From: an uncultured Acidobacteriaceae bacterium
GTDB lineage: Bacteria > Acidobacteriota > Terriglobia > Terriglobales > Acidobacteriaceae
Length of the DNA stretch: 55,782 nt
Direction of reading: 5' to 3'
Assembly: GCA_903904755.1 (NCBI GenBank)
Contig: CAIVDV010000050.1
Span: forward strand, 1 to 55,782
Every line of letters starts with the position of its first letter. Position 1 is the first letter of the stretch. Positions 1 to 55,782 of the stretch are shown in pieces. The notes below the pieces were generated by a model. The model searched no databases and was not told where the DNA came from. It saw only the letters and a list, made by a program, of their open reading frames with translations. The translations under genes and the position numbers were made by a program.

Positions 1-1
1 G

Positions 2-730
<729 letters not shown>

Positions 731-745
731 CAGTTGCACCTGGTT

Positions 746-774
746 GCCGCCCGCCTGAAAGATTGGCGGGCGGC
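746..774 (+). other. Perfect hairpin in tuf-rpsJ spacer
   Basis: A 10-bp perfect inverted repeat (746-755 GCCGCCCGCC, 765-774 GGCGGGCGGC) with a 9-nt loop starts 15 nt after the tuf stop. No T tract follows, so it does not look like a classical intrinsic terminator. It could be a processing site, a pause site or a 3' stabiliser between the tuf and S10 transcripts. The repeat is seen directly; the role is inferred. Confidence 0.6.
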
Positions 775-860
775 GATTGGAAGACAGAGTTTTGGAAGTC
801 AGGATTCAAGGGTAAGCGCGCAGGTGGAGGCCAGCTCCGGCGCGGGGAAGACGGAAGGTT

Positions 861-1178
861 ATGGTAGGACAGAGAATTCGAATTCGGTTGAAGGCATACG
901 ACTATCGGGTGCTCGATACCTCCACGGGTGAGATTGTCGAGACGGCCAAGCGTACCGGAGCACAGGTAGCTGGACCGATTCCGCTTCCCACGGTGAAGAA
1001 CAAGTACTGCGTGCTGCGTTCGCCGCACGTGGACAAGAAGTCTCGGGAGAGCTTTGAGATCCGCACGCACAAGCGTCTGATCGACATTCTCGAACCGACC
1101 CAGCAGACGGTGGATGCGCTGATGAAGCTGGATCTGCCTGCCGGAGTCGATGTCGAGATCAAGGCTTTCGAGAAGTAA
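861..1178 (+). CDS. rpsJ: 30S ribosomal protein S10
   Basis: S10 is a small-subunit head protein, and in other bacteria also the NusE transcription antitermination factor that contacts NusB and NusG. The 105-residue protein matches the family length. It shows the conserved [15 protein letters not shown] start, the loop with PIPLPT and [19 protein letters not shown], and [14 protein letters not shown] at the end. The ATG follows GGAAGGTT. It opens the S10 block about 130 nt after tuf and is followed by rplC after a 56-nt spacer. Confidence 0.98.
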
Positions 1179-1234
1179 CGCAACACGAACTCCGGCAGTG
1201 CCTCCTGCGAGGGGCATGATGAGGGAAGGGAACT

Positions 1235-1960
1235 ATGTCAGTCACTGGAATTCTGGGTAAGAAAATCGGCATGACGCAGGTCTTTGATGAGAAGGGTGAC
1301 GTTCACCCAATCACGGTCCTGCAGGCGGGTCCCTGCGTGATTACGCAGATCAAGACCGCAGCGCGGGACGGCTATGAAGCCGCACAGATTGGCCTGGTTG
1401 AGTTTGTGAAGGCTGCCAATGTGACCAAGCCTTTGGCGGGTCACTTTGCCAAGGCGGACGCGCCCCCGGTCAAGGAGATTCGGGAAGTGGGCCTGGAGAG
1501 CCTGGCCGAGGGTGAAAGTTCTGCCAAGGCGGGCGACCGCGTTCTGGTGGACATCTTCACCGATGAAAAGTTTGTCGATGTAATCGGCACCTCCAAGGGA
1601 CGCGGCTTTGCCGGCGTGGTTCGCCGTCACGGATTCGGCGGCGGCCCCAAGTCGCACGGCCACATGTTCCAGGTGCAGGGTTCGATTGGCGCCTCGAGCT
1701 TTCCGTCGCGTGTCTTCCCGGGCCAGCGCATGCCGGGTCACTTTGGCGTGGACCAGGTGACGGTCCGCAACCTGCGCATCCGCGGCATTGATTTGGAAGA
1801 GAACCTGATCATGGTCGAGGGCGCGGTTCCGGGCGCACGGGATGGCTATGTGCTGATTTCGAAGCCGAAGGCTCCGCCGCGCGAGCGTCGTGGTTTTGCC
1901 GGTTCGGGCACAGTCGATCCGCTGAAGGCTTCGAAGAAGGCTTCGCCCAAGAAGAAGTAA
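1235..1960 (+). CDS. rplC: 50S ribosomal protein L3
   Basis: L3 is a core large-subunit protein that reaches toward the peptidyl transferase centre. The start [20 protein letters not shown] is typical, and an AGGGAAGGGAACT sequence precedes the ATG. The central loop [20 protein letters not shown] and the segment GQRMPGHFG are the long finger of the family. At 241 residues it is longer than the usual 205-215. The excess is a basic, Pro/Lys-rich C-terminal tail (from about residue 210, ending KKASPKKK), presumably extra rRNA contact. The 102-nt spacer to rplD contains GC-rich complementary segments (CCCAGGGG near 1966, CCCCTGGG near 2041). Confidence 0.97.
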
Positions 1961-2062
1961 GCCGGCCCAGGGGACAGCGCATCCAGTATGCCTTGTTCCC
2001 GCAGCTGACAGACAAGTTTCCACCCGGTAAGGGGCAAGGGCCCCTGGGGAAAGAAGAAGACG

Positions 2063-2740
2063 ATGGCACAAGTCGATGTATTGAATTTGAACGGAGAGGT
2101 AGTGGGCACTGTGGAGCTGGCCGACGAGGTCTTTGCTCCGGAACAGGTCAACGAAGCTCTCCTGTGGGAAGCGGTGAAGCACTATCGCGCCGCGATGCGT
2201 CAGGGCACCCACGCCACCAAGAATCGCAAGCTGGTGGCCGGCTCGGGCAAGAAGCTGTGGAAGCAGAAGGGAACCGGCCGCGCCCGAATCGGCAGCGTTC
2301 GTTCGCCTCTGTGGCGCCACGGCGGCACGGTTCACGGACCTCAGCCGCGCAGCTACGAGTATGCTTTCCCGCGCAAGAAGCTGCTGGGCGCACTGCGTGC
2401 AGCACTGGCATCGAAGCTGGCCGACGGCAAGCTGACGGTGGTGGAGAGCTTTGAGATTGCTCCGGCGAAGACCAAGGCGTACCGCGCTGCCCTGGACAAG
2501 CTGGAAGCCAACCGCACCACGCTGCTGGTGGAAAACGGCAAGGAGCTGACCCCCGGACTGGTTCTGGGAGTGCGCAACCTGGACCGGGTTGAGCTGGTGC
2601 TGAACAACGAGGTTCACCCGTATGACCTGCTGCGTTACGAGCGTGCGATTTTCACGCGGTCGGCGATTGAGCAGTTGGGCGAGAGCCTGAAGAAGACGGT
2701 CTCGAAGCGCAAGCTGGCCGCCCAGAAGGAGGTGGCATAA
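2063..2740 (+). CDS. rplD: 50S ribosomal protein L4
   Basis: L4 is an early assembly protein lining the exit tunnel; in Escherichia coli it also represses the S10 operon. The protein has 225 residues. The tunnel loop is clear at about residues 40-95 (MRQGTHATKNRK, WKQKGTGRARIGS, GGTVHGPQPRSY). The globular part follows, with LVLGVRNLDRVELV near residue 160-175. Its TAA shares one base with the rplW ATG (TAATG), which suggests translational coupling. Whether L4 autoregulates here cannot be judged from the sequence. Confidence 0.97.
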   Translation: MAQVDVLNLNGEVVGTVELADEVFAPEQVNEALLWEAVKHYRAAMRQGTHATKNRKLVAGSGKKLWKQKGTGRARIGSVRSPLWRHGGTVHGPQPRSYEYAFPRKKLLGALRAALASKLADGKLTVVESFEIAPAKTKAYRAALDKLEANRTTLLVENGKELTPGLVLGVRNLDRVELVLNNEVHPYDLLRYERAIFTRSAIEQLGESLKKTVSKRKLAAQKEVA

Positions 2741-3033
2741 TGCCGAACCTTTACGACGTGATTAAGAAGCCGCTGATTACCGAAAAGGGACTCGCGGTGA
2801 AGGAAACCGAAGGCACGCTGGTGTTTGACGTGGCTCCGAATGCTTCGAAGACCGAGGTGAAGGCCGCTGTTGAGGCGCTCTTCAAGGTCAAGGTTGCCGG
2901 TGTTCGCACGGCCAACGTTCTGGGCAAGGAACGGCGCCGTGGCAAGTTTACCGGTTACAAGCCGGACTGGAAGAAGGCGTATGTTCGCCTGGCCGCCGGT
3001 GAAAAGATGCCGGAATACGTCAGCAATTACTAA
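2740..3033 (+). CDS. rplW: 50S ribosomal protein L23
   Basis: L23 lies at the tunnel exit and is the docking site for trigger factor and SRP in other bacteria. The 97 residues match the family: VIKKPLITEKG at the start, EVKAAVEALFKVKVAGVRTANVLGKERRRGKFTGYKPDWKKAYV with the usual internal loop, and a short end. It overlaps rplD by one base and has an AGGAGG-like site inside the rplD end. A perfect 11-bp hairpin spans its stop codon (see 3018-3042). Confidence 0.97.
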   Translation: MPNLYDVIKKPLITEKGLAVKETEGTLVFDVAPNASKTEVKAAVEALFKVKVAGVRTANVLGKERRRGKFTGYKPDWKKAYVRLAAGEKMPEYVSNY

Positions 3034-3042
3034 TTGCTGACG
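3018..3042 (+). other. Perfect hairpin spanning the rplW stop codon
   Basis: Positions 3018-3028 (CGTCAGCAATT) and 3032-3042 (AATTGCTGACG) form an 11-bp perfect inverted repeat with a 3-nt loop. The stop TAA at 3031-3033 sits in the loop and right arm. No T run follows. A ribosome finishing rplW would melt it, so it may affect termination, 3'-end processing or passage into the rplB spacer. Confidence 0.6.
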
Positions 3043-3145
3043 GCAGGTAGCAGGAATTATCGGGGTGGCAGAATTGAGACCCCGGAGAAACGTGGGCAAC
3101 TGGAGAGGCTGAGAGGCGGCTTCAGGATGCCTAGGGAAACAGACG

Positions 3146-3970
3146 ATGGCAATCAAGACATACAGACCGATTACGCCGACGCTGCGCTTTACGACGACGC
3201 TGGTCAATGACGACATCACGACCAATGAGCCGCACAAGGCACTGGTGGTAACCCGCCAGCGTACGGGCGGCCGCCGCAACTCGGGCGACCTGACGATGCG
3301 TCACCACGGCGGCGGGCACAAGCGCCAGCTTCGCCTGATTGACTTCAAGCGCGACAAGTACGGGATTCCCGGCACGGTGGCGACGATTGAATACGATCCG
3401 AACCGCAGCTCGCGCATTGCGCTGATCCACTACCTGGATGGCGAGAAGCGCTACATCATTCAGCCGGTTGGGCTGAAGGTGGGGCAGAAGATCATGAGCG
3501 GGCCGGAGGCTGACATTCTGGTTGGCAACGCGCTGCCGCTGAAGAACATCCCGGCTGGTACGACGGTGCACAACATTGAGCTTCGTCCTGGCAAGGGCGC
3601 GCAGATGGCGCGTTCGGCCGGTGCGCAGGCCCAGCTGGTTGCCAAGGAAGGCGACTACGCACTGCTGAAGCTGCCCTCTGGCGAGACCCGCAAGGTGCTG
3701 GTGGACTGCATGGCGACGATTGGCCAGGTTGGGAACACCGACCACGAGAACGTGGCCATCGGCAAGGCGGGACGCAACCGCTGGAAGGGCATTCGCCCGA
3801 CCAACCGCGGCGTTTCGATGAACCCTGTCGATCACCCGCACGGCGGCGGCGAAGGCAAGACATCAGGCGGCCGTCACCCCGTGACCCCGTGGGGTCAGCC
3901 CACGCGTGGCTACAAGACCCGCAACAACAAGCGGACTGACAGCTTCATCGTCAACCGCCGGACGAAGTAA
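3146..3970 (+). CDS. rplB: 50S ribosomal protein L2
   Basis: L2 is a primary 23S rRNA binding protein needed for subunit joining and peptidyl transferase activity. The 274-residue length is standard. Visible marks are [10 protein letters not shown] at the N-terminus, [17 protein letters not shown], the SH3-like centre, and the C-terminal [18 protein letters not shown] loop that carries the conserved histidine near the active site. It starts 112 nt after rplW. That spacer holds the rplW stop hairpin and a weaker 6-bp repeat (CGGGGT and ACCCCG around 3061-3085). Confidence 0.98.
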
Positions 3971-3996
3971 GGACCAGGGAAGGATAGGGAGTCATC

Positions 3997-4284
3997 ATGG
4001 CACGTTCAACCAAGAAGGGTCCTTTCGTGGACACGCACTTGATTACCAAGGTGGAAGTTCTGAATGCCGCCAACGACAAGAAGGTTGTGAAGACCTGGTC
4101 GCGGCGCTCGACGATCTTCCCGGAGTTTGTGGGTCACACCATTGCCGTTCACAACGGAAAGAAGTTTGTTCCGGTGTACGTGACGGAGAACATGGTTGGT
4201 CACAAGCTGGGTGAGTTCTCTCCCACCCGCACCTTCAAGGGTCACACCCAGAAGGCTGCCGAGTCCGGAGCCAAGGCGCGCTAG
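3997..4284 (+). CDS. rpsS: 30S ribosomal protein S19
   Basis: S19 forms the A-site finger region of the 30S head with S13. The 95 residues begin [12 protein letters not shown] and contain [28 protein letters not shown] and [17 protein letters not shown], all diagnostic. An AGGATAGGGAG stretch precedes the ATG. It lies 26 nt after rplB and 75 nt before rplV. Confidence 0.98.
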
Positions 4285-4359
4285 TCCCGTCGCCCAAGAT
4301 TCAGGGAATGTTTCCGCCCCGGCTGAGAAGCTGGTGGCGCATCAAGAGGAAGGCAGAGT

Positions 4360-4773
4360 ATGGCAGTCGAGACGAACGAATTTCGGGCCGAAGCCAGGTT
4401 CCAGCGCGTGTCCCCGCAAAAGGCGCGCCTGGTGCTGGACCTGATCAAGGGCAGCGGGGTTCAGGAGGCGCTGGAGACGGTGGCCTTTACCAAGAAGCGG
4501 ATTGCTCCGGTGATCCACAAGGTGCTGACATCGGCACTGGACAACGCGAAGTATCTTTCTGACGAGCGCGGTCTGGATCTGGATGTTGACAATCTGTACG
4601 TCAAGACGGCGATCGCCAATGACGGTCCCCGCATGAAGCGGATACGCCCTGCCCCGATGGGCCGTGCCTTCCGTTATCAGCGCCGGCTTACCCACATCAT
4701 CGTAACGGTGGCCGAGCGGCCTTTGGTGGAAGAGACCAAGGGCAAGAAGACCAAGTCCAAGACGGCCGCGTAG
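4360..4773 (+). CDS. rplV: 50S ribosomal protein L22
   Basis: L22 lines the nascent peptide tunnel with its beta hairpin. [16 protein letters not shown] and the hairpin [20 protein letters not shown] with THIIVTV are seen. Length is 137 residues, longer than the common 110-115. The extra is a lysine-rich C-terminal tail ([13 protein letters not shown]) after the conserved core. The GAGGAAGG site lies a few bases before the ATG. Macrolide resistance positions lie in the hairpin, but no phenotype can be inferred. Confidence 0.97.
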
Positions 4774-4798
4774 GCCAAGAGAGTTTGAGAGGCAACGT

Positions 4799-5467
4799 AT
4801 GGGACAGAAAGTCCATCCTTATGGATTCCGGCTGGGAGTAAACAAGCCCTGGCGCTCGCGCTGGTTCGCAACCCGCGATTACGCGAAGCTGCTGGTGGAA
4901 GACGTGAAGCTCAAGGAAGAGCTCAAGGACAAGCTGAAGGCCGCAGGCGTCAGCTCGGTTGAGATTGAGCGTCCGGGCAACAAGCTGCGTTTCATCATCC
5001 GCACCGCGCGTCCGGGCATCATCATTGGCCGCAAGGGTTCGGAGATTGAGAAGCTGAAGGCTGAGCTCTCCAAGCGCACCAACCGGGATGTTTTCATCGA
5101 CATTCTGGAAGTGAACAAGCCGGAGCTTGACGCACAGCTGGTTTCGGAGAACATCGCGCTGCAGCTGGAAAAGCGCGTTGGCTTCCGGCGGGCGATGCGC
5201 AAGAGCGTGGACTCGGCCCTGCGTTTCGGTTGCAAGGGGATCAAGGTGCGTGTTTCGGGCCGTTTGAACGGCAACGAAATCGCCCGCTCGGAGTGGTATC
5301 TCCAGGGTCGCCTGCCGCTGCACACGCTGCGCGCCGATATCGATTACGGTTTCTCGGAAGCGCATACCACTTACGGGATCATCGGTGTGAAGACCTGGAT
5401 CTACCGCGGCGACATTTACGAGCAGAAGCGTCGCCAGCCGAGCCAGATTGGTACGTCGGTATTCTAG
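4799..5467 (+). CDS. rpsC: 30S ribosomal protein S3
   Basis: S3 sits at the mRNA entry channel. The 222 residues include the start [20 protein letters not shown], the KH domain with the GXXG loop ([13 protein letters not shown], about residues 78-90), and the C-terminal domain with [15 protein letters not shown] and [14 protein letters not shown]. Start is by ATG after GAGAGGCAACGT, 25 nt past rplV. The 112-nt spacer to rplP has overlapping GC arms: ACCGCC at 5468-5473, GGGCGG near 5483 and CCGCCC near 5495. Confidence 0.98.
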
Positions 5468-5579
5468 ACCGCCTCGTTCCCGGGGGCGGTGAGAGCCGCC
5501 CGAAGCGGGGTGAGAGCAATTCGGAAATCTGCCGGGTGGTCCACAGGGCTGCCGGCAGCGGAATGTTGAGGATTTCGCT

Positions 5580-6023
5580 ATGTTGATGCCAAAGAAGGTC
5601 AAGTTTCGCAAGCAACAAAAGGGCAAGATGCGCGGCAAGGCATGGCGCGGCTCCCAGCTTGCGTTTGGCGAGTATGGGCTGAAGGTGCTGGAGTGCGGTT
5701 ACATTACCGATCGCCAGATTGAAGCCAGCCGTATCGCGATGACGCGCTTTATCAAGCGCGGCGGCAAGGTTTGGCTGCGCCTGTTCCCGGACAAGCCGGT
5801 CACCAAGAAGCCGGCCGAAGTCCGAATGGGTTCGGGCAAGGGCGCGCTCGACCACTGGTCGGCGGTAGTTCGTCCTGGCAAGATTCTCTTCGAGATGGAA
5901 GGCGTGGCGCCTGAGATTGCTCAGGAAGCGATGCGCCTGGCGGCCAACAAGCTGCCGCTGCGGACGCGTTTTGTGCAGCGTCCTGCGGTGATCAAGGATG
6001 TGGAGCCGGAAGCAGCCGAGTAA
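5580..6023 (+). CDS. rplP: 50S ribosomal protein L16
   Basis: L16 helps organise the A-site tRNA region of the 50S subunit. [19 protein letters not shown] is the typical start. The ATG at 5580 is chosen over the in-frame ATG at 5586 because most family members begin MLx[51 protein letters not shown] and [14 protein letters not shown] follow. Length 147, slightly longer than the usual 137-144, with an acidic end. Confidence 0.97.
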
Positions 6024-6119
6024 TTGGGCTGAAGATTGGCTGAGGGTTCCGAAGGGAATCCGAGGCAGATGGAAAAGGCGGAGATGGGCGAGAGCGCCGA
6101 TCTCCCGCGGAGAGAGACG

Positions 6120-6350
6120 ATGGAATTAGCAAAGATTCGCAACTGGAGCGATGAGGAACTGAAGACGCAGGAGGCTGCCGCAGCCGAGCAGCTTTTCCGC
6201 ATCCGCTTCCAGGCCAAGCTGGGCCAGAACGAGGGCATTCGGAAGCTGCGCGAGTTGCGCAAGGACATCGCCCGCATCAAGACGGTAGCCCGTCAGCGCG
6301 CCCTGGGCGTAGCTGCACCCGGGACCAAGTCCAAGAAGGAGGCCCGATAG
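6120..6350 (+). CDS. rpmC: 50S ribosomal protein L29
   Basis: L29 is a small helical hairpin protein next to L23 at the tunnel exit. The start chosen is the ATG at 6120 ([14 protein letters not shown]), preceded by GCGGAGAGAGACG. The open frame extends upstream to 6036, but that part is unlike the family. The 76 residues contain ELFRIRFQ-type helix residues ([20 protein letters not shown]) and [16 protein letters not shown]. It sits between rplP and rpsQ as in nearly all bacteria. Two bases separate its stop from rpsQ. Confidence 0.95.
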
Positions 6351-6352
6351 TT

Positions 6353-6676
6353 ATGACGGCCACGACGGAAGTAACGCAGGCTGCCGAGCAGAGCTCGCGG
6401 CGCAATGAGAAGGTAGGCCAGGTGGTCTCGACCAAGATGCAGAAGACCATTGTGGTCGAAGTCGAGATGCGCAAGGCTCACCCCAAGTACAAGCGCATCA
6501 TCAAGAGCAGCAAGAAGTTTTATGCGCATGATGAGCAGAATTCGGCCCGTATTGGCGATGTGGTTCGCATTCGCGAGTCGCGTCCGCTGTCGAAGCTGAA
6601 GCGCTGGTCGCTGGAAGAGATTGTTCGCCGTTCCTCGCTCTCGCAGATTGAGGAATCGGCTCCGGCAGCCAAGTAA
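6353..6676 (+). CDS. rpsQ: 30S ribosomal protein S17
   Basis: S17 is a primary 16S rRNA binding OB-fold protein. The family core runs from about residue 20 ([19 protein letters not shown]) through [19 protein letters not shown] and [18 protein letters not shown]. At 107 residues it is longer than the usual 84-90, with a polar N-terminal extension of about 18 residues and an Ala/Glu tail. The AAGGAGG ribosome site lies inside the rpmC end (6337-6343), which supports the ATG at 6353. Confidence 0.96.
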
Positions 6677-6785
6677 TCGGCAACCGGGTGAAATTCCGGC
6701 AGGGATGCCGGAAGCAGGAAATCAAGCTGTCCAGCCCGTCGCGCCAGAAGGCGCCGCGTGAGCCAGGGCGGAAGGAGAACAGCAA

Positions 6786-7157
6786 ATGGCAGTACAGATG
6801 AGAACAATGCTTGCGGTTGCCGATAACAGCGGCGCGCGCAAGTTGCAGGTGATCCTTCCCCTCGGTGGATCTTCGGGCAAGAAGGCCTCTCTCGGCGATG
6901 TAGTGACCGCCGCGGTCAAGGAGTCTTCTCCGGATGGAACCGTGAAGAAGGGCAAGGTCGTGAAGGCCGTTATCGTTCGCCAGCGCAAGGAATACCGCCG
7001 CAAGGACGGGACCTACATCCGCTTTGACGAGAATGCGGCTGTGCTGATCAACGAGAGTGGCGAGCCGGTTGGCACCCGCGTCTTTGGACCGGTGGCTCGT
7101 GAGCTGCGCGAAAAGAAGTTCCTCAAGATTGTCTCGCTGGCGCCGGAAGTTATCTAA
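6786..7157 (+). CDS. rplN: 50S ribosomal protein L14
   Basis: L14 lies at the subunit interface and is the binding site of the silencing factor RsfS in other species. The sequence shows MVQ-type start [47 protein letters not shown] and [20 protein letters not shown], with 123 residues against the family 122. A strong GGAAGGAGAACAGCAA site precedes the ATG. The 110-nt spacer after rpsQ is the boundary where the spc operon starts in E. coli; no promoter is obvious here. Confidence 0.98.
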
Positions 7158-7231
7158 GCCGGGCCGGGCAGGGCAGAGTTTGAAAAGGTCGCAAGGGACA
7201 GACGTCCGGACGCGGCAGGTGAGAGAGAGAA

Positions 7232-7558
7232 ATGGCTGGATTGAATATTCATCGCAATGACACGGTCGAGGTCATCACCGGGGCCGATGCCGGCAAGCGC
7301 GGACGCGTTCTGCGGGTATTCCCGGACAAGGACCGCGTTCTGGTCGAGCATGTCCGCATGGTCAAGAAGACCGTCAGCTCGAAGTCTGGCAAGAACACCA
7401 AGGGCGGCATCGCCGAGCAGGAATCTCCGCTGCATGTTTCGAACGTAGCGGTAGTTTGCCCCTCGTGCGGCCCGGTTCGCGTCGGCTACAAGGTTGAAGG
7501 CACGTCGAAGACCCGCGTTTGCAAGAAGTGCGGCGCGACGCTCGCGACCAAGAAGTAG
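7232..7558 (+). CDS. rplX: 50S ribosomal protein L24 with C-terminal zinc-ribbon motif
   Basis: L24 is an assembly initiator that contacts 23S rRNA near the tunnel exit. The KOW motif is present (DTVEVITGADAGKRGRVLRV, about residues 10-29). The C-terminal half carries VCPSCGPVRVGYK followed about 15 residues later by RVCKKCG. These two CxxC pairs form a putative zinc ribbon that occurs in many but not all bacterial L24 proteins. Length 108. The 74-nt upstream spacer ends in GGTGAGAGAGAA before the ATG. A 154-nt spacer separates it from rplE. Confidence 0.97.
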   Translation: MAGLNIHRNDTVEVITGADAGKRGRVLRVFPDKDRVLVEHVRMVKKTVSSKSGKNTKGGIAEQESPLHVSNVAVVCPSCGPVRVGYKVEGTSKTRVCKKCGATLATKK

Positions 7559-7712
7559 TTCCTGCCTCATCGGCTGCAGGGCCGGCTGAGGTGCAACCAT
7601 CCCCGATCCCCGGCTGGGGTGTAAACCGCCAGCCAGTCGCTTCCGCAACGGTACACGGCCAGCTCGCAAGAGGTCGGCTACTCCGGGACCGGGAGAGAGA
7701 GAGTAGAGAGCA

Positions 7713-8261
7713 ATGGCAGCACGTCTCAAAGAGAAGTACAACGCCGAGATTCGCTCGGCGCTCAAGAAGGAACTGGGCCTTGAGAACATCATGGCAGTTC
7801 CGCGCCTGGAAAAGATTGTGGTGAACATGGGACTTGGCGAGGCCACCCAGAACACCAAGTTGCTGGACCCGCTGGTAGCGGATCTGGCTGCGATTACCGG
7901 TCAGAAGCCGGTGACGACGAAGTCGAAGAAGTCGATTGCGGCCTTCAAGGTTCGCGCCGGCATGGCGATTGGCGCCATGGTCACCCTGCGGCAGGACGCG
8001 ATGTACGAGTTCCTGGACCGCCTGATTACCACGGCTCTGCCGCGCGTCCGTGATTTTCGCGGCGTGTCATCGAAGAGCTTTGACGGCCGGGGCAACTACA
8101 CGCTGGGTCTTCGTGACCAGCTGATCTTCCCGGAAATTGACTATTCCAAGGTGGAGAAGCTGAAGGGCATGAACATCACGTTTGTGACCACGGCTGGGGA
8201 TGACGCTTCGGCTCGCGCACTGCTCAAGCATTTTGGCATGCCGTTCCGCGTGGGCGCATAA
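7713..8261 (+). CDS. rplE: 50S ribosomal protein L5
   Basis: L5 binds 5S rRNA and contacts the P-site tRNA elbow. Seen are [91 protein letters not shown] and the end [10 protein letters not shown]. Length is 182 (usual 178-190). The ATG follows a GA-rich run (GGGAGAGAGAGAGTAGAGAGCA). rpsN follows after 24 nt. Confidence 0.98.
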
Positions 8262-8285
8262 CGGGATTCGGAGACAAGAGGAAAT

Positions 8286-8471
8286 ATGGCAACCACTGCA
8301 AAACGAGTGAAAGATGCGCGCAAGCCGAAGTTTGCCTGCCGCCAACACAACCGCTGCCAGCTGTGCGGACGCCCACGCGCTTTTCTGCGCAAGTTTGGCA
8401 TCTGCCGTCTGTGCTTCCGTTCGCTGGCCCACAAGGGAGAGATTCCCGGTGTGGTGAAGTCGAGCTGGTAG
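8286..8471 (+). CDS. rpsN: 30S ribosomal protein S14, zinc-binding (type Z)
   Basis: S14 is a 30S head assembly protein. The 61-residue length and the two CxxC pairs (CQLC and CRLC) in [18 protein letters not shown] and [17 protein letters not shown] identify the zinc-binding short form. The cysteine-free 90-101 residue form is not what is seen. The C-terminus [11 protein letters not shown] is typical. The ATG follows ACAAGAGGAAAT. In the 123-nt spacer to rpsH, GGCATCCGG and CCGGGTGCC (about 8482-8503) form a hairpin with one G-U pair. Confidence 0.97.
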
Positions 8472-8594
8472 AAGTTTTGGGGCATCCGGGGAACCGGGTG
8501 CCACGGACAAACGCCTGGCTGCAAGGCCAGCAAACATTTCCGCAGGTTCTCCGGCTGAGGCTGGCTGGAGCGAACGGGGAATGAAGGAGAAGGA

Positions 8595-8993
8595 ATGAGT
8601 CTGACCGACCCTGTTGCCGATTTTCTGGCCCGCATCCGCAATGCGATCCGTGCGCGCCACCAGAAGCTGGATGTTCCGGCTTCGAAGCTCAAGACCGAGA
8701 TTGCCCGCATCCTGAAGGAAGAGGGCTACATCTCGAACTACAAGACCCAGGAAGAAGAAGGCAAGGCGATTCTGCGTGTGTACCTGAAGTACGGCGCGGG
8801 TTCCGAAGCTGCCATCCGTGATCTGGCTCGCATTTCGCGTCCCGGCTGCCGTGTCTATATCGGCCGCGATGAGATCAAGCGCGTCCAGGGTGGTCTGGGT
8901 ATCTCGATTCTGACGACGCCGAAGGGCGTGATGACTGGCCGCCAGGCTCGCCGCGAAGGCGTTGGTGGCGAGATTCTCTGCGAAGTCTGGTAG
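8595..8993 (+). CDS. rpsH: 30S ribosomal protein S8
   Basis: S8 is a central-domain assembly protein and the spc operon repressor in E. coli. The 132 residues show MSLTDPVADFLARIRNA, the KEEGYI motif, ISRPGCRVYIGRDEIKRVQGGLG and the C-terminal VMTGRQARREGVGGEILCEVW, all conserved. The ATG follows AAGGAGAAGGA. Feedback by S8 would need a target hairpin near rplE, which was not recognised. Confidence 0.98.
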   Translation: MSLTDPVADFLARIRNAIRARHQKLDVPASKLKTEIARILKEEGYISNYKTQEEEGKAILRVYLKYGAGSEAAIRDLARISRPGCRVYIGRDEIKRVQGGLGISILTTPKGVMTGRQARREGVGGEILCEVW

Positions 8994-9188
8994 TTCCTGC
9001 GGCACCTAGGGCTGATTCCCGGGTGCCAACTGGTTTGGTTGGGCTGCAAGGCACAACCGTCTGGATTCCGGTAGACTAGTAAGGTTTGGCTGTTTCAGGT
9101 TTTACCGGTGCTTATGGTACCGGGGCTGCAGTGGAACGCAGGGGGCGCAGGCCTTTGGCGGGACTCGCAAGCCGTTCAAGGAAAAAAG

Positions 9189-9728
9189 ATGTCTCGTATT
9201 GGCAAGAAGCCGATTCCGCTGCCCAAAGGCGTGAAGTACACCGTCGAAGGCAACACCGTTCTGGTCGAAGGCCCCAAGGGCAAGATGACCGCACTGATTG
9301 CTCCGGGCATTGGTCTTGAGACCGTGGACGGGGTTCTGCACGTGACTCGTGTGGACGACAAGGCCGCCGCATTTCATGGCCTGACCCGCGCGCTGGTGTA
9401 CAACGCCGTTACCGGCGTGACCACGGGCTGGACCAAGGACCTGGACATTGTCGGCATTGGTTACCGCGCTGAGTTGAAGGGCACGAACACTGTGGTGTTC
9501 ACGCTGGGCTACTCGCACCCGATTGAGTTCCCGCTGCCGACCGGCATTTCGGTGACGATTGATCCGAAGCAGACGCACCTGAGCATTTCGGGCATTGACC
9601 GGCAGAAGGTTGGTCAGGTTGCTGCGGATATGCGTTCGCTGCGCAAGCCGGATCCTTACAAAAACAAGGGTGTCCGCTACACCGGCGAGAAGCTGAAGAA
9701 GAAGGCCGGCAAGTCGGGCTCCAAGTAA
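9189..9728 (+). CDS. rplF: 50S ribosomal protein L6
   Basis: L6 lies near the sarcin-ricin loop and factor-binding site. The start is placed at the ATG at 9189 ([15 protein letters not shown]), matching the family and preceded by CAAGGAAAAAAG. An open frame back to 9108 is not family-like. The repeated alpha/beta fold is visible through [26 protein letters not shown] and the C-terminal [25 protein letters not shown]. Length 179. The 195-nt spacer before it is one of the longest in the cluster and holds short inverted repeats but no clear ORF. Confidence 0.97.
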
Positions 9729-9734
9729 GAAATA

Positions 9735-9759
9735 AGCTGCCGGTTTGACATCGGCAGCT
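9735..9759 (+). other. Perfect hairpin in rplF-rplR spacer
   Basis: AGCTGCCG at 9735-9742 and CGGCAGCT at 9752-9759 form an 8-bp perfect stem with a 9-nt loop, starting 7 nt after the rplF stop. There is no T tract. It resembles the other spacer hairpins of this cluster in position just after a stop codon. Confidence 0.5.
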
Positions 9760-9813
9760 GAACCATCAACCGAACGGGGCCGCGGGGCGGCTCCGCTGAT
9801 AGGAAAGAAGAGC

Positions 9814-10170
9814 ATGATTACCAAGACAAAGCGCAATCTGATCCGCAGCCGGGTGCACAACCGCATTCGCGAGAAGCTTTCGGGAACCACCGAGCGTCCG
9901 CGCCTGAACGTGTACCGTTCGCTGAACCACATTTATGCCCAGGTCATAGACGACTCGAAGGGTCTGACGCTGGTTTCCGCCTCGACGATGGCCGACAAGA
10001 TTGCTGCCGGGGGCAACGTTGCCGCGGCGAAGGAAGTCGGCAAGCTGGTGGCGGAGCGGGCGGTAGCGAAGGGCGTGAAGAAGGTGGTTTTCGACCGCGG
10101 TGGTTACCTGTATCACGGCCGTATCAAGTCCCTGGCGGATGCGGCGCGCGAGGCTGGGCTGGAGTTCTAA
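9814..10170 (+). CDS. rplR: 50S ribosomal protein L18
   Basis: L18 binds 5S rRNA together with L5 and L25. The start chosen is the ATG at 9814 ([19 protein letters not shown]) after AGGAAAGAAGAGC. The open frame further upstream lacks similarity to the family. Conserved parts are [20 protein letters not shown], the Ala-rich helix [15 protein letters not shown] and [26 protein letters not shown]. Length 118, as expected. Confidence 0.97.
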
Positions 10171-10245
10171 CTTCGGCCATTCTGGGATGGAATGAGCATT
10201 TGGGCGAGTTCGGTTGAGGACAGCCCGAAAGGAAACGGAAGAGCA

Positions 10246-10755
10246 ATGGCAATTTTTACCAAGAAGCTTGATGCCAACCAGTACAACCTGAAGGATCAGG
10301 TGGTGGCCATCAACCGCGTGACCAAGGTCGTCAAGGGCGGCAAGAACATGTCCTTCGCGGCGCTGGTGGTGATCGGCGATTCGGCAGCCGGCGTGGTTGG
10401 CTACGGTTCGGGCAAGGCCAAGGAAGTTCCCCAGGCGATTCGCAAGGGGATTGAGTCGGCCAAGAAGAATCTGGTCCGGATCAACCTGACCGAGACGACG
10501 ATTCCGCACCAGGTTCTGGGCCGTTACGGTTCTGGCCAGGTACTGCTGAAGCCGGCTCCGGAAGGTACCGGCGTGATTGCAGGCGGCGCCGTGCGCGCTG
10601 TGATGACCTCGGCTGGCGTGCAGAACGTTCTGACGAAGAGCCTGGGCACCGCGAACCCCCACAACGTGATCAAGGCGACCTTCGATGCCCTCGTGCAGTT
10701 GCGCGACCGGCAGGAAGTAGCCACCATGCGCGGCAAGACCGTGGAGGAGCTCTAG
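10246..10755 (+). CDS. rpsE: 30S ribosomal protein S5
   Basis: S5 is at the mRNA entry and the site of ram and spectinomycin mutations in other species. ATG at 10246 ([14 protein letters not shown]) is preceded by GAAAGGAAACGGAAGAGCA. The double-stranded RNA binding part ([20 protein letters not shown]) and the Gly-rich [19 protein letters not shown] and [14 protein letters not shown] are conserved. Length 169. The rpmD ribosome site lies in its last codons, and rpmD starts 4 nt after its stop. Confidence 0.97.
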
Positions 10756-10759
10756 GATC

Positions 10760-10948
10760 ATGACGGAAACCAAGAAGATTCGCCTGCAGTATTACCGGTC
10801 GGCCATTTCGACGCCGGTGAAGCACAAGCTGGTTATCAAGGGACTCGGCTTTACGCGGCTCAACCAGATTGTTGAGCGCGTGGACAACCCTTCCGTTCGC
10901 GGAATGGTGGCCACGGTTCCTCACCTGGTCCGCATTCTCGCGGACTAG
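10760..10948 (+). CDS. rpmD: 50S ribosomal protein L30
   Basis: L30 is a small peripheral 50S protein. The 62 residues have the family pattern IRLQYYRSAISTPVKHKLVIKGLGFTRLNQIVERVDNPSVRGMV, with the conserved LGF and RGM segments. GGAGGAGCTCTAGGATC in the rpsE end supplies the ribosome site. The 177-nt spacer that follows contains a hairpin at 11006-11028 (GCCCTGTTCC / GGGACAGGGC with one G-U pair and a 3-nt loop). Confidence 0.96.
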   Translation: MTETKKIRLQYYRSAISTPVKHKLVIKGLGFTRLNQIVERVDNPSVRGMVATVPHLVRILAD

Positions 10949-11125
10949 TCCGGCAGTTCCGGCGGGGTGAGGGAACTCATCCGAAGGCCGGTAGCCACGC
11001 ACTTTGCCCTGTTCCCCTGGGACAGGGCTTTGGTGTGAAACCCGGTCAGGCTCCGAGGAGTGCTGGCCACAGAAACGCGAGTCGGCGGAGCCTGCGGGCG
11101 CAGCCGGCGCATGAGCGAGGACACA

Positions 11126-11587
11126 ATGGCAAAGAATCTATCCAATCTCCGCGCGCCCAAGAAGGCAAACACCGGGCGCAAGCGTGTCGGCCGCGGTATG
11201 GGCTCAGGCATGGGCAAGACCTCAACCCGCGGCCACAAGGGCCAGGGCTCCCGTTCAGGTTCGAGCCTGATGCGTGGATTTGAAGGCGGCCAGATGCCGC
11301 TGCACCGCCGGCTGCCGAAGCGCGGCTTCACCAACATCTTCCGCGTGGAGTACACGGTCATCAACCTGACCCGTATCGAGGCGGTGGGCGTGAGCGAGAT
11401 TACCCTGGACGACTACAAGAAGCTCGGTCTTGCTTCGAGCAAGAAGGCACTGATCAAGATCCTTGGCAATGGCGATCTGACGACAGCGGTGACGATTACG
11501 GCGCACAAGTTCTCCAAGACTGCCGCGGAAAAGATTGAGAAGGCCGGTGGCAAGGCCATCGTTGCCGGTGCGGAAGTGACGAAGTAG
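11126..11587 (+). CDS. rplO: 50S ribosomal protein L15
   Basis: L15 is a late-binding large-subunit protein. The start at 11126 (MAKNLSNLRAPKKANTGRKR) precedes the Gly/Arg-rich extension VGRGMGSGMGKTSTRGHKGQ, followed by FEGGQMPLHRRLPKRGFTN, LNLTRIEA-like INLTRIEAVGV, and the C-terminal VTITAHKFSKTAAEKIEKAGG. Length 153. GCGAGGACACA lies before the ATG. An open frame upstream to 11060 is rejected because it adds nothing family-like. Confidence 0.96.
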   Translation: MAKNLSNLRAPKKANTGRKRVGRGMGSGMGKTSTRGHKGQGSRSGSSLMRGFEGGQMPLHRRLPKRGFTNIFRVEYTVINLTRIEAVGVSEITLDDYKKLGLASSKKALIKILGNGDLTTAVTITAHKFSKTAAEKIEKAGGKAIVAGAEVTK

Positions 11588-11607
11588 TCCCAGAGAGACA
11601 GGACAAT

Positions 11608-11639
11608 TGCAGGCTCCAGACGATAGGATGGAGCCTGCA
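11608..11639 (+). other. Perfect hairpin in rplO-secY spacer
   Basis: TGCAGGCTCCA (11608-11618) and TGGAGCCTGCA (11629-11639) form an 11-bp perfect stem with a 10-nt loop, 21 nt after the rplO stop. The following bases (GGTTCCGAGCC) lack a T tract. It may mark a processing or partial-termination point before the membrane translocase gene. Confidence 0.6.
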
Positions 11640-11737
11640 GGTTCCGAGCCGGTAACGGGGCAATCGATTTCTCCCTGCCGGCGACTGAAACCAGAGCTGA
11701 AACGTGCCCCCCGGGCCGTGGAGTAGATCGCAAAGCC

Positions 11738-13123
11738 ATGTTCGATAAGTTTCTAAACATCTTCCGGATTCCGGACCTTCGCAAGCGCGTCCTCTTCACG
11801 CTTGGCCTTCTGGCGGTGTACCGCCTGGGAGCCCAGCTGCCCACGCCTGGCGTCAACTCCAAGCTGCTGGAAATCTTCTTCAAGACCCAGGGCGGCTCTG
11901 CTCTGGGCCTGCTCGACATGTTCTCGGGCGGCAACCTGCGCCGGTTTACGATCTTCGCGCTGGGGATTATGCCCTACATCACCGCGTCGATCATCTTCCA
12001 ACTGCTGACAGTGGTGTACGAGCCGCTGGCACGGCTTCAGAAGGAAGGGGAACTGGGCCGCCGCAAGATTACGCAGTGGACCCGTTACCTCACTGTGATT
12101 CTGGCTGCGTTCCAGTCGATTGCGATTGCGTTTGGCCTTTCGAGCCAGGGCATGACGCTGATTTCCGGACCGAAGTTTGTTCTGCTGACGGTGCTGACGC
12201 TGACCACCGGTACGGCCTTCATCATGTGGCTGGGTGAGCAGATTACCGACCGTGGCATTGGCAACGGCATGAGCCTGCTGATTTTTACCGGTATTGTTGT
12301 GGGCCTGCCGCGCGGCATTGCCGACCTGGCCGAGAAGGTTCGCACCGATGCATGGGGCGCACTGACGGGCGTGGGCGTGATTCTGCTGCTGGTTGCCATG
12401 ATTGCACTGGTTGCCTTCATCGTGTTTGTGGAGCGCAGTGAGCGCCGCATTCCGGTGCAGTCTGCGCGGCGCGTGGTTGGTCGCCGGATGCTGGGTGGTT
12501 TGAGCTCGCACCTGCCGCTGAAGGTGAACTCCGGTGGTGTGATGCCGGTGATTTTTGCCAGCTCGATTCTTTCGGCTCCGTTGCTGTTCTCGCAGATAGC
12601 CGCGGTGCAGTCGAACAAGGTGTTGTCGAACATCATGGCCAACCTGCAGCCGGGCGAGCCGTGGTACGAAATTCTGTACATGTTCTTCATCATCTTCTTC
12701 GCGTACTTCTACATTTCGATTGTGTTCCGTCCGGATGACATTGCGGACAACATGCGCAAGAGCGGGAGTTTCATTCCGGGTATCCGGCCGGGCAAGCGCA
12801 CTTCGGACTACATCAACGACATTTTGACCCGTATTACCCTGGTAGGCGGCCTGTACCTGATTCTGATTTCTCTGGTGCCGACCTTCCTGCTTTCCGGCTT
12901 CCATCTCAATCACCTTTGGCTGGTTGGCGGCATCTTTGAGCGCCTGCCCGCCTTCATCACCAGCGGCCTGCACATGAACTTCTATTTTGGCGGCACGTCG
13001 CTCCTGATTGTTGTGGGTGTGGCCATGGATACCGCCAACCAGATCGAGTCGCAGTTGATCATGCGTCACTATGACGGCTTCTCGCCGCGATCCGGTCGCA
13101 TCCGCGGAAGGAAGACCTGGTAA
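11738..13123 (+). CDS. secY: Protein translocase subunit SecY
   Basis: SecY is the membrane pore of the Sec translocon, working with SecE, SecG and SecA. At 461 residues it is slightly longer than the usual 430-445. Ten membrane segments can be traced. Landmarks are the plug region FFKTQGGSALGLLDMFSGGN, ITDRGIGNGMSLLIFTGIV, the cytosolic loop VERSERRIPVQSARRVVGRR, GVMPVIFASSI, the SecA-contact region FRPDDIADNMRKSGSFIPGIRPG and the C-terminal YDGFSPRSGRIRGRK. No clear Shine-Dalgarno site precedes the ATG. Its TAA overlaps the adk ATG by one base. Confidence 0.98.
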   Translation: MFDKFLNIFRIPDLRKRVLFTLGLLAVYRLGAQLPTPGVNSKLLEIFFKTQGGSALGLLDMFSGGNLRRFTIFALGIMPYITASIIFQLLTVVYEPLARLQKEGELGRRKITQWTRYLTVILAAFQSIAIAFGLSSQGMTLISGPKFVLLTVLTLTTGTAFIMWLGEQITDRGIGNGMSLLIFTGIVVGLPRGIADLAEKVRTDAWGALTGVGVILLLVAMIALVAFIVFVERSERRIPVQSARRVVGRRMLGGLSSHLPLKVNSGGVMPVIFASSILSAPLLFSQIAAVQSNKVLSNIMANLQPGEPWYEILYMFFIIFFAYFYISIVFRPDDIADNMRKSGSFIPGIRPGKRTSDYINDILTRITLVGGLYLILISLVPTFLLSGFHLNHLWLVGGIFERLPAFITSGLHMNFYFGGTSLLIVVGVAMDTANQIESQLIMRHYDGFSPRSGRIRGRKTW

Positions 13124-13851
13124 TGTCCACCGTCGTCACGCCTGGAGCGGCAAGCGCTGCTCCGGGCACTCCCAACCGGGCTGCGGTCCGGCCTGGCCCC
13201 TTGCTTCTGCTGGGAGCGCCGGGTGTCGGGAAGGGCACGCAGGCCAAGGAACTTGTCCGCTTGTGGGGGATTCCGCAGATATCGACGGGAGACCTGCTGC
13301 GTGGCAATGTTGCGCAGGGCACCGACCTGGGGCGCATGGCGCACGAGATCATGCAGCGCGGAGAACTGGTTCCGGACAGCCTGGTGAACGAGATGGTGGC
13401 GGCACGGCTGGCGGAGCCGGATACGAAGAACGGCTTCATTCTGGATGGATTTCCTCGCACGCTGGGCCAGGCGCACTGGGTGGATGAGCAGCTTGCTTCA
13501 GCGGCCGACGCGCTCCCCGTGGTTGCGGTGAGCATCAAAGTGGACTACAATCAGTTATTGCGCCGTATTACCGGGCGCAGGAATTGCCCTGTCTGTCAGC
13601 GGATTTATAACATCTACCTGCAATCACCCCTGCGGGACGGTGTCTGCGACAATGACGGAGCTACCCTCGTACAGCGAAGCGACGATACAGAGCTTTGTTA
13701 TGAGGGGCGTATGCGCACCTACGCCAATCTGACCGCGCCGGTTGTGGAGCATTATCGCGGACTGGGTCGGTTTGTTGAGGTGAATGGGGATTTGCCGGTG
13801 GCCGAAGTGGCTGCTGGAATTATTTCTGCCGTGGAGAAGCTTCGCCAGTAG
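13123..13851 (+). CDS. adk: Adenylate kinase with zinc-type LID
   Basis: The enzyme interconverts ATP + AMP and 2 ADP in the cytosol. The P-loop GAPGVGKGTQAKEL lies at about residues 30-43, the AMP-site part ISTGDLLRGNVAQGT follows, then GFILDGFPRTLGQAHWVD, and the LID with GRRNCPVCQRIYN and GVCDNDG. The Cys-x2-Cys and Cys-x2-Asp of the LID suggest bound zinc as in Gram-positive enzymes. The 242 residues include a nonconserved Ala/Pro-rich N-terminal extension of about 24. The start is fixed by the one-base overlap with secY, but an internal start such as GTG near 13186 cannot be excluded. Confidence 0.95.
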   Translation: MSTVVTPGAASAAPGTPNRAAVRPGPLLLLGAPGVGKGTQAKELVRLWGIPQISTGDLLRGNVAQGTDLGRMAHEIMQRGELVPDSLVNEMVAARLAEPDTKNGFILDGFPRTLGQAHWVDEQLASAADALPVVAVSIKVDYNQLLRRITGRRNCPVCQRIYNIYLQSPLRDGVCDNDGATLVQRSDDTELCYEGRMRTYANLTAPVVEHYRGLGRFVEVNGDLPVAEVAAGIISAVEKLRQ

Positions 13852-13936
13852 CATCAGCGGATGCGGTGGGCGAACCTCCTCGGCCTTGTGTCTTTCCAGC
13901 GTACAAGCAGGGAAAGAGCGAACGGGAAGTGGGACT

Positions 13937-14686
13937 GTGGCTGTCATTTTGAAGTCAGCACGAGAGATCGAGAAGATGCGCGTTGCCGGGTCGGTGGTGC
14001 GCCAGGTGCTCGACCACGTGCGGGACCATGTGAAGCCGGGGGCCACGACGATGGATTTGGACCAGGCTGCTGAAGCGAAGCTGAAAGAGCTGGGCGCGAA
14101 GGCGGCTTTCAAGGGGTATCACGGATTTCCAGCAGTGCTGTGCACGTCGATCAATCAGGAAGTGGTGCACGGGATTCCTTCAAAGAAGCGAGTGCTGAAG
14201 GAAGGCGACATTGTCTCGATCGACTGTGGGTCGATTGTGGACGGATATTACGGGGACTCTGCGATTACGGTCGCTGTGGGCTCGATTGACGAGCGGACGC
14301 AGCGGCTGCTGGACGCGACCAAGGCGAGCCTGGAAGCAGGCATCCGGGCGGTGAAGCCGGGAGCGACGCTGGGCGATGTGGGCGCGGCGGTGCAGGAAGT
14401 GGTTGAAGCAGAGGGTTTCAGCGTGGTGCGTGATTTTGTGGGCCACGGAATTGGGACCCACATGCATGAAGATCCGCAGATTCCGAATTACGGGATTCGC
14501 GGCAAGGGTTTGAAGTTGAAGGAGGGCATGGTGCTGGCAATTGAGCCGATGGTGAACGCCGGCAAGCACCAGGTCCAGGTTCTGAAGGATGGTTGGACAG
14601 CGGTGACATCTGACGGCAGCATGAGCGCTCATTTTGAGCACACGGTTGCTGTGACAGCGGATGGCGCCAAGGTCCTGACTGCGTAG
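13937..14686 (+). CDS. map: Type I methionine aminopeptidase (GTG start)
   Basis: It removes N-terminal methionine from new proteins. The start is the GTG at 13937 (VAVILKSAREIEKMR), which gives the usual 249 residues. The frame is open further upstream, but that part is not family-like, and GGGAAG lies just before the GTG. Metal ligands are visible: the two Asp in SIDCGSIVDGYYGDSAITV, His in VGHGIGTHMHEDPQIPN, Glu in VLAIEPMVN and Glu in HFEHTVAVT. It stands between adk and infA, a very common arrangement. Confidence 0.95.
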   Translation: MAVILKSAREIEKMRVAGSVVRQVLDHVRDHVKPGATTMDLDQAAEAKLKELGAKAAFKGYHGFPAVLCTSINQEVVHGIPSKKRVLKEGDIVSIDCGSIVDGYYGDSAITVAVGSIDERTQRLLDATKASLEAGIRAVKPGATLGDVGAAVQEVVEAEGFSVVRDFVGHGIGTHMHEDPQIPNYGIRGKGLKLKEGMVLAIEPMVNAGKHQVQVLKDGWTAVTSDGSMSAHFEHTVAVTADGAKVLTA

Positions 14687-14747
14687 TTGAACAGGCAACA
14701 ACAGGCCGGGAGCAGCAGGTACGCCCCGGAGGAAGCGAAACACAGGT

Positions 14748-14966
14748 TTGTCGAAAGAAGACGCGATTGAGGTAATGGCGGTGGTGCTGGAAACTTTGCC
14801 CAACGCCATGTTCAAGGTGAAGCTGGAAAACGATCATCAGGTGCTGGCCCATGTCTCGGGGCGGATGCGGAAGAACTTTATCCGTATTCTTCCGGGGGAC
14901 CGAGTGGCAGTGGAACTGAGCCCGTACGACTTGACCCGCGGTCGCATCGTCTATCGCTACAAGTAG
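14748..14966 (+). CDS. infA: Translation initiation factor IF-1 (TTG start)
   Basis: IF-1 is a small OB-fold protein that binds the 30S A site. The only start giving the full family N-terminus (SKEDAIEV) is TTG at 14748. GGAGG lies at 14728-14732, about 15 nt before it, which is rather far. [56 protein letters not shown] covers the rest in family order, 72 residues in total. The rare start codon is a point of interest because IF-1 itself takes part in start selection. Confidence 0.96.
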
Positions 14967-15050
14967 TTTCCTGCGCTCGTGAGGGCGTGTGGACAACAGG
15001 CTTTGTGCATCGGAGTTTCTGGTGCGCAGGGAAGAAGGACGTAAAAGCAA

Positions 15051-15164
15051 ATGAAGGTTCGTGCATCAGTAAAGAAGATTTGCGACAAGTGCAAGGTCAT
15101 TCACCGCCGTGGTGTGGTGCGTGTCATTTGCGAGAACGCAAAGCACAAGCAGCGCCAGGGTTAA
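15051..15164 (+). CDS. rpmJ: 50S ribosomal protein L36, zinc-binding form
   Basis: L36 is the smallest 50S protein and binds 23S rRNA late in assembly. The 37 residues begin [20 protein letters not shown] and end [12 protein letters not shown]. Cys11, Cys14, Cys27 and His32 make the zinc ligand set of the C+ form. It lies between infA and rpsM as usual. GGGAAGAAGGACG lies about 15 nt before the ATG. A 189-nt spacer follows before rpsM with no gene seen in it. Confidence 0.97.
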
Positions 15165-15353
15165 GCCCCGGCATTCGCGAGTGTTTCCAGGGGCAGGGGC
15201 TGTGAAGGATTGCAGCATGACCGCCCAAGGGGCTAGTTAGCCGGAGCGAGAGCTCGACCAAGGCTTGCGTTGAACCCCGGAGACAAGAATCGCCCAACCC
15301 GTGCGGACCGGATAGAGGCCGGGGGCACACAACCGAAAGCATGAAGGACACCC

Positions 15354-15734
15354 ATGGCACGTATTGCTGGCGTCGATCTGCCGCGTAACAAGCAGGCACG
15401 TATCGCGCTCACGTACATTTTCGGCATCGGGAACCCGCGTGCACTGAGCATTCTGGAGAAGGCGAACGTGGATGCGTTCAAGAAGATCCAGGATCTTGGT
15501 GAGGACGAGGTCAACCGTATCCGTCAGGTGATTGAAGATGAGGGTGGAGTCGAAGGCGACCTGCGCAAGGACGTTTCGATGCACATCAAGCGCCTGATGG
15601 ACATCCAGAGCTATCGCGGAACGCGCCACAAGCGCTCGCTGCCGGTGAACGGCCAGCGTACCCGCACCAACGCACGTACCCGCAAGGGGCCGCGTCGCGG
15701 CACCGTAGCCGGTAAGAAGAAAGCGACCAAGTAA
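15354..15734 (+). CDS. rpsM: 30S ribosomal protein S13
   Basis: S13 contacts S19 and L5 across the subunit bridge. [26 protein letters not shown] at the N-terminus, [48 protein letters not shown] and a basic tail [11 protein letters not shown] cover the full 126 residues. GAAGGACACCC precedes the ATG. The TAA shares one base with the rpsK ATG. Confidence 0.98.
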
Positions 15735-16150
15735 TGGCTAAGCAGCAGAACGCAGCCGGCAAGGCCGGCAAGAACAAGAAGTTCAAAAAGCGTGAGCGCA
15801 AGAATGTGCCATTTGGTCTCGTGCACATTCAGGCCACGTTCAACAACACGATTGTGACCATCACTGACCCGATGGGCAACACCCTGAGCTGGAAGAGCTC
15901 TGGATCGCTCGGCTTCCGTGGATCGCGCAAGGGAACTCCCTTCGCGGCCCAGCAGGCAGCCCAGAACGCCGCCAACGCCGCCCGTGATCACGGTCTGCGC
16001 GCCGTGGACGTTCGCGTTTCCGGACCGGGATCTGGCCGTGAGTCCGCTATCCGCGCCCTGGCTGCCGCCGGTGTGGACGTACGTTCCATCCGGGACGTTA
16101 CGCCAGTGCCGCACAACGGCTGCCGTCCGCCGAAGCGCCGCCGCGTCTAA
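15734..16150 (+). CDS. rpsK: 30S ribosomal protein S11
   Basis: S11 forms part of the 30S platform near the E site. After a basic Lys-rich N-terminus of about 20 residues ([17 protein letters not shown]), the core [51 protein letters not shown] and the end [16 protein letters not shown] are conserved. Length 138, with the N-terminal extension slightly above the 129 average. Coupled to rpsM by a TAATG overlap. Confidence 0.98.
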
Positions 16151-16260
16151 CTCAACCTTGCGGCATGGGAGCGCGAGTGCGCTTCCATGCCGCCAAAACT
16201 TGTTCGGGCAGGGATGAAGCTTAGGCGTAAACCTGCCGTCATCCGAACTCAGGAGAAATC

Positions 16261-16890
16261 ATGGCCCGCTATACCGGCCCCGTATGCCGCCTTTGCCGTC
16301 GTGAAGGCACCAAGCTTTTCCTCAAGGGCACCAAGTGCACGAGCGATCGCTGCCCGCTTGAGAAGCGCAATTTTGCTCCTGGCCAGCATGGCCAGAGCCG
16401 CAAGGCGAAGATTGTGGGCTACGGCCTGCAACTGCGCGAAAAGCAGAAGGCAAAGCGCATCTACTTCACCCTTGAGACCCAGTTCCGCGCCTACTATGAG
16501 AAGGCCAGCCGCGCCACCGGTGTTACCGGCGAGCTGCTGATCCAGCAGCTTGAGCGCCGCCTGGACAACGTTGCGTTCCGTCTTGGATTTGCGATCAGCC
16601 GCCGCCAGGCACGCCAGGTGGTTCGTCACGGTCACGTGGAAGTGAACGGCCGCAAGGTGAACATCCCTTCGTTCCAGGTTTCAGTGGGCGATGTGGTTGC
16701 CATCCGTGAAGTTGCGAAGAAGCTGGTTACGATTGAAGCTTCGCGCGATTTTGCCCAGCAGAGCCCTGCGCCGAGCTGGATCAACGTGGATTTTGCCAAC
16801 CTGACGGGCACGATTATTGCCCTTCCGAAGCGTGAAGACGTGAACCTGCCGGTGAACGAGCAGCTGATCGTCGAACTGTACTCGAAGTAA
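16261..16890 (+). CDS. rpsD: 30S ribosomal protein S4, zinc-binding form
   Basis: S4 nucleates 30S assembly and represses the alpha operon in E. coli. The 209 residues start [18 protein letters not shown]. Cys9, Cys12, Cys26 and Cys31 form the N-terminal zinc site of C+ S4 proteins. The S4 RNA-binding domain is at about residues 97-160 ([37 protein letters not shown]). AGGAGAAATC precedes the ATG. A strong hairpin follows in the spacer to rpoA (16898-16930). Confidence 0.98.
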
Positions 16891-16897
16891 GACCAGC

Positions 16898-16930
16898 GCC
16901 GGCTGGCAGCGTGACCCGCTGCCAGCCGGC
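16898..16930 (+). other. 14-bp perfect hairpin in rpsD-rpoA spacer
   Basis: GCCGGCTGGCAGCG (16898-16911) and CGCTGCCAGCCGGC (16917-16930) pair perfectly over 14 bp with a 5-nt loop, 8 nt after the rpsD stop. The 3' side is GAAATCAATCC, so there is no T tract. This is the most stable-looking inverted repeat of the ribosomal cluster. It may tune rpoA expression relative to rpsD, by processing, pausing or binding of a protein such as S4. The structure is seen; the role is inferred. Confidence 0.7.
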
Positions 16931-17016
16931 GAAATCAATCCAACCGAAGGAGAACTTGCGCGGCCGTTGCAAAATGCATCGCGACGCCTGCCGCGTGGGA
17001 AGAGTGAGAAGAAGCT

Positions 17017-18111
17017 ATGTTGTGGAGAGGTTTTCAGAAGCCCAAGCGTTTGGCAGTGGATGCCGAGTCGCTTACCGAGAAGTTTGGGAAGTTCAGCGCG
17101 CAGCCCTTTGAGCGGGGTTTCGGCACGACGATCGGCAATGCTCTGCGGCGTACGCTGCTGAGCTCGATTGAAGGCGCAGCCGTGACCGCAGTTCGCATTG
17201 AAGATGTGCTGCACGAGTTTCAGTCCATTACCGGAGTGGTTGAGGATGCGACCGACATCATCCTGAACCTGAAGCAGATCCCGTTCAAGCTCAACGGCGA
17301 CGGTCCGAAGGCGCTTTACCTGCGCGCCGATACACCGGGCATTGTCACCTCGGGCATGATTGAAGCCGACGGCGACGTGGAGATTCTGGATAAGGATATC
17401 TACATTGCGACGGTGAGCGAGGGTGGCCGTCTGGACATGGAGATGCGTTTGAAGCGTGGCCGCGGCTACGTTTCGGCGGACAAGAACTTCGACGCCGATC
17501 TCGGCATTGGTTTCATCCCGGTGGACTCGGTCCACTCGCCGGTGCGGCGCGTCAACTACCTGGTTGAAGCCGCTCGTCTGGGACAGATTACCGACTACGA
17601 CAAGCTGACGCTCGAGATTTGGACCAACGGCGCTGTGTTGCCGGCCGATGCACTTGGCCTGGCTGCGAAGCTGCTGAAGGACCACATGAGCATCTTCATC
17701 AACTTCGAGGAAGAGCTGGCAACCGATACTCACGGTGAGGTTGGCGGTCTGCTGCTGCGCAACGACAATCTGAACCGCTCTGTGGAAGAGCTGGAACTGA
17801 GTGTCCGCAGCTACAACTGCCTGAAGAACGCGAACATTCAGACGATCGGCGAGCTGGTTCAGAAGACCGAAGCGGAGATGCTGAAGACCAAAAACTTTGG
17901 CCGCAAGAGCCTGAATGAGATCAAGGAAATTCTGGCCCAGATGGGATTGTCGCTGGGCATGAAGATTGACGAGAGCGGCAATGCCGTTCCGGGACCGACC
18001 AGCATTCTGCCTTCGGCCGCGCTTGCGGGTGGCTTCAGCCGCTTTGACGACGAGGACGATCTGCTGGACTCTGTGGACATGCAGTTGCCCACGGAGACGG
18101 AGAACTTCTAA
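17017..18111 (+). CDS. rpoA: DNA-directed RNA polymerase subunit alpha
   Basis: Alpha dimerises to nucleate RNA polymerase assembly and contacts UP elements and activators. The N-terminal domain (about 1-235) includes [22 protein letters not shown]. The C-terminal domain (about 255-320) has [21 protein letters not shown] and [15 protein letters not shown]. At 364 residues it is longer than the E. coli 329. A tail of about 35 residues after the CTD ends in an acidic stretch ([11 protein letters not shown]). The start at [12 protein letters not shown] follows GGAAGAGTGAGAAGAAGCT. Confidence 0.98.
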
Positions 18112-18231
18112 ACCTGTGAGGGTGGGTTGGGTGCAGGCCTGACCCGCCCTTCAGTTTGGTTTGACCAGAGATTCGGCCGGGCAAGCTTGGCGGCCACAAA
18201 AATTCCGGAATTCGGGAAAGAGAGCAACAAC

Positions 18232-18705
18232 ATGCGTCATCGCAACGGAAATTACAAACTGGGACGGAACACGAGTCATCGTCGCGCGCTGCTGCGCAAC
18301 CTGGTGACCTCCGTCATTCTTGAAGACCGCGTCGAGACCACTTTGGCCAAGGCCAAGGCAGTTCGTCCGCTGGTTGAGAAGATGATTACCCTGGGCAAGA
18401 AGGGCGATCTGCACTCCCGTCGTCAGGCACTGTCGTTCCTGATGACCGACATCAGCGTTACCCGGTTGTTCGAGACCGTGGCGCCGCGCTATGGCGATCG
18501 CCAGGGCGGGTACCTGCGGATCGTGAAGACGGGCTTCCAGAAGGGCGATGGCGCCGAGAAGGCCTTCATCGAGCTGCTGGGCGCGGAGAAGGAACTGGAC
18601 AAGAAGCGCCAGAAGTCTGCCGACATCAAGGCCAAGAAGCGCGCCGAGCTGGAAGCAGAGCTGGAGAAGCAGAAGACCGAAGCGGGCGAAGAAGCCGCGG
18701 CGTAG
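18232..18705 (+). CDS. rplQ: 50S ribosomal protein L17
   Basis: L17 lies near the tunnel exit and closes the alpha operon. The ATG at 18232 ([19 protein letters not shown]) is the family start, with GGGAAAGAGAGCAACAAC before it. [38 protein letters not shown] and [24 protein letters not shown] are conserved. At 157 residues it is longer than the common 120-130 because of a C-terminal charged helix ([20 protein letters not shown]). It is followed by a strong terminator. Confidence 0.97.
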
Positions 18706-18737
18706 TTGCCGGGGTTTCTCTGACGAGAAGCGAAGGC

Positions 18738-18770
18738 AAAAGGGCATCCCGATTGGGGTGCCCTTTTGTT
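18738..18770 (+). terminator. Intrinsic terminator of the ribosomal cluster
   Basis: AAAAGGGCATCCC and GGGGTGCCCTTTT (18738-18767) form a 13-bp stem with one G-U pair and a 4-nt GATT loop. The right arm ends in TTTT followed by GTTGT. It begins about 33 nt after the rplQ stop and is the first convincing plus-strand terminator after tuf. Confidence 0.85.
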
Positions 18771-18782
18771 GTGGGCGGAAGT

Positions 18783-18864
18783 CCATTCCGGAATGGCAAG
18801 CCGAAAGGCAGTGGCCCAAGGGCGAGAGATTTGTGACTCCCATGTCCCAAAGGCGGGACATGGG
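18783..18864. repeat. Palindrome cluster (REP-like) between rplQ and the exporter gene
   Basis: Two inverted repeats lie close together. One is the perfect 14-bp palindrome CCATTCCGGAATGG (18783-18796). The other is the 10-bp arms CCCATGTCCC (18839-18848) and GGGACATGGG (18855-18864) with a 6-nt spacer, followed by GCACCCG. The second resembles dispersed palindromic elements I recall from acidobacterial chromosomes. That is memory, not a search. No coding potential is seen. Confidence 0.45.
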
Positions 18865-18889
18865 GCACCCGTCGGGTTCGCTCGGAGCG

Positions 18890-18926
18890 AGAAAAAAGGC
18901 AGGGGAGCGCGTGGGCGCTCCCCTGC
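18890..18926 (-). terminator. Terminator for the minus-strand exporter gene
   Basis: GCAGGGGAGCGC (18899-18910) and GCGCTCCCCTGC (18915-18926) form a perfect 12-bp stem with a 4-nt loop. Read on the minus strand, the stem is followed by CTTTTTT (complement of 18892-18898), as expected of an intrinsic terminator. It begins 23 nt past the stop of the exporter gene. Confidence 0.85.
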
Positions 18927-18948
18927 TTGTTGGGACCTGGATTTTGGT

Positions 18949-20619
18949 TTAGTGCATGGCGATGTCGCTTTTTCCTGCGGCGGCGGGTTGGTTGCGCTTG
19001 AGGAGGAAGGCGAGGAAGATCATGCCGAGAGCCATCCAGAAGAGCATTTTGAAGACGTCGATGTAGCCCTGCATGCCGGCCTGTCGCTGGAGTTCGCCGT
19101 AGATGGAGCCGATGGCCATTCCGCCGCCGTTGGGGCCGCCGAAGTGCTGGCCGAGGAAGCCGCCAACGCCCTTGGTGTACTGGTCAAAGGGGATGTTGGC
19201 GGAGGTCATCTTCTCCTGGAGGAGAGCCTGGTGGTGCATGGCCTGGCGGGTGACCAGGGAGCCGGTGATGGCGATGAAGATGGAGCCGCCGATATTGCGG
19301 ACGAAGTTGATGAGGCCGGCGACCTGGTTGCTCTGCTCGCGCGGGGTGCCGATGTAGGCGGCGGTGGTGATGGAGATGAAGCAGAAGGGGATGGGGGCCA
19401 ACTGGACGACGCGGAGGAGCGAAGCGTTCCAGAAGGTCATGCCGAGGCTGAGCTGGGTGGTGGTGAACCAGAAGCTGGCTGCGAAGAAGCAGAAGCCGAC
19501 GGCGGCGATGTAGCGCGCGGGGAATTTGCCGACGGCCCAGCCTGCGAAGGGCATGACGAAGACGAGGGAGAAGCCGCCTGCGGTGAGGGCCTTGCCGGAT
19601 TCGGTGGCAGTGTAGCCGAGCAACTGCTGGAGCAACTGTGGCTGGAGGACGGTGCTGGCGTTGAGGACGCCGCCGACCAGCATCATGAGGAAGCAGCAGA
19701 TGGCGAAGTTGTAGCTCTTGAAGAGCTTTAGGTTGATGAGGGGGGCCTTGTGACGCCACTCCCAGACGACGAGGCCGATGATGCCGGCGACGAAGAGGAA
19801 GGCGAAGAAGCAGACAAAGCGGGAGGCGAACCAGTCCATTTCCTCGCCCTTGTCGAGCATGATTTGCAGGCCGCCCATGGAGATGACGAGGAAGGAGAGG
19901 CCGACGAAGTCCATGTTGAAGAGGCGCTTGCGGTCGGGGACGATCCAGGGTGGGTCTTCGACGAGGCGGACAACGAGGAAGTATGCGAGGACGCCGACAG
20001 GGATGTTGATGTAGAAGATCCAGCGCCAACTGTAGCTGTCGGTAATCCAGCCGCCGAGGGTGGGGCCGATGGAGGGAGCGAGGACGGCGACGAGGCCGTA
20101 GAGGGCGAAGGCCATGCCGCGGCGGCGGTCGTCGAAGCTGTCTGCCATGATGGCCTGGGCCATGGGCTGAAGGCCTCCGCCTCCGGCGCCCTGCATGACC
20201 CGGAAGACGAGGAGCATGGGCAGGGAGGGTGCAATGCCGCAGAGGAAGCTGGAGATGACGAAGAGGAAGAGGCAGATCATGAAGAAGTTTTTGCGGCCGA
20301 GCACGCTGGAGGCCCAGCCGCCGAGGGGCAGGACGATGGCATTGGCAACCAGGTAGCTGGTGAGCACCCAGGTGCCTTCATTGGTGCTGGCGCCGAGGTC
20401 GCCGGAGATGTGAGGCAGGGCGACGTTGGCGATGGAAGTGTCCAGCACCTCCATGAATGCGGCGAGCGCGACGGTGGCAGCGATGGCCCATGGGTTGGCG
20501 CGGGGCTTCCAGTGGGCGTGGCTGAGCACGGAGGGAGATGGATTGTTGACCGTCCGCTCGGTCTTTTCTGGCACGACGAGAGGGGCATCCCCACCTAGTG
20601 CCTGGGCAGTACTTCCCAT
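18949..20619 (-). CDS. DHA2-family MFS multidrug exporter (EmrB/QacA type)
   Basis: This is an inner-membrane proton-driven exporter of the 14-helix DHA2 group. The 556 residues contain LDTSIANVALPHISGDLGAS (motif D1, about residues 58-77), GWASSVLGRKNFFMI (motif A variant), FRVMQGAGGGGLQPMAQAIM (motif B) and APSIGPTLGGWITDSYSWRW (motif C). A polar N-terminal tail of about 45 residues precedes the first helix. The AAAGGAAG site lies just before the ATG. It follows guaB and a vanZ-like gene in the same direction. No EmrA-like adaptor or TetR regulator is adjacent, so the substrate is unknown. Confidence 0.92.
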   Translation of the reverse strand: MGSTAQALGGDAPLVVPEKTERTVNNPSPSVLSHAHWKPRANPWAIAATVALAAFMEVLDTSIANVALPHISGDLGASTNEGTWVLTSYLVANAIVLPLGGWASSVLGRKNFFMICLFLFVISSFLCGIAPSLPMLLVFRVMQGAGGGGLQPMAQAIMADSFDDRRRGMAFALYGLVAVLAPSIGPTLGGWITDSYSWRWIFYINIPVGVLAYFLVVRLVEDPPWIVPDRKRLFNMDFVGLSFLVISMGGLQIMLDKGEEMDWFASRFVCFFAFLFVAGIIGLVVWEWRHKAPLINLKLFKSYNFAICCFLMMLVGGVLNASTVLQPQLLQQLLGYTATESGKALTAGGFSLVFVMPFAGWAVGKFPARYIAAVGFCFFAASFWFTTTQLSLGMTFWNASLLRVVQLAPIPFCFISITTAAYIGTPREQSNQVAGLINFVRNIGGSIFIAITGSLVTRQAMHHQALLQEKMTSANIPFDQYTKGVGGFLGQHFGGPNGGGMAIGSIYGELQRQAGMQGYIDVFKMLFWMALGMIFLAFLLKRNQPAAAGKSDIAMH

Positions 20620-20720
20620 GAACTTCCTTTCAAACTATGACGCATTAAGAATGGCAGGGGGTGGAGCTTTAGAAACTGCCTCTACTCCAGATGGCCAAAG
20701 CAGCCCCGGGGATGCAGAAA

Positions 20721-21227
20721 TCAGAGGGTACCGAGGCCGGAAGGGAGGGATTTGGGTCTCCAGGAGGCGGTAAACAGGAGTGCGAGGAGTGCTCCGCCGA
20801 GGTCGATGAGGACATCGCTGAAGAGGCCAGTGCGGTTGGGGAGGAAGAGCTGGTGGAGTTCGTCGAGGGAGGCGATGGCGAAGACGCAGGGAAGAGTGAG
20901 TGTCCATGCGAGGACGCGGCTGGGAAAACTGACGCTGCGCGCCTGGAGGGTCAGCCACCAAGCGCGGAAGAGGAGAGCGCCAAAGATGCCATAGCCGATG
21001 ACGTGTCCGATTTTGCGGATGACCTGATGCCAGGCCCACCACTGGTTGAAGGAGTAGGGGCCGTGGAAGAAGGTGAAGACTCGTCGGAGAGGCTCGAAGG
21101 TGTGGTCCGCGCCCATGATGGGAGAAGACTCAAATGCGATGACCGCAAGCCAAAGGGCGACGGGCCACCACGCGTGCCAACGAGCTATCCGGAGGTCTCC
21201 GATGGTTGGCTCCGAGCTACTCGACAT
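20721..21227 (-). CDS. VanZ-like family membrane protein
   Basis: VanZ-like proteins are small membrane proteins; VanZ itself gives low teicoplanin resistance, but most homologues have no known role. The 168 residues show [16 protein letters not shown], the [14 protein letters not shown] motif and [15 protein letters not shown], the family signature, with about four membrane segments. The start at 21227 gives a first helix at [15 protein letters not shown]. It overlaps the guaB 3' end by 11 bases, so the two are probably co-transcribed. No strong ribosome site is seen. An upstream in-frame ATG at 21314 lies inside guaB and is less likely. Confidence 0.8.
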
Positions 21228-22743
21228 GGTAGTTGGGAGCTTCGCGGGTGATGATGACGTCGTGGACGTGGCTCTCGCGGAGTCCGGCGGAAGAGATGCG
21301 GACGAAGCGGGCATTCTGGTGGAGTTCCTGGATGGTGGAGCATCCGACGTAACCCATGCCGGAGCGAAGGCCGCCGACGAGTTGGTAGATCATGGATTCG
21401 AGGGGTCCGCGATAGGGGACGCGGCCTTCGATGCCTTCCGGAACGAACTTGGCGAGGCGGTTGGAGCCGGTGGCTTCGGGGCGAGTGAGGCTATCGGGGC
21501 GGCGTTCCTGTGCCTCGGCCAGATCTTCCTTGCCCTGGAAGTAGCGTTCGCCGGAGCCCTGGCTCATGGCGCTGAGGGAGCCCATGCCGCGGTAGCTCTT
21601 GAAGGATCGGCCCTGGTAGAGGATGGTTTCGCCCGGGCTCTCGTCGACACCGGCGAAGAGGGAGCCGATCATGACGGAGCTGGCACCGGCGGCGATGGCC
21701 TTGGAGATTTCGCCGGAGTACTTGATGCCGCCGTCGGCGATGACGGGGATGCCGTGCTGGCTGGCAGCGCGATAGGCCTCAGCAATAGCGGTGACCTGGG
21801 GCATGCCAGCGCCGGTGACCATGCGGGTGGTGCAGATGGAGCCGGGGCCGATGCCGACCTTGATGGCGTCTGCGCCAGCGTCGATGAGGGCCATGGCGCC
21901 CTCGTATGTGGCGACGTTGCCGGCGAGGAGGCCAATATTGGGGAAGGCCTTTTTGACGGCGGTGACGGCTTCGAGGACGCGGGTGGAATGGCCGTGGGCG
22001 GAGTCAATGGCGAGGACGTCGCAACGGTTGCGGATGAGCTCGGCGGCGCGTTCGAGGAAGTCGCCGGTGGCACCGATGGCACCGCCGACGCGGAGGCGGC
22101 CCTTTTCGTCCTTGGAGGCGTTGGGGTATTTGAGTTTCTTCTGGATGTCCTTGACGGTGATAAGGCCCTTGAGCTCGTACTGGTCGTTGACGACGAGGAG
22201 CTTTTCGACGCGGTGCTTGTGAAGGATGAGCTCGGCCTCGTCGAGGGTGGTGCCGACGGGGACGGTGATGAGGTCGGCTTTGGTCATCACGTCGCCGACG
22301 GGGATGTCGGTGCGGGTTTCAAAGCGGAGGTCCCGGTTGGTGAGGATGCCGACGAGCTTTTTGCCCTGGGTGACGGGGACGCCGGAGATTTTGTAGCGGC
22401 GCATGACGTCGAGGGCAGCGGCGATGGGCTGGTCGGGGCCGATGGTGACGGGGTCGACAATCATGCCGCTTTCCGAGCGCTTGACCTTGTCGATTTCGCC
22501 GGCCTGCTCTGCGATGGAGAGGTTGCGGTGGACGATGCCTATGCCACCCTGCTGGGCCATGGCGATGGCCATGCGGGACTCGGTGACGGTGTCCATGGCG
22601 GCGGAGAGGAGCGGGGTATTGAGGGTGATGGCCTTGGTCAGCTGGGTTTGGGTGCTGACCTGGTTGGGCACCACGTCCGAATAGGCGGGGATGAGGAGGA
22701 CGTCATCGAATGTAAGGGCTTCGGGCAAAGAATTGGTGAGCAT
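21217..22743 (-). CDS. guaB: Inosine-5'-monophosphate dehydrogenase
   Basis: It oxidises IMP to XMP with NAD+, the first committed step to GMP, in the cytosol. The 508 residues contain [20 protein letters not shown] at the N-terminus and two CBS domains at about 95-215 ([30 protein letters not shown]). [14 protein letters not shown] and the catalytic loop [15 protein letters not shown] with Cys304 follow, then [13 protein letters not shown] and [10 protein letters not shown]. The ribosome site is weak (CTGGAATCCT). Downstream are the vanZ-like gene, overlapping by 11 nt, and the exporter. Confidence 0.97.
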
Positions 22744-22898
22744 AGGATTCCAGTGCCCCCGGCTTTGCCGGAGCGAGATGCTCGCGTGGCGGCCTCGGGG
22801 CTTCCCGTTATTGTATCGGAACGGTCAAGAGTGGACGGTTGAATTCGCGGTAAAGTGCGATGGACCCTCAGCGTGGTGATTTGGGTACTGGTTGGGTG

Positions 22899-22940
22899 TT
22901 GGCATTTGCCAGCGGGTTAGCTAGGATAGGTTAGCAGGAG
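22899..22940 (+). promoter_or_regulatory. Promoter and direct repeats of the phd/PIN operon
   Basis: TTGGCA (22899-22904) and TAGGAT (22922-22927) are separated by 17 nt. AGGAG at 22936-22940 is the ribosome site for the ATG at 22949. The 7-bp direct repeat GGTTAGC occurs at 22915-22921 and 22929-22935, flanking the -10 box with a 14-bp period. It is a candidate operator for the Phd-type antitoxin. The boxes are seen; the regulation is inferred. Confidence 0.6.
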
Positions 22941-22948
22941 ATGTTTTC

Positions 22949-23194
22949 ATGGTTACGAGTACGGTGTTTGAAGCGAAGACAAATCTCTCGCGGCTGTTGC
23001 AGCAGGCGCAGCAGGGCGAGGTTGTGGTGATTACGAGCGGGCGGGAACGGACTCCGGTGGCTCGACTGGAGGCGGTTGCGCCGGTGGTGAAGCAGCGGCT
23101 GGGGGCTCTGGAGACGCCGGGATTTGCGTTGCCTGCCGACTTCTTTGAGCCGATGGCAGAGGATGAACTGCGCCAGTGGGAAGGCGGGGAGTAG
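22949..23194 (+). CDS. Phd/YefM-family antitoxin
   Basis: This 81-residue protein shows the Phd/YefM DNA-binding fold in its first half: VFEAKTNLSRLLQQAQQGEVVVITSGRERTPVARLEAV. A short acidic tail (FFEPMAEDELRQWEGGE) probably wraps the toxin. It lies directly before a PIN-domain toxin with a 2-nt gap, the standard order for such pairs. By family knowledge it would neutralise the toxin and repress its own promoter. It lies between guaB and a PLP enzyme, unrelated genes, as toxin-antitoxin loci often do. Confidence 0.9.
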   Translation: MVTSTVFEAKTNLSRLLQQAQQGEVVVITSGRERTPVARLEAVAPVVKQRLGALETPGFALPADFFEPMAEDELRQWEGGE

Positions 23195-23196
23195 CC

Positions 23197-23583
23197 GTGA
23201 AGCTGCTGCTGGATACCTGCACGCTGCTGTGGGCGACGATGACGCCGGGGGCACTGAGCGAGAAGGCGCGAGGGCTGATTGCCGATCCGCAGAATGAGAT
23301 CCTGGTTTCGGCGATATCGGCGTGGGAGATTGCTACCAAGGTGCGGCTGGGCAAGCTGTCGGGTGCGGAACAACTGGAAGCGGAGTACCTGGCGGTGATG
23401 GAGCGGGCGGGGTACCGGCAGGTGGGGATGGACACGGGGATGGCGCTGCGGGCGGGGCGGCTGGTGGCGGAGCATCGGGACCCGTTTGACCGGATGCTGG
23501 CGGCGACGGCGCTGAGCGGGGATATTGCGATTGTGAGCCCGGACGCGCAACTGGATGCGTTCGGGGTGAGGCGGGTTTGGTAG
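23197..23583 (+). CDS. PIN-domain toxin (VapC-like ribonuclease)
   Basis: PIN toxins cleave RNA using a cluster of acidic residues and Mg2+. The 128 residues start at GTG 23197 (VKLLLDTCTLLWATM), with GGGGAG in the antitoxin end as the ribosome site. The first Asp is in LLLDTCTLLW, the conserved Glu in ISAWEIATKVRLGKL, and further acidic residues in HRDPFDRMLAATAL and IVSPDAQLDAFGV. This sub-group usually pairs with Phd/YefM antitoxins, as here. An in-frame GTG at 23176 inside the antitoxin gene is an alternative start. The stop is 3 nt from the end of the convergent decarboxylase gene. Confidence 0.9.
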   Translation: MKLLLDTCTLLWATMTPGALSEKARGLIADPQNEILVSAISAWEIATKVRLGKLSGAEQLEAEYLAVMERAGYRQVGMDTGMALRAGRLVAEHRDPFDRMLAATALSGDIAIVSPDAQLDAFGVRRVW

Positions 23584-23586
23584 GAG

Positions 23587-24981
23587 TTAACCCTGACGGG
23601 CGGCGCGGAGGATGGCGGCGAGGGAGAGTTCGACATCGGCGTCGGTGGTGGCCCAACTGGAGACGCTGATGCGCATGGCGGTGTGGCCCTGCCAGAGGGT
23701 GGAGCCGCACCAGCAGGTGCCTTCCTGTTGCAGGTGGGCGACGGTGGCGAGGGTGTGGGCGGGGGAGCCGAAGTCGACGAGGACCTGATTGATGACGACA
23801 TCGTTGAGGATGCGGAAGCCGGCGGCGTGGAGGCTGGAGGCGAAGCGCTGGGCGTGGGCGGTGGTGCGGTCGACGATGTCTGCGAGGCCGGCGCGGCCGA
23901 GGGAGCGGAGGGCGGCCCAGAGCTCGACTCCGCGCGCGCGGCGGGAGAGTTCGGGATTGTACTGGGAGGGCTCGCGAGGGCCGTCCTGCTGGAGGTAGGC
24001 GGCCTGTATGGACATGGCGGCTTTGAGCCATTGGGGTTCGCGGAGGAGAGCGATGCCGCAGTCGTAGCCGATGTTGGGCCATTTGTGGCCGTCGGTGGCC
24101 CAACTATCGGCGAGGGAGTAGCCGGCGGTGAGGTGGCGCAGGTGGTCGGAGGTGGCGGCCCAGAGTCCGAAGGCTCCATCGACGTGAATCCAGGCACCGG
24201 AATCGCGGGCGGCGGGGAGGATGGCGGCGGCGGGGTCGAAGCTGCCGGTGTTCACGTTGCCGGCCTGGAGGCAGAGGATGGTGCGGTCGTCGAGGCGGGG
24301 AAGGGAATTGATGCGCATGCGGCCCTGGGAGTCGACGGGAACGCGGATGATGCGGCGGCGGCCGAGGCCGAGCATGCCGAGGGCTTTGATGAGGGAGCTG
24401 TGGACCTCGTCGCCAACGACGACGGTGATGGGGGGCGCGCCGAAGAGGCCGTCGTTTTCGACATCCCAGCCGGCGCGGGTGAGCAGGGCGTTGCGGGCGG
24501 CGGCGAGGCAGGAGAAGTTGGCCATGGTTGCGCCGGTGACGACGGCTCCGCCTGTGGAGGCAGGGAGGCCGAAGAGTTCGGCGATCCATCGGATGGCGGT
24601 GGCCTCAAGGGCGGCGGCGGTGGGGGACTGGACCTGGAAGGCGGCGTTCTGGTCCCAGGTGTTGACGAGGATGGCGGCGCCGAGTGCAGCGGGGACCATG
24701 CCGCCGTTGACGAAGCCGAAGTAGCGTCCGCCGGAGTTGGCGACCGTGGCCGGGGAGCCGAGGAGGTGGAGCTGCTGGAGGACGGCGGAGGGGGCGGTGG
24801 GGTGGTCGGGGAGGTCACCGCAGAGGGCGGGGAGGTCGGCGACGGCCTCGGGAGTGGGAGCGACAGGGCGGGCGTGAGCCTGAGCGAGGTAATCAGCGGC
24901 GTGGGAGGTGGACTGGGCGAGGATGGCGGCGCGGGTGGCGGCGATGGAGTCGGCGGTGTGGGCGGGGTTTGGGGAAGGCAT
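23587..24981 (-). CDS. PLP-dependent group II decarboxylase family protein
   Basis: This is an aromatic-L-amino-acid/glutamate decarboxylase-like enzyme using pyridoxal phosphate. The 464 residues contain NSGGRYFGFVNGG, VVTGATMANFSCLAAARNA (cofactor phosphate region), WIHVDGAFGLWAA (Asp for the pyridine nitrogen) and SWATDGHKWPNIGYDCG with the Schiff-base Lys300. The C-terminal small domain ends in MRISVSSWATTDADVE. The substrate cannot be told from sequence. No ribosome site is obvious before the ATG, and TAGACT 15 nt upstream may be a -10 box, giving a very short leader. It stands alone, convergent with the toxin gene. Confidence 0.9.
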   Translation of the reverse strand: MPSPNPAHTADSIAATRAAILAQSTSHAADYLAQAHARPVAPTPEAVADLPALCGDLPDHPTAPSAVLQQLHLLGSPATVANSGGRYFGFVNGGMVPAALGAAILVNTWDQNAAFQVQSPTAAALEATAIRWIAELFGLPASTGGAVVTGATMANFSCLAAARNALLTRAGWDVENDGLFGAPPITVVVGDEVHSSLIKALGMLGLGRRRIIRVPVDSQGRMRINSLPRLDDRTILCLQAGNVNTGSFDPAAAILPAARDSGAWIHVDGAFGLWAATSDHLRHLTAGYSLADSWATDGHKWPNIGYDCGIALLREPQWLKAAMSIQAAYLQQDGPREPSQYNPELSRRARGVELWAALRSLGRAGLADIVDRTTAHAQRFASSLHAAGFRILNDVVINQVLVDFGSPAHTLATVAHLQQEGTCWCGSTLWQGHTAMRISVSSWATTDADVELSLAAILRAARQG

Positions 24982-25029
24982 GACTGGGGTAGTCTAGCAA
25001 AAGGACGAGTTGCGGGAATGGCAAGAATT

Positions 25030-25326
25030 TTATGCCTGGATTAACTGTGCTTCGGCGATGGCGGCAGAGATGACCTGGTCGGTGATGCCGTGTTTGCGGA
25101 GGCTTTCGGTCAGGGCCTGGAGTTGGGAGTTTTCCAGACGCGCGCGGTCTTTGCGAAGGCCCTGGCCGATGTAGGCGCGGATGAGGGGTTGGTAGCCGGA
25201 GAATCCCAATGCGGGGGCGATCTCCTTCAAATCTTCAATCACATCTTCGGGCATGCGGAGGCTGATGATGGCCATGGGGCGATCTTTGCGGAGTCGTTGC
25301 TGGATTCGTTCACTCACTGTCTTCAT
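25030..25326 (-). CDS. Antitoxin-like protein paired with brnT
   Basis: This 98-residue protein starts MKTVSERIQQRLRKDRPMAI and has the segment ISLRMPEDVIEDLKEIAPAL. That segment fits a ribbon-helix-helix strand and first helix, followed by GFSGYQPLIRAYIGQGLRKD, similar to antitoxins that accompany DUF497/BrnT toxins. The start at 25326 follows an AGGAGAGGAAG site. It overlaps the end of the brnT frame by 17 nt, the usual toxin-first order. It appears intact although the toxin frame is broken. Confidence 0.75.
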   Translation of the reverse strand: MKTVSERIQQRLRKDRPMAIISLRMPEDVIEDLKEIAPALGFSGYQPLIRAYIGQGLRKDRARLENSQLQALTESLRKHGITDQVISAAIAEAQLIQA

Positions 25327-25610
25327 ATGTCTTCCTCTCCTGCGAGGTGGCAGGGCGTGCCGAGATGATTCGGATGGTGTCGCGGTCGTGCAAGATATGC
25401 ACAACAAAGAGAAGGTTCCAGTCCTCCGTTAACCCGATGACGGCCGCGCGCTGTTCGCTTCCGGAGGTGGCATCCTGATACGCAAGGAATGGGTCAAAAA
25501 AAGACCTGGCACGCTGTTTCAAAGCGGATGCCGTGTTTTGCCACGTTGACGGAGGCCTTTGCCGCGTCCCAGACGAAGACTTGGCCGTGGTAAAGGAATT
25601 GGCAATCCAC
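25310..25610 (-). pseudogene. BrnT-family (DUF497) toxin, frameshifted in a T7 run
   Basis: BrnT toxins are small RelE-fold ribonucleases. The N-terminal part reads from GTG 25610 as QFLYHGQVFVWDAAKASVNV and AKHGIRFETACQVFF, then hits TGA. The next part, in another frame, continues FFDPFLAYQDATSGS through RAAVIGLTEDWNLLFVVH to IRIISARPATSQERKTYED, the BrnT signature. The frames meet at seven T on the minus strand (complement of 25496-25502); six T would restore one 100-residue protein. It may be a real mutation, a homopolymer sequencing error, or slippage-controlled. The start is uncertain as there is no ATG or ribosome site. Confidence 0.75.
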
Positions 25611-25618
25611 GAGACTAG

Positions 25619-25646
25619 CGTATATACGTTGTATGGCTGTCGTCAA
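25619..25646 (-). promoter_or_regulatory. Promoter of the brnT-antitoxin locus
   Basis: On the minus strand TTGACG (25646-25641) and TATACG (25624-25619) are 16 nt apart; TATATA at 25626-25621 is an alternative -10 with a short spacer. The predicted start of transcription falls at or next to the GTG at 25610, so the transcript may be nearly leaderless. Boxes are seen; activity is inferred. Confidence 0.5.
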
Positions 25647-25681
25647 GAGGGGCGAACTGCGTTTGGTGTGGGTGAGGACTA

Positions 25682-25710
25682 TTGCATCTGGTTTGGGGAC
25701 GGCATAAAAT
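25682..25710 (+). promoter_or_regulatory. Promoter of the Gly/Cys-rich lipoprotein gene
   Basis: TTGCAT (25682-25687) and TAAAAT (25705-25710) have a 17-nt spacer. The leader would be about 43 nt with CAGGAAC as ribosome site before ATG 25760. It is divergent from the brnT promoter, the two -35 boxes being about 36 nt apart. Confidence 0.6.
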
Positions 25711-25759
25711 CGCGGTTAACTTTCAGTCGATGATTATTTCATTCTTAAATCAGGAACAT

Positions 25760-27070
25760 ATGACTCAGAATTTGAGATTGATGTTTGTGTCTGCCCTGCG
25801 AGGGATTGGGTTGGGCGCGGTTCTAACGATGATGGCGGGCTGCGGAGGGTCGGGTGGGAGTTCCTCCTGCGGGTCATGTGGCGGCGGGGGCGGGGGCAGT
25901 CCGACGGATGTGACGATTGTGTTTGACGGAAGTGCGCCGACTGCGGTGGCGACGCAGGTGGGGGCGGGGAATTTTGCTGCGGCGAGCCTGTCGGGCGGGA
26001 AGTTGACGGTGGGTGTGCCGAGCGGGACGACGAACTATGCTGTGGCGTATGTGTGCCCGCCGGTGCAGTTGGCCGCTCCTGTGAATCTGCGGGAGAACTT
26101 TGTTCATGTATGGGAGGCGGCGCTGACGGATGGCACGAGTTTTTCGCAGAGTTGCGGGAACGGCAACAGCGGGTTTGCGACGGGGACATTGACGGGCAGC
26201 GTGGACGCGTCGGCGATTGCGGGGACGAGCAATGTGGAGGTGCTGGCATTCAACGGCACGAACGAGGTTGCGGGTGCGGTGGCGTCGAATGCGGGGAGCT
26301 TCTCGATTGCAGCGCCGACCGGGGCGGACAGGGTGGAAGTGCTGGCGTATGACAGCCTGTTCCACCTGCAGGCGGCGAAGGATTTGGGGAGCCAGACGGC
26401 ACCGGGCGCGGTGAATGGTGGCAGTGCGGTGAGCCTGGGGGCGGCGGATCAGGTCGGGTCGCAGCCGATTACTTACAGCAATGTTCCGGCGGGGTATCAG
26501 GGGCCGATGTCGTTTGCGAGCATTGTGCTGGGCACGGCAGGAGTGGCGACGCTGACGACCGGGGGGGCGGCGTATCCGACGCTGCCTGCGGGGGCGCTGG
26601 AGAATGGTGACACCTACTCGGTGATTTCGACGGTGATTGCGACGGGAACACCGTCCAAGTCGATGACCGTGTCGCAAACTTTTACCGCAGCACAGCCGAT
26701 TGCGGTGGTGTTTCCGGCTGCGTTTGCACCGGTTGCGCCGACTGCGGCGGCGTGGCCGAGCTTTACGATTTCGTACTCGGGATTCCGCAGCGGGAGTATT
26801 TCGGACGCGGTGATTTATCGGTGGAACACCTCGGGAACGACAACCTACGCACTGGATGTTTTGAGCACGGCGGCGCACCAAGGCGCATCCACGAGTGTGG
26901 CGGTTCCGGATCTTTCGGGGATAGCGGGATTCCCGGCAGCGCCAGTGTCAGGCAGCACGGCGATATGGTTTGAGGGTGTGGTGGATTCGAGCTATCCTCC
27001 GGGGCTGGGAACGCCAGTGGTGGCGACGGTGAGCCAGGTGGGGGCCAGCGGCGACTACTTCGTTCCTTAG
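25760..27070 (+). CDS. Putative lipoprotein of unknown function
   Basis: I do not recognise the family. The 436 residues begin MTQNLRLMFVSALRGIGLGA, then VLTMMAGC, a signal peptide with a lipobox-like end at Cys28. After it comes an unusual Gly/Ser/Cys linker (GGSGGSSSCGSCGGGGGGSP). The rest is rich in Ala, Gly, Ser, Thr and Val with short beta-like stretches and few charges, such as VTIVFDGSAPTAVATQVGAG and ATGTLTGSVDASAIAGTSNV. It is probably exported and membrane-anchored. AGGA 4 nt before the ATG supports this start over upstream in-frame codons. A role in surface structure is only a guess. Confidence 0.75.
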   Translation: MTQNLRLMFVSALRGIGLGAVLTMMAGCGGSGGSSSCGSCGGGGGGSPTDVTIVFDGSAPTAVATQVGAGNFAAASLSGGKLTVGVPSGTTNYAVAYVCPPVQLAAPVNLRENFVHVWEAALTDGTSFSQSCGNGNSGFATGTLTGSVDASAIAGTSNVEVLAFNGTNEVAGAVASNAGSFSIAAPTGADRVEVLAYDSLFHLQAAKDLGSQTAPGAVNGGSAVSLGAADQVGSQPITYSNVPAGYQGPMSFASIVLGTAGVATLTTGGAAYPTLPAGALENGDTYSVISTVIATGTPSKSMTVSQTFTAAQPIAVVFPAAFAPVAPTAAAWPSFTISYSGFRSGSISDAVIYRWNTSGTTTYALDVLSTAAHQGASTSVAVPDLSGIAGFPAAPVSGSTAIWFEGVVDSSYPPGLGTPVVATVSQVGASGDYFVP

Positions 27071-27105
27071 GCGCGGCTGTGGCGTGTGAATTGTCAGCAA
27101 TCGCG

Positions 27106-27134
27106 TTGAATTTCCGGGCGAATGGACGTATTCT
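27106..27134 (+). promoter_or_regulatory. Promoter of the rimP-nusA-infB operon
   Basis: TTGAAT (27106-27111) and TATTCT (27129-27134) are 17 nt apart. Predicted transcription starts near 27141, leaving about 200 nt of leader before rimP. That is unusually long for this window and it contains two hairpins. Confidence 0.6.
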
Positions 27135-27154
27135 GATAGAGCAGACGAATTTGT

Positions 27155-27222
27155 CCGCCAGGTATGCCGTGGGTTTGCCGGCTGGCGGAGAGAGGAGTGG
27201 GCTTACAGCCCACTTTTTCTTT
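27155..27222 (+). promoter_or_regulatory. rimP leader hairpins with terminator-like attenuator
   Basis: CCGCCAG (27155-27161) pairs with CTGGCGG (27182-27188). GTGGGC (27197-27202) pairs with GCCCAC (27208-27213) over a TTACA loop and is followed by TTTTTCTTT (27214-27222). The second is a textbook short intrinsic terminator, but it lies downstream of the promoter at 27106 and upstream of rimP. It could also end the lipoprotein transcript from 27070. Feedback by NusA through such a leader is plausible by analogy with the E. coli nusA operon. Confidence 0.6.
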
Positions 27223-27342
27223 GGACGTAACTTGGGCAGTTGGGCACAGGTGGAAGGTGTTCCGAGGCAGGTTAAGTCTCTCATTATCAACAAAAACGTG
27301 ATTCCTGAGTGGAATTGCCGGAATTGGGCACAATCGCAGAAC

Positions 27343-27942
27343 ATGGCCGTAAAGCTTGACGAAATGCGCGCAGCCGCCGACCGGGTGGCAGGGTCTCTGG
27401 GACTTGAAGTGGTCGAACTCGAATTCACCACGCAGGGCAAGAGCCGTGTTTTGGCCGTTTATCTGGAAAAAGATGGAGCCGGGCGGGCATTGAAGCTGGC
27501 CGAGCTGGCGGATGGAACGCTGGAAGAGGGCGCTGTTCCGGAGCGTTATGCGACGGGCGAGCTGAATCCGGCGCAGCTTTCGTGGTTGACGCATGAGGAT
27601 TGCGCGGAGTTCAGCCGGGATTTTGGCACGCTTCTGGATGTTGAGAATATCGGGCCGGAGTCAGAGTATCTGCTGGAGGTGAGCTCTCCGGGGCTTGACC
27701 GGCAGTTGACGAGCCCTGGGGATTTTGATCGGTTTCAGGGGTTGCTGGTGAAGATTCGCACCTTTGAGCCGATTGCCAACAATCGCAACTGGCAGGGACG
27801 TCTTGTGACCGTAGCTGCGGATGTGCTGACGCTGGATTTGACCGCGACGCGGCAGAATTCGAAGTCACGGAAGGCCGGGGTTTCCACGGTGGAGATAGCC
27901 CGCACGAATATTGAGCTAGCCCGGCTGGTGCCGGAGTTTTAA
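27343..27942 (+). CDS. rimP: Ribosome maturation factor RimP
   Basis: RimP assists 30S assembly. The 199 residues start at ATG 27343 (MAVKLDEMRAAADRVAGSLG), which gives the family N-terminus LEVVELEFTTQGKSRVLAVY. DLEN-type CAEFSRDFGTLLDVENIGPE and YLLEVSSPGLDRQLTSPGDF are the conserved core, and the C-terminal SH3-like part follows. It has a central insertion of about 20 residues (ADGTLEEGAVPERYATGELN) and is longer than the usual 150-180. No clear ribosome site is seen. nusA and infB follow, the usual partners. Confidence 0.93.
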   Translation: MAVKLDEMRAAADRVAGSLGLEVVELEFTTQGKSRVLAVYLEKDGAGRALKLAELADGTLEEGAVPERYATGELNPAQLSWLTHEDCAEFSRDFGTLLDVENIGPESEYLLEVSSPGLDRQLTSPGDFDRFQGLLVKIRTFEPIANNRNWQGRLVTVAADVLTLDLTATRQNSKSRKAGVSTVEIARTNIELARLVPEF

Positions 27943-28071
27943 CCGAAACGGACGCGGCTCCAGGAGGAGTCAGAGTCCCATGTCCGCCCCGGCAGAGAGC
28001 GCGGGGCAACAGAATTCAAAACCAGGCCTCGCCGAAGTTGCGCAGGCCGGAACCAGGAAGTAAGAAACGTT

Positions 28072-29598
28072 ATGGCAAGCGTCCTGTATCAGAGCATTGA
28101 GTTGCTCAGCCGCGAAAAGAACATTGACCCCGAGATTGTTGTCGGCGCCGTGGAAGAGGCGTACGCGCTGGCGACCCGCAAGTACTACAAGTCGCAGGAG
28201 AATATGCGCGGCGAGCTGGACAAGGAGACCGGGGTCATCAAGGTGTACTCCTACAAGACCGTGGTGGCGACCGAGGATGACGTGGAAGACCCGGTGAACC
28301 AGGTGACGATTGAGGATGCGAAGGCTCTCGCGGATGGCGCGGAGCTGGAGCCTGGGACGGAGATCCGGTTCTACCAGGACACGGCACCGCTGGGCCGGAT
28401 TGCGGCGCAGTTGGCCAAGCAGGTGATCTTCCAGAAGGTTCGTGAAGCTGAGCGCGACACGGTATTCAACGAGTACGCGCACCGCGAGAAGGAAGTGCTT
28501 TCAGCGCAGGTGAAGCGGATTGAAGGCCAGGACATCATCATTGACCTGGGCAAGGCCGAGGCGCGGATGCCGAAGCGCGAGCAGTCGCGGCTGGAGTCGT
28601 TCACGGTTGGCGAGCGGATTCGCGTGGTGCTGTTGAAGGTGGACCGGACGGCGAAGGGGCCGCAGGTGATTGTTTCGCGGGCTGCGCCGGAGCTGGTGTC
28701 GAACCTGTTTCAGTCGGAAGTGCCTGAGATTTACGACAACACGGTGGTGATTCGCGCGATTGCGCGTGAGGCCGGTGAGCGCACCAAGATTGCGGTGATG
28801 AGCCGGGACAAGGACGTGGACCCGGTGGGCGCGTGCGTGGGCATGAAGGGCATGCGTGTGCAGTCGATTATCCGCGAGCTTCGCGGGGAGAAGATTGACA
28901 TCATCGAGTACTCGGAAGAGATCACGACCTTTGCCGAGAAGGCGTTGCAGCCTGCGAAGGTGAGCCGGGTTTCGATTTTGGACCTGGCGGACAAGCAACT
29001 GGAAGTGATTGTGGACGACACGCAGCTTTCGCTGGCGATTGGCAAGAAGGGGCAGAATGTTCGCCTTGCTGCCAAGCTGCTGGGCTGGAAGATTGACATC
29101 AAGAGCGAGGAAGAGAAGCGCCAGGAAGTGGAGCAGCAGATGACTGGCTTCTCTGGTGGGCCTTCAACGCCGATTGAGCAGATTTCCGAACTGGGCGACA
29201 GCATTACGGCCAAGCTGGTGGCTGCCGGCATTACGACGGTGGAAGCGCTGGCAGACATGACGCCGGAGCAACTGGAAGAGATTCCGGGGATTGGCGAGAA
29301 GACGCTGGAGCGCATCAGTGTTGCGGTTCGCCACTACTTTGGTCAGTACGAAGAGGGCGAGGCGCGGCCGGCATCGGCTGAGCCTGCGGCGGTTGCGGAA
29401 GTGCCGTCGACGGATGTTTCGGTGAGTGAAGAGACGGTGACGGAAGAGATTGCCGGCGATTCGCCCGCGACGGAACCCGCGATTGAGCCATCGATTGAAG
29501 CGGCTACGGAAGCAGCGGCCGACCGAGAAGTTGAAGCAGCGGCGGAAGAAGTGCCGGTTGCAGAAGAAAAGACGGATGAAGTGCAGGGCGACGCATAA
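28072..29598 (+). CDS. nusA: Transcription termination/antitermination factor NusA
   Basis: NusA binds RNA polymerase and promotes pausing, termination or antitermination. The 508 residues include the N-terminal domain (1 to about 140), the S1 domain (QDIIIDLGKAEARMPKREQS region), and KH domains with VGACVGMKGMRVQSIIRELR and LAIGKKGQNVRLAAKLLGWK. A helix-hairpin-helix unit at about 375-425 (TPEQLEEIPGIGEKTLERIS) follows. The last 80 residues are a low-complexity Ala/Glu/Val tail. AGGAAG lies about 11 nt before the ATG. The genes ylxR and ylxQ that often sit between nusA and infB are missing. Confidence 0.97.
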   Translation: MASVLYQSIELLSREKNIDPEIVVGAVEEAYALATRKYYKSQENMRGELDKETGVIKVYSYKTVVATEDDVEDPVNQVTIEDAKALADGAELEPGTEIRFYQDTAPLGRIAAQLAKQVIFQKVREAERDTVFNEYAHREKEVLSAQVKRIEGQDIIIDLGKAEARMPKREQSRLESFTVGERIRVVLLKVDRTAKGPQVIVSRAAPELVSNLFQSEVPEIYDNTVVIRAIAREAGERTKIAVMSRDKDVDPVGACVGMKGMRVQSIIRELRGEKIDIIEYSEEITTFAEKALQPAKVSRVSILDLADKQLEVIVDDTQLSLAIGKKGQNVRLAAKLLGWKIDIKSEEEKRQEVEQQMTGFSGGPSTPIEQISELGDSITAKLVAAGITTVEALADMTPEQLEEIPGIGEKTLERISVAVRHYFGQYEEGEARPASAEPAAVAEVPSTDVSVSEETVTEEIAGDSPATEPAIEPSIEAATEAAADREVEAAAEEVPVAEEKTDEVQGDA

Positions 29599-29717
29599 TA
29601 TGCGTCACTTTGTGCAGCAATTTTCAAGGGATAATAGCAATTGGCTGTGGATGATTCGCGGTGAGGTTGCTATGACCATGTAACCGAGGCAGTGGGCAAC
29701 ACAACGAAAAGAGGCGG

Positions 29718-32700
29718 ATGAGCAAGGTTCGAATTAACGATCTGGCGCGCGAGCTGGAAGTCAAGAGTAAAGAGATTCTCGAAGCGCTTGAGCATATGAA
29801 TATGGCGAACGGCAAGACCCACTCGAGCTCCATTGAGGAGTATGAGGCGGAGAAAGTTCGTTCGCATTTCCAGCGAGGAACGAAGCCGGCACCATCGGCC
29901 TCGAGCTCCCGTCACGATGCCGGCCCGCAGCCGAAGATTGATCTTTCGCATATCTCCAAGCCTGGGGATGTGCTGAAGGCGATTCTGGCGAAGAAGGCAG
30001 AGACGGAGCGTCTGGCGCAGTATCCCCAGCGCCCGGCTGCGCCGAGTGCGGCTCCCGCCGTTGTGGCTCGTCCGGCAGCACCGGCAGCGCCGACGTTTGT
30101 GGCGCGCCCTGCTGCAGCGCCTGTCCCTGCGCCGCGCGTTGTGACGCCGGCCTCAGTGGCACAGCGGCCTGAGCCTCGCATTATTGTTCCTCAGCAGCGT
30201 CCGCCGGCTGCTGTTGTGCCGGCTGCGGTGGTTCGCCCGGGAGTGCCGGTGATTGCCCGGCCTGCCGGCATCGCGCCGGTGATAGCACGGCCAGGTATGC
30301 CCGCAGTTACGGTTGCGCAGCCGGTGAAGACTGTGGTGGTGAAGCCGCCGGTGACTGCGGCCCCCGCAGCACCAGCCGTCCCGACCGCCCCGGCGGTTGA
30401 GGCAGCGCCTGCCGTTGTGGTGGCTGCGCCGAAGCCGGTTGAGGTTGAGACGCCCGTTGTTGCGGCTGTGGTGGTGCCGGAGGTTCCGGCTGCTCCTGCC
30501 GCGGCACCAGTTGCCGCGCCTGAGGCAGCGCCGGTTGTTGCTGCTGCGGTTGTGGAAGCTCCTGTGGCCAAGGCTGAGCCTGTTGTTATTGAAGTGCCTG
30601 CTGCACCGGAAGCTGCAGTGGTGGTTGCCGAGCCGGTGGTTTCGGCTCCTGCAGCGCCGGAAGTTCCTGCAGCGCCGGCTGTGCCTGTGCGCAAGGTTGT
30701 GATGCCGCAGACCGGGCCGCGTCCTGTGTACAAGGCGCCACCGCCGCCACCGCCGTCGGCGATTCCTGCCGCGGGACAGGGTGGGCAGGGAGGCCCTGGA
30801 GGTCCGGGAATCCAGCGTGGCAAGCCAATTTTCGATCGCCGTCCGCAGGGTGGGCCTGGATTCAATCAAGGATTCAATCAGGGGCCTGGCGGATTTGCGC
30901 CGCGTCCGCAGGGTGGATTTGCCCCGCAGGGCGGAGCGCCGGGTCAGTTCCCGGGTGGTCCTCGTCCCAAGCATCCGACACGTCCAGGGTTTACGCCCGG
31001 CGGAGGCCCTGGTGGCCCGGGCGGACGTCCGGGATTTGGGGCACCGCGCCCTGGTGGGTTTGGCGCGCCTCGTCCGGGTGGCTTTGGAGCCGCACCGGGT
31101 GGAGCGCCGCCGCCTGAGGCAGGCCGTCCCATGCGCAATGCGCCTGCGAAGGGCCGTGGACGCCAGCAGCAGTATCCGAAGACGAAGGAAGGCCCGATGA
31201 AGGGCTTTGTACCGCCGCCGCGTTTTGGTGGTGCGTACCTGGGCAACGAGCCGCCACCGGTGAATCGCGAGATTACGGTGACGGAAGGGATCAGCGTGAA
31301 GGACCTGGCCGAGAAGCTGGAGATTCGCGCGAAGGACCTGATTGGCGTGCTGCTGATGCGCGGTGTGTTTGTGACCGTGAACCAGTCGCTGGATGCCGAG
31401 ATGGTGAAGGATGTGGCCTCGCGGTTTGGCGCGGCGGCTACTGTGATCAGCTACGAAGATGAAATCGCGAACCAGGCAATCGAAGAGATTCTGGAGAGCG
31501 ACAACATTGACGAGTTGGAGATTCCGCGTTCGCCTGTGGTCACGGTGATGGGTCACGTTGACCATGGCAAGACGAGCCTGCTCGATGCCATTCGTGAGAC
31601 GGATGTGGTGAGCGGGGAAGCCGGCGGCATCACGCAGCACATTGGTGCGTACAAGGTGCGGTTCAGCAAGGAAGGTTCGCCGGCTTCGGGCCGCGAGATT
31701 GTCTTCCTGGATACTCCGGGTCACGAAGCGTTTACGCGTATGCGTGCCCGTGGTGCCAAGGTAACTGATCTTGTGGTGATTGTGGTGGCGGCTGATGATG
31801 GGCCGATGCCGCAGACGCTGGAAGCGATTGACCATGCCAAGGCTGCAGGCGTGCCGATGATTGTGGCCGTGAACAAGATTGACAAGCCGGATGCGAATCC
31901 GGACAAGGTGATGAAGCAGCTCGCTGACCGCGGCCTGGTTCCCGAAGAGTGGGGCGGCGATGTTGTGTACGTTCCTGTTTCGGCGAAGAAGCGGATTGGT
32001 TTGGACGCGCTGCTGGAGATGATTTGCCTGGTGTCGGACGTTGCCGCGCTGAAGTGCACCCCTGGCCGCAAGGCTGTGGGTACTGTGCTGGAAGCCAAGC
32101 TGGACCGCGGACGCGGTACGGTGGCGACGGTGCTGGTGCAGAACGGTACGCTGCGCGTGAATGAGAGCTTTATCGTCGGCAACACGTTTGGCAAGGTTCG
32201 CGCGATGTTTGATGACCGCGGCCGGGCCATTGAGGAAGCCGGCCCGTCGACCCCTGTGGAAGTGCTGGGACTGGAAGGGATGCCGGATTCCGGCGACACC
32301 TTCCTGGTTGTGGCCGACCGCGACAAGGCGAAGGGCATTGCGCAGTACCGCAAGATGAAGGAGCGCGAGGCGCAGCTTGCCAAGAGCAGCCGCGTGTCGC
32401 TGGAAGGGCTTGCGGAGCAGATTCGTCAGGCGGGCGTCAAGGATTTGGCGATCATCATCAAGGGCGACGTTACGGGTTCGGTGGAGGTCATTGCCGACTC
32501 GCTTATCCGGATGTCTACCGAGAAGGTGCGGATCAAGGTTATTCACTCTGGTGTGGGCGCGATTACCGAAAGCGACATTCTGCTTGCTTCGGCCTCGAAC
32601 GCGATCATCATCGGCTTCAACGTACGTCCCGAGCGGAAGGCTGCCGAACTTGCCCAGCAGGAGAATGTGGAAATCAGACTGCACTCGATTATTTACGAGT

Positions 32701-33083
32701 TGCAGGACGAGATTCGCAAGGCAATGCTTGGCTTGCTCGACCCGACCTTCAAGGAGAACTACCTTGGCCGTGGCGAAATTCTCAACGTCATTCGCATTCC
32801 AAAGGTCGGCACAGTTGCCGGATCGAGGGTGCTGGACGGTGTGCTTCGCCGCGATGCGGAAGTCCGCATCAGCCGTGGTGGGGAGCAGATCTGGAAGGGC
32901 AAGATTGGCTCTCTGCGGCGGTTCAAGGACGATGTGAAGGAAGTGACGAACGGCATGGAGTGCGGCATCGGGTTTGGCAGCTTCCACGACCTGAAGGAAG
33001 GCGACATTATTGACGCCTTCACGACGGAGCGGATGGCGAGCGACCTGGGCGCGCTGACGACGCCGGCGGTTGTCCGGGAGTAG
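29718..33083 (+). CDS. infB: Translation initiation factor IF-2
   Basis: IF-2 is the GTPase that places initiator tRNA on the 30S subunit and drives subunit joining. The 1121 residues have an N-terminal IF2_N unit ([20 protein letters not shown]), a low-complexity linker from about 105 to 510 (Ala/Pro/Val, then Gly/Pro/Arg), and a second IF2_N ([20 protein letters not shown]). The G domain follows with [20 protein letters not shown] near residue 609, [16 protein letters not shown] and [10 protein letters not shown], then domains II-IV. It is about 230 residues longer than E. coli IF-2, all in the linker. AGAGG precedes the ATG. Confidence 0.97.
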
Positions 33084-33107
33084 GCTGGACGATTGTGAAT
33101 GAACCGG

Positions 33108-33142
33108 GACGGCCCGCTGCGATGCAGCGGGCCGTCTTGCGT
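33108..33142 (+). terminator. Terminator of the rimP-nusA-infB operon
   Basis: GACGGCCCGCTGC (33108-33120) and GCAGCGGGCCGTC (33124-33136) form a perfect 13-bp stem with a 3-nt loop, 24 nt after the infB stop. The tail TTGCGTT is only partly T-rich. Bases 33143-33381 hold no gene I can support; TTGACG at 33254 with a weak CAGTAT box could start the next transcript. Confidence 0.75.
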
Positions 33143-33381
33143 TGGGGGGGCATGAAGGTTCGCTGCAGAACTGCTGTTGCAGATGTAACCGGAATTGCGA
33201 GTATGCCTGGGGTTCCTTGCTATCTGACGCGTAATGTCAGGAGCGTGTTCACCGCAGTTGACGCGAGGTCTCCGGAGTTTCAGTATCCATGACAACTGTG
33301 ACCGGGCTCACAGACAGATGCCGGTTTTGGGCACACTGTTCTATCGACCCATCACTCGGAGAACTTGGTTAGAGGTGTTAC

Positions 33382-35694
33382 ATGACCGGAGTAAAGTTAT
33401 ACCCAATTCTTGGGATTTCTGTTATTACTGCTGTTGTTGGGGTTGGACTCCTGCTTATGAGCAACGGAGGAGCAACTTCCAGTCCGGATAAGTCCATAGC
33501 CGGGTTTATTGATGCGGAATCTCGTGTCGATCTGGCGACCATGGAAAAGTCCTCCAGCAAGGCGCTCTTTCAAAACTTTGTCGGCAAGTTCGGCGAGGCT
33601 AAGTATCGGGAAGTACGCGGTATCTATCAGGAAGCCTATGACTTGGCTGATCCGAAGTGGGAGCAGTATCGCGAGAGAGCGAGGGTTGCTGCGGAGAAGG
33701 AGCACCAGAGCCTTGCTGAGGAGATCAGCAAGAAGGGCCATGATGCCCTAGGGGCGCTACCAGCCGAGCAAAAGATGCAGTTGATTGATGACCGGGCGAA
33801 GTTCAGCGACTTCGTTTTTGACGAGGGGCTGAAGGCGCTAACCGCCGATGAGCGGTCGAAGATTGCTGATCCCCGGGCCTTCCGCGAGAACAGGGACATC
33901 CAGGCGTTCACGGATCACGAAGGATTCGCACTGCTGCCGGAAGAGGACCGGAGCGCGCTGAAATCACCGGCAGCGTTGTCAGCATCGCTGACGCCGGAGC
34001 GGGTGGCGTTTCTGGAGAGCATTGGACTGCCGCAACTGACGGCGAAACAACGCGAGACCATCGCCGGGATTTCGTCTTCCGAGTTGAATAATCCGCAGGA
34101 TTTTATGGTGCGGAATGGCCGTGAGTCGGCGCAAGCATTCCTGAAGGATTCCGGGCTTGACCCGAAGGTGACGATTAAGGAGTGTAACTATTTATCGGAA
34201 GATGAATTTGGCAGTCTTTTCAAGGGAAACACGGCGAGGTGCCTGATTGGTATTCGCATCCGGGGTACCGAGCATCACGTGGTTGCAGTCGTTGAAAAGC
34301 AGTCTGGTTCGTGGAAGATCAGTTCGCTTTTTCCGATGCTGAACGGATTCCCTGACGCATATCCGCCACGGCCCGTGGGTAGGCTAGCGGTAGAGGAGCC
34401 AGTGGCAGCGGAACCGGCGCAGGTTCAGGAGGCGGCGGAGCCAGCACCCGCAGAGGTATCCGTGCAGCGGCCGAGGATTCCTCATGCACAGTGGGTGGAG
34501 GTGCCTGATCCGGGTACAGCGGCGATTGCGCGAGATGCCATTCTTGTGGGACTTGCCCATCTCTTCCCAGTGCCGATGACATGGTTGACGACTGGACTAT
34601 TCGTTCTCCTGGCAATCATTCTCTTCTGCTTGGTGATGACCATCAATTTCCGCCGTTTGAAGCAGGAGACGTTCCTGCCGGAGTGGCTTGAGGGCGAGAT
34701 TCAACTGGAAGAGATTCAGGTCTCGCATTGGTGGTCGAGTGTGTGGCTGCGGCTGACGAACAAGCGAATCATTCAGGTTCGGCTGAGTTGGTTCTTCTCG
34801 CGCCGGACGGTTTTTGGCATCGCGCTGGATGATATTCACTCCGTCACCTGGCGCCGCTATTCGAACTGGCTGCTGATTCTGATAGGGATTTGGCTCTTTG
34901 GCCGCACGAACCCGATTGCCTTGATTCTGTTGATGTGGGGTTTGGAGAGCAGGATACTGTCTATCAAGTTCAGCACTCCGCTGGCGCAGATGCCGTTCCC
35001 GCGGGCACGTGCTTCGGTTACGTCTTTCCGGCGGCAGCAGTTTAATGAGCTGGCAACCTTCTACAAGAAGGCACAACTGTACCTTGCGCAGGTGCGCACC
35101 CAGAAGCAACTGCCGGTGCAGAGCAATGTCACCTTCATTCCCGAAGAAGACAAGGACTTCAGTTGGAGCATGCCGGTGTGGATTTTCGTGGCGGTCTGGC
35201 TGCTTGTCACACTTGGGCAGCGGACGTTTGGAGACCACGTGACCCTGGAAGGAATCTGGGGAGGCCTGCTGCTAGGCCTTCCTGTTGCGGCGGCGATGTA
35301 CAGCCTGCGAAGCGGGATATGGACAGGAATTCTAGGTACTGCGGCGCTGGTAGCGGTGAAGTTTCCGGGCTCTGTGGGATTGCTCCTGCTCGCTAAAGAT
35401 GGCGATGGAGGTTCTCCGAACCTCTTCGAGTACATCCTGCTGATATCGGGGGCGGTGTTAATTGCCGGCGCAGCGTATGGGCTGTCTCGCCTGCATCCGC
35501 TGGCTGGATTTGTTGCGCCGATTTTGTGGCTGATTCCGATTGCAGTGATGCAGCGGTCACTGCCAGGGGACACACACATCTATGCGACTTGCATTCTCGC
35601 AATCGCGTCGGCTGCGGCGTTCTTTCTGCTTGCAGAGGCTGCTGGCGGAAACTGGGCCCGGCTGACCGCGGCTGAGGAATCCGAGACTGAGTAA
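33382..35694 (+). CDS. Multispanning membrane protein with PH-like domain, function unknown
   Basis: I do not recognise the full-length family. The 770 residues begin with a membrane anchor (VKLYPILGISVITAVVGVGL). A charged, helix-rich extracytoplasmic-type region follows to about 330, with a single Cys pair (KECNYLS and NTARCLIGI). An Ala/Glu/Pro linker (about 335-375) and a second membrane segment near 401-422 come next. Residues about 440-530 (WLRLTNKRIIQVRLSW, FGIALDDIHSVTWRR) resemble a bacterial PH domain interrupted by hydrophobic stretches. About six more membrane segments fill 597-755. AGAGGTG precedes the ATG. It is followed 9 nt later by a secreted protein, so they are probably one operon. 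Confidence 0.7.
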   Translation: MTGVKLYPILGISVITAVVGVGLLLMSNGGATSSPDKSIAGFIDAESRVDLATMEKSSSKALFQNFVGKFGEAKYREVRGIYQEAYDLADPKWEQYRERARVAAEKEHQSLAEEISKKGHDALGALPAEQKMQLIDDRAKFSDFVFDEGLKALTADERSKIADPRAFRENRDIQAFTDHEGFALLPEEDRSALKSPAALSASLTPERVAFLESIGLPQLTAKQRETIAGISSSELNNPQDFMVRNGRESAQAFLKDSGLDPKVTIKECNYLSEDEFGSLFKGNTARCLIGIRIRGTEHHVVAVVEKQSGSWKISSLFPMLNGFPDAYPPRPVGRLAVEEPVAAEPAQVQEAAEPAPAEVSVQRPRIPHAQWVEVPDPGTAAIARDAILVGLAHLFPVPMTWLTTGLFVLLAIILFCLVMTINFRRLKQETFLPEWLEGEIQLEEIQVSHWWSSVWLRLTNKRIIQVRLSWFFSRRTVFGIALDDIHSVTWRRYSNWLLILIGIWLFGRTNPIALILLMWGLESRILSIKFSTPLAQMPFPRARASVTSFRRQQFNELATFYKKAQLYLAQVRTQKQLPVQSNVTFIPEEDKDFSWSMPVWIFVAVWLLVTLGQRTFGDHVTLEGIWGGLLLGLPVAAAMYSLRSGIWTGILGTAALVAVKFPGSVGLLLLAKDGDGGSPNLFEYILLISGAVLIAGAAYGLSRLHPLAGFVAPILWLIPIAVMQRSLPGDTHIYATCILAIASAAAFFLLAEAAGGNWARLTAAEESETE

Positions 35695-35703
35695 GGGGAT
35701 GCT

Positions 35704-37023
35704 ATGAATCGGATGCTGAAGCTGTTGTTGTGCCTGTTTGTGGCCGCTGCATCTGCGGCGGCCTACGGGGCAAAGAAGAATCCCGACGTAGAGCGGGAGG
35801 TGAAGTCAGCGTTGATGAAGAAAGCCTTCACGACGAAGATCGTGGTTGGCAGTTATGTCGCGTGTCCGAACTCGGTGCGGAACGATGCCATCAAGGCGGT
35901 GGACACGGAGCTTTACGCGGATGGATCCGTGCGATATTTTGCGCGGGCAAACTGCTTCTATCCAGTTCCCCAGGGCGTGATTGATCTGGGGGTTCTTTTT
36001 GACGCGAACCGCTACTACGTGAATGGACCCCTCGCCTGGCAGATTCAACCGGGAACAACCGTTCTGGTTCAGGGTGTGGACTTCAGGGAGGATCGGGTTG
36101 AGCTTATCCTGAACCCAAATAACAACGTGTTCGCGGGTGCTGGAAAGATTAAATACATGCTGGGAGCGAACTACCGGTCGATGTCAGCCGATGAGATTTT
36201 GGAGGCGATTGCTCGGGGGATTGTGATTCCGGCCTATGAAAATCTGGTTGATTTGAAGTTGGCTTTCGAAGTGCTTAAGTCAAGACTTGCAGATGCGGAA
36301 GCAAAGTATAAATCCGGGGACGGGACGACGTACGCAAGGCTTCTGAACGCGATAACAGTAAAAGAGACACTGGTGCAACTGCAGAAGAACCGCGCTGATT
36401 TCACGGCGGCGGGAAAGATCGATCCACAGGCCGGAGTTTACGGGGAGAAGTTGAAAGCCATTGTGCCTGAGATTGAGAAGCTCACACAGCAACATCATAA
36501 GGAGGATGTGGCAGCGATTGAAAGCCAACTTATGGTGCAGCTTCCCAGGTTAACGGAGATTCAAGCGCAGGTGCGGAAGAAGGCTCCTACGACGCAGGAA
36601 GAGTGGAAGCAGCGGTCAGTCAATCTGACCACGTATTGGGGGCTACTGGACGACCGTCAGAAGCTGATGGATCGTTTGCAAAGTGAGAACGAAGCGGTTT
36701 CGCCAGATGACACGCGTGTGATGAGCGAGGGCAGAGCCGAGGTATTGGCGCTGCAAAAATCTCTTGAGGACGGACGCCAACAGATCGCACTGACCGATTT
36801 GACGACGCAGTACGGACAACTGACAAAGAAGCGTGCCAAAGCACTGGATGGGTACGTGAATGCATTTGCAACGCCCAAGGAGAGGCCCGCGTTGCAAGAG
36901 GTAGTCAGCGTTCTGGGGCAGATGGTGGCGAATCGCGAGCAGGCAGCAAGTCTGGGCGACCCGGCAGCTGCGGCACAGCTGACGAAATGCCGTGCGGAGT
37001 TGGATAAGTACAAGAAGAAGTGA
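35704..37023 (+). CDS. Secreted coiled-coil protein, function unknown
   Basis: The 439 residues start with a signal peptide (MLKLLLCLFVAAASAAAYGA). An N-terminal globular part to about 150 has VVGSYVACPNSVRNDAIKAV and later ARANCFYPVP, two Cys that could form a disulfide. From about 170 to the end it is charged and helix-rich, with heptad-like stretches (VLKSRLADAEAKYKSG, LQKSLEDGRQQIAL), and it ends in a Lys tail. It begins 9 nt after the PH-like membrane protein, with AAGGGGA as ribosome site. This suggests a shared envelope role. No enzyme motif is seen. Confidence 0.7.
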   Translation: MNRMLKLLLCLFVAAASAAAYGAKKNPDVEREVKSALMKKAFTTKIVVGSYVACPNSVRNDAIKAVDTELYADGSVRYFARANCFYPVPQGVIDLGVLFDANRYYVNGPLAWQIQPGTTVLVQGVDFREDRVELILNPNNNVFAGAGKIKYMLGANYRSMSADEILEAIARGIVIPAYENLVDLKLAFEVLKSRLADAEAKYKSGDGTTYARLLNAITVKETLVQLQKNRADFTAAGKIDPQAGVYGEKLKAIVPEIEKLTQQHHKEDVAAIESQLMVQLPRLTEIQAQVRKKAPTTQEEWKQRSVNLTTYWGLLDDRQKLMDRLQSENEAVSPDDTRVMSEGRAEVLALQKSLEDGRQQIALTDLTTQYGQLTKKRAKALDGYVNAFATPKERPALQEVVSVLGQMVANREQAASLGDPAAAAQLTKCRAELDKYKKK

Positions 37024-37043
37024 GGGATAAGGAGCCCTGAACG

Positions 37044-38387
37044 TTATGCATCCGGCAGTTCGGCGGCGCGGAGGGCGAGGCCGCGGGCGACGGAGGTGAA
37101 TTCGTTGCCGCTGCGGACTCGGGTGGGGCCGAAGCGTGTTGTGAAGATGCTGCGGACGGCGGGGACGAAGGATGTGCCGCCGGTGAGGAAGACGCGGTCG
37201 ACGTCTGCGGGGTTGATGCCGGTTGTGGTGAGGAGGGTGTCGACGCAGGTTTCGATGGCGGCGAGGTCTTCGGCGATCCAGGATTCGAAGTCGGCGCGGG
37301 TGACGGGGATGCGGAGCGAGAGGCTGCCGTCGTTGAAGCGGAATTCTGCGGATTCGTCGCTGGAGAGGGCGTATTTGAGGCGCTGAACGGCCTGGTGGAG
37401 CTGGAAGCCGAGGTCCTCGTCGATGAGGGTGATGAGGGCTTCGATTTTGTCAGGTTCGATGGCGCGGATGCGGGCGGTTTTGAGGAGCTCGGTGACGTTG
37501 CGGGTGCGCAGGAACGAGAGGTAGTGCCAGCGTTCGAGGTTGGCGTAGATCCAACTGGGGACGGCGGGGAGCTGTTTGATGGCGGGGTGGAGGAGCGAGC
37601 CTGCGCCGAGTTCCGGGCTGACGAGTTTGCGGACGATGCGGGCGTCGAAGGCGTCGCCGGCGAGGCCGAGGCCGCTGGTGCCGAGGAGATCCTGGGGCAG
37701 GCGGCCGCGATTGCGGATGCCGGGGCCGACGCGGAGGAGGGAGAAGTCGCTGGTGCCGCCGCCGAAGTCTCCGATGAGGATGAGTTCGTCGTGGTCGAGG
37801 GTGGACTCGTAGGCGTAGGCGGCGGCGATGGGCTCCATTTCAAAGGCGACCTGCTCGTAGCCGGCCTGCTCGAAGGCGCGTGTGAGGCGGGCCATGGCGA
37901 AGGCTTCGTCGGAGTCGGATTCGGCGCCGACAAAGCGGACGGGGCGGCCGACGAGGGCGCTGCGGATGGGATGGCCGAAGGCTCGCTCGGCTTCGAGGCG
38001 GAGGTCGGTGAGGATGCGGGCGATGAGGTGCTCGAAGGAGTAGTGGCGGCCGAGTATCTCAGTGCCGTTGAGGTTGCTGGCGCTGAGGTAGCTCTTCAGG
38101 GACTGGATGAGGCGGCCTTTTTTCTCGGCTTCGAGGTATTGCTCGATGGCGGTGGGGCCGGTCCAGGAGCCGATGCGGAGGTGGCCGGCCTCGCGGATGC
38201 GCTCCAGGTAGAGGACGCTGCGGAAGCTTTCGGTGAGTCCGTCGCGGCGGGGGAATTGGACGAGCTGGATTTGTGCGTCGGGGGTGACGCGGGCGACGGA
38301 GCTGTTGGTGGTGCCGAAGTCGATTCCGATGGTCCCCAGCGAAGGGGAGTGGGGAGGCGCGTGTCGCATCTCCCCATTATTCCCCAT
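37044..38387 (-). CDS. Hsp70 family protein, YegD-like, without substrate-binding domain
   Basis: This is an actin/Hsp70-fold ATPase of the YegD type. The 447 residues hold the ATPase motifs: phosphate 1 TIGIDFGTTNSSVARV (about 18-33), phosphate 2 LILIGDFGGGTSDFSLLRVG and the adenosine motif VFLTGGTSFVPAVRSIF. The chain ends soon after the ATPase domain, so there is no Hsp70 peptide-binding domain or EEVD-type tail. No DnaJ or GrpE lies near. The ATG at 38387 and an in-frame ATG at 38369 are both possible; GGGGAG sites lie very close to each. Its 3' end faces the secreted protein gene with 20 nt between. Confidence 0.9.
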   Translation of the reverse strand: MGNNGEMRHAPPHSPSLGTIGIDFGTTNSSVARVTPDAQIQLVQFPRRDGLTESFRSVLYLERIREAGHLRIGSWTGPTAIEQYLEAEKKGRLIQSLKSYLSASNLNGTEILGRHYSFEHLIARILTDLRLEAERAFGHPIRSALVGRPVRFVGAESDSDEAFAMARLTRAFEQAGYEQVAFEMEPIAAAYAYESTLDHDELILIGDFGGGTSDFSLLRVGPGIRNRGRLPQDLLGTSGLGLAGDAFDARIVRKLVSPELGAGSLLHPAIKQLPAVPSWIYANLERWHYLSFLRTRNVTELLKTARIRAIEPDKIEALITLIDEDLGFQLHQAVQRLKYALSSDESAEFRFNDGSLSLRIPVTRADFESWIAEDLAAIETCVDTLLTTTGINPADVDRVFLTGGTSFVPAVRSIFTTRFGPTRVRSGNEFTSVARGLALRAAELPDA

Positions 38388-38414
38388 TCCCTGAATTCGC
38401 CGTCTCAGGCGAGG

Positions 38415-41159
38415 TTAGTCGTTGTCGGGTTTGTGGAGTTTGCCTTTGCTCTTTTCCACTTCTTTCTGAATCTCCTCGGCGTCGTCCATGTCGCGGAGGG
38501 CGGCGGCTTCGGCCTTGGTTTTGGGGCGGGCGATTTTGGCCAGGGCGGGATTGAAGACGCGCTTGTCGCTGGGGACGGCGGTGAAGGGGGTGAGATCGGG
38601 GGAGTCGGCGAAGACTCCCGTGAAGTCGCCGGCGAGGGCATCTTCAAGGTTGAGGGAGCCGATGCCGAGGAGGCGGTTTATGGTGCGGGTGATGGAGCCC
38701 ATGGAGCTGTGCTGGTGGCTGACGGAGCCGGGTGTGACCCAGGGGCTGGCGAGGAGGAAGGGGCTGCGGTGGGCGTCGACATGATCGACGCCGCCCTGGG
38801 AGTCGTCTTCGGTGACGAAGAGGGCGGAGTCCTTCCAGATGGAGGTTTTGGAGAGGAAGTCGATGATGCGGCCGAGGGCCAGGTCGTTATCGGCCATGAA
38901 GCTGGCGCGGTAGGGGTAGCCGTCGGCGGGGCGGGCCTCAGTGCCGTGGTCATTGGGGAGGCGGATGACGATGAGGCCGGGGATTTTGCCGGCCTTGAGT
39001 CGGCGGGTGAAGTCGCGCTCAAACTCGGCGACGCGGAACTGGTCGGGTATGCCGAGGTTGAAGGTGGGGTAGCGGCGGTCGCTGGACTCGAAGATTGGCT
39101 TGAGGAGCGGTGTGTTGAGGAAGAGGCGCTGGCCCTCGGGGGCGGTGCCGTCGACCTCGGCGTTGCCTTCGATTTCGAGGCCTTCGCCGTAGTTGAGGAT
39201 GCCCTGGCCGGAGTTGGCGACGTGCTCCCAGATGGAGCCGAACTGGGGAAGATCGTCGGGGGTGGGGGCGTCTGCACCGCCGTACATGGCGCGGCGGCCG
39301 GGCTGGGGGGCACCGGCGAAGTCGGCGCGGCGGCCGCCGTAGCCGGAGGACCAGGCGGTGTTGAAGAAGGGGGTGGGGTTGATGCCGACGACCCAGCGAT
39401 GGCCGTCGGCGGAGACGTCGGAGTCGACGTGGTAGTTGTCGCTGATGGCGAAGCGGGCGGCGAGGGCGTGGATGTTGGGGGTGATTTCGAGGTGTTTGGC
39501 GGCGGCGGATTCCTCAGCCCAGCCGTCGAGGCCGTAGCGGGAGAGGGTGGGGTCGCCGTTGACGCCCGGGATGTCGCCGAGGACTTCGTCGAATGTGCGG
39601 TTTTCGCGAATGACGAGGAAGCAGTGCTTGAGGTGGGGAAGCGCTGCATTGGGGGTGAGGGCGTGGGTGTTGTTGGCGAGGACCTGGGCGGTGAGGGTTT
39701 GGGGTGTTTCGAGAGTGGCCAGGTCGATTACGCCGAGGCCGCCGTACTCGAGGGAGCCGACATAGGAGGGGGTTCCGGGGGTGTGTTCCTTGCCGCCGTT
39801 GGGGCCTGCGCCCTTGCCCTTGGTGTTGACGATGTAAAGGGTTTTGCCGTCGGGGGAGAGTTGGACGGCGGAGGGATTCCAGCCGGCGGGGATGTGTTCG
39901 AGGACGGTCATGGCGGCGGAGTCGAGGATGGCGACGGCATCAATGCCGGATTCGGCGACGTAGAGACGGCCATCGCGGACGGCGAGGCCGCTGGGCATGA
40001 CGCCGCGGAGGGGATGGCCCTGGGGGTCGAGGAAGTTGGGGCCGGTGAAGGGGGTGAGGGCGGCTTCGGCGAGGACGCTGGTGCCGTCGGGGGTGATTTT
40101 GACGACGGAGTCCTGGTGGCTGAGGCTGACGTAGACGGCGTCGGAATCGACGGCGATGCCCGTGGGTGCGCCGCCACCGACGGTAGCGCCTTTGGCGTCG
40201 GTGATTTTGTCGCCGAGGCGGAGCTTGGCGGTGATGGCTGGGTGCTCGCGGTCGTGGATGTCATAGGTCCAGAGGGAGCTGCCGGCAACGTCGTTTTCGT
40301 CGCCAAGGGGGGCGATTTTCTTGCCTTCGACGGTGGTGCCTTCGCGGGCTTCGCGGGAGGGGTAGGCGGTGGGGGGGAAGTGGAGGCCGGTGGTGACGAC
40401 GTGATCCTTGTCTGCGCCGGGGATGAGGGTGTACTCAAAGAGGCCGATGTTGGTGACATAGAGGCGGTTGCCGTCGGGGCTGAGCTGGAGGCCGAAGGGG
40501 TAGCGGCCGGTGGGGATGCTGGCGATGACGGTTTTGGTGGCGGTGTCAACGACGGCGACTCGCCAGTTGCCCTGGTCGAGAGCGAAGAGGGTTTTGCCGT
40601 CGGCGGAGAGGGTGACGGTGGCGGCGAAGGTGCCGGTGAAGTCGGTGGTGCCAACTTTGGCGTCGAGGACGATTTGGGCGGTCTGCTTCCAGTCGGAAGT
40701 GGTGTAGATGGCGACCTTGCCGGAGTTGCCGGTGGCGACGTAGAGGAGGGTGCCATCGGTGGAGTAGGCGAGGCCGGCGTGGGTTTCGACGGCGGGGTCA
40801 TTCTCTTCGCCGGGGGGCAGGCGGCGGACGGTGGCGGTGGGCTGGGCTGGATTCGTTTGGTTTGGGTGGGAGACGACGTTGAGGGCGAAGGGGAAGCCGA
40901 TGGAGGGGATGGCGGCTTGGGAGCCGTCGGAGTTGAGGGCGATGGCGAAGGGGTAGGGAGCGAGTGGAATCCAGGAGCCGGCGGGGCGGATTTCGCGGCC
41001 GTCGGGGAGGATGGCCTGAATGTGGGTGAGTACGGCGGAAGGTTCGGCGGTGGGGGCGGTGGGCGCCTGGGCAAGAGTTGGGGAAGCGAGGAAAAGTGCC
41101 GAAAGAAGAAGGATGGGGGAGAGGGAGAGGAGGGAAAGGGTGACGCTACGCTTGGGCAT
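38415..41159 (-). CDS. YncE-like beta-propeller fused to phosphoesterase (alkaline phosphatase superfamily)
   Basis: This is a secreted 914-residue two-domain protein. A signal peptide (SVTLSLLSLSPILLLSALFL) ends near TLAQA. Residues about 40-490 are a seven-bladed YVTN/YncE propeller with repeats such as LSADGKTLFALDQGNWRVAV and LSPDGKTLYIVNT. Residues about 510-870 match the phosphoesterase family that includes phospholipase C and acid phosphatase AcpA: CFLVIRENRTFDEVLGD, LFVTEDDSQGGVDHVDAHRS and HQHSSMGSITRTINRLLG, with metal-binding Asp and His. The ATG at 41159 is chosen because it begins the signal peptide. The substrate is unknown. Confidence 0.9.
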   Translation of the reverse strand: MPKRSVTLSLLSLSPILLLSALFLASPTLAQAPTAPTAEPSAVLTHIQAILPDGREIRPAGSWIPLAPYPFAIALNSDGSQAAIPSIGFPFALNVVSHPNQTNPAQPTATVRRLPPGEENDPAVETHAGLAYSTDGTLLYVATGNSGKVAIYTTSDWKQTAQIVLDAKVGTTDFTGTFAATVTLSADGKTLFALDQGNWRVAVVDTATKTVIASIPTGRYPFGLQLSPDGNRLYVTNIGLFEYTLIPGADKDHVVTTGLHFPPTAYPSREAREGTTVEGKKIAPLGDENDVAGSSLWTYDIHDREHPAITAKLRLGDKITDAKGATVGGGAPTGIAVDSDAVYVSLSHQDSVVKITPDGTSVLAEAALTPFTGPNFLDPQGHPLRGVMPSGLAVRDGRLYVAESGIDAVAILDSAAMTVLEHIPAGWNPSAVQLSPDGKTLYIVNTKGKGAGPNGGKEHTPGTPSYVGSLEYGGLGVIDLATLETPQTLTAQVLANNTHALTPNAALPHLKHCFLVIRENRTFDEVLGDIPGVNGDPTLSRYGLDGWAEESAAAKHLEITPNIHALAARFAISDNYHVDSDVSADGHRWVVGINPTPFFNTAWSSGYGGRRADFAGAPQPGRRAMYGGADAPTPDDLPQFGSIWEHVANSGQGILNYGEGLEIEGNAEVDGTAPEGQRLFLNTPLLKPIFESSDRRYPTFNLGIPDQFRVAEFERDFTRRLKAGKIPGLIVIRLPNDHGTEARPADGYPYRASFMADNDLALGRIIDFLSKTSIWKDSALFVTEDDSQGGVDHVDAHRSPFLLASPWVTPGSVSHQHSSMGSITRTINRLLGIGSLNLEDALAGDFTGVFADSPDLTPFTAVPSDKRVFNPALAKIARPKTKAEAAALRDMDDAEEIQKEVEKSKGKLHKPDND

Positions 41160-41305
41160 ATCTTTCAGAATGCACTTGTCAGATGAAAACAGGAAGAAAA
41201 AGGCGCACTTTTGAGGCAATGAAGTTCGTGGTTGCGGGTTGGGATGGCAGGTTGTGGCAGGGGCTACAATGTCTTCCAGCGGTAAAAGGATTAAAGGAGA
41301 GACTC

Positions 41306-42421
41306 ATGATTATCGGCGTTCCCAGGGAAATCAAGGACCACGAGGCGCGGGTAGGCGTTACCCCGGCCGGGGCAAAGGCGTTGACTGATGCTGGCCATAC
41401 GGTGCTGGTGGAGACCAATGCCGGGTTGCTGTCGAGCTTTCCAGACCATGAGTATCAGGACCACGGCGCGGAGATTGTGGGCGATGCCGGGCATGTGTGG
41501 GGCAAGAGTGACCTGGTGGTGAAGGTGAAGGAGCCGGTGGCGAGTGAGTATCCGTACTTCCGCGAGGGGCTGGTGTTGTTCACGTATCTGCATCTTGCGC
41601 CGCTGCCGGAGCTGACGCAGAAGCTGCTGGATACTGGCGTGATTGGCATTGCGTATGAGACGGTGCGGGACCGGGCGAATACGCTGCCGCTGCTGACGCC
41701 GATGAGCGAAGTGGCGGGCAGGATGAGCGTGCAGGTGGGTGCGGCGTACCTGGAGAAGGAGCATGGGGGGCGGGGAATTCTGCTGGGTGGGGTGCCGGGG
41801 GTTCCGCCGGCGAATGTGTGCATTATTGGCGGCGGGATTGTCGGCACCAATGCTGCGAAGATTGCTGTGGGCATGGGCGCGCACGTGACGCTGGTGGACG
41901 TGAACCTGAACCGGTTGCGGGAACTGGACGATATTTTTGGTGGGCGTCTGAATACGCTGGCGAGCAACAGCTACAACCTGGCGCGGGCGACGCGGGAGGC
42001 TGACCTGGTGATTGGGGGAGTTCTGATTCCGGGCGCGACTGCGCCGAAGATTGTGACCCGGCACATGGTGAGCAAGATGAAGAAGGGGTCAGTGATAGTG
42101 GACGTGGCGATTGACCAGGGCGGGTGCGTGGAGACGGCGCGGCCGACGTCGCACAGCGACCCATCGTATGTGGTGGATGGGGTGGTGCACTACTGCGTGA
42201 CGAATATGCCGGGGGCGGTGCCGCATACATCGACGCTGGCGCTGACGAATGCGACGTTCCCGTATTTGACGCGGATTGTGAGCCTTGGGGCGGAAGCGGC
42301 GCTGCGGCAGGATCCGGGGCTGGCTGAGGGGCTGAACGTGTATCGCGGGAAGCTGACGCACCGCGGAGTGGCGGAGTCGCAGGGGCGGACGTGGACTGCG
42401 CCGGCTGAGGTGCTGGGCTAA
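41306..42421 (+). CDS. ald: Alanine dehydrogenase
   Basis: It catalyses reversible NAD-dependent conversion of L-alanine to pyruvate and ammonia. The 371 residues are exactly the family length, from MIIGVPREIKDHEARVGVTP (substrate-binding Arg and Lys region). YLHLAPLPELTQ carries the catalytic His, CIIGGGIVGTNAAKIAVGMG is the NAD site, and VDVAIDQGGCVETARPTSHS has the catalytic Asp. AAAGGAGA lies 6 nt before the ATG. A TACAAT box near 41269 may be its -10. It may be co-transcribed with the NIPSNAP gene 13 nt downstream. Confidence 0.97.
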   Translation: MIIGVPREIKDHEARVGVTPAGAKALTDAGHTVLVETNAGLLSSFPDHEYQDHGAEIVGDAGHVWGKSDLVVKVKEPVASEYPYFREGLVLFTYLHLAPLPELTQKLLDTGVIGIAYETVRDRANTLPLLTPMSEVAGRMSVQVGAAYLEKEHGGRGILLGGVPGVPPANVCIIGGGIVGTNAAKIAVGMGAHVTLVDVNLNRLRELDDIFGGRLNTLASNSYNLARATREADLVIGGVLIPGATAPKIVTRHMVSKMKKGSVIVDVAIDQGGCVETARPTSHSDPSYVVDGVVHYCVTNMPGAVPHTSTLALTNATFPYLTRIVSLGAEAALRQDPGLAEGLNVYRGKLTHRGVAESQGRTWTAPAEVLG

Positions 42422-42434
42422 AGGAGATTGCGGA

Positions 42435-43229
42435 ATGCAACGTCGACAATTTCTGGCGGCTTCGCTGGGCGCCTCGGCTCTGGCGATGGTTTCCGATGCC
42501 TATGCGCAGGGCAAGGCTGGAACAGGGCGCGAGTTTTACCAGATTCGGCACTACAGGCTGGAAAACGGGGCGCAGACGAAACTGGCTAGCGCCTACTTTG
42601 CCGACGCCCTTATTCCGGCACTGACGCGAGCGGGCTTTGGCCCGATTGGGGCATTCGCCATCGACATTGGGCCGGAGACCCCGACGTACACGCTGCTAAT
42701 CCCTGGAAGCTCAGTTGAGGCTCTTGTCACCGCGGATCTGCATCTGGCCGAAGACGCCGAGTTTCAGAAGGCTGCGGACGCGTTTTGGAATGCACCGGCT
42801 TCTTCTCCGTCGTTCCAGCGGATTGAGAGTTCGTTGCTGATTGCCTTTGAGGGATGGCCGAAGCTGACGCTGCCGCCCTCGTCGGTGGCGCGAGGCAAAC
42901 GGATCTTCCAGCTAAGGACCTACGAGAGTCCAACGCTCCGAGACCATGTTCGCAAAGTTGAGATGTTCCACAAGGGCGAGTTTGAGATTTTCAAGAGCGC
43001 GGGGCTGCAGTCGGTTTTCTATGGAGACACGCTGATTGGTCCCCGCTTGCCGAGCCTGACGTACATGCTGAGCATGGAGAGCCTGGAGTCGCTGAACGTG
43101 CATTGGGAGGCTTTTCGGAACAACGCCGATTGGAAGCGGCTTTCCGCTGATCCGCGTTATGCCTTTGAGCCAACGGTGAGTAACATCACGAATCTAGTGC
43201 TGTCTCCGCTGGAGTGTTCGCAGATTTGA
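42435..43229 (+). CDS. NIPSNAP family protein with Tat-type signal
   Basis: NIPSNAP proteins have dimeric alpha/beta barrel (ABM-like) domains of unclear function. The 264 residues open with MQRRQFLAASLGASALAM, a twin-arginine-like signal, so export folded is likely. Two NIPSNAP-like halves are seen: FYQIRHYRLENGAQTKLASA and RIFQLRTYESPTLRDHVRKV, the latter followed by MFHKGEFEIFKSAGLQSVFY and LPSLTYMLSMESLESLNVHW. AAGGAGA precedes the ATG by about 9 nt. It follows ald by 13 nt. Confidence 0.88.
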   Translation: MQRRQFLAASLGASALAMVSDAYAQGKAGTGREFYQIRHYRLENGAQTKLASAYFADALIPALTRAGFGPIGAFAIDIGPETPTYTLLIPGSSVEALVTADLHLAEDAEFQKAADAFWNAPASSPSFQRIESSLLIAFEGWPKLTLPPSSVARGKRIFQLRTYESPTLRDHVRKVEMFHKGEFEIFKSAGLQSVFYGDTLIGPRLPSLTYMLSMESLESLNVHWEAFRNNADWKRLSADPRYAFEPTVSNITNLVLSPLECSQI

Positions 43230-43251
43230 GGCTGGAGAGGGGGCTCAGGAG

Positions 43252-43734
43252 TTACCAGGTGTCTCCGCCGCTGGGTGGGGGCCAGGCGCCGAGGATTTGG
43301 CGCAGGAGGACGACGCGGCCGAGGTGGTATCCGTTGTGAGCAGCGAGGCTTTCCAACTGGTCGCGGACGGTCATGACGCGATCGGGTTCTCCGATGCGAG
43401 GACAGGCGACGAGGATTTCCAGGCGGGCGTGGTCGCTGGCGACGGCGGCAGCGTTTTGGGTTCCGGCGAGGAAACGGTCACGGAGGCTGGGCCAGGATTC
43501 CGTGGTGTCTGCGGGGAATCCCTGTGACGCGTGCTCGGGGTAGGGGGTAGGGCGGCCGCTGACCCAGTCGAGGGTGATTTTCTGCCAGAAGTCCATGTGC
43601 CAGAGTTCTTCGTAGATGGAGTGGGTCGCGCCTGCGGGCTTTTGTTGGGCCAGTTGGTCGTCAATGCCCTCGACGATGTGGTCTGCGGGGGCAAAGGCGC
43701 TGTTGCCGATGAGTGCGCGACCGAGCTCGTTCAT
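43252..43734 (-). CDS. DinB family protein
   Basis: DinB/YfiT-like proteins are four-helix bundles with a three-His metal site; many act as thiol transferases or have unknown roles. The 160 residues contain SIYEELWHMDFWQKITLDW and, near the end, SLAAHNGYHLGRVVLLRQIL, giving the conserved His residues. GGGAGACAGC lies just before the ATG. It converges on the NIPSNAP gene with a 22-nt gap and is divergent from the YVTN protein gene. Confidence 0.87.
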   Translation of the reverse strand: MNELGRALIGNSAFAPADHIVEGIDDQLAQQKPAGATHSIYEELWHMDFWQKITLDWVSGRPTPYPEHASQGFPADTTESWPSLRDRFLAGTQNAAAVASDHARLEILVACPRIGEPDRVMTVRDQLESLAAHNGYHLGRVVLLRQILGAWPPPSGGDTW

Positions 43735-43771
43735 GCTGTCTCCCGTGGAATCGCGAAGGGTGCGAGACCGA

Positions 43772-43803
43772 TTGACTCCAGCCTAAAGCAATCCGCCTAT
43801 AAT
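43772..43803 (+). promoter_or_regulatory. Promoter of the YVTN propeller gene
   Basis: A perfect -10 TATAAT lies at 43798-43803. The best -35 is TTGACT at 43772-43777, but the spacer is 20 nt, longer than optimal, so strength is uncertain. GAGGTGAG at 43815-43822 is the ribosome site. Confidence 0.5.
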
Positions 43804-43830
43804 TCAGGGGTTGTTGAGGTGAGATCCGAC

Positions 43831-44865
43831 GTGAAGGTTTCCAATTTTATCGGGGTACGAGCCGGGGTTTCTGCGTTGATGCTCCTGGTTGCCGTGGCAA
43901 CTCCTTTTGTTTCAGCTCTTGCGCAGGCGTTGGGAGCGGGGCCAGCGGTTCTGGTGCAGGTTGCGGATATTCCGATGCCGGGGGCTGCGGTTCGGTTTGA
44001 TTATCAAAGCCTGGATTCAGCGGGGAGCCGCCTTTACATTTCGCACATGAACGCGGATCAGCTGGTGGTTTTTGATACGGCCTCGCGGACGGTGGTTGCC
44101 AATCTGGACGGGTTCAAAGGGGTTCATGGGGTGCTTGCGGTTCCTGAGATTGATCGCGTGTTTGCCTCTGCCACCGGGGACCACCGGGCGGTTTTTGTGG
44201 ATTCCGTGACGCTGAAAACGGTGGCGACCGGTGGCCCGATCACGTATCCGGATGGGCTGGCGTACGCGCCAAGGGAGGGCAAGGTTTTCGTCTCGGACGA
44301 GCATGGGAATGTGGATGCGGTGCTGGATGCAACGACAGGGAAACTGCTGGCAAATATTCCCCTGGGTGGCGGTGCAGGCAATACGGTTTACGATTCGGTT
44401 TCCGGGCATATCCTGGTGGCTGTGCACGGCGTGAACGAGCTTGTTGCGATTGATCCGGCGACGAATGGTGTACTTGGCCATTACCCGATGCCCGGTCTGC
44501 GGAATCCTCACGGGATTGCGTTGGATACGGAGGACCATCTCGCCTTTGTTGCGGGGGAGGAGAACGGCAGGTTGGCGCTCGTCGATCTCAATTCGATGAG
44601 GGTTCTGTCGACGGTTCCGGTAGGGGAAGACCCGGACGTGGTGGCATATGATTCGGGGCTGAAGCGGCTTTATGTTTCGGCAGAGTCGGGGCATGTGACG
44701 GTGTTTCAAGTTGCCGACCGGGAGTTGAAAGAGATTGGCTCGCTGACCATGCCATTTGCGCATACCGTTGCAGTGGATGCCCGCACCCATCTGGTTTACT
44801 TTCCGCTGCAGAATGTGGGTGGCCATCCGCTGCTGCGGATCATGCGTCCGGCAGAGCTGCGCTGA
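43831..44865 (+). CDS. Secreted YVTN/YncE-type beta-propeller protein (GTG start)
   Basis: The 344 residues begin, after the GTG, with KVSNFIGVRAGVSALMLLVA and end of signal near SALAQA, so the protein is periplasmic or secreted. The rest is a propeller with blades such as SRLYISHMNADQLVVFDTAS, YAPREGKVFVSDEHGNVDAV and YDSGLKRLYVSAESGHVTVF. The start is the GTG at 43831; an in-frame GTG at 43819 is an alternative, and the open frame further upstream runs antisense to the DinB gene and is not used. Function unknown; related proteins often bind or present small ligands. Confidence 0.85.
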   Translation: MKVSNFIGVRAGVSALMLLVAVATPFVSALAQALGAGPAVLVQVADIPMPGAAVRFDYQSLDSAGSRLYISHMNADQLVVFDTASRTVVANLDGFKGVHGVLAVPEIDRVFASATGDHRAVFVDSVTLKTVATGGPITYPDGLAYAPREGKVFVSDEHGNVDAVLDATTGKLLANIPLGGGAGNTVYDSVSGHILVAVHGVNELVAIDPATNGVLGHYPMPGLRNPHGIALDTEDHLAFVAGEENGRLALVDLNSMRVLSTVPVGEDPDVVAYDSGLKRLYVSAESGHVTVFQVADRELKEIGSLTMPFAHTVAVDARTHLVYFPLQNVGGHPLLRIMRPAELR

Positions 44866-44942
44866 CGGTGGGTGGGCTGAGAATCTTGGAAAGAGCGAAT
44901 CTGAAGAGATGCGTTTGCCTGCCGGTTTAAACGGGGACGGCC

Positions 44943-44948
44943 TATAAT
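44943..44948 (+). promoter_or_regulatory. -10 box six bases before the ntrY start codon
   Basis: A perfect TATAAT ends 6 nt before the ATG at 44955, so transcription would begin at or next to the ATG and the mRNA would be leaderless. TTGCCT at 44915-44920 is the nearest -35-like hexamer, but with a 22-nt spacer. No ribosome site precedes the ATG, which agrees with a leaderless start. Confidence 0.5.
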
Positions 44949-44954
44949 CTGGCC

Positions 44955-47273
44955 ATGGCATTCTTTGGCAGCGCGCGGAGCCGCACCGTCTTCCTGCTTG
45001 CTGCGGGGGCGTTTGTGGTTGGGGCGGCCATTATTGCGCTGAACGCGTTTAACCCCAGGAATATCCCCCAACTGACGCCGCAGACCTCAGACGAAATTCT
45101 TGTTTTCAGCGGATTGTCGATCGTCGTCTTTCTGCTGCTGCTGCTGTTGCTGGTACTGCTGATTCGGAATTTGCTGAAGCTGTTTGTGGACCAGCGGAGC
45201 CGGGCATTGGGTTCGAGGCTGAGGACGCGCCTGGTGCTGGGGGCGGCGCTGATTTCGCTGGCTCCTGCCGCGTTCATGTTTCTGTACAGTTTTGCGCTGA
45301 TGAACCGGAGTGTGGACCGGTGGTTTTCGCAGCCGACGGCGGAGCTGCGATCGGATTCGGACCGGGTAGTGTCAGAGCTGGCGCACTATGCGGCGACGAA
45401 TGCGCGGCTGGAGGCGGAAGCGATTGCCGCTTCGTCGGCGGTGGACCGGGACGAGGCGACGGCGGACAGTGTGTTGCGGTCGCGGAGCATTACGCTGGAG
45501 GGCGGCTATGTGGCGGTATATGACGGGAACCGTCATGGGATTCTGGGTTATCAGTTGCCGCCGGAGAGTTCGCCGCGGAGCCTGCTGCTGCGGCTGACGG
45601 ATGGCAAGCCGATTGAGTCTGCGCTGCACGGGCCACTGTTTGCCGACATTCTGGCGGTGGCGGTGCGCAGCGACGAGCCGGTGCTGGTAATCAACCAGCG
45701 GGATTATGTTGAGGGTCAGGCGATGACGCCGGCGGGACGGATTGTGGTGGTGGGGCTGCCGATGCCGCAGGGGCTGAGCGAGACGGCGAGCCGGATTCGC
45801 GCGGGGACGATTGAGTACTGGACGCTGTTCCGGAGCCGGAACCGGATTCGCGAGACCTACTTTTTCATGCTTCTGCTGATTACGGCGCTGGTGTTTTTCT
45901 CGAGTATGTGGCTGGCGTTATTCCTGTCGAAGCAGATTACGCGACCGGTGGAAGCGCTGGCGGATGCGATGGACGAGATTGCCGAGGGGAAGCTGGACAA
46001 GCGGGTTGCGATTGAGTCGAGCGGGGAGATGGCGGAGCTGATGCGCGCCTTTAACCACATGGCTGGGGACCTGCAGCAGAGCCGCGAGGTGGCGGAGAGT
46101 GCGCGGGAGCAACTGGCGGCGGCGAACCTGGCGCTGGAGAGCCGGCGGCGCGAGCTGGAGACGATTCTGGAGACGATTCCGAGCGGTGTGGTGACGCTGG
46201 ATGCATTTGGCTCGATTCTGCTGGCGAACCAGGCCTTTGCACAGATGCTGGGCGAGACGGCGGTGGCCAACCTGATTGGCCGGCAGATCGTTTCGGTATT
46301 TGCGCCCGACTGCGCGGAGGATTTGGGCCGGGTGATTCGGCGGAGCCATCGGATGGGGACGGCGACGCTGGAGATGCAGACGCAGTTGCGGGGCAGGAAT
46401 CTGCATATGACGGTGACGAGCGCGCGGCTTGCGCTGGGCGGGGTGCTGGCGGCGCGCGGGCTGGGGTTTGGCAGCGTGCTGGTGGTGGAAGACACGAGCG
46501 AATTGCTGCGGGCGCAGCGTCAGCTTGCGTGGAAGGAAGTGGCTCAGCGGGTGGCGCATGAGATCAAGAATCCGCTGACGCCGATTGCGCTTTCGGCAGA
46601 GCGAATCCGGCGGCACCTGGACCGCACGACGGAGGAGTCGCCGGCGGTGATTCGGAAGTGCAGCGAGGTGATATTGAGCTGTGTGACGACGCTGCGGACG
46701 CTGGTGGACCAGTTTTCGGCACTGGCGCAGTTCCCGGCTTCGCGACCGAACCCGGCGGATGTGAACGCGATTGTGGAGAATGCGCTGACGCTGTTCCACG
46801 ACCGGCTGGATGACATCAAGCTGCGCAAGACGCTGGACCCGGAGTTGCCAGAGGTGATGGCGGATGGGCAGGCGCTGCAACGGGCGCTGGCGAACCTGAT
46901 TGACAATGCCGCCGAGGCGATGCAGGGGAGCCTGCTGCGGGTGCTGACGGTGGAGACGCGGCTGACGGAAGATGCCGCATCGGTGGAGATTGAGATTGCC
47001 GACACCGGGCACGGACTGACGGACGAGATTCGCGAGAGGCTTTTTTTGCCGTTCTACTCGACCAAGCAGCGGGGCACGGGTCTGGGGCTTTCGATTGCGG
47101 CGAAGATTATCCAGGATCACCAGGGCTCGATTCGGGCCGAGTCCAACACGCCGAAGGGCGCGAGATTTCTTGTCACGCTGCCGGTTCTCGATACACTTCC
47201 AGTTGAGAGCGCTGCAGAAGCACAGGTTGCCGGAAAAGCGGCCGAAACCCCAGAGCAGGTATCCAAGGTTTAG
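44955..47273 (+). CDS. Sensor histidine kinase, NtrY-like
   Basis: This is an inner-membrane kinase of 772 residues that phosphorylates the regulator encoded next to it. Membrane segments lie at about 11-32, 50-70, 95-117 and 301-322, with an external region between the last two. A HAMP linker (about 322-375, SKQITRPVEALADAMDEIAE) and a PAS domain (about 410-510) follow. The HisKA box VAQRVAHEIKNPLTPIALSA carries His535. The ATPase has NLIDNAAEAM, IADTGHGLTDEIRERL and GTGLGLSIAAKIIQDHQG. The layout is that of NtrY. The signal is unknown; nitrogen sensing is only implied by homology. Confidence 0.92.
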   Translation: MAFFGSARSRTVFLLAAGAFVVGAAIIALNAFNPRNIPQLTPQTSDEILVFSGLSIVVFLLLLLLLVLLIRNLLKLFVDQRSRALGSRLRTRLVLGAALISLAPAAFMFLYSFALMNRSVDRWFSQPTAELRSDSDRVVSELAHYAATNARLEAEAIAASSAVDRDEATADSVLRSRSITLEGGYVAVYDGNRHGILGYQLPPESSPRSLLLRLTDGKPIESALHGPLFADILAVAVRSDEPVLVINQRDYVEGQAMTPAGRIVVVGLPMPQGLSETASRIRAGTIEYWTLFRSRNRIRETYFFMLLLITALVFFSSMWLALFLSKQITRPVEALADAMDEIAEGKLDKRVAIESSGEMAELMRAFNHMAGDLQQSREVAESAREQLAAANLALESRRRELETILETIPSGVVTLDAFGSILLANQAFAQMLGETAVANLIGRQIVSVFAPDCAEDLGRVIRRSHRMGTATLEMQTQLRGRNLHMTVTSARLALGGVLAARGLGFGSVLVVEDTSELLRAQRQLAWKEVAQRVAHEIKNPLTPIALSAERIRRHLDRTTEESPAVIRKCSEVILSCVTTLRTLVDQFSALAQFPASRPNPADVNAIVENALTLFHDRLDDIKLRKTLDPELPEVMADGQALQRALANLIDNAAEAMQGSLLRVLTVETRLTEDAASVEIEIADTGHGLTDEIRERLFLPFYSTKQRGTGLGLSIAAKIIQDHQGSIRAESNTPKGARFLVTLPVLDTLPVESAAEAQVAGKAAETPEQVSKV

Positions 47274-47275
47274 AT

Positions 47276-48676
47276 ATGAATCATGTATTGATTGTTGATG
47301 ATGAGGCGGAGATCCGGGCGTCGCTTGAGGATATTTTGGGCGAGGAAGGGTACTCTGCGGCTTCGGCCGCGACGGCAGCGGAGGCGATGACGCTGCTGCA
47401 GGACGCGCCGTATGACGTGGTGCTGCTGGACATTTGGCTGCCGGACCGGGATGGGCTGGATGTGCTGGCGGATATCCATGCGTTTTCGGCGGAGTCGCGC
47501 CCGGAGGTGATCATCATTTCCGGTCACGGCACGATTGAGACGGCGGTGCGGGCGACGAAGCTGGGGGCGTATGACTTCCTGGAGAAGCCACTTTCGCTGG
47601 AAAAGACGCTGATTGTGCTGAAGAATGCGGCCGAGGCGCGACGGTTGCGCCGGCATAATCTGGAGTTTCAGCGTCAGTTCAGTGTACAGAGTTCGCTGAC
47701 GGGCGACAGCGTGCCGGTGAAGGCGCTGCGGCAGCAGATTCGGCTGATGGCACCGACGAATGGGCGGGTGCTGATTTATGGCGAGTCGGGAACGGGAAAA
47801 GAGCTGATTGCGCGGGCGATCCACGCAGAGAGTTTGCGGAAGGACCGGGTGTTTGTGGAGCTGAACTGCGCGGCGATTCCCGAGGCGCATATTGAGGCGG
47901 AGCTGTTTGGATACAGGAACGGGGCGCATCCTGGTGCGCATTTGGGTGCGCAACTGGGAGTGTCGGGGGCGGCGCAGAATATTCCGGCGGAGAAGCGGGG
48001 GACGCTGGAGCGGGCTGACGGGGGAACTCTGTTTCTGGACGAAGTGGGCGACATGAGCCTGAAGACGCAGGCCAAGGTGCTGAGCGCGCTGGACGAGCAG
48101 TTGTTTACGCCGATTGGGGGGGCGCAGCCGATTCGGGTGGATGTGCGGATTATTGCGGCGACGAACAAGAATCTGGAAGAGGAGATTCAGAAGGGGAACT
48201 TCCGCGAGGACCTGTTTTACCGGCTGAATGTGGTGCCGTTTTCGGTGCCTCCGCTGCGGGAGCGGAAGCAGGATATTCCGCCGCTGGTGCGTGAGTTTCT
48301 GCTGGAGTTTGGGCGGCAGTACGGTCGGCCGCGCGTGGAGATGAGCGAGGAAGCGCTGAGTGTGCTGGGTGAGCATAGCTGGCCGGGGAATGTGCGGGAG
48401 CTGCGGAACCTGGTGGAGCGGGTGCTGATTTTGAATCCGCGGACGCTGCGGATTGAGCGGAAGCATTTGCCGCCCTTGACGCAGCGGGCAACGGCGCGTC
48501 CGGCGGATGACTTTGCGAGTCTGCAGCAGGCGCGGGATGCATATGAGCGGGATTACATCCTGAAGAAGCTGGAAGAGGCGCGGAACAATGTGAGCCGTGC
48601 GGCGGAGCTGCTGGGGCTGGAGCGGAGCCATTTGTACCGGAAGATGAAGGCGCTGGGGATAGCGGTGCGGGAGTGA
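47276..48676 (+). CDS. NtrX-like AAA+ response regulator with altered GAFTGA loop
   Basis: This is a 466-residue regulator with a receiver (VLIVDDEAEIRASLEDILGE; Asp52 in VVLLDIWLPDRDGL), an AAA+ domain (Walker A IYGESGTGKELIARAIHAE, Walker B GGTLFLDEVGDMSLKTQAK, arginine region RLNVVPFSVPPLRERKQDIP) and a Fis-type helix-turn-helix (NNVSRAAELLGLERSHLYRK). The sigma-54-contacting GAFTGA motif is replaced by GAHPGAHLGAQLG (residues 216-228), encoded by three 12-bp repeats, and the loop is about 14 residues longer than usual. It may therefore not activate sigma-54. It starts 2 nt after the kinase gene. Confidence 0.93.
   Translation: MNHVLIVDDEAEIRASLEDILGEEGYSAASAATAAEAMTLLQDAPYDVVLLDIWLPDRDGLDVLADIHAFSAESRPEVIIISGHGTIETAVRATKLGAYDFLEKPLSLEKTLIVLKNAAEARRLRRHNLEFQRQFSVQSSLTGDSVPVKALRQQIRLMAPTNGRVLIYGESGTGKELIARAIHAESLRKDRVFVELNCAAIPEAHIEAELFGYRNGAHPGAHLGAQLGVSGAAQNIPAEKRGTLERADGGTLFLDEVGDMSLKTQAKVLSALDEQLFTPIGGAQPIRVDVRIIAATNKNLEEEIQKGNFREDLFYRLNVVPFSVPPLRERKQDIPPLVREFLLEFGRQYGRPRVEMSEEALSVLGEHSWPGNVRELRNLVERVLILNPRTLRIERKHLPPLTQRATARPADDFASLQQARDAYERDYILKKLEEARNNVSRAAELLGLERSHLYRKMKALGIAVRE
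47921..47956 (+). repeat. 12-bp tandem repeat inside the regulator's GAFTGA loop
   Basis: Three imperfect copies in frame: GGGGCGCATCCT (47921-47932), GGTGCGCATTTG (47933-47944) and GGTGCGCAACTG (47945-47956). They encode GAHP, GAHL and GAQL. The copies fall exactly at the place of the GAFTGA motif of sigma-54 activators. Confidence 0.85.
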
Positions 48677-48694
48677 AGTCCTGACCGAAGCAGC

Positions 48695-48730
48695 AAAAGG
48701 GCGACCATGGCGGTCGCCCTTTCTGTTTTG
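48695..48730. terminator. Bidirectional terminator between the regulator and the DUF4914-like gene
   Basis: AAAGGGCGACC (48696-48706) and GGTCGCCCTTT (48712-48722) form an 11-bp perfect stem with a 5-nt loop. The plus strand continues CTGTTTTG, and the minus strand continues TGCTG after AAAA/TTTT at 48695-48698. It stands between convergent genes and can serve both. Confidence 0.8.
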
Positions 48731-48742
48731 AATCGCCCTGGG

Positions 48743-50713
48743 TTATTCTTCCCGGAACATGGCGTGGGGGATGAGCTTCCAGTAGTCTTCCTGGTGTGCG
48801 CCGTCGAGGCAGGCTTCGATGATTTTGCGGCCGAGGGGGTCGAGGTCGGGGACGAGGAACTGCTTGAGTTCGCGGGCGAAGAACTCCTGCCACTTGCGAG
48901 CGCCCTCGTCGTAGACATCCTGGCCGCCCTGGATTTGCTCTTCGACTTTGAGGAAGACGCGGGGGATGAGGGAGCCTTCAATGCGAATCTGCTTGGGGAT
49001 GTAGCCGAGCAGGGGCAGGCGTGCTTCGTCGAGCTGCTCGCGGCCGAAGCGGGCAGAGCCGCGGCGGGCGAGGTATTCGCGGGCGATCCACTCGGCCATG
49101 AAGCCGACTTTCCATGCGCCGATGTGCTGGTTTGGGATGAGGACGTGGCGGGTTTCCGGGGTGTCGACGATCTGGTTGAGGAGCAGGTTGGCCTGGTCGA
49201 CGCGGCGGCCGGTAGCAAATGCCCAGTAGCTGCCGACGCCTTCGGACTGCATCTCCTTGGACTTGCTGGACTGGATGCTGGGGTTGGCGTGTCCGCGGGG
49301 GGCGACGAGACGCCAGAGCCAGGCGAGGGAGGGGGGCAGGATGTGGAGCATGGCGAGGATGCCGTAGAGCTGGCTTTCGCGATGAGTGGCGGGGCAGCGG
49401 ACGCCGAAGCTGCGGACGTCGACCTGACGGGGGCCGGTGAGGACGTCTTCGACCATGTTGCGGGGGAGGACGACGCGGGGGTTGGGGCAGGGCTTGCCGG
49501 GGGCGTCTTCGATGTGTTCCCAGGTGAGGCATGTGCCGCCGGGGACGATGTAGTGGTTGAGGAAGATGAGGGGCTGGGGGGGCTCAATGCAGGCGCGCTC
49601 GAGGTTGGGCGCGGTGCCGTAGGCCTTGATGTGGTCGACGCGGACGAACCAGCCGGCCTCGGCATCGGCGAGGGTGAGGCGGCCGCTGCGGCCCTGCAGG
49701 CTGGGGTGGGCGCAGGCCATGTCGTCGGCGATGGGCAGGAGGTGGCAGGCTTCAGGGAGGTTGAGGGTGCGTTCCTCGTTGGTGAGGACGTTGCGGCCGA
49801 GGAGGAGGCGGCCATCTTCCATGCGGTGGATGTGCTCGGTCATTTCGCTTTTGCCACCGCCGCTGGCGCCCTCGTGCATGATGACGGTGCGGTTCTCGTA
49901 GGGGGTGACGACGGCGACGGCGGCGCAGTGGTTGGTGGTCCAGCCCTCGCGCTCACCGATGTCGAGGAGCATGGAGTAGACGCCTTTTTTGGCACTGGGG
50001 CCGGGGTAGAGGTTGTAGGCGAAGATTTCCTGGTGAGTCTCCTGGCGGTCGTGGACGACGACCTGCTTGCCGGAGAAGTGGGTGTGGCGGAAGGGTGGGG
50101 CGACGAAGAGGACGCCGCCGGAGAGGCGGAAGTTGTCGGGGGTCTGGCTCTTGGGGATCATTCCCTGGAGGTCAGCGAGGGCTGCGGCGAAGAAGGCAGC
50201 CGCGCGGGGGACGATGGCGAGAGCGCCGTAGCCGAGCTTGTCTGGGCCGGCGTAGAAGGGGACGACGACGAGTTCCTGGGTTTTGAGCCAGTCGAGGGTG
50301 GCCTGGCGGGTTTGGGCAAAGGGAACGCCGAAGCGCTCCTGGTAGGTGGGCTTGTCGGTGGGGAGGTTGTCGCCGATGACCATGGCGTCGGGGTCGCGGC
50401 GGCGCATGGAGGGGTCAGGGAAGTTGATGGCGAGGCCGTTGCGGGCCTTGGTGATGACGGCTTCGGTGATGCGGCCGTTGCCGGGAACCTGGAAGATGGA
50501 TTCGTAGACGCCGTGGTCGTCGCGATTGCCGAGACGCCAGTCGGTGGTGCCGCTGGTGCGGCCGAGGGCCCAGTCGAGCAGGTCGGCGCGGCTCTCAGGC
50601 ACCTGGATAGACGGGGCACCGCTGAGGACTTCGATGACATGCGGGGGAAGGTTCAGGCGGCTCCACTCGGTTTGGAAGTTGAGCAGGGCTGTTTCAGCAA
50701 TCAACTGGGTCAT
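48743..50713 (-). CDS. DUF4914-like protein with PEPCK-like P-loop
   Basis: The function is unknown. The 656 residues from ATG 50713 (MTQLIAETALLNFQTEWSRL) contain MHEGASGGGKSEMTEHIHRM (about 290-310), a kinase-type phosphate loop like that of ATP-dependent phosphoenolpyruvate carboxykinase. Conserved-looking segments GYGALAIVPRAAAFFAAALA, IFLNHYIVPGGTCLTWEHI and IPNQHIGAWKVGFMAEWIAR also occur. I believe this is the DUF4914 family; that is from memory. AGGAAA lies 7 nt before the ATG. An open frame upstream to 50830 is not needed. It is single and convergent with the two-component genes. Confidence 0.75.
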   Translation of the reverse strand: MTQLIAETALLNFQTEWSRLNLPPHVIEVLSGAPSIQVPESRADLLDWALGRTSGTTDWRLGNRDDHGVYESIFQVPGNGRITEAVITKARNGLAINFPDPSMRRRDPDAMVIGDNLPTDKPTYQERFGVPFAQTRQATLDWLKTQELVVVPFYAGPDKLGYGALAIVPRAAAFFAAALADLQGMIPKSQTPDNFRLSGGVLFVAPPFRHTHFSGKQVVVHDRQETHQEIFAYNLYPGPSAKKGVYSMLLDIGEREGWTTNHCAAVAVVTPYENRTVIMHEGASGGGKSEMTEHIHRMEDGRLLLGRNVLTNEERTLNLPEACHLLPIADDMACAHPSLQGRSGRLTLADAEAGWFVRVDHIKAYGTAPNLERACIEPPQPLIFLNHYIVPGGTCLTWEHIEDAPGKPCPNPRVVLPRNMVEDVLTGPRQVDVRSFGVRCPATHRESQLYGILAMLHILPPSLAWLWRLVAPRGHANPSIQSSKSKEMQSEGVGSYWAFATGRRVDQANLLLNQIVDTPETRHVLIPNQHIGAWKVGFMAEWIAREYLARRGSARFGREQLDEARLPLLGYIPKQIRIEGSLIPRVFLKVEEQIQGGQDVYDEGARKWQEFFARELKQFLVPDLDPLGRKIIEACLDGAHQEDYWKLIPHAMFREE

Positions 50714-50923
50714 ACGCGCGTTTCCTGTTCTTTCCGGCCGGGGGAAATGGGAACTTCCCATCGGCCAGGTTTCGCGCAGGGACGCTTTGAGAAAGAGTCC
50801 CCACAGAACTCTTATTCCATTTGGCCCCATAAATGGCAGTGATGGGGGTCACGGGGAGGGGGAGAGGTTCAGAATGCGGGATTCGCGTCATTGATCTGGA
50901 AGCTGTCATGGTTTATCCATGTT

Positions 50924-50944
50924 TGGCATTGCAGTACAATGACA
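50924..50944 (+). promoter_or_regulatory. -10 box and inverted repeat before the RHH/PIN operon
   Basis: TACAAT (50935-50940) ends 7 nt before the ATG at 50948, implying a leaderless transcript. TGGCATTG (50924-50931) and CAATGACA (50937-50944) form an inverted repeat matching at 7 of 8 positions around a 5-nt centre. It overlaps the -10 box, a fitting operator for a ribbon-helix-helix antitoxin. The -35 (TTTATC, 50912-50917) is poor. Confidence 0.5.
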
Positions 50945-50947
50945 AGT

Positions 50948-51199
50948 ATGCGAATTGCGAAGACTGTTTCAATCACACTTCCTCCTGACCTTTTGCTGAA
51001 GGCGCAGGTTTGCGCGGAGCGGGAACACCGCACGATGAGCGAGTTGTTTCGCGAAGCACTGCGTCAGTACATGGTTCAGGATCGGGACTGGCAGTCGCTG
51101 CTGGGGCGTACGCGGGCTCACGGGCAGGCGATTGGCGTGATGAGTGAAGCCGATGTTGAGCGGATGTCCGACGAGTTTCGAGCTGCTCGAAGCCGATGA
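50948..51199 (+). CDS. Ribbon-helix-helix antitoxin
   Basis: This 83-residue protein starts MRIAKTVSITLPPDLLLKAQ, an RHH beta strand and helix, followed by EREHRTMSELFREALRQYMV, the second helix of a CopG/Arc-type DNA-binding unit. The polar C-terminal part (MSEADVERMSDEFRAARSR) is likely to bind the toxin. It overlaps the PIN gene by ATGA (51196-51199), so translation is coupled. The start at 50948 is preferred to the in-frame ATG at 50939 because the latter overlaps the -10 box. Confidence 0.87.
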   Translation: MRIAKTVSITLPPDLLLKAQVCAEREHRTMSELFREALRQYMVQDRDWQSLLGRTRAHGQAIGVMSEADVERMSDEFRAARSR

Positions 51200-51606
51200 A
51201 GGTGGTTGCCGACACCAATATTTATATTTCTGCGCTGCTGTTCGGCGGGGTTCCGGGGACGTTTCTGGATCTGGCCCTGCTGCGGGCGTTCCAACTGGTG
51301 GCGTCGGAGGCGATTCTGGAGGAGCTCGAAGAGAAGTTGAAGGAGAAGTTCCGGGTGCAGGCGGAAGATATTGAAGTTTCGCTGAGGCGAATCCGGGAGG
51401 CGGCGGTCGTCGTCAAGCCTGCTTTCTCCTTGCAGGTGATTGCCGATGATCCAGATGACGACCGGATTCTGGAGTGTGCGGTGGCCGCTCAAGCAGACTG
51501 CATTGTGAGCGGAGACAGACATATTCTGCGGCTTGGCAACTACGCGGGCATGGATGTTCTTACGGTGAGGCAGTTCCTGGATCGTTTGCAGCTACCTGGT
51601 ATGTAG
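51196..51606 (+). CDS. PIN-domain toxin (PIN_3-type putative ribonuclease)
   Basis: The 136 residues begin MKVVADTNIYISALLFGGVP, with the first catalytic Asp in VADTNIYISAL. A conserved Glu lies in SEAILEELEEKLKEKF, and DDPDDDRILECAVAAQADCI with SGDRHILRLGNYAGMDVLT supplies further acidic residues. This matches the PIN sub-group often named putative toxin-antitoxin system toxin component, PIN family. It differs from the VapC-like protein at 23197, so the two loci are not recent duplicates. Its stop abuts the end of the convergent secreted protein gene with no gap. Confidence 0.88.
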   Translation: MKVVADTNIYISALLFGGVPGTFLDLALLRAFQLVASEAILEELEEKLKEKFRVQAEDIEVSLRRIREAAVVVKPAFSLQVIADDPDDDRILECAVAAQADCIVSGDRHILRLGNYAGMDVLTVRQFLDRLQLPGM

Positions 51607-52674
51607 TTATCGGTTTTCGATGGGGCCGGTTGCGTTTTCATTGAGGGGGGCGCGGGGGTTGACCTGGAAGTCCCAGACGCTGGCGTTGATGTCCTTGTCA
51701 GAAAGGATTTCGACCAGGGCATATTCGCCGATGGTGAGCGGCTGGGTGGGGGTGAGTTTGAGCCAGTGTTTGCCGGGGAGGATTTCGGCTTTGGTGGGGA
51801 TGACGTCGTCTTCCTGGCGGACGGCGGTTCCGGCGGCGAGGTGGACCTGGCCGACGATGCGGACGGCCTTGCGCTGGTCGACGCGGACGATGGCGAAGCC
51901 GGCGGAGGGGGAACTGGCACCCTGCTTTCGGTTGCGGGTGGCGCCGGCACCGTGGGTGTCGACGGTGATGGAGTGGCTGAGGACGTGTTCGGCCTGGTCG
52001 GCCTTTTCGTCGGTGTCGAGGCTGAGGTAGAGGGAAGGCTCGTTGACGTGGAGGCTGATTTTTGAGGATGCGCCTTCGAGTTCAAAGAGCGCGCGCTGGC
52101 CGCCAAGGGGGAGGACGGCCTGGACGCCTTTCATTTTGACGAGTTGGAGGTCGCCGGTGGTGGCTTCGAGTTCGATGAGTTGGGGCGTGCCCTGGAATTC
52201 GTCGAGGACGAAGACGCCGTCAGCGTCGGGAAGGTTGAGGCCTTTGGCGACTTCGGGCATGCGGTTGCGCTGGTCTTCGCGCTCGGTGGCTTCTTCCTTG
52301 TCGAGTGCGGCGGCTTCCTGCATGGCGGGGGATTTGTCTTCAGCGAGTGCGGCCTGCTGGGCCTCCCATTTTTGTGTTGCTTTCCAATCGACGAGGTCGG
52401 CGGGGAGCTCTTCCCACTCGCCGCCGCGTTCAACGCTGATGTAGCGGACGCGGTCGGCGATGACTTCGTATTTGCGGACCAACTGGAAGGTGCCGTCTTT
52501 GAGGATGAGGCGGTGGTTGACCTGGACGCCGGGAATCTCGGTGCGGACGGGGAGGGGTTTTCCGGTGCGGTCTTCGTTGGTTTGCGCGAGGGCGGCGGGG
52601 GAAAAAAGGCAGCCAGCGGCGACCAGGAAGAGGGCGAGGGAGGCCCGTTGCCGCAGGTGGGTTTGGTGTCGCAT
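51607..52674 (-). CDS. Secreted protein of unknown function
   Basis: The 355 residues start with a signal peptide (ASLALFLVAAGCLFSPAALAQ). The Cys before LFSP is not in a good lipobox. The mature N-terminus has VNHRLILKDGTFQLVRKYEV and VRYISVERGGEWEELPADLV, beta-rich and resembling a small all-beta binding unit. A charged helical segment (ALDKEEATEREDQRNRMPEV) and a C-terminal beta-rich domain (LPGKHWLKLTPTQPLTIGEY, ALVEILSDKDINASVWDFQV) follow. Similar proteins are familiar to me from acidobacteria without known role. No ribosome site is clear. It is divergent from the His/Cys membrane protein. Confidence 0.75.
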   Translation of the reverse strand: MRHQTHLRQRASLALFLVAAGCLFSPAALAQTNEDRTGKPLPVRTEIPGVQVNHRLILKDGTFQLVRKYEVIADRVRYISVERGGEWEELPADLVDWKATQKWEAQQAALAEDKSPAMQEAAALDKEEATEREDQRNRMPEVAKGLNLPDADGVFVLDEFQGTPQLIELEATTGDLQLVKMKGVQAVLPLGGQRALFELEGASSKISLHVNEPSLYLSLDTDEKADQAEHVLSHSITVDTHGAGATRNRKQGASSPSAGFAIVRVDQRKAVRIVGQVHLAAGTAVRQEDDVIPTKAEILPGKHWLKLTPTQPLTIGEYALVEILSDKDINASVWDFQVNPRAPLNENATGPIENR

Positions 52675-52775
52675 CGTCGCAAGTTTAGACGATTGCGCGG
52701 GTGGATTGTCTTCCTATTGGGGCGTATTGCCTTGGAGATTGCGCAAAAGGCGGGGTGCGGCGCACCAAAACCGGT

Positions 52776-52803
52776 TTGCCGTGCGTCTAATCGTGTGTAT
52801 CCT
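52776..52803 (+). promoter_or_regulatory. Promoter of the His/Cys protein and TonB receptor
   Basis: TTGCCG (52776-52781) and TATCCT (52798-52803) are 16 nt apart. Transcription would start near 52810, about 32 nt before the ATG at 52842. It could serve both the small membrane protein and the receptor gene 75 nt after it. Confidence 0.5.
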
Positions 52804-52841
52804 TGAGCAAGGGCACTACCCCACAGCTCACATTGAACCGC

Positions 52842-53162
52842 ATGCAGAGAAACTTCCAGTTGCGCAGGGACAACCGGCGCGGAGTCGCTTCCGCACTGGC
52901 GGACTCGCGCGTGCTGGTGCTGTTTTGCCTGCTGGTGGCGGTGCTGCTGATGCTGGTGCAGGTGGCGCACACGCATCCGTTCAATACGGATGCGGACCAT
53001 TGTCCGGTGTGCGTGGTGATGCACTCGGCGGCGCCGGTTGCTGTGGTGGCGGCGGTGCTGATAGCGGTTCGGGCGAGCTTTACGCAGAAGCTTGCGCTGG
53101 CACGGCCGCGGGCGGCGATTTGGCGGTATGAGCTGTTCAATCGGCCTCCACCTCAGAACTGA
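52842..53162 (+). CDS. Small membrane protein with His/Cys metal-type motif
   Basis: The family is not recognised. From ATG 52842 it has 106 residues. A basic N-terminus (RNFQLRRDNRRGVA) precedes a membrane helix (VLVLFCLLVAVLLMLVQVAH). Then comes the motif HTHPFNTDADHCPVCVVMHS, with four His and a CPxC pair. A second helix (PVAVVAAVLIAV) and a basic tail follow. The His/Cys cluster facing the periplasm suggests metal binding. It lies 75 nt upstream of a TonB-dependent receptor in the same direction. An in-frame TTG at 52803 is an alternative start. No ribosome site is clear. Confidence 0.65.
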   Translation: MQRNFQLRRDNRRGVASALADSRVLVLFCLLVAVLLMLVQVAHTHPFNTDADHCPVCVVMHSAAPVAVVAAVLIAVRASFTQKLALARPRAAIWRYELFNRPPPQN

Positions 53163-53237
53163 ATTTGCCGATGAGCCCGCCGTGGATTTTGGCGAGGCCT
53201 CTGTTCCGCATTTCAGCAACCTGAGGAAATTTACCGC

Positions 53238-55782
53238 ATGATGTTTCGCCGCATTCATTTTTCACTTCTTCTTTCTCTGGCATTTCTAATGCCGGTTTCG
53301 ATGTCTGGTCTGGCGCAGACCGGGGCATCGGGCACCGTTTCCGGCGTTGTGACTGATCCCACTGGGGCGGTGGTTCCGGGAGCGTCGGTGACACTGCAGA
53401 ACCCTGTCTCCGGGTTGAACCGCACTGTCAAAACGGATGCGATGGGTCAGTTCAATTTCGCCAACGTTCCGTTCAATCGCTACGATTTGCAAGCGAGCGC
53501 GAAGGGATTCTCGCTGAATACCCAGACGGTTGAGGTTCAGTCCACCGTGGCGATTAGCCTGAAGGTGACCCTGACAGTTGTTGGTGGTTCCGACACGGTT
53601 ACGGTTGAGGCCTCCAGCGATATGGTGGAGAGCGATCCGGTGGGGCATACGGATGTGGACCGGGATTCGTTTGAGAAGATTCCGCTGGAGTCGACGACGA
53701 GTTCTCTGACGTCGATGGTGACGATGTCAGCGCCGGGGATATCGGCGGATTCGAATGGCATGGCTCATGGGATGGGTGACCATGCATCGAACTCGTTTTC
53801 GGTGGATGGGCAGTCGATCACGGACCAGCAGAGCAAGACATTTTCGAACCAGATACCGCTGGACTCGGTGCAGTCGATTGAGGTGATTCCGGGCGCGCCG
53901 CCGGCGGAGTATGGCGGGAAGACGAGCCTGGTGATTGTGGCGACGACGCGGTCGGGGCTGGGGCAGACGACGCCGCAGGGCGAGATTACGAGTTCGTACG
54001 GTAGCTTTGGGTCGTCGAGTGTGGGTGCGAATTTTGCGATTGGAACGGCGAAGTGGGGGAATTTTGTTTCGCTGGGCGGCTCGAACAGCGGGCGGTTCCT
54101 GGACGGGCCGGAGTACAAGGTATTCCATGACAAGGGGAACGAAGAGAACATCTTCAACCGCATGGATTATCAGCAGGATGCGAACAATTCCTGGCGGTTG
54201 AATCTGGGGTATACGCGGTCGTGGTTCCAGACGCCGAACTCGTATGACACGCAGAATGCAACGCAGGCGATTGCGGACGGGCTGGGGAACGTGGGTCCGG
54301 CGGACCAGCGGGCGCAGATTGTGACGGTGAATGTTGCGCCGACGTGGACGCGGATTGTGTCGCCGACGACGGTGCTGAATGTGGGTGGGGCGCTGCGGCG
54401 GGATGACTTCCATTACTACCCGAGCGGGAATCCGCTGGCGGATTTGGGGCCGGTGAACTTGCAGCAGGAGACGATTGGGCAGAATCGCACGCTGATGAAT
54501 GCGGCGGTGCACTCGGACCTGACGCATACGCGGGGGATTCACAACATCAAGCTGGGCGTGAGCTACCAGCAGACGTTTCTGGATGAGAGCGACCGGTTGG
54601 CGATTGTGGATCCGAAGCTGATTGGGAATCTGGGGTGCGAGGCGGGCGGAGTGGCGACGCCGGGGACGGCCTGTGAAACGCTGCTGCCCTATGACCTGAC
54701 CCAGGGCGGCGGGTACTACAGCTTCCGCGGGCATACGGATATCAAAGAGGGGGCGGCGTATATTCAGGATGCGATTACGGCGGGGCCGTGGTCGGCGAAT
54801 CTTGGGCTGCGCGGGGACCTGTATAACGGGCTGGCCAAGGGACGGCAACTGGAGCCGCGGGTGGGGGTGAGCTACCAGGTGAAGCGGACGGGGACGGTGC
54901 TGCGGCTGAGCTACGCGAGGACTCTGGAGAGCCCGTTCAACGAGAACCTGATTCTGGCCAGCCGGGGTTGCGACTCGGCGGTGATTGCTGCGCTGATTCC
55001 CTGCGTATCTGCACCGAACCAGCCGGGGTTGCGGAATGACTTTCACGCCGGCCTGCAGCAGAGTTTTGGGCGGTGGGCGGTGTTTTCAGGGGACTATGTG
55101 TGGAAGTACACGCATAATGCGTATGACTTCAGCGTGCTGGGTGCGACGCCGATTACATTTCCGATTGGGTGGCACAACTCCAAGATTCCGGGGCTGGATG
55201 GGCGGCTGAGTTTCCCGGAGCACAAGGGATTTTCGGGGCAGGTGGTGTTCTCGTCAGTGGCGGCGCGGTTCTTTACGCCGCAGACGAGTGGATTGGGGAC
55301 GGTGCCGAATCCGGGCGCGACGAGCTCGGCCTTCCGCATTGACCACGACGAGAAGTTCAACGAGACGGCGCACGTGCAGTATCAGCCGACGAAGAAGCTG
55401 CCGTGGCTGGGCTTTAACTGGCGGTTTGACTCTGGCCAGGTAGCCGGGGCGAGTCCGTGCTATGGGACCGGGGCGGGGAACGACTGCCCGCAGTCGACGA
55501 CGGTGGATGGCGCGCCGGCAGTGCTGATGCAGGATCCGTACGGGAATCCGTTCACGGCGGATCAGGAGTTCCAGGCGGGGTTCATGTGCAACGGGCAGCG
55601 GGCGACGCCGACTGTGGCGCTGCCGAGTGTGTGCCCGGTGTCGGAGTTCCGGTCGTCACTGATTTCGCTGGCGGCGCCGGGGAGGCAGAACGACGACAAG
55701 AATCCGGCACGGATTGCGCCGCGGAATTTGTTTGACTTGGAGCTGGGGGATGACAACCTGTTCCACAAGGAGAAGCACCCGA
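53238..55782 (+). CDS. TonB-dependent receptor with carboxypeptidase-regulatory-like domain (3' end outside window)
   Basis: This is an outer-membrane receptor; 848 codons are present and the frame is open to the window end. A signal peptide (RIHFSLLLSLAFLMPVSMSG) is followed at about 30-115 by an Ig-like CarboxypepD_reg domain (GTVSGVVTDPTGAVVPGASV, GQFNFANVPFNRYDLQASAK). A plug at about 125-235 has NSFSVDGQSITDQQ, SVQSIEVIPGAPPAEYGGKT, and then a long beta barrel ending at NLFDLELGDDNLFHKEKHP. GAGGAAA precedes the ATG; a second ATG follows at 53241. Such receptors are expanded in acidobacteria. The substrate is unknown, but the His/Cys protein before it hints at a metal. Confidence 0.93.
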   Translation, partial: MMFRRIHFSLLLSLAFLMPVSMSGLAQTGASGTVSGVVTDPTGAVVPGASVTLQNPVSGLNRTVKTDAMGQFNFANVPFNRYDLQASAKGFSLNTQTVEVQSTVAISLKVTLTVVGGSDTVTVEASSDMVESDPVGHTDVDRDSFEKIPLESTTSSLTSMVTMSAPGISADSNGMAHGMGDHASNSFSVDGQSITDQQSKTFSNQIPLDSVQSIEVIPGAPPAEYGGKTSLVIVATTRSGLGQTTPQGEITSSYGSFGSSSVGANFAIGTAKWGNFVSLGGSNSGRFLDGPEYKVFHDKGNEENIFNRMDYQQDANNSWRLNLGYTRSWFQTPNSYDTQNATQAIADGLGNVGPADQRAQIVTVNVAPTWTRIVSPTTVLNVGGALRRDDFHYYPSGNPLADLGPVNLQQETIGQNRTLMNAAVHSDLTHTRGIHNIKLGVSYQQTFLDESDRLAIVDPKLIGNLGCEAGGVATPGTACETLLPYDLTQGGGYYSFRGHTDIKEGAAYIQDAITAGPWSANLGLRGDLYNGLAKGRQLEPRVGVSYQVKRTGTVLRLSYARTLESPFNENLILASRGCDSAVIAALIPCVSAPNQPGLRNDFHAGLQQSFGRWAVFSGDYVWKYTHNAYDFSVLGATPITFPIGWHNSKIPGLDGRLSFPEHKGFSGQVVFSSVAARFFTPQTSGLGTVPNPGATSSAFRIDHDEKFNETAHVQYQPTKKLPWLGFNWRFDSGQVAGASPCYGTGAGNDCPQSTTVDGAPAVLMQDPYGNPFTADQEFQAGFMCNGQRATPTVALPSVCPVSEFRSSLISLAAPGRQNDDKNPARIAPRNLFDLELGDDNLFHKEKHP

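Follow-up and report, generated by a model that had tools for sequence, protein, structure and literature searches.

The DNA analysed here, referred to as the window, is a whole contig of 55,782 bases from an acidobacterial genome; Acidicapsa dinghuensis falls within the same genus group as this genome. On its forward strand, a sensor kinase gene is followed by the gene of an NtrX-like regulator, and the features relevant to this study are listed below.

44955..47273 (+): NtrY-like sensor histidine kinase with HAMP, PAS, HisKA and HATPase domains (ORF listing and Pfam)
47276..48676 (+): NtrX-like response regulator of 466 aa with receiver, sigma-54-type AAA+ domain and Fis HTH (ORF listing and Pfam)
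47429..47431 (+): Asp52, by its position in the receiver presumably the phospho-acceptor
47780..47803 (+): Walker A, GESGTGKE, residues 169-176
47912..47998 (+): expanded L1 loop, residues 213-241 (YRNGAHP...AEKR), in which GAHPGA occupies the GAFTGA place of intact relatives
47921..47956 (+): three 12-bp near-repeats, residues 216-227, GAHPGAHLGAQL (sequence letters, TRF and unit-match count)
48029..48052 (+): Walker B, LFLDEVGD, residues 252-259
48200..48223 (+): FREDLFYR, residues 309-316, which we take to be the arginine-finger segment
48545..48652 (+): Fis-type HTH (HTH_8), residues 424-459 (Pfam)
48696..48722 (+): terminator-like hairpin of 11 pairs, 3' of ntrX

All three domains of the regulator (PF00072, PF00158 and PF02954) score above their Pfam cut-offs, and its top NCBIfam model among 116 families is NtrX (NF051870) with 460.9 bits. 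Because this value lies below the cut-off of 600, the protein is named NtrX-like here; an NtrX-like identity had been proposed in a first-pass annotation and is supported by the domains and the best model. The stop codon of the kinase gene lies 2 bases upstream of the ntrX start. The label NtrY-like rests on the position and the domains of the kinase, and no NtrY-specific model was matched in the NCBIfam and Pfam searches. Of the 71 family loci with at least 2.5 kb upstream, 67 have a relative of the kinase (E<1e-50) that ends at ntrX, and two of the remaining four (L055 and L093) have no long ORF upstream of ntrX. Across the phylum and the basal part of the family, NtrX-like genes have an NtrY-like kinase directly upstream in 11 of 15 loci, and no such ORF was found in the other four.

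Downstream, a gene for a DUF4914 protein (48743-50830, reverse strand) is convergent with ntrX, and the terminator-like hairpin lies in between. Further on (50891-51606, forward strand), a ribbon-helix-helix gene with a PIN_3-domain gene directly after it resembles a toxin-antitoxin pair.

The L1 loop in the window protein and its relatives

The AAA+ domain of the window protein passes the Pfam model 'Sigma-54 interaction domain', and by domain content the protein reads as a sigma-54 activator. The rule for the contact motif is given in an excerpt of a bEBP survey (PMC3162934): F at position 3 of GAFTGA tolerates only Y, and T at position 4 only S or E, with D as a putative further residue. 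The hexamer of the window protein, GAHPGA, fails this rule, with F3 exchanged for H and T4 for P, and retains G1, A2, G5 and A6; the sigma-54 contact motif is gone, as had been stated. The repeat sits between ELFG and Walker B, where GAFTGA is placed by an alignment to the chain 4l4u, titled 'transcriptional regulator (NtrC family)'. The letters and this alignment confirm the earlier observation of three 12-bp near-repeats in the place of GAFTGA. From LFG to the residue preceding ADGGT, the loop comprises 37 residues vs 22 in intact relatives. The expansion noted before is thus real, and its size is 15 extra residues instead of about 14.

We compared orthologues from the genus, the core family, its basal rows, other families of the class and other classes. 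The core set consists of a clade with support 100 plus L159 and holds 107 distinct genes, since L136 and L173 represent one gene. F or Y at position 3 together with T, S, E or D at position 4 is kept in none of the 107 distinct core-family orthologues (genus 0/13, others 0/94), in one of 11 basal family rows, in 15 of 20 rows from other families of the class and in all 31 parsed rows of other classes. When unparsed sequences are included, F/Y3 with T4 is found in 39 of 40 other-class sequences, which stem from 36 genomes, four of them with two copies. The family rows behind these counts are mostly the best-matching ones, and further stretches were picked by hand from listings, so that the sample is non-random. 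Apart from this, NtrX-like copies with GAFTNA (L193, L203) and GAVPHA (L205) occur in other acidobacterial classes; the genomes of L193 (G365) and L205 (G442) each carry a second NtrX-like copy with an intact motif (L194 and L206).

The steps of the loss can be followed among the rows. In the 11 basal family rows, which show GAFPGA, GSFPGA, GSFAGA and similar hexamers, position 3 is F in ten, and position 4 is P in six, A in four and S in one. The row with S is L164, whose hexamer GAFSGA may still be functional. The loop typical of the core family is free of repeats, comprises 22 residues and carries GAxPGG: 70 of the 95 non-genus core rows (one gene counted twice) have a 22-residue loop, and none of these satisfies the rule. 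Loop length ranges from 18 to 37 residues in the core family and from 26 to 37 in the genus, where it differs among species. All 13 genus rows have P in place of T4, as do 76 of the 95 other core rows. Six of the 13 genus rows carry F or Y at position 3, which may have been retained or regained. In other families of the class, Thr4 is lost in five of 20 rows; NtrX has therefore lost Thr4 repeatedly within the class.

In a tree built without the loop, the genus forms one clade (SH-aLRT 99), and the core family has support 100 with L159 as its sister row (88); this quickly computed tree has long outgroup branches, and the outgroup does not fall on one side of a branch. The comparison indicates that T4 and then F3 disappeared at the family base or close to it. 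Drift of the loop tip, expansions and deletions came later, and in the window genus small insertions lengthened the loop. The repeat is therefore a late event in a loop whose contact residues were already gone, because the core family already lacks the motif in repeat-free loops of canonical length. One record in the tree, L134, is titled Rhodanobacteraceae, and its NtrX groups with Granulicella-titled rows; it is probably a mislabelled genome bin.

The 12-bp repeat

The three units at 47921-47956, GGGGCGCATCCT GGTGCGCATTTG GGTGCGCAACTG, encode GAHP, GAHL and GAQL. Units 1 and 2 match at 8/12 positions, 2 and 3 at 10/12, and 1 and 3 at 8/12, which sums to 26/36. The chance level of such 12-bp triplets was judged from the window and from codon shuffling of ntrX. 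A sum of 26/36 is reached by four clusters within the 55.8 kb of the window, the ntrX repeat being one of them, and 3.3% of 1000 codon-shuffled ntrX copies hold an equally good in-frame site (P=0.033). TRF places two overlapping period-12 rows at the repeat (score 38 each), among 54 window rows scoring at least 30. The repeat is real, yet on its own it is merely somewhat above chance.

Comparison with relatives adds to this. In the window loop alone, the match at lag 12 is 10/12, with P values of 0.006 and 0.009 in two runs that tried eight and six lags, respectively. For the seven representatives of the window subclade (nine tree rows, support 92), lag 12 gives a Fisher P of 7e-5, which is too small a value since the seven sequences are related and not independent; lag 15 gives 0.052 and the remaining lags at least 0.39. 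Neither the remaining four genus loops (P 0.97) nor 15 loops of at least 26 residues elsewhere in the family (P 0.19) show the lag-12 signal, and among the loop groups compared the 12-bp periodicity was found only in the window subclade. Of the small insertions in the genus loops, none is as well preserved as the 12-bp units of the window. A repeat origin, as put forward in the first-pass annotation, is partly supported: tandem duplication is plausible in the window subclade, and the signal does not extend to the other genus loops or the long loops of the family.

The same annotation held that the repeat had replaced GAFTGA and that its copy number could tune activity between strains. The repeat itself and the lag-12 signal of the window subclade are in line with this view, as is the observation that in 11 of the 13 genus loops the surplus over 22 residues is divisible by four (lengths of 26, 30 or 34), a count made post hoc on rows that share ancestry. 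We nevertheless regard it as highly improbable. The motif is already lost across the core family, where most non-genus rows have repeat-free loops of canonical length, and the genus loops outside the subclade lack the signal. Moreover, the units are merely 8-10/12 alike, which is too diverged for usual slippage-type switching. Orthologues with a non-repeat loop had been named as the case that speaks against the proposal; they exist for the motif loss, and the insert itself is peculiar to the window lineage. In our collections, which hold one genome per species, the species of the genus differ in loop sequence and length and not in clean unit counts. We lean moderately towards the repeat being neutral filler from a local tandem duplication, and most likely the repeat itself has no dedicated function.

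Four-residue length steps (22+4n) were considered as a rule and rejected. The window loop (37) and L004 (33) are exceptions within the genus, and beyond it the steps are unsupported, with lengths of 18, 20, 21, 22, 25-28 and 30; we keep them merely as a hint.

The conserved ATPase and the proposed mode of action

Outside the loop, the protein is strongly conserved. Without exception, the 107 distinct core-family genes encode the Walker A Lys (K175), the Walker B Asp-Glu (D255, E256), both finger arginines (R310, R316), the sensor II Arg and Asp52. Within the genus (78 pairs), identity is 0.38 in the loop, with gaps counted as differences; elsewhere in the AAA+ domain it is 0.90, and the poorest 27-column stretch there still reaches 0.69. 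Relative to the window protein, genus rows show 0-2 indel columns outside the loop, apart from the missing ends of the partial genes L036 and L037. The pattern looks like selection on motor and switch with one surface released.

This bears on the possibility that the AAA+ domain is a relic and the protein a simple DNA-binding repressor, switched by phosphorylation and independent of ATP. Excerpts of PMC10274813 describe some GAFTGA-less bEBPs that work at sigma-70 promoters without ATP hydrolysis, which would agree with such a role, and the same excerpts predict that ATP binding and hydrolysis contribute in Caulobacter NtrC. A relic would drift, and the invariant residues listed above argue against drift. 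We consider a relic unlikely. Given the intact ATPase residues, ATP binding and perhaps hydrolysis should therefore still matter for assembly.

Alternatively, the altered loop might make a rewired contact with sigma-54 or a different sigma factor. G1, A2, G5 and A6 persist in the window hexamer, the flanks are conserved (R241 in at least 90% and G242 in all of 34 rows), and the exchange of T4 for P is recurrent, Pro being the preferred deviation at position 4 among about 110 deviant bEBPs in the excerpted part of the survey (PMC3162934). The same part describes such replacements as inactive, and, unlike a binding surface, the tip shows unconstrained variation in sequence and length within the core family. 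A new contact of this kind appears quite unlikely. An AlphaFold2 prediction on 34 family sequences reached a mean pLDDT of 62.8, with the AAA+ region mostly below 50, and was too poor to show the loop.

The first-pass annotation had called for a search for rpoN, and all 15 genus genomes, including that of the window, contain the gene. Matches to the activator domain number 12 in the window genome, of which eight are strong. A 22-residue loop with GAFT[GS][AS] is found in seven of these strong matches, the sole exception being the window NtrX-like protein; within this genome, the loss is therefore specific to the NtrX-like protein. A scan for sigma-54 promoters gave 22 matches at no more than two mismatches vs 29 expected, none of them in the gap before ntrY. 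As a separate observation, a paralogous activator of the genus (L044-L053, L051 being the copy of the window genome, also L221) has GAFTSA or GSFTSA in 10 of 10 loci, with 22-residue loops.

Canonical sigma-54 activation has very likely been lost in the window protein. Our explanation as a whole, which we hold to be likely, is an NtrX-like regulator of one acidobacterial family whose L1 loop lacks the canonical sigma-54 contact. The NtrY-like kinase would phosphorylate Asp52, which would lead to assembly of the AAA+ domain with ATP and to DNA binding via the Fis HTH, and the regulator would then directly activate or repress sigma-70-type promoters. Direct action at non-sigma-54 promoters is fairly likely on these grounds; action without sigma-54, which had been proposed earlier, is supported as the likeliest consequence. 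Several points count against this explanation. Basal L164 has GAFSGA, the window hexamer keeps four of its residues and the NF051870 cut-off is missed. In addition, according to an excerpt of PMC12421884, Caulobacter NtrC lacking GAFTGA promoted some sigma-54 genes in DNA-binding mutants, so that effects on such genes may persist.

By analogy, the best reading likens the window protein to the sigma-54-uncoupled NtrX of some Alphaproteobacteria. The nearest solved chain, 5m7n ('nitrogen assimilation regulatory protein'), is the best PDB sequence match (E 4.3e-98) and has a shortened loop; we take it to be Brucella NtrX. It shares the receiver, AAA+ and Fis HTH domains and the lack of GAFTGA with the window protein, whereas the window protein has an expanded loop and comes from a lineage in which T4 was the first residue to go. 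GAFTGA is likewise missing from NtrX of Caulobacter (PMC10274813) and from NtrC of Caulobacter and Rhodobacter capsulatus; these belong to another phylum, and the NtrC cases show L1 deletions. GAFTGA-less NtrC was reported at sigma-70 promoters, and excerpts of PMC10274813 read Caulobacter NtrC in this way. TyrR, DhaR, HupR and VpsR are further bEBP homologues with a broken GAFTGA, which differ in subfamily and signal; the first three are sigma-70 dependent according to the excerpted survey (PMC3162934). NtrX-like proteins of other Acidobacteriota (e.g., L148, L150, L179, L182) are 56-60% identical to the window protein and of the same length class, but retain GAFTGA or GSFTGA in a 22-residue loop.

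For Alphaproteobacteria, NtrX and NtrC proteins without GAFTGA are already described in the literature. For Acidobacteria, our literature search found no report of a GAFTGA-less NtrX, and the list of defective motifs in the 2011 survey may include acidobacterial names. As far as the search reaches, the family-wide graded loss with an intact ATPase is new, and the repeat itself is minor. Predicted sigma-54 regulons of these soil acidobacteria should handle NtrX separately, because none of the 107 core-family genes satisfies the contact rule despite the intact ATPase. A tentative and not very probable extension sees in the family and its neighbours a graded natural series, from intact GAFTGA via GAFPGA/GSFAGA and GAxPGG to free expansion with the ATPase untouched, in which a sigma-54 motor has been turned to other use. 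The series offers ready intermediates for asking what role an AAA+ motor has once its sigma-54 contact is gone. If this NtrX still hydrolyses ATP at sigma-70 promoters, the series would display the stepwise repurposing of such a motor, and 12-bp tandem duplication would be one source of new loop sequence.

Loci compared

The family search yielded a match at E<=0.001 in 200 of 200 genomes. The best match was 1e-130 or better in 184, and may be a paralogue or a fragment in the remaining 16. The named relatives are the best 80 of 157. Of the 15 genus genomes, 13 gave a loop, two of these from the partial genes; G183 had no orthologue match and G206 a C-terminal piece only. The loop parser lost ten loci, namely L120 of the family and nine of other classes (L184, L194, L203, L205, L206, L208, L211, L212 and L213). 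By eye, L120 reads GAVPAG, seven of the nine read GAFTGA or GSFTGA, and L203 and L205 show the hexamers given above. For the tree, the first 12 other-class loci were considered, of which 11 entered, and rows that differed at most within the loop were collapsed into one. The ntrX of L082 was considered as an interrupted gene on account of a long match, and this was rejected in view of an intact ORF of 451 aa. At 4390-4997 of the same locus, 3' of ntrX, a CopG/ParD-like and a ParE-like ORF follow one another, as judged by eye.
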